DNA of 32,868 bases, from the NCBI GenBank assembly GCA_016875405.1, contig VGRJ01000044.1, positions 1 through 32,868 on the forward strand. Reading direction: 5' to 3'. The notes below the pieces were generated by a model, which was not told where the DNA came from, made no database searches, and saw only the letters and a program-made list of their open reading frames with translations. Numbering within the stretch: position 1 is the stretch's first letter; every line of letters begins with the position of its first letter. Source of the stretch: Deltaproteobacteria bacterium (GTDB lineage Bacteria; Myxococcota_A; Polyangia; Polyangiales; Polyangiaceae). The translations under genes and the position numbers were made by a program. Below, piece by piece: positions 1 to 32,868 of this stretch.

Positions 1-180
1 CGCGTGACCGCTCATCGCGGCGTGAGTTGGCTCTTCGCGTGACCGCTCATCGCGGCGTGAGTTGGCTCTTCGCGTGACCGCTCATCGCGGCGTGAGTTGG
101 CTCTTCGCGTGACCGCTCATCGCGGCGTGAGTTGGCTCTTCGCGTGACCGCTCATCGCGGCGCGTGACCGCTCATCGCGG
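1..180. repeat. 35-bp tandem repeat array with hairpin core
   Basis: Four head-to-tail copies of a 35-base unit (1-35, 36-70, 71-105, 106-140) are followed by two shortened 20-base copies (141-160, 161-180). The first 20 bases of each unit can fold: CGCGTGA and TCA(T)CGCG pair around a CCGC loop, with one bulged T. The remaining 15 bases (CGTGAGTTGGCTCTT) act as a linker. The copies appear identical. The unit is not a multiple of three and no reading frame spans it, so it is most likely intergenic. The array starts at the window edge and may continue outside. It lies just downstream of the minus-strand type VI cassette. Its function is unknown; a REP-like or minisatellite element is the simplest reading. 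Confidence 0.9.
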
Positions 181-204
181 GGCGCGCGTGGGTGGCCGGC
201 GCCT

Positions 205-414
205 TCACGGTCCGAGCAGCAGCACCTTCGGCTGGCTCGGCACGATGCGCATGCCGGGTGCGTTCGTGAGGTTCTGCAGCACGTTGTACGCGGCGGGCAA
301 GCCCATCGGTCCGGCCGCGACGTTCGGATAAGGGATCGGCACCATGACGGGCGGCGTGAGGACGACGTCCGGGAACCCGAGATCCATGCCCATCATCTGC
401 GTGTTGGCGAGCAT
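205..414 (-). CDS. Compact PAAR-like (DUF4150) protein
   Basis: This 69-residue protein opens with the typical start of DUF4150/PAAR-like proteins (MLANTQMMGMDLGFPDVVLT, then PVPIPYPN-type residues) and closes with a typical end of that family (NAPGMRIVPSQPKVLLL). Family members cap the VgrG spike of type VI secretion systems and are usually about 110-130 residues. Here the middle section, normally rich in MGMPAHN and GDNPG motifs, is absent. The ATG is 7 bases after the stop of the DUF3540 gene, in the order VgrG-DUF3540-DUF4150 that is common in myxobacteria. It may be a natural short form, or the product of an in-frame internal deletion of about 50-60 codons. Assignment rests on the two terminal motifs. 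Confidence 0.75.
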   Translation of the reverse strand: MLANTQMMGMDLGFPDVVLTPPVMVPIPYPNVAAGPMGLPAAYNVLQNLTNAPGMRIVPSQPKVLLLGP

Positions 415-421
415 CGTCCCC

Positions 422-940
422 TCACCCCATGTGGATTTGCGAGCCGTCGATCTTGACGAGCTTGTCGGCCGTCACCACCGCGTCGTGCGCGTGGATGCGG
501 GCGTAGCCGGTGGCCTTGGTGTCGATCGTCCCGGCGCGCAGCTGCTCGAGGCCCTCGACGAAGCGGTAGCACCGCTGGAAGCGCTGCCTCATCCGATCCG
601 CGAGCGTGTCGATCGTGTCGGCGACGAGCGAGAGCTTGCCGATCTCGGCGTCGACCCGCGCCCCGAGCATCGACAGCTTCTCGACGAAGAACTTCCCCTC
701 GAGCGCAGAGACCTCCACGCGCGGAGCCGTGATGACAGATTCGCGGCTCGCCGTAAGCTCGACCTTCTCGCCCGCGAGCGACACCCTGCCGCTCCTCGAA
801 CGGACCTCGAGCCCCGCGTCGAACTCGAGCCGCACCGGCATCGCGGGGTCGCGCCGCAAGACGGCGAGCACGAACGCCGCGCCGTCGACCTCGGCGACGA
901 GCACCCGATCCCCCGTCGCAGGCTCGACGAGGGAGCTCAC
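422..940 (-). CDS. DUF3540 domain protein of a T6SS VgrG cassette
   Basis: The predicted 172-residue product carries features of DUF3540: SSLVEPATGDRVLVAEV near the N-terminus, then a repetitive beta-rich stretch, RFQRCYRFVEGLEQLRAGTI, and the C-terminal VTADKLVKIDGSQIHMG. DUF3540 proteins occur next to VgrG and DUF4150 genes and are thought to be adaptors for loading the spike; their biochemical role is not established. The chosen start is a GTG whose last bases overlap the vgrG TGA (GTGA), which implies translational coupling. No clear ribosome binding site is visible. The frame stays open upstream, and residues just before the GTG (EARVQCA) still resemble the family, so the N-terminus may be slightly longer or shortened relative to relatives. 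Confidence 0.78.
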   Translation of the reverse strand: MSSLVEPATGDRVLVAEVDGAAFVLAVLRRDPAMPVRLEFDAGLEVRSRSGRVSLAGEKVELTASRESVITAPRVEVSALEGKFFVEKLSMLGARVDAEIGKLSLVADTIDTLADRMRQRFQRCYRFVEGLEQLRAGTIDTKATGYARIHAHDAVVTADKLVKIDGSQIHMG

Positions 941-2991
941 CGCGCATTGTACCCGAGCTTCGCGCCGATCCAGAGGAGGCTCGCCCAGACGGCGGTGGTC
1001 GGTCCGTACGCCTCCGTCACCCCCGCGGGGCAGATTTCCATCGACGGACCGCAGATCGCCTCCGTCAAGTTGCCGACGTGAACTTCGGTCGTTGCCCCCG
1101 ACTGGCGCGTCCAGCCCCCGACCCACAGCTCGTCGGTCGTCCCAAAGACATGCTGCGACTGCGAGGCCGCGTAGCGCTCCTCGCGCGCTCCGAGCACCAA
1201 CGAGAGCTGCCCGTTGTCGAAGACCTCCGTACGCGGCGCGCCGGTGACCGTCGTGGTCTGGGTCGATAGGTAGACCTCCGAGACGGCGTTGTCGACCGTG
1301 GTCTGCTGTGGGCCCGTGACGGTCGACGTCTGATCCTGCGCGTACGTCTCGGTGACATCGCTCACGACCTGCTCGTCGAGGTTCCCTCCGACCTCGATGA
1401 GCTGGTGGCTGCCGATGTCGTAGAGCCCATCCTTGTCGGTGTGGAGCGTGATGTTGTGCGTCCCATGCTCCGGGTGACCGAGGTTCAGGTACGTGTCGGC
1501 CGGCGGCGTGGAGAGCCAGATGAACTGCTTGCCCTTCTCGTCCTCGATCTCGAGCCGGGTTCGGCCTCCCGTCTGCAGCACGTTCTCGGTCGCGTTCGCC
1601 GACGTCACGACGCTCGGCGTCACCGCGTTCGGCACCGCGCCGACGATCACCGGACGATCGATGTCCCCGCCGAGGAACTGAACCACGACCTCGGTGCCCT
1701 TGCGCAGCGGAAAGTGCCAGCCCTCGGGGCTGCCAGCGTGCGGCTGCATCATCCGGACGCGCGTCGAGACCTCGTCGCCAGCGAGTTCGCTCTCGTCGGC
1801 GAAGAGCTTCACGAGGTAGCAGCCCTCGTCGTCGAGCTGCGCGTAGTCGTCGTCCGCGGGCCCATCGACCAGGCCGAGCTGGTAGCCGTGGACCCGAGGC
1901 CAGGCCGCACGACGCGGGGGGCGATAGGGCACGTCGGCAGGGATGCACTCGATCGTGACCTCGTAGCCCTGCGGCAGCTCGAGCCCGGCGACGTCGAGCG
2001 CCTCGCGACCTTGCGCGCCGCGGTGCTCGACTCGGACGACCAGGTATTTCCCTGACAATCGAGGGTGCTCCTCGAGCTCGAACACATAGCCCGGGCGAAG
2101 CCCGAAGGCGGTGCCCGTCCCGACGAAGGTCGTCTTCGCGGCAGCGAGCTCCTGCGCGCGGACCGCTGCGAGACGCCGCGCATCGTCCGGGGAGAAGCTG
2201 CGCTCCTCGAACAGGACCACGTCACCTCCCCGACCGTCGACCTCGTCGTCGCCGCCGACCGTCAGCGCGGGTCGCGCGTAGTCGTAGTCGCGGAGGCGAA
2301 CCCGCGCGGGCTGCGCGGCCTCCTGCGCGCGAAAGCTTGTGAGCGAAGCGGTGGCGCTGGTGTCGGCTCCCGCGAGCGGGCGATAGCGGACCTTCCCACA
2401 CTCCTCGGCGCCGAGGGACGAGTCGGTGATCCGAAGCTCCTCGCGCCCGTCACCGTGCGCGAAGTAGAACGAGTACCCCTCGCGCTCCATCCACCGAGCG
2501 AGGAAGTCGGCGTCGCTCTCGCGGTACTGGACGAGGTGCTCTTCCTCGGGGTGAGCCTCGTTCGAGGTGACGGACCAAGGCATCGCCATGCCGGCGCGCC
2601 CGAGCACGTCGTCGATCACCGCGTCGAGCTTCGTGAACGTGTAGGCGCGCGTTCGCCGAGTGTGCAGAAGCTTGTAGTACTCCGGGACCAGCGCCGCGCG
2701 CAGCAGCGCGTGCCCTCCCGCCGCGTGGACGAGCTCGATCTCACGCAGAATGCCGTGGTAAGGGCGCTCGTCGGCGAGGTCCTCGCCAAACTTCACGAGC
2801 AGCGTCGCGCGCTCACCGAGCGGCGCATCGAGGTCGAGGCTCGCCGCCGCCGCCAGCGAGACCCTGAGCCAGATCTCGAACTCGTAGGGCCTCGACAGAC
2901 GCTCATGCCCGCGGACAGCGACGACGACGACCTCGTCGGGCAAGCCTCCGCCGCGGAACTCGAGCCGAGACAGGACCCCAGGGAATACCAC
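937..2991 (-). CDS. vgrG: Type VI secretion system tip protein VgrG (TssI)
   Basis: The 684-residue product is a VgrG spike protein. The gp27-like base comes first (LSRLEF..., RPYEFEIWL, YHGILREIEL, LVQYRESDADFLARWMEREG at about residues 170-200). A gp5 OB-fold follows (RVRMMQPHAGSPEGWHFPLR, then GTEVVVQFLGGDIDRPVIVG near residues 460-510). A Thr/Val-rich beta-helix needle makes up the rest. There is no obvious C-terminal effector extension. Trimers of VgrG form the puncturing tip of the contractile apparatus. The start is uncertain: the frame is open to 3219, but that region overlaps the divergent pyrC gene, and the only start-type codon close to the conserved region is GTG at 2991, with GAGAGG just 3 bases upstream. 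It overlaps the downstream DUF3540 gene by 4 bases. Confidence 0.9.
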   Translation of the reverse strand: MVFPGVLSRLEFRGGGLPDEVVVVAVRGHERLSRPYEFEIWLRVSLAAAASLDLDAPLGERATLLVKFGEDLADERPYHGILREIELVHAAGGHALLRAALVPEYYKLLHTRRTRAYTFTKLDAVIDDVLGRAGMAMPWSVTSNEAHPEEEHLVQYRESDADFLARWMEREGYSFYFAHGDGREELRITDSSLGAEECGKVRYRPLAGADTSATASLTSFRAQEAAQPARVRLRDYDYARPALTVGGDDEVDGRGGDVVLFEERSFSPDDARRLAAVRAQELAAAKTTFVGTGTAFGLRPGYVFELEEHPRLSGKYLVVRVEHRGAQGREALDVAGLELPQGYEVTIECIPADVPYRPPRRAAWPRVHGYQLGLVDGPADDDYAQLDDEGCYLVKLFADESELAGDEVSTRVRMMQPHAGSPEGWHFPLRKGTEVVVQFLGGDIDRPVIVGAVPNAVTPSVVTSANATENVLQTGGRTRLEIEDEKGKQFIWLSTPPADTYLNLGHPEHGTHNITLHTDKDGLYDIGSHQLIEVGGNLDEQVVSDVTETYAQDQTSTVTGPQQTTVDNAVSEVYLSTQTTTVTGAPRTEVFDNGQLSLVLGAREERYAASQSQHVFGTTDELWVGGWTRQSGATTEVHVGNLTEAICGPSMEICPAGVTEAYGPTTAVWASLLWIGAKLGYNAR

Positions 2992-3149
2992 AGGCCTCTC
3001 ACGTAACGCGACCGCGAAGCCTCCGCTCCGCGGCGCCCTCTCAGCGCGCCCAGGCCCCGCGAGACGCCGAAGGGCACCGGCCGAGGCTTGCCGCGTCGAA
3101 GCTTGTTTGGCTCTTCGCCGGACGGTGCTAACGACCCGGTCGAGCCACC

Positions 3150-4496
3150 ATGTCCGAGCCCGTCGATGCCCGTCCGCGCGCTCCGAAGCACCCCGAGCTC
3201 GTCGTGTTTCGGGGCGCACGCGCCGTCGACCCCTCCGCGGGCCTCGACGCCACCGTGGATGTCCTCGTCGAGCGCGGCCGGATCGTTCGCCTGGGCCCGA
3301 ACGCCGCGTCGCCGGAGGAGCTCGCCTCGGAGCGCGTGCTTGTCGTCGACGCGTCGAGCAAGTGGCTCCTCCCCGCGTTCGTCGACCTGCACGCGCACTT
3401 CCGAGAGCCGGGTCAAGAGTACAAAGAAGACATCGGCACCGGCCTCGCGGCAGCGGCGGCAGGCGGCTTCGGACACGTGTGCTGCATGCCCAACACGAAG
3501 CCGATCAACGACACGCGCGCCGTCACCGAGATGATGATGTCGCGGGCGAAGAGCGCCGGCGGGACGCGGCTCCACCCGATCGCGGCGATCACGAAGGGAC
3601 AGCGCGGCGAGGAGCTGACCGAGATGGCCGACCTCCGTGACGCGGGGGCCGTGGGGGTGAGCGACGACGGCGTGTGCGTGATGTCGAGCGTCGTGATGCG
3701 CCGCGCCCTCGAATACGCGCGCACCTTCGACATGCCGGTGATCCAGCACTGCGAAGATCACGCGCTCACCGCGGGCGCACAGATGCACGAGGGCGCGATC
3801 GCTACGCGGCTCGGCCTCCGAGGCTGGCCGCGTGTCGCGGAGGACGCGATCGTCGCGCGCGACCTGTTGCTCGCCGAGGCCACCGGCGCCCGCTACCACG
3901 TCGCGCACGTCTCGACGGCGGGCTCGGTGCGGCTTATCCGTGAGGCAAAGTCGCGCGGGATTCACGTGACGGCCGAGGTCACGCCACACCACCTGATGCT
4001 GACCGACGAGGCGGTCGTCGGGTACCGAACCTTCTGCAAGGTCAACCCCCCGCTGCGCGAGGCGGGCGACGTCGAGGCCCTGCGTGAGGCGCTCGCCGAC
4101 GGCACCATCGACGCGATCGCGACCGACCACGCACCGCACTCCCCGCTCGAGAAGGACTGCGAGATGCAAGAGGCCTCGCCGGGAATGATCGGTCTCGAGC
4201 TCGTCGTGCCGGTGCTGCTCGAGCTCGTGCACTCGGGCGCGCTGCCTCTCGGGCGCTTCGTCGACGCCCTCACCCGCGCCCCGGCGAAGGTGGTGGCCCT
4301 CGACGCGCCATGCCTCATCGTCGGCGCGCGCGCGGAGCTCACGCTCGTCGACCCCACGGTCGAGCACGTCGTGTCCGCGGCGTCGCTCCGCTCGAAGAGC
4401 AAGAACACGCCCTTCCTCGATCGCAGCTACCGCGGCCGCGTCGAACTCACGATGCTCGGCGACGCTTTCGCTTTCCAGAGAGGACGGAACCGATGA
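3150..4496 (+). CDS. pyrC: Dihydroorotase (class I)
   Basis: Dihydroorotase cyclises N-carbamoyl-aspartate to dihydroorotate in de novo pyrimidine synthesis. The 448-residue protein has the amidohydrolase metal motif DLHAHFREPG (about residue 76), CCMPNTKPINDT, VGVSDDG (the Asp that bridges metals in class I enzymes), IQHCEDH, VTPHHLMLTD, KVNPPLRE and the catalytic ATDHAPHS. Length is normal for the family. The ATG at 3150 gives a short polar N-terminal extension before the conserved ELVVFRGA strand. Its stop overlaps the carA start (ATGA), so the two pyrimidine/arginine genes are coupled in one operon. The gene diverges from vgrG across about 160 bases. Confidence 0.95.
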   Translation: MSEPVDARPRAPKHPELVVFRGARAVDPSAGLDATVDVLVERGRIVRLGPNAASPEELASERVLVVDASSKWLLPAFVDLHAHFREPGQEYKEDIGTGLAAAAAGGFGHVCCMPNTKPINDTRAVTEMMMSRAKSAGGTRLHPIAAITKGQRGEELTEMADLRDAGAVGVSDDGVCVMSSVVMRRALEYARTFDMPVIQHCEDHALTAGAQMHEGAIATRLGLRGWPRVAEDAIVARDLLLAEATGARYHVAHVSTAGSVRLIREAKSRGIHVTAEVTPHHLMLTDEAVVGYRTFCKVNPPLREAGDVEALREALADGTIDAIATDHAPHSPLEKDCEMQEASPGMIGLELVVPVLLELVHSGALPLGRFVDALTRAPAKVVALDAPCLIVGARAELTLVDPTVEHVVSAASLRSKSKNTPFLDRSYRGRVELTMLGDAFAFQRGRNR

Positions 4497-5638
4497 CGTG
4501 CGCTTGGCTCTGCATGGCCGACGGGACTCGCTTCGAGGGGCTCGCCTACGGCGCCCCCGGGCACACCGTCGGCGAGGCGGTCTTCACGACCGGTCTCACG
4601 GGATACCAGGAGGTCCTCACCGACCCGTCGTACTGCGGGCAGCTTGTCACCATGACGGCGACGCAGATCGGCAACACCGGCTGCAACGCCGAGGACCCGG
4701 AGTCGACCGACGATCGCCCGAAGGTCGGCGGCTTCATCGTACGCGACGCGAGCACGCTCACATCGAACTGGCGTGCGAGCGAGTCGCTCGGCGCCTACCT
4801 CGAGCGTCACGGCATCGTCGCGATCGCGGGCATCGACACGCGCCAGGTCACACGGCACCTCCGCGACAGGGGCGCGCAGAACGCGGCCATCGGAACCGGC
4901 AACCCGGACGAGCTCGTGGACCGCGCGCGCTCGGCCCCGAGCATGGAAGGCCTCGACCTCACGCGCCGCGTGACCCCTGCGTCGAGCTACGCGTGGACCG
5001 AGGGCAGCGGTGCGTGGCTCCCGCTCCACGGCGTACCCGGCGCTCCGCCGCGCGAGGGGAAGGCCGAGCGCCACGTCGTCGTCGTGGATCTCGGCATCAA
5101 GCGAAACATCCTCCGCAACCTCGTCGATTTCGGCTGCCGCGTGACGGCGGTCCCGTCGACCGCAGCCGCGAGCGAGATCCTCGCGCTCGAGCCCGACGGC
5201 ATCTTCGTCTCGAACGGCCCGGGCGACCCCGCCGCCGTCACGACGGCGATAGAAACGCTCCGCGAGCTGCTCGGCAAGCGCCCGATGTTCGGGATCTGCC
5301 TTGGCCACCAGCTGCTCGCGCTCGCCGCCGGCGCTCGCACCTTCAAGCTGAAGTTCGGCCACCGCGGAATCAACCAACCGGTGCGTGACCTCGTCACGGG
5401 TCGCGTCGAGATCACCACGCAGAACCATGGTTTCTGCGTCGATCTCGAGTCGCTCGGCGGGCGCGCGCGCTCGACGCACGTACACCTCAATGACGGGACG
5501 AGCGAGGGCCTCGCGCTCGACGACGCCGACGCGTTCAGCGTTCAGTACCACCCGGAGTCCGCGGCCGGCCCGCATGACTCTCTCTACCTGTTCCGCCGCT
5601 TCGTAGAGCGCATCGACGCGCGCCGAGGAGCCTCGTGA
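4493..5638 (+). CDS. carA: Carbamoyl-phosphate synthase small subunit
   Basis: CarA is the glutamine amidotransferase subunit that hydrolyses glutamine and channels ammonia to CarB for carbamoyl phosphate, feeding pyrimidine and arginine synthesis. The 381-residue product has the N-terminal CarA domain (TGLTGYQEVLTDPSYCGQ, GIDTRQVTRHLR) and a C-terminal class I glutaminase domain with SNGPGDPA, the nucleophile Cys in FGICLGHQLLALA and the YHPESAAGPHD His/Glu pair. Length matches the family. The start ATG overlaps the pyrC stop by 4 bases, with AGAGG about 10 bases upstream. carB is not in the window. The gene overlaps rimO by 4 bases. Confidence 0.96.
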   Translation: MTCAWLCMADGTRFEGLAYGAPGHTVGEAVFTTGLTGYQEVLTDPSYCGQLVTMTATQIGNTGCNAEDPESTDDRPKVGGFIVRDASTLTSNWRASESLGAYLERHGIVAIAGIDTRQVTRHLRDRGAQNAAIGTGNPDELVDRARSAPSMEGLDLTRRVTPASSYAWTEGSGAWLPLHGVPGAPPREGKAERHVVVVDLGIKRNILRNLVDFGCRVTAVPSTAAASEILALEPDGIFVSNGPGDPAAVTTAIETLRELLGKRPMFGICLGHQLLALAAGARTFKLKFGHRGINQPVRDLVTGRVEITTQNHGFCVDLESLGGRARSTHVHLNDGTSEGLALDDADAFSVQYHPESAAGPHDSLYLFRRFVERIDARRGAS

Positions 5639-7053
5639 GCCGCACCATCCACTTCGTCTCGCTCGGGTGCCCGAAGAACCGGGTCGACAGCGAGGTCATG
5701 CTCGGCGTCGCAGAGAAAGAGGGCTTCTCGCACGTGGACGACCCCGCCTCCGCCGAGGTGATCGTCGTCAACACGTGCGGGTTCATCGACGCCGCGAAGA
5801 AGGAGTCGATCGACACCATCCTCGAGATGGCCGACCACAAGCAGAGCGGCGCGTGCCGCCGCCTCGTCGTCGCGGGCTGCCTGTCGCAGCGCCACCCCGA
5901 GGAGCTCGCCGCCGGACTCCCCGAGGTCGACCACTTCCTCGGCTCGAGCGACATGCTCGGCCTCGGCAGCGTGCTCCGCGGCGCGAGCGAGCGCATCGCG
6001 GTCGGCAACCCCGCGGACTGGCTCGTCGCGGCCGAGACCCCGCGCACGCTCTCGTCACGGCAGGGCAGCGCCTACGTGAAGATCGCCGAGGGCTGCAACC
6101 GGAACTGCTCGTTCTGCGTGATCCCGGATCTGCGCGGCAAGCAGCGTTCACGGAGCGTCGACGACGTCGTGCGAGAGGTCGAGGAGCTCGTCCGTCGCGG
6201 CGTGAAGGAGGTGAACCTCGTGTCCCAAGACACGATCGCCTTCGGTCGCGATCTGCCGGCCGTCGAGCGCCCCGATCTCGCCGAGCTCGTCCGTCGCGTC
6301 GCCGACGTCCCGGGCCTCGCGTGGACCCGTATCTTCTACCTCTACCCCGAGAAGCTCTCGCCCGACCTCGTCGAGCTCTTGGCGCATCACCCCAAGGTGC
6401 TTCCCTACGTCGACATGCCGCTGCAACACGCCGCTGACGGGATGCTCCGTCGGATGAAGCGCGGGCACGGCGGGCAGCGTCTACGTGACCTCGTCAGCGA
6501 GCTGCGGGAGAAGGTCCCGGAGCTCACCTTCCGAACGGCCTTCATCGTGGGGCACCCGGGCGAGACGGCCGCCGAGTTCGACGAGCTGTGCGAGTTCGTC
6601 GCGTGGGCGAACTTCGACCGCGTCGGCGTGTTCCGATACTCGGACGAGGAGTCCTGCGCGAGCCACGCGCTCGAGGGCAAGGTGCCGAAGCGAACGGCCG
6701 AGAGCCGCTACAAGAAGCTGATGGCGATGGCGCAGCGCATCGCTCGTGACAAAAATCAAGCTCTGGTCGGCAAGACCGTCGAGGTCCTCGTCGAGGGGGA
6801 GAGCGACGAGCACGAGTCGGTGCTGATGGGACGCCACGGGGGCCAGGCGCCGGAGATCGACGGACAGGTCTACCTCACCGGGACGGAAAACCTCCCCGAG
6901 CTCCCACGCGCAGGAGAGCTCGTCGAGGTGCGCATCACGCAGGCGAGCGACTACGATCTCGCCGGCGAGGTGGTGCGGATGCCGGAGCGGAGCGAGGGCG
7001 CGCCCCGACGCGTCGGCCTGCGGATGCTCCCGACCGATCAGCGCCGGGTTTGA
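5635..7053 (+). CDS. rimO: Ribosomal protein S12 methylthiotransferase RimO
   Basis: RimO is a radical-SAM enzyme that methylthiolates an aspartate of ribosomal protein S12. The 472-residue protein has the N-terminal UPF0004 domain (FVSLGCPKNRVDSE, NTCGFIDAAKKESI, VAGCLSQR, whose cysteines bind the auxiliary 4Fe-4S cluster), the radical-SAM CxxxCxxC motif in EGCNRNCSFCVIP (about residue 155), PYVDMPLQHA, and a C-terminal TRAM domain (about 375-440). PYVDMPLQHA and PDLRGKQRSR favour RimO over MiaB. GTG start overlaps the carA stop (GTGA). A charged C-terminal tail of about 25 residues after TRAM is slightly longer than usual. Confidence 0.95.
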   Translation: MSRTIHFVSLGCPKNRVDSEVMLGVAEKEGFSHVDDPASAEVIVVNTCGFIDAAKKESIDTILEMADHKQSGACRRLVVAGCLSQRHPEELAAGLPEVDHFLGSSDMLGLGSVLRGASERIAVGNPADWLVAAETPRTLSSRQGSAYVKIAEGCNRNCSFCVIPDLRGKQRSRSVDDVVREVEELVRRGVKEVNLVSQDTIAFGRDLPAVERPDLAELVRRVADVPGLAWTRIFYLYPEKLSPDLVELLAHHPKVLPYVDMPLQHAADGMLRRMKRGHGGQRLRDLVSELREKVPELTFRTAFIVGHPGETAAEFDELCEFVAWANFDRVGVFRYSDEESCASHALEGKVPKRTAESRYKKLMAMAQRIARDKNQALVGKTVEVLVEGESDEHESVLMGRHGGQAPEIDGQVYLTGTENLPELPRAGELVEVRITQASDYDLAGEVVRMPERSEGAPRRVGLRMLPTDQRRV

Positions 7054-7082
7054 GCACGCGAGGCCGAGGTCGCCCCGACGAG

Positions 7083-7107
7083 CCACGCCCCCGGCGCTGA
7101 GGCGTGG
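7083..7107 (+). terminator. Stem-loop after rimO
   Basis: CCACGCC (7083-7089) and GGCGTGG (7101-7107) form a perfect 7-bp stem with an 11-base loop, 30 bases after the rimO stop and 13 before the next GTG start. There is no T-run, so it could slow or end transcription only weakly, or act in the next leader. Confidence 0.4.
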
Positions 7108-7119
7108 TATCCTACGGGC

Positions 7120-7515
7120 GTGACGCGACGTGCCCTCCTCCGTGCGCTGGCCGCCACCGTGAGCCTCGCGGGCTGCCTGAGCCCGACGCTGCCGCTGCCG
7201 CCGCCGGAGGCCCCGCTTGGCGTCGAGGACACCGGCAAGGCGGCGTCCGAGGGCTCGACCGAGACGGTGTGGCTGGTCCGCGGGGCGTGCTCGCCCGGTG
7301 CGCTCGTCCTGGTCGAGAACGAAGCGACCGGGCGGATCTTCGGCCTCGAGGACGACGACGCCGACGGGCGCTACTCGATCGGCATCGACGCCGTCGCCTG
7401 CGACTACGCGACCGTGTGGCAAATCGTGGGGGACACGCAGTCGGCGCGTACGGGGTTCTTCGTCACACCGACGCAGAGCGGCCTGGCAGACGAGGCCGCC
7501 TGCGCGGCGCCGTGA
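7120..7515 (+). CDS. Small predicted lipoprotein
   Basis: The 131-residue product starts at GTG with an arginine-rich n-region and a short hydrophobic core ending in SLAGC, a good lipobox, so it is predicted to be lipidated and exported. The mature part has a Pro-rich stretch, then one small domain (ETVWLVRGACSPGALVLVEN, EDDDADGRYSIGIDA, FFVTPTQSG) that resembles a compact beta-sandwich carboxypeptidase-regulatory or Ig-like fold. That fold is only a guess. I do not recognise the family. The stop region overlaps a possible GTG start of the downstream regulator (GTGA at 7512-7515), so the two are probably co-transcribed. Confidence 0.72.
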   Translation: MTRRALLRALAATVSLAGCLSPTLPLPPPEAPLGVEDTGKAASEGSTETVWLVRGACSPGALVLVENEATGRIFGLEDDDADGRYSIGIDAVACDYATVWQIVGDTQSARTGFFVTPTQSGLADEAACAAP

Positions 7516-7535
7516 GCACCGAAGGGCGTCGACCG

Positions 7536-8963
7536 ATGGGCGCACCAATCCTGGTGGTCGACGACGAGCCGAGCCTCCGGCAGGTCCTCGAGATCGCGCT
7601 TCGGCGCGGCGGCTACGAGGTGAAGACCGTGAGCGGTGTCGCGGCCGCGTCGCGGGCGATCGGCGACGCGAAGGTCCCGTTCCCGCTCGTCCTCACCGAC
7701 CTCGTCATGCCCGACGGCTCGGGCATGGATGTGCTCGCCGCGGCGCGCGCCCGCAGCAGCGACACGCAGGTCATCGTGATGACCGCGTACTCGACCGTCG
7801 AGTCGGCGCTCGACGCGATGCGCAGCGGCGCGTACGACTTCGTGACGAAGCCCTTCTCGCCGGCGGAGATCGTCACGCTCGCATCCAAGGCACTCGAGAA
7901 GAACGCGGTCGTCGAGGAGAACCGACGCCTCAAGGCAAAGCTCGCCGCACTCGCCCCGACCGCCGACGAGGTGTTCGGTCACAACGAGACGATGCGGAAG
8001 GTGGGCTTGCTCGTCGAGAAGGCCGCCGCGAGCAAGGCGACTGTGCTCCTCACGGGCGAGAGCGGGACCGGCAAGGAGCGGGTCGCGCGCATCCTCCATG
8101 AGCGGAGCGACCGACGCGCAGGGCCGTTCTGCGTCATCAACTGCGGCGCGCTTCCCGAGGCGCTGATGGAGAGCGAGCTCTTCGGACACGAGAAGGGCGC
8201 CTTCACGGGCGCGACCTCCGCGACGACAGGGCTCTTTCGACAGGCTCAGGGCGGGACACTGCTGCTCGACGAAGTCGGAGAGCTGCCGCTCCCGCTGCAG
8301 GTGAAGCTGCTCCGCGTGCTGCAGGAGAAGCGCGTGCGCCCCGTCGGGAGCTCGAGCGAGGTGCCCGTCGATGTGCGCGTCCTCGCCGCGACCAACCGCG
8401 ACGTCGAGGCCGAGGTGACCGCGGGCCGCTTCCGCACGGACCTCTATTACCGACTCAACGTGCTGCGGGTCGAGCTGCCGCCGCTGCGCGAGCGAGCTGG
8501 GGACGCGCGGCGGCTCGCTCAGCAAATGGTCGCGCGCTTCGCCGGCGAGGTGGGCAAGCCGATCGAGGGCCTCACCCCTGCCGCCCTGCGCGCGCTCGAC
8601 GGCTATGCCTTCCCCGGCAACGTGCGCGAGCTCGAGAACATGATGGAGCGCGCGGTCGCCCTCGCGTCGGGGTCGTGGCTCGACGTCGACCTCCTGCCCG
8701 ACGCGCTCGTTCGGCGGGCCGCCACGCCGAGCACCGGCCTGCTTCTCCCCCCCGAAGGCCTCGCGCTCGACGACGTGCTCGCCGACGTCGAACGTCGCCT
8801 CATTCAGCAAGCGCTCGAGCGAACTGGCGGCGTCCGCAAGCGCGCCGCGAAGCTGCTCGGCATCTCGTTCCGGTCGATCCGCTACCGCCTCGACAAGCTG
8901 GGCGTCGCGACCGACGACGCAGACCCGACCGAGGAGTCCGAGGATACAATCGACGAGAGCTGA
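7536..8963 (+). CDS. pilR: Sigma-54-dependent response regulator, PilR-like
   Basis: The 475-residue NtrC-family activator has three parts. The receiver domain (about 3-120) has acidic residues VDDE, phospho-acceptor Asp in [18 protein letters not shown] and the Lys of FVTKPFSP. The AAA+ domain (about 140-375) has Walker A GESGTGKE, the sigma-54 contact loop GAFTGA, Walker [14 protein letters not shown] and the arginine-finger region. A Fis-type helix-turn-helix follows ([25 protein letters not shown]). Such proteins open sigma-54 promoters after phosphorylation by a histidine kinase, which is not in this window. The pilR name is inferred from its place directly upstream of pilin genes with sigma-54-type promoters. 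ATG at 7536 has GAAGGG 9-10 bases upstream; an in-frame GTG at 7512 overlapping the lipoprotein stop is an alternative start. Confidence 0.88.
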
Positions 8964-9174
8964 GGGCTCGTCGTCACCCCCAAGCCGAGCCCCTCCGGCG
9001 CCGCGCGGTGACACGACGCGGCATCCTCTCTGGGAAGGGGTGCCGCAAATCGTCACGCCCTCACGGTGACCAGGCGGTCGCGAGGCAGAGCCGGTGGCCG
9101 TCGTCGCGTCGTTCAGAGCGGATCTTTCTTTTTTGTCGGCGCACAGCGTCCTTCGAGACCCCCCCAATACCTAC

Positions 9175-9191
9175 AGGCACGTTGGTTGCTT
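9175..9191 (+). promoter_or_regulatory. Sigma-54 (-24/-12) promoter of the first pilin gene
   Basis: AGGCACG-TTGG-TTGCTT matches the consensus TGGCACG-N4-TTGCW at all but the first base, with the invariant GG (9176-9177) and GC (9188-9189) exactly 10 bases apart. Transcription would start near 9201, giving a leader of about 85 bases that ends in AAGGAG before the ATG. It lies in the 322-base gap after the pilR-like gene. A T-rich tract ending in GTC (about 9126-9137), some 65 bases upstream of the predicted start, could be an activator site, but I saw no duplicated element to support that. Confidence 0.8.
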
Positions 9192-9285
9192 GGATGGGTG
9201 CTCGTCTTTCAGTATGATCAAAGCCGTTCGAAGCTCGCGGGGACGTCAACGTCCACGAGCCACCACCCTAAAGGAGATTCACACG

Positions 9286-9888
9286 ATGCGTTCGATTCGC
9301 CGCCGATTCAGAGTCCGAGGGTTCACATTGGTTGAGCTCATGATCGTCGTCGCCATCATCGGCGTCCTCGCGGCCCTCGCGATTTACGGTGTCCGCCGTT
9401 ACCTCGCGAGCGCGAAGACCTCGGAGGCGAAGAACACCATCGGCGCGATCTCGCGCGCGTCGCAAGCTGCTTACGAGCGTGAGAATGCAGCGTCCGAGGA
9501 GATTCCCGAGGGCACCGAATCGAAGGGCGCGAGCCACAGCCTCTGTGGCTCCGCGACCACCGTCCCGGCCAACGTCCCGGCGGGCAAGAAGTACCAGCCG
9601 CTGACGACCAACGGCAAAGACTACGACTCGGGCGACATGACCACGGGCTGGAAGTGCCTCAAGTTCAGCATGACCCAGCCGCACTACTATCAGTACCACT
9701 ACAGCAAAAACGCGGCCGCCGCGAACTCCACCAACCCGGCCAAGTGCGCCGCGAACTGCTACGAGGCTCAGGCAGTCGGCGACCTCGACGGCGACACCGT
9801 GACCGCCCAGTTCTCGCAGACCGGCATCATCACCAACGGCGAACTCAAGAAGGCCACGCAGATCCACATCAAGGACGAGTACGAATGA
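9286..9888 (+). CDS. pilA: Type IV pilin, major-type (copy 1)
   Basis: The 200-residue prepilin has a basic 12-residue leader ending in Gly, the cleavage and methylation site RG|FTLVE with the conserved Glu5, and the hydrophobic assembly helix (LMIVVAIIGVLAALAIYGVR). After processing by a prepilin peptidase, the mature subunit would polymerise into a pilus. The 188-residue globular part has four cysteines (in SHSLCG, GWKCLKF, AKCAANCYE), enough for two disulfides, a WKCLKF...QPH core, and a C-terminal acidic loop GDLDGD. AAGGAG lies 9 bases before the ATG. A sigma-54 promoter precedes it. It is nearly identical to the gene at 11526. Twitching-pilus use is inferred, not shown. Confidence 0.93.
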   Translation: MRSIRRRFRVRGFTLVELMIVVAIIGVLAALAIYGVRRYLASAKTSEAKNTIGAISRASQAAYERENAASEEIPEGTESKGASHSLCGSATTVPANVPAGKKYQPLTTNGKDYDSGDMTTGWKCLKFSMTQPHYYQYHYSKNAAAANSTNPAKCAANCYEAQAVGDLDGDTVTAQFSQTGIITNGELKKATQIHIKDEYE

Positions 9889-9912
9889 TCGGCTGATCCG
9901 TCGAGCATTCCC
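9334..9912 (+). repeat. 579-bp pilin duplication, unit 1
   Basis: Bases 9334-9912 match 11571-12149 with only scattered substitutions and no length change. The repeat begins at the Glu5 codon region of the pilin and runs past the stop codon into shared 3' flank (TGATCGGCTGATCCGTCGAG). The encoded mature proteins differ at about 12 of 188 residues. Upstream of the unit the two genes differ in leader sequence and even in the wobble bases of the conserved FTLV codons. Confidence 0.9.
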
Positions 9913-9913
9913 C

Positions 9914-9948
9914 AACGAACGAAGCGGTCGGCCGCTTTGACGTTCGTT
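9914..9948 (+). terminator. Stem-loop after first pilin gene
   Basis: AACGAACG (9914-9921) pairs perfectly with CGTTCGTT (9941-9948), with an inner AGCGG/CCGCT stem around a TCGG loop. It lies 25 bases after the pilin stop. No T-run follows, so it may protect the pilin mRNA 3' end or attenuate rather than fully terminate. Confidence 0.6.
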
Positions 9949-10036
9949 CCGACCGGCGTGCTCCGTGGCGCGAGGGCGACCTCGCCCTTCTTCGCTCTTC
10001 GCACATTCGGTCGCATCGAGGCCCGCACATCGCCGT

Positions 10037-10053
10037 TGGCTTGTTCCTTGCTG
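10037..10053 (+). promoter_or_regulatory. Sigma-54-type promoter of second pilin gene
   Basis: TGGCTTG-TTCC-TTGCT has GG (10038-10039) and GC (10050-10051) 10 bases apart, a perfect -12 TTGCT element and two mismatches in the -24 element. The predicted start near 10063 leaves a 25-base leader containing AAGG (10074-10077) before the ATG at 10088. Confidence 0.62.
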
Positions 10054-10087
10054 CCCGCTTTGTAGTGGACTCCAAGGTCTGTGACGC

Positions 10088-10630
10088 ATGACTACCCGCC
10101 GTCGCTTTGACACAGCGCGCGCCTTCACGTTGGTGGAGGTGATGATCGTGGTGGCGATCGTCGGGGTGATGGCTGCGCTCGCCGTGTTCGGAATCCGCAA
10201 GTACCTCATGGCGGGCAAGGCGAAGGCCGACGCCGACGGCGCGATGCTCGGGATGGCATCAGCGATTCGCGCCTACTACGACGCGAACCGCGGCTACCTC
10301 AACTGCAGCGAGAGCTACGAGGACTACTACCCGATGGCCCCCACCGGGAAGAAGCATCCCCTCAACAACCCGAACAACCCCAGGCACGCCTGCTGGTCCC
10401 TCTACAACGTCCGGATGGGCCCGACCTACATGTCGTTCGCCGTCCGCGCGGGAACGAAGAATGAAACGCCCACGACGCCGACCGGGTTCAGCGTGACGTT
10501 CCCGAAGCCCAAGGAGCCCTGGTTCGTCCTCGTCGGCGCGCTCGACCTCGACGACGACAAGACCTTCGCGCGCTACATGACTTCCTCGTTCTCCCCGGGC
10601 GTCATCTTCCGAATCAACGAGGGGGAGTGA
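10088..10630 (+). CDS. Divergent type IV prepilin
   Basis: The 180-residue prepilin has a basic leader and a class III signal in which the usual Gly at -1 is replaced by Ala (TARA|FTLVEVM). The assembly helix (VMIVVAIVGVMAALAVFGIR) and Glu5 are intact. The globular domain is distant from the neighbouring major-type pilins but keeps their layout: two Cys (YLNCSES, HACWSL), a W-x-L-x-x-V core (CWSLYNVRMGPTYMSFAV) and a C-terminal acidic loop (LDLDDDKTF) followed by a final strand ending in Glu. It is probably a minor pilin or an alternative subunit; nothing in the sequence decides which. It follows its own sigma-54-type promoter. Confidence 0.88.
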   Translation: MTTRRRFDTARAFTLVEVMIVVAIVGVMAALAVFGIRKYLMAGKAKADADGAMLGMASAIRAYYDANRGYLNCSESYEDYYPMAPTGKKHPLNNPNNPRHACWSLYNVRMGPTYMSFAVRAGTKNETPTTPTGFSVTFPKPKEPWFVLVGALDLDDDKTFARYMTSSFSPGVIFRINEGE

Positions 10631-10771
10631 TAGGCGATGCGAGCCGGCCGACGCCCATGGGTCTGGGAGGCGAGCGCTCCAGGGACGAATTCCGTCACCG
10701 CTGCGGGGCTCGAGTGCTGAGAATTGGCTGGCTCGCACGCTCGCGGGCTTTAATGAAGCTTCCTCGGCTGA

Positions 10772-10787
10772 TGGCATGCTCCTCGCT
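10772..10787 (+). promoter_or_regulatory. Sigma-54-type promoter of third pilin gene
   Basis: TGGCATG-CTCC-TCGCT has GG (10773-10774) and GC (10785-10786) separated by 10 bases, with one mismatch in each element. The predicted start near 10798 is about 21 bases before the ATG at 10819, which supports that start codon over the in-frame ATG at 10753. Confidence 0.55.
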
Positions 10788-10818
10788 CCAGCGAGGTCTC
10801 GGCGAGTTCAATCCCTCC

Positions 10819-11397
10819 ATGGCACCACCTCCGACCGCTCCGCTCCGCGTCGCCTCCCTGCGACGTCATCGCGCCACGGAGGGATTCACGCTCGTCGAGC
10901 TCTTGGCCGTCGTAGCGATGATCGGCGTTTTGTCCGCGCTCGCGGTGGTGGGGTTCAAGAAGTACATGAACTCGACCCGAACCGCGGACGCACGGGCAGT
11001 GATCGGTTCGATCCGCATCGCAGAGGAGTCCTATCGCGCTGAGACGCTGACGTACCGTACTTGCGGGACCAGCCTTTCGGACTGGTATCCGGGAACGCCC
11101 AACGGAAAGAAGCGCAATTTCAACGGCTGGACCTCGCACTCTCGGTACGACGATTGGCGAATCCTCAACGTCACCGTCGACTCGCCGACGACCTTCGGGT
11201 TCTCGGTGGTTGCAGGGGCACCGGGCGAGAAGGCCCCGAACACGAACACCAGCTTGAAGCCGGCCTGGCCAAGCCCAACCTCCGAGCCGTGGTACGTGAT
11301 CCAGGCCGCTGGCGACAACGACGGAGACGGAGTGCTCTGTTACCTCGTCTCCTCGTCATTCAACGGCGAGATCTACGTCGAAAACGACACGGAGTGA
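10819..11397 (+). CDS. Divergent type IV prepilin
   Basis: The predicted 192-residue prepilin has a basic leader of about 28 residues ending in Gly, then EG|FTLVELLAVVAMIGVLSALA, so it should be a normal substrate for prepilin peptidase. The globular part shares with its neighbours a W-x-x-L-x-V core (DDWRILNVTVDSPTTFGFSV), an acidic loop (GDNDGDGVLCYL) and a final strand ending in an acidic residue pair and Glu. Two cysteines (YRTCGTS and VLCYLV) could pair. The frame is open upstream to 10627, but an upstream start would put a very long leader before the helix. The 188 bases before it hold a sigma-54-type promoter. Function as a minor or alternative pilin is inferred. Confidence 0.87.
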   Translation: MAPPPTAPLRVASLRRHRATEGFTLVELLAVVAMIGVLSALAVVGFKKYMNSTRTADARAVIGSIRIAEESYRAETLTYRTCGTSLSDWYPGTPNGKKRNFNGWTSHSRYDDWRILNVTVDSPTTFGFSVVAGAPGEKAPNTNTSLKPAWPSPTSEPWYVIQAAGDNDGDGVLCYLVSSSFNGEIYVENDTE

Positions 11398-11470
11398 CCG
11401 CGCTCCGCGCGCCTTGACCACCACGCTTCACGAACACGTCAAAGAACCACTGACACGCACGACCAATTTC

Positions 11471-11494
11471 CCCCGACACCTAATGGCGTCGGGG
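11471..11494 (+). promoter_or_regulatory. Stem-loop in leader of second pilA copy
   Basis: CCCCGACACC and GGCGTCGGGG pair around a TAAT loop with one A-C mismatch (7 outer and 2 inner base pairs). It lies 74 bases after the stop of the previous prepilin gene and about 30 bases before the next ATG. The trailing CTTTGG is a poor T-tract. It could be a terminator for the upstream gene or an mRNA leader structure. I found no sigma-54 signature in this gap. Confidence 0.5.
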
Positions 11495-11525
11495 CTTTGG
11501 GAGCTCGAAAGGAACCACTAACGCC

Positions 11526-12125
11526 ATGAAACGCAGGATCAAACTCAGTAAGCGCGGCTTCACCCTCGTGGAGCTCATGATCGTCGTCGCCATCATCGGC
11601 GTCCTCGCAGCCCTCGCGATCTACGGTGTCCGCCGTTACCTCGCGAGCGCGAAGACCTCGGAGGCGAAGAACACCATCGGCGCGATCTCGCGCGCGGCCC
11701 AAGCTGCTTACGAGCGCGAGAACGCAGCGTCCGAGGAGGTTGCTGAGGGTACCGAGTCGAAGGGCGCGAGCCACGACCTCTGTGGCACCGCGACCATCGT
11801 CCCGGCCAACGTTCCGGCGGGCAAGAAGTACCAGCCGCTGACGACCAACGGCAAAGACTTCGACTCGGGCGACATGACCACGGGCTGGAAGTGCCTCAAG
11901 TTCAGCATGACCCAGCCGCACTACTATCAGTACCACTACACCAAAAACACGGCCGCCGCGAACTCCACCAATCCGGCCAAGTGCGCCGCGAACTGCTACG
12001 AGACGCAGGCAGTCGGCGACCTCGACGGCGACACCCTGACCGCCCAGTTCTCGCAGACCGGCATCATCACCAACGGCGAACTCAAGAAGGCCTCTCAGAT
12101 CCACATCAAGGACGAGTACGAATGA
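11526..12125 (+). CDS. pilA: Type IV pilin, major-type (copy 2)
   Basis: The 199-residue prepilin has an 11-residue basic leader (MKRRIKLSKRG) cleaved before FTLVE. The mature 188 residues match the gene at 9286 at all but about 12 positions, all but one of them outside the buried N-terminal helix region, and keep the same four cysteines, the WKCLKF...QPH core and the GDLDGD loop. GAAAGGA lies about 10 bases before the ATG. Unlike copy 1 there is no recognisable sigma-54 promoter directly upstream, so it may be read from an upstream pilin promoter or from an unrecognised one. A strong intrinsic terminator follows. Confidence 0.93.
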   Translation: MKRRIKLSKRGFTLVELMIVVAIIGVLAALAIYGVRRYLASAKTSEAKNTIGAISRAAQAAYERENAASEEVAEGTESKGASHDLCGTATIVPANVPAGKKYQPLTTNGKDFDSGDMTTGWKCLKFSMTQPHYYQYHYTKNTAAANSTNPAKCAANCYETQAVGDLDGDTLTAQFSQTGIITNGELKKASQIHIKDEYE

Positions 12126-12149
12126 TCGGCTGATCCGTCGAGCATTCCC
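11571..12149 (+). repeat. 579-bp pilin duplication, unit 2
   Basis: This is the second copy of the unit at 9334-9912, in the same orientation about 2.2 kb away. It includes the 3' flank as far as ...GAGCATTCCC. Beyond this point the two flanks diverge, though both hold a GCGGTCGG-containing stem-loop. Confidence 0.9.
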
Positions 12150-12157
12150 AAACCCTC

Positions 12158-12195
12158 GGGGCGGTCGGCGTGGAGCCGGTCGCCCCATTTTTTTT
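12158..12195 (+). terminator. Intrinsic terminator after second pilA copy
   Basis: GGGGCGGTCGGC (12158-12169) pairs with GCCGGTCGCCCC (12175-12186), with two G-U pairs, around a GTGGA loop. A run of eight T (12188-12195) follows. This is the best rho-independent terminator in the window and separates the pilin genes from the downstream leaderless homologue. Confidence 0.93.
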
Positions 12196-12249
12196 GGTGT
12201 ATTCTTGGAGGCGAGCCAGGATCTGGCTCATCGAGACCGAGACGACGAC

Positions 12250-12747
12250 ATGGCCCGGACGTGGAGCGCACCCGAAATCGCGGCGCTGATCGCGGTAGGA
12301 GGCAGCCTGACCATGGTTGCCGTGCCGGCCTTCATCCGGAACCTGAGCTTCTCGAAGATGAGCGAGCCGATCGACGGGCTCGACCGCATGGTCACGGCGG
12401 CCGTGGTGTATTCGGAAGGTCGCCCGCAGAACCTCAGCTTCCCACCTTCAGCCCCATTGACGCCCGAGAAGGTCCCGCGCGGCGTCGAGGAGCGCGACCC
12501 CGATGATGCCTGGGAGCACCTCACCTGGAGGTCGCTCGACTTTCGGTTCGATCAACCTCACGGCTTCGCCTTCCGCTTCGAGAGCGCCTTCGATGCGCAG
12601 ACCGGCGTCGCGCGCTTCGTGGCGACTGCCCACGGCGACCTGGACGGAGACGACGTCCTCTCGACGTTCGCGGTACGCGGCGAGCGCCTACCGGGCGACG
12701 GGGCGCGCGTCCTGCCTGGGATGTTCGTCGATCGGGAGGTCGAGTGA
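12250..12747 (+). CDS. Leaderless, degenerate pilin homologue
   Basis: The predicted 165-residue protein aligns by eye with the pilins upstream: a hydrophobic N-terminal helix with Glu at the pilin Glu5 position (WSAPEIAALIAVGGSLTMVA), then VPAFIRNL and, further on, TWRSLDFRFDQPHGFAF, which matches the WKCLKFSMTQPHYYQYHY core of the major-type pilins. A C-terminal loop HGDLDGDDVLSTF and terminal Glu follow. It lacks the Gly-1 and the FTLVE cleavage box, so it should not be processed normally. The cysteines are also gone. Start is ATG 12250; a TTG at 12205 is possible. It overlaps the next gene by 4 bases. It may be a membrane-anchored decoy, a regulator of assembly, or a decaying paralogue. 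Confidence 0.78.
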   Translation: MARTWSAPEIAALIAVGGSLTMVAVPAFIRNLSFSKMSEPIDGLDRMVTAAVVYSEGRPQNLSFPPSAPLTPEKVPRGVEERDPDDAWEHLTWRSLDFRFDQPHGFAFRFESAFDAQTGVARFVATAHGDLDGDDVLSTFAVRGERLPGDGARVLPGMFVDREVE

Positions 12748-13667
12748 AGCGTCGCCTGCGCGACTGGCTCGTTCCTCTTGCCGCGCTCACCGTCGCCGTT
12801 GGGCTGGTGCGTGAAGCGCGCCCGAAGGTGTTCGCCGAGCACGCCCGCGTGAAGAACACCACCGAGGCCTATCTCCTCCCTCCCCCTTCGCAGCTGCGCA
12901 CGCTGACGCTCGGCTACGACACCGCCGTGTCGGATTTGCTCTGGGCTCACACGCTCGTCGCCCAGGGGATTCACCTCCAAGAGCGCAGACGCTTCACGAG
13001 CATCGTGCAGCTCTACGAGGCGATAAACGAGCTCGCCCCGACGTGGCGTACGCCCTACCTCTTCGCCGATGCGCTCATCACGCTGCAGTCTGCGGCGATC
13101 GGCTTCGACGAAGTCGCTGCGACGCGTCGCATCCTGGAGCGCGGGGTTCAGAACCGGCCGCTCGACGCCGAGCTGTGGCTCAACCTCGGCCAGTTCGTCG
13201 CCTTCGTCGCGCCCGCGAGCTACCTCGAAGACCGACCCGAGCTCGCAACCACCTGGCGACGAGAAGGTCTCGCGTACCTCGAGCGGGCCGCAGAGCTGGG
13301 CGCATCTTCGAGCATCGGATGGCAGGCGCTAGGGGGTGCGGCGCGGCTTGCGCGCGAGGGCAAGCGTGACGCCGCCATCCGCTTCTACGAGCGCCAGTAC
13401 GCCGTGACCGAGGATCCGGAGCTGAGGCGGACCATCGAGCGCCGCCTCACGAAGCTGCTCGGCGAAGAGCAGCGCGCGAAGATCGTCGAGCGGCGCAAGG
13501 CGTTTGACGCAGAGCGGACGGCCGAGTTTTCGTGGCTCGGCGACGACGACACGAGCTACCTGCTCCTAGGACCGCGCCTGCGCGCGAGCTGCGTCGGGAA
13601 GGACCGCGACAAGACGACCTGCGCGACGACCTGGCGAGCCTGGGCCGAGGCGCGCGAGGCCCACTAA
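12744..13667 (+). CDS. TPR-like membrane-anchored protein, pilin-locus partner
   Basis: The 307-residue product has an N-terminal anchor (DWLVPLAALTVAVGLV) after a basic start, then an alpha-helical region with TPR-like helix pairs (SIVQLYEAINELAPTWRTPY, ILERGVQNRPLDAELWLNLG, AAELGASSSIGWQALGGAAR, IRFYERQYAVTEDPELRRTI) at about residues 85-240. It most likely faces the periplasm. TPR proteins serve as scaffolds, and some (for example Tgl of Myxococcus) are needed for pilus assembly, but this is not a Tgl match I can assert. GTG start overlaps the stop of the leaderless pilin homologue (GTGA), so the two are translationally coupled and may act together. Confidence 0.8.
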   Translation: MKRRLRDWLVPLAALTVAVGLVREARPKVFAEHARVKNTTEAYLLPPPSQLRTLTLGYDTAVSDLLWAHTLVAQGIHLQERRRFTSIVQLYEAINELAPTWRTPYLFADALITLQSAAIGFDEVAATRRILERGVQNRPLDAELWLNLGQFVAFVAPASYLEDRPELATTWRREGLAYLERAAELGASSSIGWQALGGAARLAREGKRDAAIRFYERQYAVTEDPELRRTIERRLTKLLGEEQRAKIVERRKAFDAERTAEFSWLGDDDTSYLLLGPRLRASCVGKDRDKTTCATTWRAWAEAREAH

Positions 13668-13777
13668 TCCGCACGGTTGCGTCGGCGCGCTCGCGGAGAG
13701 CGACGCCCCGCAAGCGGGCCGTTCGGCCAGGAGTGTTCGCCCGCGCGAGGGCGGCCAGGAGCTCCGCGGGGGCCAAG

Positions 13778-13803
13778 CTCTACGGGGGCAAATCCCCGCA
13801 GAG
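13778..13803. terminator. Stem-loop between convergent genes
   Basis: CTCT-A-CGGGGG and TCCCCG-C-AGAG pair around a CAAA loop, with one mismatch and one G-U pair. The hairpin ends one base before the stop codon of the minus-strand gene and about 110 bases after the TPR gene, so it could mark the end of both transcripts. There is no T-run on either strand. Confidence 0.5.
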
Positions 13804-15975
13804 TCACTCGTCGTCGTCCGACTTCTTCTTCTTCTTCTTCGGCTTCTCGTCGCCGCCGGAGCCGCCGCCCGACACGTCGAACTTCACCGTGACGGTTGCG
13901 GTCTTGCCAGGCGTAACCGTGACGCTGCGCGACTGGATGCCGAAGTCCTTGTGCTTGAACACGACGGTGTGGCTTCCCGCAGGCACGCGCACGCCGGTGA
14001 CCGGGGTCTGCCCCTGAGGTCGACCGTCGATCAGCACGCTCGAGGGAGGCAGCGAATTCGCGTTGATCGTACCGCCACTTGCCGCCTCCGCGGCCGGAGC
14101 AGCCGCGGCCGCGGGGGTCGGAGCAGACGCGGGCTCGGCCGGCGGTGCCGCTGCGGGGGCCTCGGTCTTGTCGAGCTTGATCGACACGGTGAGGGTCGGC
14201 TTGTCCTCCTCGAAGACGATCGCCTGCTCGAAGTCGGCGTGGCCCTTCAGTGTGGCGACGACCTTCCACTTCGACCCGGTGTCGAGCTTGCGCTCGATGC
14301 GGCCTCCGGCGATGACCAGCGGCGAGTCGCCCTTGCCCTCCTCGACGAGCTTCACCAAAGCTCCCGACGTCTCGAGCTTGAAGGTGACCGCGACGGTCTT
14401 CAGCGGGAGCTTGAGGTCATCGACCGCAAGCGTCTTGCCGGCCTCGAGCGTGTAGGTCCGCTCGAGCTTGCCGTAACGGTAACCCGCAGGCTCGAAGCGA
14501 ATCGTCACCTCTCCGGGCTTCAAGTCCTTCAGCTCGAGCGGGAGCGTGCCCTTCTCCTGACCGTCGACGAAGACCTTCACCTTGTCGGTGATCGCAGTCT
14601 TCAGCGATAGGCCCGCCGGCTTCTGCGCCTCGGTCGACGAAGGCTGCGCCGAGGTCGAGCCCGCCACGTCGCTCGGGGCCACCGCAGGCGCGTCCCTCGA
14701 CGCGACGCCGAGATGAATGGTGATCTCCGTCTCGCCGCTGCCGCCCTTGACCTCGATCGAGCTCTGCCCCGCGAGCAGGCCGGAGGCAACGCGCACGTCA
14801 CGCTTCCCAGGGTCCACGTTCTTCACGCGACACGGGACGAAGGTGCACACCTGCTGGCCGTCGACGTAGACTTGAGCGGTGTCGACGGCCTTTCCGTTGT
14901 GTTCGACGCGGACGACGACCGTGCCAGGCCCGGTCGAGCGCACCCAGAAGAACGCGGCGAGCCCAACGAGCGCCAGCGCCACGAGGGCGATGAGTCCGTT
15001 GGAGCGGCCCTTCGGTTTGTCAGCGGCAGGCGTCGTCGCGGGGACCGAGGGCGCCCACTCGGAGGTCGGTGGTCGGCTCGTCGCTGCGGGCGCCGGTGCC
15101 GAGTCGAAGGGCTGCGCCGCCACGATCTCGCGAGGCACGGGCGCGGGCGCGGGGATCTTCGGCATCCCATCGTAGGGGATGGACGGCATGCCTGCGGCCG
15201 GCGCGATCGAGGCCGCCTTGCCGGAGCCGGCGAGCAACGCTGCCGCCGCGCTGAGCTCTGGGCGAACGTTCGCGTCGGGACGCGCGCTCTCCCCCATCGC
15301 AGTCGTCACCCGCTCGCCCGCGAAGTCCCCGAAGAGCTCGGCCGCGTGCGCCTTGCCAAATACGGAGGTCGACTCGTTCTCGTCGTCCCAGTCGAGCCCC
15401 TCCTCGGCGTCGAGCGCGACCGCGGAGACCTCCTCGGGAGGCACCGAGTAGGCCGGCTCGTCGGACTCCTCGACGAGCACGAGCGACGGCGGGACGCCGG
15501 GGCCATCCGTGCTCTGGGTGACGGCGGCACCGCTCGAGACGGCAGGATCGCCCGCGTCCTTGGCGGCGGCCGTGGGGGAGGCAGGTGCTTCCGGAGCAGG
15601 CGCGTCAGGGTCCTCGCCGCGCATCAGCCGCTCAATCTCTTGCTTCGACGGGCGCCGCATCTCGGCCGTGGCCTCGGGCATGAGGTCGGCGTTGAGGTCG
15701 GTCGCAGGGGCCGGCGGCGCGGAGGCAGGCTTGCGCGGCGGCGGGTTGGGCTTTGGCATCGAGACGGGCTCGCCGTCGACGCCCACGGGGGACATCCCGA
15801 GCAGGGTCTTCTTCGGTGGCGGGAGCTTTGCCTGAGGCACGGGCGGCGCGGCCAACGAGGGGATGAGCGGCTGCGCGACGGACGCGCCTGCGCTCTCCGA
15901 GCCAGGGGACACACTCTTTTTCTTCTTGGTCAGCCCCTCGAAGATGTCGAGGTCACTGCCTTTGTCGTCGGCCAT
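13804..15975 (-). CDS. PEGA-domain membrane protein with long disordered cytoplasmic region
   Basis: The 723-residue product has three parts. Residues 1 to about 320 are Pro/Ala/Glu-rich and probably disordered, with short conserved-looking islands (DLDIFEGL at the N-terminus, LDWDDENESTSVFGKAHAAE near 195). A single membrane helix follows (NGLIALVALALVGLAAFFWV, about 326-346). The exported half has several PEGA-like beta units (for example VYVDGQQVCTFVPCRVKNVD, VFVDGQEKGTLPLELKDLKP, VLIDGRPQGQTPVTGVRVPA) separated by Ala/Pro linkers. It ends in a charged KPKKKKKKSDDDE tail. PEGA domains are presumed to bind cell-envelope components. Start ATG 15975 is chosen because conserved sequence begins there. 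A signalling or envelope-anchoring role is inferred only. Confidence 0.85.
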   Translation of the reverse strand: MADDKGSDLDIFEGLTKKKKSVSPGSESAGASVAQPLIPSLAAPPVPQAKLPPPKKTLLGMSPVGVDGEPVSMPKPNPPPRKPASAPPAPATDLNADLMPEATAEMRRPSKQEIERLMRGEDPDAPAPEAPASPTAAAKDAGDPAVSSGAAVTQSTDGPGVPPSLVLVEESDEPAYSVPPEEVSAVALDAEEGLDWDDENESTSVFGKAHAAELFGDFAGERVTTAMGESARPDANVRPELSAAAALLAGSGKAASIAPAAGMPSIPYDGMPKIPAPAPVPREIVAAQPFDSAPAPAATSRPPTSEWAPSVPATTPAADKPKGRSNGLIALVALALVGLAAFFWVRSTGPGTVVVRVEHNGKAVDTAQVYVDGQQVCTFVPCRVKNVDPGKRDVRVASGLLAGQSSIEVKGGSGETEITIHLGVASRDAPAVAPSDVAGSTSAQPSSTEAQKPAGLSLKTAITDKVKVFVDGQEKGTLPLELKDLKPGEVTIRFEPAGYRYGKLERTYTLEAGKTLAVDDLKLPLKTVAVTFKLETSGALVKLVEEGKGDSPLVIAGGRIERKLDTGSKWKVVATLKGHADFEQAIVFEEDKPTLTVSIKLDKTEAPAAAPPAEPASAPTPAAAAAPAAEAASGGTINANSLPPSSVLIDGRPQGQTPVTGVRVPAGSHTVVFKHKDFGIQSRSVTVTPGKTATVTVKFDVSGGGSGGDEKPKKKKKKSDDDE

Positions 15976-16080
15976 CGTGGTGTCGCTCCAGTACCTGCGG
16001 GCCTCGAAGAATACCCGCAATCACCGGGGCTTGAGTAGCGAATTCGGGCAGCGGGCCGATCGCGCATTGAAGCGCTTTGA

Positions 16081-18627
16081 TCACATTTCCTTCGGTTTTT
16101 TGAAGTACCGGATGCGACGCGACTGAAGCGGGTACCAGCGATCGTAGGGGACCACCGGCGTCTCTTCGAACACCCTGCGCGACCCGGGGCCGGGCTGCCG
16201 CTGCAGGACGACGGCCCCCTCGCCGGGCAGGCGCGACGCGCGTGACGCGAGATCGGTGTCCCCGCCGAGCAACAGCGGCCACGGCTCGGCGAGCCCGAGG
16301 ACGCGCGAGCAACCGAGGCGCGTGGTGAGGGCCTTCAGCTCCGCGAGCGGAACCGCCTCGCCTCCGACGACCTCGGCGTAGACGAGCATCCCCGACTCGT
16401 CCTCGACCGCCACCGCACCCACCGCGCGCTCGGTCGCCGTAGCGGACGCGAGGCGCACCGCGCCGTGCACCTCGGCCTGGGGCGTGAGCGAGAACGCGGC
16501 TCGCGAGAACCAGAGGGAGGGCGTCTCGCGTGAGGCCTCCCCAGGCGGCACCACCTTGAGGACCGTCGGCGCCTGAGCCGCTTCCCCTGCCCCGCCGGCG
16601 CGCGTGAGCATTCGTGGGTCCACGCGCAGCACGACGGCGCGCTTGCTCCCGAGGGGAAGCTCGGTCCGAGCGAGCGCATACGGGAACCCGTGCTGCGGGA
16701 GCCCCTTCGTCTGCCACACGCCGTCGCCTTCCATCCCGCTCGTGACCGTGATGGGAGCTCCCGGGAGGACGTAGCGCAGGGTCAGGTAAAAGTAATCGCG
16801 CCCCTCGCGCTTGATGTAGCGCGGGAAGTTCATGAGTCCCATGCCCTTGATCAAGCGGCGCGCGCGAAACTTCCAGCCGTCCATCTCGAGGACGTCGCCT
16901 TCCCGCTCCCACTCGTAGTCAAGCGGTCGGCTGAGGGTGCCGAGATCGCGAGCCGGCCCGACACGATAAAACTCGAGCCCGCTATGGCCGGCGTTCATGT
17001 CGAGCGCGAGGCCGTAGTGACAACGCGCTTGAATCATCGCCTGGGCGAGCGCCTCCGGGGACAGTTCCGCGCCGTAGAAGTACGCGACGAAGTTCTCCTT
17101 CGTCTGACAGATGCCGGTGCGAACCGTGTGCGTTTTGTCCTCCCAATCGGACGGCGTTCCACCCCACCAGGTGCGACCGTAGGGATTCCACTTCCCGTCG
17201 ATCACCATCGGCGTCATGTTCTGACGGTAGGACACCATCTCGGCTGGGATCGAGGGGTCCTCGGGCCAGGTGCCAAAGCCGGTGCTGCCGTCGGCGAGCT
17301 CGACCACCGTCGCGGCGAAGGGCTTTGGTGGGAGGTACACGACGCCGTCGCTCATCATCCCAAACTCGCCGTGGAGCGCCTGGAACCCCGCATTCATCGC
17401 GGCCGCGACGCGTCGCAGCACCGTCGGCTCACGAGGGATCGAGCCCGGGCCGGTCGCGCCGGTCGCGCTCTTGGGCTCGGCGACGCCCGCCATGGTGTGG
17501 AGCGCGACGACCCGCGGATCCCACATCGCGATGTAGACGACGCTCGTCTTTCGCATGCGATCGCTGCGGATGTAGGTGGTGACGAAGGTCGGCGGTAGCC
17601 CCGGGAGCGAGTGGATGAAGGGGTCGTCGGACTTCGCTTGCCACACGCCCTCGTTGTTCAACGCGGGGCTCACCATCGTCTCGAGCGGTGGTGGCGGAAA
17701 GCCGATCTCGGGGTCGACGGGGATCGCGCGCGTCGCCTCATCGAGAGACCCGGTGCCGAGGTCCTTCGCGATGTCCTCGGCCGCGCCAGAATCCCCGCTC
17801 ACCGCCTCTTGGCCGGATTTCACGACGTCGAGCGCCGAGAAGGCCACCGCCTTAACGTACTGCATCGCCTCGTCACCGACCTCGGACCGGACGCGATCGA
17901 CCGCCCAGGTGACGAGGTTTCCGGGTGTACTCTCCGGAACGAGCTGCACACCGAGCGCGTCGGGCACATCGGTCGGCCGCGCGAGCGAGACGTCGAAGCG
18001 CTTCCCGTCCGCCGAGATGAGGAGCGACCCATCGTCGAGCGCGAGGGCGAGTGACTTCGGCTCTCGAACGAGCTGGTAGCTGTAGCGCGCGACCCCATCG
18101 AGGACCCCAGTCTCCTGAAGTCGCGTCACCGCACCTTGCAGGCGCTCGAGTCTCGTCCACGTCGCGCGACCTTCGCGAGGCTCGCCCCCGAGATCGACGA
18201 GTCGGACGGCTCCGCTCGGGTCCGCGTACGCGAAGCGCACCCCACGCCCAACGGGCCGCAGCTCGTCGACGGCCGTCGTGTCGCTGATGTCGTGCGGGCG
18301 ATCGACGTCGAGCAGCACGCCCTCAGGCGAGAGGCGCGCGTGGACGAGGTAAATGTCATGCGGCTCGTCTGAGCCTCCGCTCTTCTGCTTGGCGCGCACC
18401 ACCACCGGAACGCGCCCGGCCGCCGCGCGCCAGGTGGAGATCGGCGGGGGCTCGAGCCACACGACGCCCTCTCGATCGACATCGAGGCCGTGCCCCGCGA
18501 GAGCCGAGACGAGCGCCTCGGTACGGTCGGCCCCAGACACCCGGCGCGAACGCACGCCCGTCGCCACTAGCGCTGCCAGCGCGGCGACACCGACGAGGCC
18601 CCAGGCCGGCTTGGCTCGCACCGACAT
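16081..18627 (-). CDS. Large membrane-anchored protein with phosphodiester-glycosidase-like (NAGPA) domain
   Basis: The 848-residue protein begins with an N-terminal anchor (AWGLVGVAALAALVATGV). A central region at about residues 350-560 resembles the NAGPA/DUF2233 phosphodiester glycosidase fold (AAMNAGFQALHGEFGMMSDG, ATVVELADGSTGFGTWP, GLALDMNAGHSGLEFYRV, where the last would replace the usual LDGGGS motif). Flanking regions of about 300 residues each side are not recognised. Enzymes of this fold remove phosphodiester-linked sugars, but the altered glycine motif leaves activity uncertain. ATG at 18627 is preferred over GTG 18645 because it directly precedes the basic n-region. It is on the same strand as the vWA lipoprotein gene upstream. 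Confidence 0.75.
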   Translation of the reverse strand: MSVRAKPAWGLVGVAALAALVATGVRSRRVSGADRTEALVSALAGHGLDVDREGVVWLEPPPISTWRAAAGRVPVVVRAKQKSGGSDEPHDIYLVHARLSPEGVLLDVDRPHDISDTTAVDELRPVGRGVRFAYADPSGAVRLVDLGGEPREGRATWTRLERLQGAVTRLQETGVLDGVARYSYQLVREPKSLALALDDGSLLISADGKRFDVSLARPTDVPDALGVQLVPESTPGNLVTWAVDRVRSEVGDEAMQYVKAVAFSALDVVKSGQEAVSGDSGAAEDIAKDLGTGSLDEATRAIPVDPEIGFPPPPLETMVSPALNNEGVWQAKSDDPFIHSLPGLPPTFVTTYIRSDRMRKTSVVYIAMWDPRVVALHTMAGVAEPKSATGATGPGSIPREPTVLRRVAAAMNAGFQALHGEFGMMSDGVVYLPPKPFAATVVELADGSTGFGTWPEDPSIPAEMVSYRQNMTPMVIDGKWNPYGRTWWGGTPSDWEDKTHTVRTGICQTKENFVAYFYGAELSPEALAQAMIQARCHYGLALDMNAGHSGLEFYRVGPARDLGTLSRPLDYEWEREGDVLEMDGWKFRARRLIKGMGLMNFPRYIKREGRDYFYLTLRYVLPGAPITVTSGMEGDGVWQTKGLPQHGFPYALARTELPLGSKRAVVLRVDPRMLTRAGGAGEAAQAPTVLKVVPPGEASRETPSLWFSRAAFSLTPQAEVHGAVRLASATATERAVGAVAVEDESGMLVYAEVVGGEAVPLAELKALTTRLGCSRVLGLAEPWPLLLGGDTDLASRASRLPGEGAVVLQRQPGPGSRRVFEETPVVPYDRWYPLQSRRIRYFKKPKEM

Positions 18628-18679
18628 CGTCGCCGGGACTACCACGGCGCCGGTCAGGGTCGCAACGAAGTGGCGCGCG

Positions 18680-19897
18680 TCACTTCACCTTCGATTCGCA
18701 GCCAAGGATGATCGTGATCGAGCCGCCCTTCGAGGTCTTGTAGACCTCGCAAGCGGGCCCAAAGAGCTGGATCTTCTTCTGCGAGGCGTCGGTGTAGTCC
18801 CAGCCGTCGGCGTGGCTCGCATCCTTCAAGACCTCCTGCGGGCCGTTCCCGGTCTCGACGGTCACGTTGACGAGGTTCGGGTCGACGTCCTGCCCCTCGG
18901 GGATGGCGAAGACGCAGTCGCCCACGCTGCCTGCGATCGCCGCGAGCACCTTCGCGAGCTCGGCCTCGAAGTCGGCGCTGCCGATTTGGTAATGGCAATC
19001 GCCGGCCGCAGGCGAACACCCGGGGCTCTTCGGCGTCTTGCCGTTCAGCGCGATCGTCGAGAGCGACTTGGCGGCGTCCTCGCTGCCCGGCGAGCCGATG
19101 ACGAACGTGTGCACGGCGGGCGAGCCGCTCGCGGCGATCGCGGCCTCGTTCTCGATATCGGCGAGCTTGCCGCAGTCGGTCTGCAGCGCGGGCAGCGGGA
19201 ACACCGACGGCTGCGCCGTGTTGGGGACGCCGTCGGTCACAAGCAAAACGAAGCGCTGACCGGGCGTGGGGTGCGCCTTCATGACGGCGTAGGCGTTTTT
19301 CAGGGCGTGGAGCGTCGGCGTGCCGCCGGTCGGGTCGTTTTGGTTCAGCCACGACACGATCGCCGGGGCCTTCTCGACGAGCGGGACGACGGGCACGACC
19401 GGCTGAGGGTCGACGTCCTTGCAGCCGCCGTCCGCCAGGATTTGCGGGCAGTTCGGCGGCTGGGGGAGCCCCGGGATCGGGATCAGGCACTGCTGCATCA
19501 GGAGGCTGTTGAACTTGCCTGCCGGGAACGGGAGCAGGCCGACCTGGAGCGTGGGGCTCGCTGCGTCGACCATCTTCTTCACCGCCGAGACGGTCGCGTC
19601 CCACTTGCTCGGCCCGTTATTGCCGCTCGCGGGGTCGGACATGCTCCCCGACTTGTCGAGCAAGAGCAGCAGCGCGCCAGGCACTTCGTTGCCAAACGTG
19701 CTCTTGCCGCACTGCATCTCGGCGCCGGTCGAGCCGTCGCCGGAGCCAAGGTTCGACCCCGTCGAGAGACCTCCCCCAAACCCGCTCGCACCGCTCGACC
19801 CAGACTCCTTGTCGAGCTCGTTGTCCGTGGCCGAGCAGGCAGCCGCGACCGAAGCGAGAACGAGAACGATTCCATAGCGTAGTTTACGTGCATGCAT
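18680..19897 (-). CDS. von Willebrand factor A domain lipoprotein
   Basis: The 405-residue product has a lipoprotein signal ending in ASVAAAC, a Gly/Ser-rich spacer, and a vWA domain (about 75-330) with a complete metal-ion-dependent adhesion site: DKSGSMS (DxSxS), the Thr in GGTPTLHAL and the Asp in LVTDGVPNT. Several cysteine pairs are probably disulfides. A C-terminal domain of about 100 residues (VFAIPEGQDVDPNLVNVTVE, GPACEVYKTSKGGSITIILG) is common after vWA domains in myxobacterial surface proteins. It likely binds a ligand through a divalent metal ion at the cell surface. Start ATG 19897 gives a standard signal peptide; an alternative at 19918 adds seven residues. Confidence 0.9.
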   Translation of the reverse strand: MHARKLRYGIVLVLASVAAACSATDNELDKESGSSGASGFGGGLSTGSNLGSGDGSTGAEMQCGKSTFGNEVPGALLLLLDKSGSMSDPASGNNGPSKWDATVSAVKKMVDAASPTLQVGLLPFPAGKFNSLLMQQCLIPIPGLPQPPNCPQILADGGCKDVDPQPVVPVVPLVEKAPAIVSWLNQNDPTGGTPTLHALKNAYAVMKAHPTPGQRFVLLVTDGVPNTAQPSVFPLPALQTDCGKLADIENEAAIAASGSPAVHTFVIGSPGSEDAAKSLSTIALNGKTPKSPGCSPAAGDCHYQIGSADFEAELAKVLAAIAGSVGDCVFAIPEGQDVDPNLVNVTVETGNGPQEVLKDASHADGWDYTDASQKKIQLFGPACEVYKTSKGGSITIILGCESKVK

Positions 19898-20004
19898 GAA
19901 GCCTCGAATGCGCCACACGGAAGACAGCGACGGGGTGCGACGACCTCATATGGTACCAGCAATTGTCCCCGCGCGCCGCGGCGATAGTGCTAAGCCGCCC
20001 CTCG

Positions 20005-20334
20005 ATGTCAGCGAGCTCGGGAGCTCGGGTCTCTGCGATCACGACCGATGAGGTCCGCGCCGTCGCGCGTCTCGCACGGCTCGAGCTCACGGACGCGGAA
20101 GCGCTTCTCATGGCGGGCGAGCTTACCCAGATCGTCGGCCTCGCGAGCAGCCTCGCCGACGCACTCGACGAGCCGGGTTTCGCCTCGCTCGCGCCGTTCG
20201 CGCATGAGCGCGAGGAAGCCTCCCTTCGCCCGGACGATCCTCGCCCTTCGCTCTCGCGCGACGGGGTCCTCGCCGCGGCGCCCGACGCGCATGAGGGCGG
20301 CTTCGCCGTCCCGACCTTTGTCGACGAGGGATGA
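20005..20334 (+). CDS. gatC: Asp-tRNA(Asn)/Glu-tRNA(Gln) amidotransferase subunit C
   Basis: The 109-residue protein matches GatC: ITTDEVRAVARLARLELTDA, the helical middle, and a C-terminal segment with LRPDDPRPSLSRDGVLAAAP and FAVPTFVDEG. GatC is a small belt-like subunit that stabilises GatA on GatB in the complex that makes Gln-tRNA(Gln) and Asn-tRNA(Asn) by amidation. An in-frame start at 19963 is also open but would add a non-conserved N-terminus. It overlaps gatA by 4 bases (ATGA) and diverges from the vWA lipoprotein gene. Confidence 0.93.
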   Translation: MSASSGARVSAITTDEVRAVARLARLELTDAEALLMAGELTQIVGLASSLADALDEPGFASLAPFAHEREEASLRPDDPRPSLSRDGVLAAAPDAHEGGFAVPTFVDEG

Positions 20335-21806
20335 TGGACCTTCGGACGCGCTCGATCCCGGAGCTCGCCGCAGACGTGAGGAGCGGGCGCCTCGACGCCC
20401 TCGCGCTCTGCGAGGCCGCGCTCGAGCGCATCGAGCGCTGTGACGAGGCCTACGGGGCGTGGCTCCACGTCGCGAGCGACGCAGCCCGCGACGCCGCGCG
20501 GATCGTCGACGAACGTCGCGCCCGCGGCGACGAGCTCGGGCCGCTCGCGGGGATCCCGATCGCGATAAAGGACGTCCTCTGCACCGTCGATCAACCGACG
20601 ACGGCGGCGTCGCGGATCCTCGTGAGGCACGGCGAGCCGTGGCGACCGCCGTACGACGCGACGGCGGTGCGCCGACTGAGGGACGCCGGCGCGTTGCTCC
20701 TCGGCAAGGCCAACTGCGACGAGTTCGCGATGGGGTCCTCCAACGAGCACAGCGCGTTCAAGCTCGCGAGAAACCCATGGGATTTGTCGCGCACTCCCGG
20801 CGGCTCGTCGGGCGGCAGCGCGGTCGCCGTCGCCGCCGCGATGGTGCCCGGCGCGCTCGGGACGGACACCGGCGGCTCAGTGCGGCAGCCCGCGAGCTTC
20901 ACCGGAACCGTCGGCGTCAAGCCCACGTACGGGCGGGTGTCCCGCCACGGGCTCATCGCGTTTGCGTCCAGCCTCGATCAGGTAGGACCTCTCACCGCCG
21001 ACGTCCAGAGCGCGGCGGCCCTCCTCGAGGTCATCGCCGGACACGACCCCAACGACGCGACCAGCTCGACGCGACCGGTGCCCGCGCTCGTCGCGGCGTG
21101 CGAGCGCTCAGTCCGTGGCCTCCGCGTCGGGGTCCCCAAGGAGTACTTCGCGAAGGGGCTCGAGCCCGAGGTCGAGGCCTCGGTGCGCGCGGCGCTCACC
21201 GCGCTCGAGCGCGACGGGGTCGAGCTCGTGCCGATGGCGCTCCCGCACACGCGCCACGCGATCGCGACGTACTACGTGATCGCGAGCGCCGAGTGCTCAT
21301 CGAACCTCGCGCGCTTCGACGGAGTGCGCTTCGGGGCGCGCGCCGAGGGTGAGCGAGAGCTCGCGCGCATGACGAGCATCACGCGCGGCCGCGGCTTCGG
21401 CGCCGAGGTGAAGCGACGCATCCTGCTCGGCACCTTCGTCCTGTCGTCGGGCTACGCCGAGGCCTACTATCAGCGCGCGCAGCGCGTCCGCCGGGCCATC
21501 GCCGACGACTTCCATCGGGCGTTCCGCGACGTGCATGCGATCGCGGCTCCGGTCTCCCCAACGGTCGCCTTCCCGCTCGGTTCCCGGCTCGACGATCCGC
21601 TCGCGATGTACCTCGCCGACATTTACACTTTGCCCTCGAGCTTGGCAGGCGTGCCGGCCCTCAGCGTGCCGTGCGGCCTCGCCGAGGGATCGCGAATGCC
21701 CGTGGGGTTGCAGCTCATCGGCCCACCCTTCGACGAGGCCGGCCTGTTCGCGCTCGCTCGTGCGGTCGAGCGGCAGACGCCGACGATGCGTGCGGAGGTC
21801 GCGTGA
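20331..21806 (+). CDS. gatA: Asp-tRNA(Asn)/Glu-tRNA(Gln) amidotransferase subunit A
   Basis: GatA is the glutaminase subunit of the GatCAB transamidosome and supplies ammonia to GatB. The 491-residue protein has the amidase-signature Ser-cisSer-Lys triad: Lys in GIPIAIKDVLC, the Ser pair in TPGGSSGGSAVAVAA and GTDTGGSVRQPASF. KPTYGRVSRHG and PVGLQLIGPPFDEAGL are also typical. Length is normal. ATGA overlap with gatC and GTGA overlap with the acetyltransferase gene show tight coupling. gatB is not in the window. Confidence 0.96.
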   Translation: MMDLRTRSIPELAADVRSGRLDALALCEAALERIERCDEAYGAWLHVASDAARDAARIVDERRARGDELGPLAGIPIAIKDVLCTVDQPTTAASRILVRHGEPWRPPYDATAVRRLRDAGALLLGKANCDEFAMGSSNEHSAFKLARNPWDLSRTPGGSSGGSAVAVAAAMVPGALGTDTGGSVRQPASFTGTVGVKPTYGRVSRHGLIAFASSLDQVGPLTADVQSAAALLEVIAGHDPNDATSSTRPVPALVAACERSVRGLRVGVPKEYFAKGLEPEVEASVRAALTALERDGVELVPMALPHTRHAIATYYVIASAECSSNLARFDGVRFGARAEGERELARMTSITRGRGFGAEVKRRILLGTFVLSSGYAEAYYQRAQRVRRAIADDFHRAFRDVHAIAAPVSPTVAFPLGSRLDDPLAMYLADIYTLPSSLAGVPALSVPCGLAEGSRMPVGLQLIGPPFDEAGLFALARAVERQTPTMRAEVA

Positions 21807-22387
21807 CGCTCACGTACGCACCGCTTGGCGTCGAGCACGCCGAGACCCTCGCCGCGCTCTTCGATGAAGCTGGGGTCGCCTGTTTTTGCAGGTTCTGGAG
21901 CTTCCCGGGCGATGACAACGCGTGGCAACTGCGCGTCGCTACCGAGCCCTCGACGAACCGCACGGAGCTCGTCGCCGCGGTCCGCACCGGGGTCGAGCGG
22001 GGCGTCGTCGCGCTCGAGGAGGGCCGCGTCGTCGGATGGCTGAAGCTCGCTCCGGCCGCGGACGTGCCCAAGATGTTCGCGCGCCGGCTCTACCGCGCGG
22101 AGCCATGGTTTCGCGCCGATCGCGAGCGCGTCCTGATGATCGGCTGCGTCCTGGTCGCGCCCGCGGCGAGGCGGCGAGGCGTCGCGACAGGGCTCGTGCG
22201 GGCCTCGCTCGACGTCGCCCGAGGCCTCGGCGCAGGAGCGCTCGAGGCGCTCCCGCGCAAGCTCGAGCCGCCGGTGCGAGACGCGTCGCTGTGGAACGGC
22301 CCCCTCTCCACGCTCGAGGCCGCGGGCTTCCGTCGCGTCGCAGGCGTCGACGGCTACCCGGTCCTGCGCGTGGAGCTCGAGCCGTGA
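21803..22387 (+). CDS. GNAT-family N-acetyltransferase
   Basis: The 194-residue protein has the GNAT acetyl-CoA binding motif A (MIGCVLVAPAARRRGVATGL, with R-R-R-G-V-A as the pyrophosphate loop) at about residues 112-132. An N-terminal region with ACFCRFWSFPGDDNAW is seen in some uncharacterised GNAT proteins. The final FRRVAGVDGYPVLRVEL is a typical closing strand. The substrate cannot be told from sequence. GTG start overlaps the gatA stop, and its own stop overlaps the next gene, so it is part of the gatCA operon. Confidence 0.85.
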   Translation: MTLTYAPLGVEHAETLAALFDEAGVACFCRFWSFPGDDNAWQLRVATEPSTNRTELVAAVRTGVERGVVALEEGRVVGWLKLAPAADVPKMFARRLYRAEPWFRADRERVLMIGCVLVAPAARRRGVATGLVRASLDVARGLGAGALEALPRKLEPPVRDASLWNGPLSTLEAAGFRRVAGVDGYPVLRVELEP

Positions 22388-23511
22388 GCGCACGCCGCGC
22401 CGTTCTCGCTGCCGCTGCGACCGCGCTCTCCGCAGGCTGTACGAAGGAGGAGCCCGCTCGCCCGAAGCCGTCGAAGACCGACGCGCTCGTTTGGAACCTG
22501 ACACCCGAGGCACAGGGGCCAGGTCTCGGGCTCCCGTCGCCTTGCGTCCGCGAGGGGGCGGCGCTCCGCACGGTGGTGCTCCCGACGACGCGCCTCTACG
22601 GCGGAGCCGCGCTGCTCGACGCCCTCCTCGCCACCATCGGAGAGGAGGGCTCGCCCGACGCCGGGATCCTGAGGATGACCCCCGGCGTGGTTCGCGCCGA
22701 GCCCATCGCGCTCACCGCGCGGACCTCGCACCTCGCGGTCGCCGGACCTCCGTGGCTCGTCGCCTCCGTGTCGCACGATAGGCGGGCGCTCTCGCTCGTG
22801 GGTTCGACCGCTACCGAAGCGCTCGAGCTCGCCCGCGGCGAGGAGCTCGCGCTCGATGGGCTCGCGACTCGGCAAGGCGAGGTCGCGGTGCTCGCGAGCG
22901 CCATCATGGAGGGCGAGCGCCGAGGCTTCGTCCTGCTCGGATCGTACGGCGCCGCCTCCGAGCGATGGCGTCGCGTCGAGCTCCCGGCGGCGACGGTCGG
23001 CGTCTCAATCGAGGAGCTGCGTCCGAACGAGACGCTCCTCGCCGTACGTGAGCCTCGACGCGCGAGCTGGCTCCGCGTCCGCGGCGACACGGTCGAGCCG
23101 TCCGAGTCCCTCGAGCTCGACACTTCTCCGCTCGCCACCTCGCGCCGCGGCGACGAGTTCGCGGCGCTCACCACCATGCTGGCGGCGCCTGACGGGAGCG
23201 GCGGGGTGCGGCTCGCGACGAGCAGAGGCTCCACGGTGACGCTGCGTTCGCCCGAGCCAGCGAAGCACGCATGGCTGAGGCGTGTGGGCGACGGGTGGCT
23301 CGCGCTATGGCGCTCAGGCGATGGCGAGGCCGCGCCGCTCCACGCCGCCCTCGTCATCGGCGACCGCGCGCTCGGCCCCGTGACGACGCTCGGTGGCGCC
23401 GACGACGTGATCGTGGCGTCGACGTGGGACCGCGTCGTGCTCTGGCTGCGGCGCGGCACACAATTGACGTACGTCAAGCATCGCTGCCCACTCGGCAAGG
23501 ATGCCCCGTGA
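22384..23511 (+). CDS. Predicted lipoprotein, unknown function
   Basis: The 375-residue product has a Tat-like or Sec n-region (SARRAVLAAAATALSAGC) with a lipobox LSAGC, then a charged linker. The rest is a repetitive beta-strand-rich region with about seven units of the form (W/L)-x-V-(A/R)...G-x-x, which suggests a beta-propeller. I do not recognise a family. The GTG start overlaps the GNAT stop, and its own stop overlaps the truB start, so its presence inside a translation/RNA-modification operon is probably organisational. Confidence 0.78.
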   Translation: MSARRAVLAAAATALSAGCTKEEPARPKPSKTDALVWNLTPEAQGPGLGLPSPCVREGAALRTVVLPTTRLYGGAALLDALLATIGEEGSPDAGILRMTPGVVRAEPIALTARTSHLAVAGPPWLVASVSHDRRALSLVGSTATEALELARGEELALDGLATRQGEVAVLASAIMEGERRGFVLLGSYGAASERWRRVELPAATVGVSIEELRPNETLLAVREPRRASWLRVRGDTVEPSESLELDTSPLATSRRGDEFAALTTMLAAPDGSGGVRLATSRGSTVTLRSPEPAKHAWLRRVGDGWLALWRSGDGEAAPLHAALVIGDRALGPVTTLGGADDVIVASTWDRVVLWLRRGTQLTYVKHRCPLGKDAP

Positions 23512-24422
23512 GTCGGCGCGACAGCGAACACCATGGCGTCCTCGCCGTCGACAAGCCGTCGGGCCTCACGAGCCACGACGTGGTTCAGCGGCTCCGCCGC
23601 GTCGCTCGCACCTCTCGCGTGGGCCACGCCGGCACGCTCGATCCGATGGCGACAGGGGTCCTCGTCGTGATGATCGGCGAAGCGACGAAGCTCGGCCCCT
23701 ACCTCACCGCCGAGGACAAGCGCTACCTCGCCGAGGTCACGCTTGGCCGCAGCACCGACACCCTCGACGCGGGGGGTCGCGTCGTCACGGAGGGCCCACT
23801 CCCATCCGCGTGGACGCAACGGCGCGCCGAGCTCGTCGAGACCGCGCTCGTGGAGGAGCGACGTCGGACGGAACAGATCCCCCCCGCCTACTCGGCGATC
23901 TCGGTGGACGGCGTGCGCGCCCACGCGCTGGCCCGCCGTGGCGAAGAGCCGACGCTCGAGCCGCGCCCGATCGAAGTTCGCTCCCTCCGCTGCCTCGACC
24001 TAACGGACGACGGGCGGATGTCGCTCGAGGTGCACACGTCGAAGGGCTACTACGTCCGCTCCCTCGCGCGTGACCTCGGCGTAGCGCTCGGGTGCCCGGC
24101 TCACCTCTCGCGGCTACGTCGTACGGCGAGCGGAGCGTTCCTCGTCCGCGATGCGGTGCCGCTTGACGCGCTGCTCGCGTCCGAGGACTGGCCCGCTCGC
24201 CTGCTCGCGCTGCCCGTCGCTGCCGGGCGGGCGATGCCGACCGCGAGCCTTCTCCCCGGTTCCGTCCTGCGGGCCCGACAGGGAAAGCGCCTCGCCGACG
24301 AGGACTTCATCGCCCCCGCCGGAGAAGGAGTGTTCGCCGCGTGGGTCGAACCCGACGGCCGCGTCGTCGCGGTGGGCGTCCGCGAGTCCGCGTCGCACCG
24401 CGTCCTCCGAGGGTTCGTCTGA
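23508..24422 (+). CDS. truB: tRNA pseudouridine(55) synthase TruB
   Basis: TruB converts U55 of the T-loop of tRNAs to pseudouridine. The 304-residue protein has GVLAVDKPSGLTSHDVVQ, the catalytic motif GHAGTLDPMATGVLVV with the nucleophilic Asp, RYLAEVTLGRSTDTLDAGG, QIPPAYSAISVDGVRAH and SKGYYVRSLARDLG. The C-terminal portion holds a PUA-like region. Length is normal. GTG start overlaps the preceding lipoprotein stop by 4 bases. It is the last tightly coupled gene of the gatCA cluster. Confidence 0.96.
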   Translation: MSRRDSEHHGVLAVDKPSGLTSHDVVQRLRRVARTSRVGHAGTLDPMATGVLVVMIGEATKLGPYLTAEDKRYLAEVTLGRSTDTLDAGGRVVTEGPLPSAWTQRRAELVETALVEERRRTEQIPPAYSAISVDGVRAHALARRGEEPTLEPRPIEVRSLRCLDLTDDGRMSLEVHTSKGYYVRSLARDLGVALGCPAHLSRLRRTASGAFLVRDAVPLDALLASEDWPARLLALPVAAGRAMPTASLLPGSVLRARQGKRLADEDFIAPAGEGVFAAWVEPDGRVVAVGVRESASHRVLRGFV

Positions 24423-24495
24423 GGACGCTCGAGGGGCGAGCATTGCGCGGCTCGAGCCGTGGGACTACGCTCGTTTCCTCGTCCAGAGCCCCCCG

Positions 24496-25863
24496 TTGAC
24501 CCCAGACCCTTCCACGTCCAGCGCGCTGCTCTTTACGGCCGTCGCGTCCGCCACGACGGCTGCCCTATTCACCTGCGCCGATACGGCTCTGACGTCGCTG
24601 TCGGATGCACGCCTCGCCGCCACCGTCATCGAGGCCGGGGAGCGCTTCCACGATGCGCTGAGGCGGGTGGAGTCGCACCGCGAGGACGTCCAGGCGCGCT
24701 ACGTCGCCGGTCGGATCGTCTCGCTCGCGTGCGTGGTCGCTTCGCTCGTCGTCTGGCTCGGTCGCACCGCGCTCTCGCTCGAGCTGCAGCTCGTCTGGGG
24801 CGGGCTCGCGCTCGTCGCGTTGACGGCGCTCCTCGAGACGGCGTCGCGGGTAGGACGTCGCATGGGCGACTGGGTGGTCCCGCGCGTGGCGCGATTCCTG
24901 TTCCCGCTCGAGGTGGCGCTCGCTCCGGTCGCGATCGTGAGCAGCCTGTTCGCGACGCTGGTCGGCCCGTCGCCGCGGCGGAAGCTCGACCCACGCATCA
25001 CCGAGACCGAGGTCGAGATCATGGTCGACCAAGGTGCGGCGTCCGGCGCGATCGATCACGGCAACGCAGAGCTCATCCGCAAGGTGCTCGAGTTCCCAGA
25101 CCTCACCGCGCGCGACGCCATGATCCCGCGCAAGAAGGTCGTCGCGCTCTCGCTCGACACGCCGCTCGAGGAGATCTCCGGCATCGTGACGAGGAGCGGC
25201 CACTCGCGGTACCCCGTCTACCGCGAAGACGTCGACGACATCTTCGGCCTGCTCTACGCGAAGGATCTCTTCCGCTTGCTCGCCGCCCGCTCGGCGCTCG
25301 AAGCCGCCCCCGTCTCCACCGCGACGACCGCGAAGGAGGCCGACGGAATCCGAGCGATCGTGCGCGAGCCCGTGAAGATCGTCCCCGAGTCACGACCGCT
25401 CTCGGAGCTCTTACGCGACATGCGCCAGAGCAGGCAGCACATGGCGATCGTGGTCGACGAGTTCGGCGGCACGAGCGGCGTCGTCACGCTCGAGGACGTG
25501 CTCGAGGAGATCGTCGGTGACATCCGCGACGAGCACGACCCCGAGAAGACCGCGGTCGAGGCGCTCCCCGAAGGGAGACTGCTCGTCGACGCGGCGACGC
25601 TGCTCTGCGACTTGACGGGGCAGCTCGGCCGCGATCTCGATCCCGACGACGAGTACGACACCATCGGCGGCTTGATCATAGACAAGCTCGGGCAAGTGCC
25701 GACGGTGGGCACGACGCTGAGGGTCTACGGTTTCGAGCTCGTGGTGCGCGACGCCGACGAGAAGCACGTCACCCGCGTCGAGATTGGCCCCAGCGAGCAG
25801 ACCCCTCCGCCGCGCTCGAGCTCGACCGGGTCGGACGAGAGCGGCGCACGCGAGGCGGGCTGA
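24496..25863 (+). CDS. CNNM/CorC (HlyC-like) membrane protein with CBS pair
   Basis: The 455-residue product has an N-terminal CNNM (DUF21) membrane domain with about four hydrophobic segments (ALLFTAVASATTAALF, RIVSLACVVASLVVWL, LVWGGLALVALTALL, LEVALAPVAIVSSLFATLV). Two CBS domains follow (RDAMIPRKKVVALSLDTPLE and HMAIVVDEFGGTSGVVTLED, about 225-370) and then a CorC_HlyC domain (EYDTIGGLIIDKLGQVPTVG). Relatives are linked to Mg2+/Co2+ transport or efflux; substrate here is inferred. No ATG or GTG lies close upstream, so TTG at 24496 is the most plausible start; a frame extends further upstream into truB without better codons. It ends 9 bases from a convergent truncated gene. Confidence 0.86.
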   Translation: MTPDPSTSSALLFTAVASATTAALFTCADTALTSLSDARLAATVIEAGERFHDALRRVESHREDVQARYVAGRIVSLACVVASLVVWLGRTALSLELQLVWGGLALVALTALLETASRVGRRMGDWVVPRVARFLFPLEVALAPVAIVSSLFATLVGPSPRRKLDPRITETEVEIMVDQGAASGAIDHGNAELIRKVLEFPDLTARDAMIPRKKVVALSLDTPLEEISGIVTRSGHSRYPVYREDVDDIFGLLYAKDLFRLLAARSALEAAPVSTATTAKEADGIRAIVREPVKIVPESRPLSELLRDMRQSRQHMAIVVDEFGGTSGVVTLEDVLEEIVGDIRDEHDPEKTAVEALPEGRLLVDAATLLCDLTGQLGRDLDPDDEYDTIGGLIIDKLGQVPTVGTTLRVYGFELVVRDADEKHVTRVEIGPSEQTPPPRSSSTGSDESGAREAG

Positions 25864-25872
25864 GGCAGGCCG

Positions 25873-26460
25873 TCAGCACGAGCCGCTCACGCGGAGCCCC
25901 GTGACGCCGACGTCGAGCCTCAGGCGAGAGTTCGGCCGCTCCTTCCTTGTGCCGAGGGTGAGCAGGGCGGCCGCCGCCCCCGCGGCTGCGACCGCGAAGC
26001 CCACGTTGGAAGCGCGGGCGAGGTCGAGCGTACGCTCGTAGCGAGGCCTAGAGGTCGGCGGACAGACGCCGGCCTCGCAGCGCGCGAGGAGCGACTCGGT
26101 CTCCACCATCGACATCACGCCGGTGACGCCGCCAACGAGCAGTCCGGCGATGGCAAGACCGCCCGAGACCAACGTCGCGACGGGCACGTCGCCGAGGGCG
26201 AAGCTCTGAGCCAACGACGCGCTCACGCGGCGGCGCTCGCGCTCTCGAACGGCCACGGCGCCGGCCGCACGCTCGAACCCCGGAGCCTCGACCGTGACGA
26301 TGTGCGCCCCGGCGTCGAGACGTAGGACCGTCTGAGGGCCGACGACCGGCAAGGCTACCCCGTCCACCTTGACGACCGCGGACTGCGCAGTCTCGGCGGG
26401 CGAGACCTCGAGCTCCACGAGCGGGAGACGCGGCTCGAGGGCGTCGCCAAGCTCGAGCCC
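25873..26460 (-). pseudogene. 5'-truncated PEGA-domain membrane protein gene
   Basis: The minus-strand frame encodes a PEGA-like region (VELEVSPAETAQSAVVKVDG, LRLDAGAHIVTVEAPGFERA) and then two hydrophobic segments (VATLVSGGLAIAGLLVGGVT and NVGFAVAAAGAAAALLTLGT) with a Cys-bearing loop between. This C-terminal half has the same layout as the end of the protein at 31725. Family members normally begin with a signal peptide and TPR-like helices; here nothing like that precedes the PEGA part. Upstream of about 26445 the minus-strand translation turns atypical and a plus-strand FG-GAP-like reading takes over. I therefore read it as truncated at a rearrangement. A functional short form from GTG 26418 is possible. 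Confidence 0.5.
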
Positions 26461-26825
26461 CCAACCGCCGACGGGCGGCTCGAGGCCATCGCGCTCGACG
26501 TCGAGGGGCTGGTCCTTCGCAGCGGCGGCGTCGCGGACCTCGACCACGACGGCGACGATGACTTGATTGATATCACGCAACCTTACGGCCCGTCGCCGAG
26601 CTCGGTCGTCACGTTGCTCCGGAGCGGAACGCGCGACCTCGAGCGCTGCGAGACGAACCCCCTACCCGACGACGAGCCAAGAATAACGTGCTCGTCGCCG
26701 TCGATTTCGATCACGACGGGCACGCCTACGTCGGCGGACTCGATGGCCTCGACGAGTTCTTCCCCGCGAACAAGACCGAGCACTACCAGTCTCGCTGGAC
26801 GAGCCTGCGCGCAGGCTTCCCGTGA
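26461..26825 (+). pseudogene. Remnant of an FG-GAP/VCBS-type repeat protein, frameshifted
   Basis: The plus strand reads RLEAIALDVEGLVLRSGG then VADLDHDGDDDLIDITQPYG, an FG-GAP/VCBS repeat with the calcium-type DxDxDG motif. Near 26673-26682 the frame is lost; in the frame one base earlier the homology resumes as NVLVAVDFDHDGHAYVGGLD and runs to a TGA at 26823-26825. A single missing base (in the GAGCCAAG region) would restore one continuous frame. No start codon with a signal peptide precedes it, so it is both 5'-truncated and frameshifted. Such proteins are normally secreted beta-propellers. A sequencing error could explain the frameshift but not the missing start. Confidence 0.5.
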
Positions 26826-26871
26826 CGTGACTTCCCCCCGGCTGGTTTCCAGGCCTACACTTCGGTCACGC

Positions 26872-28233
26872 ATGCTTCGCACGCTCGCCCCACTCGGCAT
26901 CGCCGCCGCCGTCCTCGCGGGCGCGTGCAGCCGCACCACCCTGTTCCCGTATCCTTTCGGCTTCTACGGCGCTGGGGGCTCTGGCGGCGAGGGTGTTGGA
27001 GGTGACGGCGGTCAAGGCGGCAGCGGCGGTCAGGGCGGCAGCGGCGGTCAGGGCGGCAGCGGCGGTCAGGGCGGCAGCGGCGGCGCGGCGGTGGACTGGC
27101 CCTGCCCGGTCGCGTTGACCGCACCGGTCGGCGTCGACGGTGGCGGGACCTTCGCGCAGCGGCAACCGAAGCTCGCCTTCTCGAGCAACGACAAAAGCCG
27201 CGTGACCTTGGCGATGGAGTGGGTGATGGGAGGACCGACCTCGCCGTCCGAGCTCCGCCACGTCAGCTTCAAGCCGTGGGGTGCGTGGCCGAGCGCTCCG
27301 CTCGAGCTGAGCTTCCGAGCGAGCTTCGACGCCGGCGTCTCGTTCGCGATCGCCGACGCGCCGAAGAACCGCTTCGCGTTGGCGATGAGCGATGGCGACA
27401 AACCCGCCGACCCCGACGGGATCCAGTTCACCGCGGCGCTGCAGCCCGGCAGCGGCGCCGTGCCCAATGCGCAGACGATCGACGACGCGACGCGCGCGCT
27501 GTTCGTGGCGCGGCGCGCAGACCTCCAGCTCGTGGGCGCGACCACCGCGAGCGGCACGACGCCGGCGAAGGTGCGGACCCTCACGGTGATCGGTGATGCG
27601 CTCGCGATCGGGACGGGTTGGCCGTTCGCCTGCGCCGCGGGACTCTCTGCCGATGCGGTCGCGAGCGGAAGCGGCTGGCTCGTCGTCGGCTCCGGCGTCG
27701 ACGGCACGTTCGGCGGCGACGCGTGCGGGGCCGCCAGCGGAAAGCCGGCGGATCGGGTGTTCCTCGCGTCCGTCGACGCAGACCTCGGCAAACCCGCCCT
27801 CGTGCTTGCGTTCGCTGCGCAGGGGAGAGTGCGGCAGGTCGTGATCGAGGCGCAACCGAGCGCTGCGGCCTGGGTCGGCTGGCGAGACGCCGGCGGCGTG
27901 CGCGTCGCGCGGGTGAGCGCCGGGACCGGGCTCGTCGAGCTCGGACCGATCGCCTTGAGCGAGTCCGCTGCCGATACCCCGTTCGGGCTCGTGCCCTTCC
28001 TCGACGGCGTGCTCATCCTCCACGGCGGACTCGACGAAGCCCAGACGCTCGTCCTCCGCTACGTCGGGGGAACGGGGACGGTCTCGTCGGCGATCACGCC
28101 GAACGGGCTGAGTGGTCTCTCGTTCTCGGATGCCCTCGCGTCACCCCAGGGAAACGCGATGCTCGCGAGCTTCGTCCGAAAGGGCAGTCCCGACCGCGTC
28201 GAGGTCGCGCGCGCGAGCTGCATCGGACAGTGA
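26872..28233 (+). CDS. Gly-repeat lipoprotein, unknown function
   Basis: The 453-residue product has a signal peptide (LRTLAPLGIAAAVLAGAC) with a weak lipobox and then a Gly-rich linker made of GQGGSG repeats (about residues 47-70). The remaining 380 residues are beta-rich with blocks such as PKLAFSSNDKSRVTLAMEW, FGLVPFLDGVLILHGGL and SDALASPQGNAMLASFVRKG, which suggest a beta-propeller-like surface domain. I recognise no family. Lipoproteins with GGxGG linkers of this type are common in Sorangium-like myxobacteria. The frame is open further upstream across the FG-GAP remnant, but ATG 26872 immediately precedes the signal peptide. Confidence 0.83.
   Translation: MLRTLAPLGIAAAVLAGACSRTTLFPYPFGFYGAGGSGGEGVGGDGGQGGSGGQGGSGGQGGSGGQGGSGGAAVDWPCPVALTAPVGVDGGGTFAQRQPKLAFSSNDKSRVTLAMEWVMGGPTSPSELRHVSFKPWGAWPSAPLELSFRASFDAGVSFAIADAPKNRFALAMSDGDKPADPDGIQFTAALQPGSGAVPNAQTIDDATRALFVARRADLQLVGATTASGTTPAKVRTLTVIGDALAIGTGWPFACAAGLSADAVASGSGWLVVGSGVDGTFGGDACGAASGKPADRVFLASVDADLGKPALVLAFAAQGRVRQVVIEAQPSAAAWVGWRDAGGVRVARVSAGTGLVELGPIALSESAADTPFGLVPFLDGVLILHGGLDEAQTLVLRYVGGTGTVSSAITPNGLSGLSFSDALASPQGNAMLASFVRKGSPDRVEVARASCIGQ
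27010..27081 (+). repeat. 18-bp coding tandem repeat (GQGGSG x4)
   Basis: Four tandem copies of GGTCAGGGCGGCAGCGGC (the first with one A for G) encode a flexible Gly/Ser/Gln linker behind the lipoprotein signal. Copy number is likely to vary between strains by slippage. Confidence 0.95.
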
Positions 28234-28296
28234 TCCGCGCCTGCGATGGCGGGGCCCCTGCCCCGAGCGGCCCCGGGTCGTGGTAGACCAACGGCC

Positions 28297-28902
28297 ATGA
28301 CCGACAGCTCTCCGCTGTTGCTCCACACCGACCGCCTCCTCCTGCACCTGCCGGGCCCGGAGGCGGCCTCGCCCATGGCTCACTACTACGAATCGAACCG
28401 CGCCCACCTAGGCCCATGGGAGCCGCCCTTCCCGAAGGGCATGTTCACGCCATCGTTCTGGCAGCACCGCCTCTCGCAGAACCAACAAGAGTACGTGAAC
28501 GGCCACTCGCTCCGCCTCGTGCTGCGACGCCGTGAGGAGCCCAACGGTCCGGTCGTGGGCCTCGCGAACTTCACCCAGTTCGTGCGCGGGGCGTTCATGG
28601 CCTGCACGCTCGGCTACAGCATGGCCGAAGGCGCGCAGGGCAATGGCCTCATGGCCGAGGCCCTACGCCGCGCGCTGCGCCACCTCTTCGACGAGGTCGG
28701 CATGCATCGCGTGATGGCGAACTACATGCCCATCAACGAACGCAGCGGTCGTCTCTTGCGCAAGCTCGGCTTCTCGGTCGAGGGCTACGCGCGCGACTAC
28801 ATCTACATCAACGGCGCATGGCGCGACCACGTCCTCACCTCGCTCGTGAACCCGCGCGCGCTCGCGCCCGAGTACCTCGCGTCGGCGCGTCCGCGCAGCT
28901 GA
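28297..28902 (+). CDS. rimJ: RimJ/RimL-type N-acetyltransferase
   Basis: The 201-residue protein fits the RimJ group of GNAT enzymes, which acetylate the N-terminal alanine of ribosomal protein S5: TDRLLLHLPG at the start, AHLGPWEPPFPKGMFT, GVANFTQ-type strand (VVGLANFTQFVRGAFMACTL), GYSMAEGAQGNGLMAEALRR as the acetyl-CoA loop, and HRVMANYMPINERSGRLLRK followed by LGFSVEGYARDYIYINGAWR. Length matches. ATG 28297 starts at the conserved N-terminus. The specific substrate is by similarity of motifs only. Its 3' end overlaps a possible start of the next gene. Confidence 0.85.
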   Translation: MTDSSPLLLHTDRLLLHLPGPEAASPMAHYYESNRAHLGPWEPPFPKGMFTPSFWQHRLSQNQQEYVNGHSLRLVLRRREEPNGPVVGLANFTQFVRGAFMACTLGYSMAEGAQGNGLMAEALRRALRHLFDEVGMHRVMANYMPINERSGRLLRKLGFSVEGYARDYIYINGAWRDHVLTSLVNPRALAPEYLASARPRS

Positions 28903-30005
28903 CGTTCGCGGTCCTCGCGACGTCGGCGTGCGGCGGCGATCCGTCCATGCTCGGCGTAAACCAGCTGATGCCACCGCGCGCGGCCGCACCCGATCGCGAC
29001 CGCTCCTCCGAGCCCGCGGGCGCGCCCCCAACGCGAGCCGACGCCGCGCCGAGCCTCGCCCCAGGACCGTCGCCGCCTCGTGAGCCATCGGAAAGCGTGA
29101 GCCCACCGCCATCCGGCACCCCGACCTCGCGGACGAGCTGCCCGACCGACATGCTCCTCGTCGATGGAAGCTACTGCGAGGCGCTGCGCGTCGACTGCCT
29201 CGAGTCACGACCATCGTCGGAAAAGACGCGGCAGGTGTGCTTGCGCGTGAAGGAGCCCACCGTGTGCGAAGGACCGCGGCGACCCATGCGGTTCTGCATC
29301 GATCGCTTCGAGTTCCCGAATCGCGCGGGAGTGAGGCCGATGGTCATGCAGAACTTCTATCAGGCACAAGTGCACTGCGCGGCACGCGGCACGCGCGTCT
29401 GCACCGAGTCCGAGTGGACGAAGGCCTGCGAGGGGCCGGCCGACAAGCCCTTCCCCTACGGCTACGTCCGGGATCCGGCACGGTGTCGCGGCGACCAGCC
29501 TTGGGACTTTCCGAACGCGGCGCGCGTGCTCGCGCGTGACCCGGCCGAGCTCGAGCGGCTGTGGCAAGGCGTCCTCAGCGGCTCGCAGCCGGGCTGCGTG
29601 AGCGACTACGGCGTCCACGATCTGACCGGAAACGCCGACGAGCTCGCGGCCTCCGAGGTGCACGTCCGCGAGCGGATGGTCGTGCGCGGAAGAGAATTCG
29701 GCGCCGACTTCGACAACGTGACGACGGGTGGCCCCTGGTACATCGGAGTGCGGAACCAGTGCCGCCCCAAGATTCGCACCCACGACGAGAGCTTCGCCTA
29801 CTACTACCTGAGCTGGCGCTGCTGCGCCGAGCCCGACGGTGCGCCGACCGACCCGCGCGCGCCGAAGCAGCGCGAGCGCAACGAACCATGGGAGCGCATC
29901 GTCGAGCGGGCCCACCACTCCTGGAAGCTGCCCTTCAACCCGACGCTCCCCGGAGACCCGAGCGACGACGCGTCGGGCCGCGAGCGACCAGCCCCCGCGC
30001 CGTGA
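28818..30005 (+). CDS. FGE/SUMF1-like (sulfatase-modifying factor fold) lipoprotein
   Basis: The protein has a hydrophobic segment ending in VLATSACGG, a plausible lipobox, then a long Pro/Ala/Ser-rich linker. A SUMF1-type domain at about residues 115-345 has FCIDRFEFPNRAGV, QAQVHCAARGTRVCTESEW, TKACEGPADKPFPYGY, YGVHDLTGNADELAA and YYLSWRCCAEPDG. Many such domains outside true formylglycine-generating enzymes are non-catalytic, and the active-site cysteine arrangement here cannot be confirmed by eye. The start is uncertain: ATG 28818 keeps the signal peptide but overlaps rimJ by 85 bases; ATG 28947 would lose it. Eight or more cysteines suggest an exported, disulfide-bonded protein. Confidence 0.78.
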   Translation: MARPRPHLAREPARARARVPRVGASAQLTFAVLATSACGGDPSMLGVNQLMPPRAAAPDRDRSSEPAGAPPTRADAAPSLAPGPSPPREPSESVSPPPSGTPTSRTSCPTDMLLVDGSYCEALRVDCLESRPSSEKTRQVCLRVKEPTVCEGPRRPMRFCIDRFEFPNRAGVRPMVMQNFYQAQVHCAARGTRVCTESEWTKACEGPADKPFPYGYVRDPARCRGDQPWDFPNAARVLARDPAELERLWQGVLSGSQPGCVSDYGVHDLTGNADELAASEVHVRERMVVRGREFGADFDNVTTGGPWYIGVRNQCRPKIRTHDESFAYYYLSWRCCAEPDGAPTDPRAPKQRERNEPWERIVERAHHSWKLPFNPTLPGDPSDDASGRERPAPAP

Positions 30006-30024
30006 GCGCCCCCACCAAGAACCC

Positions 30025-30048
30025 GAGGCCCACCCGAAGGTGAGCCTC
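30025..30048. terminator. Stem-loop between convergent genes
   Basis: GAGGCCCACC and GGTGAGCCTC pair with one mismatch around a CGAA tetraloop. It lies in the 82-base gap between the convergent FGE-like and Cys-rich genes. No T-run is visible on either side. Confidence 0.5.
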
Positions 30049-30087
30049 GTCGTCACGCGCAAGCTCGCCGGTCGGCGGGCCGCGTCG

Positions 30088-31662
30088 TCACATACAGGTG
30101 TCCTTCGTGCATTTGCAGGCGTTGCCAGGCCCCGGCATCGCCTCGCAGTTCTTGATGGTCGGCTTCGACGCACCGACGCATGACACCTCGCACTCGTTGA
30201 CGCCGCAATTGACCTCGGTGCTCTTGCAACTGTCAGGCGCGTTCGCGCAAGCGACGCTGAGCACACCACCCTTGCCCGCGTTGATCTTCGCGCTTTCGCA
30301 CGCCCCGTTGGCGCCGCACTTCACCGTGCAGGTGAACTCGTCGGGGCAGTTGATGACTGCGGACTTGCAGGCTTCATTGGTCGCGCAGTCGACGACGCAG
30401 TCGTAGCCTGCCGGGCAGGTGTAGGTCGACGACTTGCACTCGATTCCGTTGCAGTTCTTCGTGCAAATCTTTGTGCTGGAGTCGCACTCTGGCGGGGCAT
30501 TCATGCTCCCAGGCGGATTCAGATTCTTCCCGCACGCCGTGCACTTGTCTGCCTTGCAGTACGCATCGTTCTTGCAGTTCCCTTCCTTGCTGCCCGTGCA
30601 ATCGCTGAGGCAGGCCGTGTTGCCCTGATTGCAGACGTACTGCCCGCACGAAGTCGTCATCGGCGCCGGGCACGCGCCCACGCCGTCGCACTTGGCCATC
30701 GCGGTCTGCGTGTTCGTCACGGTGTCGCACGAGGCCATCCGGCACTCGGTCGTCGACGGCCAGACGTCGCAGGCGTTCTTCGTGCCGTTGCACCCCTTGC
30801 CGGTCTCAGGTCCGCAGTCCTTCTTCTCGCTGTCGACGCACTCCATGTCGGGGTCTTGGCCAGCCTTGATGAGCGCGCAGGTGCCGTCCGTCTCGCCGGT
30901 CTTGACCTTCGAGCACGCCTCGCAGACGCCGCCGCACTGCTTGTCGCAGCAGCGGCCGTCGGTGCAGAAGCCCGTCGCGCAGTCCCCGTCGGCCGCGCAT
31001 TCGTCGCCCTTGACGAGCTCGGGCACGCATACCTTCTTCGAGTCGCAGTACTCGCCCGATGCGCAATCCTGCTTCGCCCCGCAGGGCTGGCAGACGGCAC
31101 TGGCGTTCATCGCTCCGCCAGCGCCGCCGGCACCCCCTGCGCCACCCGCGCCGCTGTCGGCAGGCTTGCAGAAATTCGACAGGCAATCACCGGCCGCGAC
31201 GCAGTCTTTGTCCTTGTCGCACTTCGGGCAGTCCTTCCCGCCGCAGTCGATGTCGGTCTCGCTGCCGTCCTTGACGCCATTCATGCACGCCTTCGGGGTG
31301 CACTTCTTGTCGCTGCAGATCGGCTTTTCAGCCGGGCACGCGTCGTTCTCGAGGCACTCGACGCAGGTGCCCTGCCCGTCACAGACGGCGCCGCCGTTGT
31401 CGTCGCACGGTGAGCTAGCCGAGGCGTTCGTCTCGACGCACTTCTCGTCCTTGCACTCGACGAGCTTGCACTTCGTCGCCGGAGCAGGGCACGGCATGGC
31501 GGTCGAGCACTCGCCCATCGAGGACGAAGACGACGACGAGCTCCCCGCGCCGGCCCCCGAGGGTTTGTTGAACTGGAAGGAGTTGAAGTCCTGAGTACAG
31601 CTCACGGCCACCGCCGAAACGGTGAACATGCCGAGGGCCCAATTGCGCCATGCGAACGTCAT
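30088..31662 (-). CDS. Cysteine-rich lipoprotein with myxobacterial Cys repeats
   Basis: The 524-residue product has a signal ending in VSAVAVSC (lipobox), a polyserine tract, and then more than 60 cysteines. Recognisable units include CMNGVKDGSETDIDCGGKDC, a Cys-rich repeat found in myxobacterial surface proteins, and KGDECAADGDCATGFCTDGR, CDKQCGGVCEACSK, which resemble Dickkopf-like units. A short GGAGGAGGAGGA linker lies near residue 190. The C-terminal 150 residues have regularly spaced Cys in short strands (CTVKCGANGACESAKINAGK), suggesting a small beta-helix. ATG 31662 has AAAGG 10 bases upstream. It is presumably an outer-surface structural or adhesive protein; no enzyme motif is visible. 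Confidence 0.88.
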   Translation of the reverse strand: MTFAWRNWALGMFTVSAVAVSCTQDFNSFQFNKPSGAGAGSSSSSSSSMGECSTAMPCPAPATKCKLVECKDEKCVETNASASSPCDDNGGAVCDGQGTCVECLENDACPAEKPICSDKKCTPKACMNGVKDGSETDIDCGGKDCPKCDKDKDCVAAGDCLSNFCKPADSGAGGAGGAGGAGGAMNASAVCQPCGAKQDCASGEYCDSKKVCVPELVKGDECAADGDCATGFCTDGRCCDKQCGGVCEACSKVKTGETDGTCALIKAGQDPDMECVDSEKKDCGPETGKGCNGTKNACDVWPSTTECRMASCDTVTNTQTAMAKCDGVGACPAPMTTSCGQYVCNQGNTACLSDCTGSKEGNCKNDAYCKADKCTACGKNLNPPGSMNAPPECDSSTKICTKNCNGIECKSSTYTCPAGYDCVVDCATNEACKSAVINCPDEFTCTVKCGANGACESAKINAGKGGVLSVACANAPDSCKSTEVNCGVNECEVSCVGASKPTIKNCEAMPGPGNACKCTKDTCM

Positions 31663-31724
31663 CGGATGATTGCCTTTCACAAAAGAAGAAGCGACGTAGG
31701 TGCGAGCGAGGTGCCGCCTCGAGC

Positions 31725-32868
31725 CTAGAACTCTCCGGAGAGCGACAGCGAGCCGGGGCCAACCGCGACGCGCGTGTTGACGATGCCGGCCTCGCTCCAA
31801 GGCCACCCTCCACCGTCGAGCCCGTCCCAGACGATGAACGTGGCGCCGGCCGCGAGACCGACCACGCCGAGCACGAGGCTCGCGTTCGCGACCGCCTGGT
31901 ACGCCTTCCCGCGGCTCGCGACGTCCGCGAGCGCCGAGTCACAGTTGGTCTTGAGCGGGCAGCCGCTCTCGAGCCGGCTGTACTGGCCATTCGAGAGCGC
32001 GCCGAACGTACCAAACGCCAGCATGCCGACACCGCCGACGCCCGCCGAGATGTACCCGAGCTTCTTGCGATCGGGCCCGGTCCAGGTGCTCTTCCGGCGA
32101 GGCGGCGGCGCGACGACCGGAGCGTCCGCGACGCGCGACGTCGGCATCTCGAGCGGTAGGGACACCTTCGCTCCCGCGAGCAGGTCGAGCGTCTGAGTCG
32201 CCTTGCCATCGGGGGTGGTGAGGACCACCGCGACGCGCCCGGGGGTCACCGGGATCGGTCGCCCCCACTGGGTACGGTCGACCGGAGCGCCGCCGATCGT
32301 GAGGCTCGCCTCGTCCGGCTCGCCCAAAATCTTCACCGTGACGAAGGCGAGCTTTCGCTCAAGTTCTGCAAGGTCGTCGCGGACGCCATCGGCCGTTTGC
32401 CTGTACTTCGGGTTCTGTTGCGCGGCGTAGTTCGCCTCGACCTGGGTGGCGAGCGCTTCGCGGTACGCCTCGCTGAACCGCCCGAGCTTCGTGAGCGCTC
32501 GGGCGAGCAGCATGCGGGAGTTCGGGCTCGACACGGCGGAGTACGACTGACGAAAGAAACCGAGCGCCTCCTCGTACTTCGCAGCGTCGAGCGCCGCCTT
32601 GCCCGACTTCATCGCCGCCGCGGCCTCTTTCTTTTGGACGTCGGTGGCCGCGTCGAGCGAGGGCCCCGGTGTCACGAGGGGAGTCGCGAGCGGCTTGGGC
32701 GAGGCTGGTGCGGCCGCGGCTGCCGCAGGCTTCGCGGGCGCGGGGGCGGGAGCCGCGGGCTTCGCGGGCGCGGGGGCGGGAGCCGCGGGCTTCGCGGGCG
32801 CGGGGGCGGGAGCCGCGGGCTTCGCGGGCGCGGGCGCGGGCGCGGGCTTCGCGGGCGCGGGGGCGGGC
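31725..32868 (-). CDS. Partial TPR-like/PEGA-like membrane protein with Pro-Ala-Lys linker
   Basis: The gene runs off the window at its 5' end. The visible part starts in a repeated linker of the form KAPAPAPAAP read in reverse order along the protein (Pro/Ala/Lys-rich), then has TPR-like helices (SGKAALDAAKYEEALGFFRQ, SRMLLARALTKLGRFSEAYR), a beta-rich PEGA-like region (VTVKILGEPDEASLTIGGAP), and a C-terminal membrane section with two hydrophobic helices (YISAGVGGVGMLAFGTFGAL, VLGVVGLAAGATFIVWDG) around a Cys-containing loop. A GTG at 32675 could start a shorter form, but the frame stays open to 32868, so the full gene is probably longer with a signal peptide outside. It is 62 bases upstream of the Cys-rich lipoprotein gene on the same strand. 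Confidence 0.82.
   Translation of the reverse strand, partial: PAPAPAKPAPAPAPAKPAAPAPAPAKPAAPAPAPAKPAAPAPAPAKPAAAAAAPASPKPLATPLVTPGPSLDAATDVQKKEAAAAMKSGKAALDAAKYEEALGFFRQSYSAVSSPNSRMLLARALTKLGRFSEAYREALATQVEANYAAQQNPKYRQTADGVRDDLAELERKLAFVTVKILGEPDEASLTIGGAPVDRTQWGRPIPVTPGRVAVVLTTPDGKATQTLDLLAGAKVSLPLEMPTSRVADAPVVAPPPRRKSTWTGPDRKKLGYISAGVGGVGMLAFGTFGALSNGQYSRLESGCPLKTNCDSALADVASRGKAYQAVANASLVLGVVGLAAGATFIVWDGLDGGGWPWSEAGIVNTRVAVGPGSLSLSGEF
32729..32868 (-). repeat. 30-bp coding tandem repeat (Pro/Ala/Lys linker)
   Basis: Three full 30-base units (32729-32758, 32759-32788, 32789-32818) and a shortened, more variable part to the window end each encode about ten residues of Ala/Pro with one Lys. 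The frame is preserved. Length variation between strains is likely. Confidence 0.9.

Follow-up and report, generated by a model that had tools for sequence, protein, structure and literature searches.

Gene content of the pilin locus

The analysed DNA, referred to here as the window, comprises 32,868 nucleotides of a Polyangiaceae contig; the named relatives nearest to it are Polyangiaceae MAGs, Sorangium and Polyangium. Four canonical pilin genes, encoding RG, RA or EG directly before FTLVE, are followed by a hairpin and then by the pair of genes starting at 12250 and 12744. The features are as follows (a slash marks the boundary between residues –1 and +1):

9286 to 9888, + strand: canonical major-type pilin sharing 92% identity with that of 11526
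10088 to 10630, + strand: canonical pilin with Ala(–1), ARA/FTLVE
10819 to 11397, + strand: canonical pilin, EG/FTLVE, start codon uncertain
11526 to 12125, + strand: canonical major-type pilin, RG/FTLVE, immediate upstream neighbour of the pair
12158 to 12186, + strand: terminator-like hairpin lying after the last canonical pilin and ahead of the pair, a 12-pair stem followed by a T run
12250 to 12747, + strand: predicted leaderless pilin paralogue of 165 aa, with MART as its only leader, W5 as mature +1, S2, E5, G14 and P22 kept, and no Cys
12744 to 13667, + strand: TPR protein of 307 aa, with a GTG start (of GTGA), an N-terminal membrane helix, TPR-like helices and a C-terminal Cys pair

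The 92%-identical pilins at 9286–9888 and 11526–12125 flank two divergent pilins, which suggests a recent duplication or gene conversion around minor-type genes. A gene for an NtrC-type response regulator (about 7530–8963), a candidate pilin regulator, lies upstream of the cluster. In the host genome one prepilin peptidase was found, plus traffic ATPases.

The initial annotation had reported that the 12250 frame overlaps that of a TPR-like anchored protein by GTGA and that a strong terminator separates both from the pilins. Both open reading frames and their overlap (12250–12747 with 12744–13667) are present, and the 12-pair stem with its T run was found at 12158–12186 as the strongest of 6 such sites, where 3.3 are expected by chance. 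The two further genomes of the genus and one additional locus have a terminator-like site in the same place; at two others tried none was found.

Pilin homology and N-terminus of the 12250 product

The 12250 protein reads MART followed by WSAPEIAALIAVGGSLTMVAVPAF (beginning MART/WSAPE). Alignment to Myxococcus xanthus PilA (8tj2) placed T4 at –1, W5 at about mature +1 and E9 at the position of Glu5; the start codon thus lies only four residues ahead of mature +1, and Thr stands in place of Gly(–1). Alignment and frame reading therefore bear out the retained Glu5, the Thr at –1 and the absence of cysteines that had been noted earlier. Besides Glu5, three more residues typical of type IVa pilins are retained (Ser/Thr2, Gly14 and Pro22), and a single hydrophobic helix (residues 7–33) was found in the sequence as well as in the predicted model. 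A class III signal peptide, that is a leader of 6–26 residues ending in Gly or Ala, is absent, the leader being four residues long with Thr(–1).

An ordinary-length leader would require a true start further upstream, and the frame is indeed open to a TTG codon at 12205. We consider this start very improbable. The 19-residue leader that it would yield is acidic and again lacks Gly(–1), and in the congeners an in-frame stop directly upstream (at –5 in G114 and –10 in G072) rules such a start out, for which reason it was rejected; most relatives likewise carry an in-frame stop that forbids a leader of this type.

A profile built from 28 orthologues matched M. xanthus PilA (8tj2) with an E value of 4e-5, query residue 5 pairing with mature residue 2, and the fold alignment with the same protein begins at mature residue 1. 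Against the window's own pilins the profile matched over the full length (domain E 9e-20 for the 9286 pilin and 1.5e-18 for the 11526 pilin), in agreement with the core that the initial annotation had seen in common with the major-type pilins. The predicted structure (pLDDT 88) shows a broken N-terminal helix (7–33, 38–55) and a four-stranded sheet. Its top three fold matches were type IVa pilins (M. xanthus, Neisseria and PAK), with modest scores (Z 6.3, 5.8 and 5.8; 120–123 residues aligned; rmsd about 8). Foldseek alone ranked no pilin high for this model, and it was a second aligner that found them. Sequence and predicted structure agree on pilin homology, for which the Z values alone would be weak. 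The homologous N-terminal hydrophobic helix with Glu5, together with the pilin head, marks the 12250 product as a type IV pilin homologue, even though a Pfam search of 28 family members returned no match in any of them, N_methyl included.

Conservation of the pair and loss of the cleavage site

Pilin and TPR gene occurred together in 40/40 genomes of the window's family, the pilin always directly upstream, and in 27 of the 31 named loci, Sorangium and Polyangium among them; in many of the named loci the genes overlap by 4 or 14 bases. The initial annotation had described a pilin mimic that lacks the site for prepilin peptidase and is coupled to a membrane protein of TPR type. The sequence and the 40/40 pairing support this description, and the pair is conserved together as far as the family is concerned; in other families the TPR gene often occurs without the odd pilin. 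Order-wide, a non-canonical pilin adjoins the TPR gene in 81/104 loci. It lies directly upstream of the TPR gene in the window's family and mostly directly downstream in other families, and upstream-type and downstream-type odd pilins, which fall apart in a tree of the mature part only, may belong to more than one orthologous line. In a lichen-associated relative, L196, the leaderless pilin (1241–1726) and the TPR gene that follows it 1.7 kb later are separated by two canonical pilins.

As some genomes are present in both sets used (L176 and G072:C7, for instance, are matching contigs of equal length), distinct sequences were counted, and start codons of orthologues were assigned by position. 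Among 51 distinct family orthologues, the –1 residue was Ser in 23, Arg in 8, Gly in 6, Gln and Pro in 3 each, Thr, Glu and Ala in 2 each, and Asn and Val in 1 each; 43 of the 51 thus have neither Gly nor Ala at this position. The nearest start lies 3–5 residues before +1 in 41/51, and an in-frame stop limits the leader to at most 5 residues in 26 of the 45 non-Gly orthologues. The canonical pilins of the same loci, taken as a control (n = 208), carried Gly (197) or Ala (11) and nothing else. The residues that follow the site are well preserved in the family orthologues: Ser/Thr at position 2 in 50/51, Pro22 in 51/51 and Glu5 in 41/51, with Gln at position 5 in 8/51. Gly14 is conserved as well, as is the head motif FPPSAPLTP...TW.L.F...H...GDLDGD. 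Chance can be excluded, because the odd N-terminus is conserved in the whole family, and judging from these alignments the 12250 product very probably represents a conserved leaderless pilin.

Gly(–1), together with a longer leader, persists in six family orthologues and in many sequences outside the family. On the tree of the mature part, about 9 changes of the Gly(–1) state are required, and well supported branches force no fewer than 4 of these; shuffled labels give 22–26. Loss of the site is likelier than gain, because all canonical pilins have it, and the pattern points to a loss that was clustered, old and repeated; the lineage of the 12250 protein would have shed the prepilin-peptidase site and nearly the whole leader. 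Homologues with an intact site had been named beforehand as a sign of a recent lesion. Such homologues do exist, but a decaying copy that recently lost its start and site is rejected decisively, as the same leaderless state spans whole genera, including Sorangium and Polyangium, reading frames are intact, head residues are invariant, and selection is strongly purifying (dN/dS of 0.05–0.10 between the window's genome and two congeners, a rough estimate as dS is high).

In another family of the order (f5, genus g26), 16 sequences have a short, mostly seven-residue leader, mostly with Arg(–1) (MSRGRPR/LSLIE), and in loci such as L095, L107 and L142 the TPR gene comes first and the odd pilin after it. 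Here the loss was apparently a separate event. Two orthologues of the 12250 protein (L188, 5438–5926, and L191, 5441–5929), which read MRISGRPLVEYV and MRIGGRPLVEYV, respectively, have three extra residues in the membrane helix and a shifted Glu, and depart still further from a pilin N-terminus.

The TPR partner

Between its membrane helix and its TPR-like helices, the 12744 product carries a conserved segment, DVYxLPPP..LSLGYRAALADLLW, in which, across a diverse set, Pro46, Leu56-Gly57 and Gly75 do not vary and Asp64 hardly varies. The form YxLPPP..LSLGYR.ALADLLW is well conserved phylum-wide, and neither Pfam nor NCBIfam has a family for these TPR proteins as such. TPR_14 of Pfam matched 14 of 25 members, the window's own protein falling below the curated cut-off, and structural matches of the model were led by TPR folds (E about 0.01); Pfam match and helical-repeat fold together identify the family as TPR proteins. 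A PDB sequence search with the protein gave generic TPR/HAT matches only. dN/dS of the TPR gene was 0.13–0.28 (the same three genomes; again rough, with high dS).

The TPR family was found in 227/282 genomes across the phylum. Of 40 distant loci in other classes, about half have a canonical pilin gene whose end lies no more than about 300 bases upstream of the TPR gene, and no leaderless pilin was seen there. The linkage of TPR and pilin genes thus looks older, and the leaderless pilin like a later addition. It is mainly because this linkage appears to predate the leaderless pilin that we read the TPR protein as a putative pilin-handling factor. A literature search for TPR genes beside pilA returned nothing relevant. 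A PilGHI-type ABC-transporter set as in M. xanthus was considered and rejected, as no open reading frame with Walker A and signature motifs was present within the flanks covered (up to 3 kb downstream) of the order's TPR genes.

Proposed role and comparison with known systems

Processing by prepilin peptidase counts as the step that defines pilin-like subunits, and to our knowledge no described bacterial prepilin peptidase accepts Arg, Pro, Gln, Glu or Val at –1. Bacterial leaders have 6–26 residues and invariably end in a Gly that processing cannot do without, and Glu5 is not required for processing but is for homopolymer assembly (PMC4471445); Ala is used by pneumococcal pilins (PMC8727766). 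On the basis of these published rules, the 12250 protein is predicted to remain unprocessed despite the peptidase and traffic ATPases of its host, and neither cleavage nor N-methylation would be expected. A literature search for leaderless or unprocessed pilins yielded nothing relevant.

The uncleaved protein would have a cytoplasmic tail of 3–5 residues, mostly containing Arg, and a periplasmic pilin head; such a tail would bar it from the filament and retain it in the inner membrane. Co-translated with the membrane-anchored TPR protein, it may form a non-filament complex that binds canonical pilins by pilin-type contacts (Ser/Thr2, Glu5, Pro22 and the head) and holds them or passes them to the assembly machine. 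As a whole, we give this explanation, an uncleaved pilin paralogue in an inner-membrane adaptor complex with the TPR protein, an even chance of being right; the adaptor role in pilin handling falls slightly short of that. The initial annotation had proposed that the pair may sense or gate pilin subunits; a part as assembly adaptor has no lower probability. Prepilin that is neither processed nor glycosylated harms Synechocystis (PMC8546353), and the odd pilin is therefore likely kept at a low dose; the upstream terminator, found in some relatives only, fits this. Against the adaptor complex, slow cleavage after Ser, Ala or Thr at –1 is conceivable, orthologues with Gly(–1) may be processed, in which case non-cleavage is not essential to the role everywhere, and the conserved Ser2 and Glu5 could also fit entry into filaments.

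Such entry is what an unusual minor pilin would do, acting as initiator or base of the pilus, with the short tail tolerated or the peptidase cutting after Ser, Arg or Thr. The conserved Ser/Thr2, Glu5, Gly14 and Pro22, the Gly(–1) kept in some orthologues and a possible broad specificity of the one prepilin peptidase found speak for this possibility, which we nevertheless regard as unlikely: the leader is under the six-residue minimum, and Arg, Pro, Gln, Glu and Val all occur at –1, where Gly is called absolutely critical (PMC4471445). Moreover, Gly or Ala is kept in 208/208 canonical pilins of the same loci. In Pseudomonas, PilS senses pilins through the membrane, and a membrane-retained pilin mimic on a TPR scaffold might similarly report on, or compete with, the pilin pool, signalling for instance to a kinase of the PilS type or to a regulator of the NtrC type, like the one encoded upstream in the window (about 7530–8963). 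However, no kinase gene was seen in or beside the pair and the TPR protein has no signalling domain, which makes a sensor quite improbable. The adaptor complex is favoured over both.

More tentatively still, the whole family and, apparently independently, other lineages of the order may have turned a pilin into a permanently membrane-resident, never-matured subunit, a "dead" pilin with its pilin-type contact residues intact that serves as machinery and, together with a TPR partner, works on the pool of pilins from within the membrane. A conserved pilin without a leader but with pilin–pilin contact residues lets one ask, in a natural setting, what purpose processing serves; the pair also draws attention to a TPR protein, so far undescribed, whose linkage to pilin genes extends to most Myxococcota genomes sampled.

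With type IVa pilins (M. xanthus PilA, 8tj2) the odd pilins share the N-terminal helix and head in a helix-plus-four-strand layout, Ser/Thr2, Glu5, Gly14 and Pro22. They differ in having a leader of 3–5 residues in place of a class III signal peptide, no Gly(–1) and no N_methyl Pfam match, and in several orthologues Gln replaces Glu5. PilF, PilW and Tgl, the pilotins, are also TPR proteins of type IV pilus systems, but they are outer-membrane lipoproteins acting on the secretin. The 12744 product has an N-terminal membrane helix and is linked to pilin genes; its N-terminus (VKRRLRDWLVPLAALTVAVGLVREARPK) contains no Cys and thus no lipoprotein signal with Cys(+1), which sets it apart from the pilotins.

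GspK of type II secretion systems lacks Glu5, keeps its cleavage site and is a filament subunit. ComGG (PMC8727766) and GspK resemble the 12250 product as conserved accessory subunits with a deviant pilin N-terminus; ComGG, without Glu5, keeps the cleavage site and enters the filament, the reverse of the 12250 product. FlaF and FlaG of the archaellum (PMC4307647) are, as proposed for the odd pilin, single-pass accessory proteins outside the main filament, FlaF having a partial archaellin (pilin-like) domain. Both are archaeal and have no TPR partner, and FlaF binds the S-layer with an immunoglobulin-like head. TfpY of Pseudomonas is encoded beside pilA, probably contacts pilins without being incorporated and helps assembly (PMC11841053). 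TfpY-like proteins thus share with the odd pilin a gene beside the major pilin, a periplasmic head and the proposed part of a non-incorporated, pilin-binding adaptor. The parallel would be one of logic and not of homology, as TfpY has three membrane helices, whereas the 12250 product combines one pilin-type helix with a separate TPR partner.
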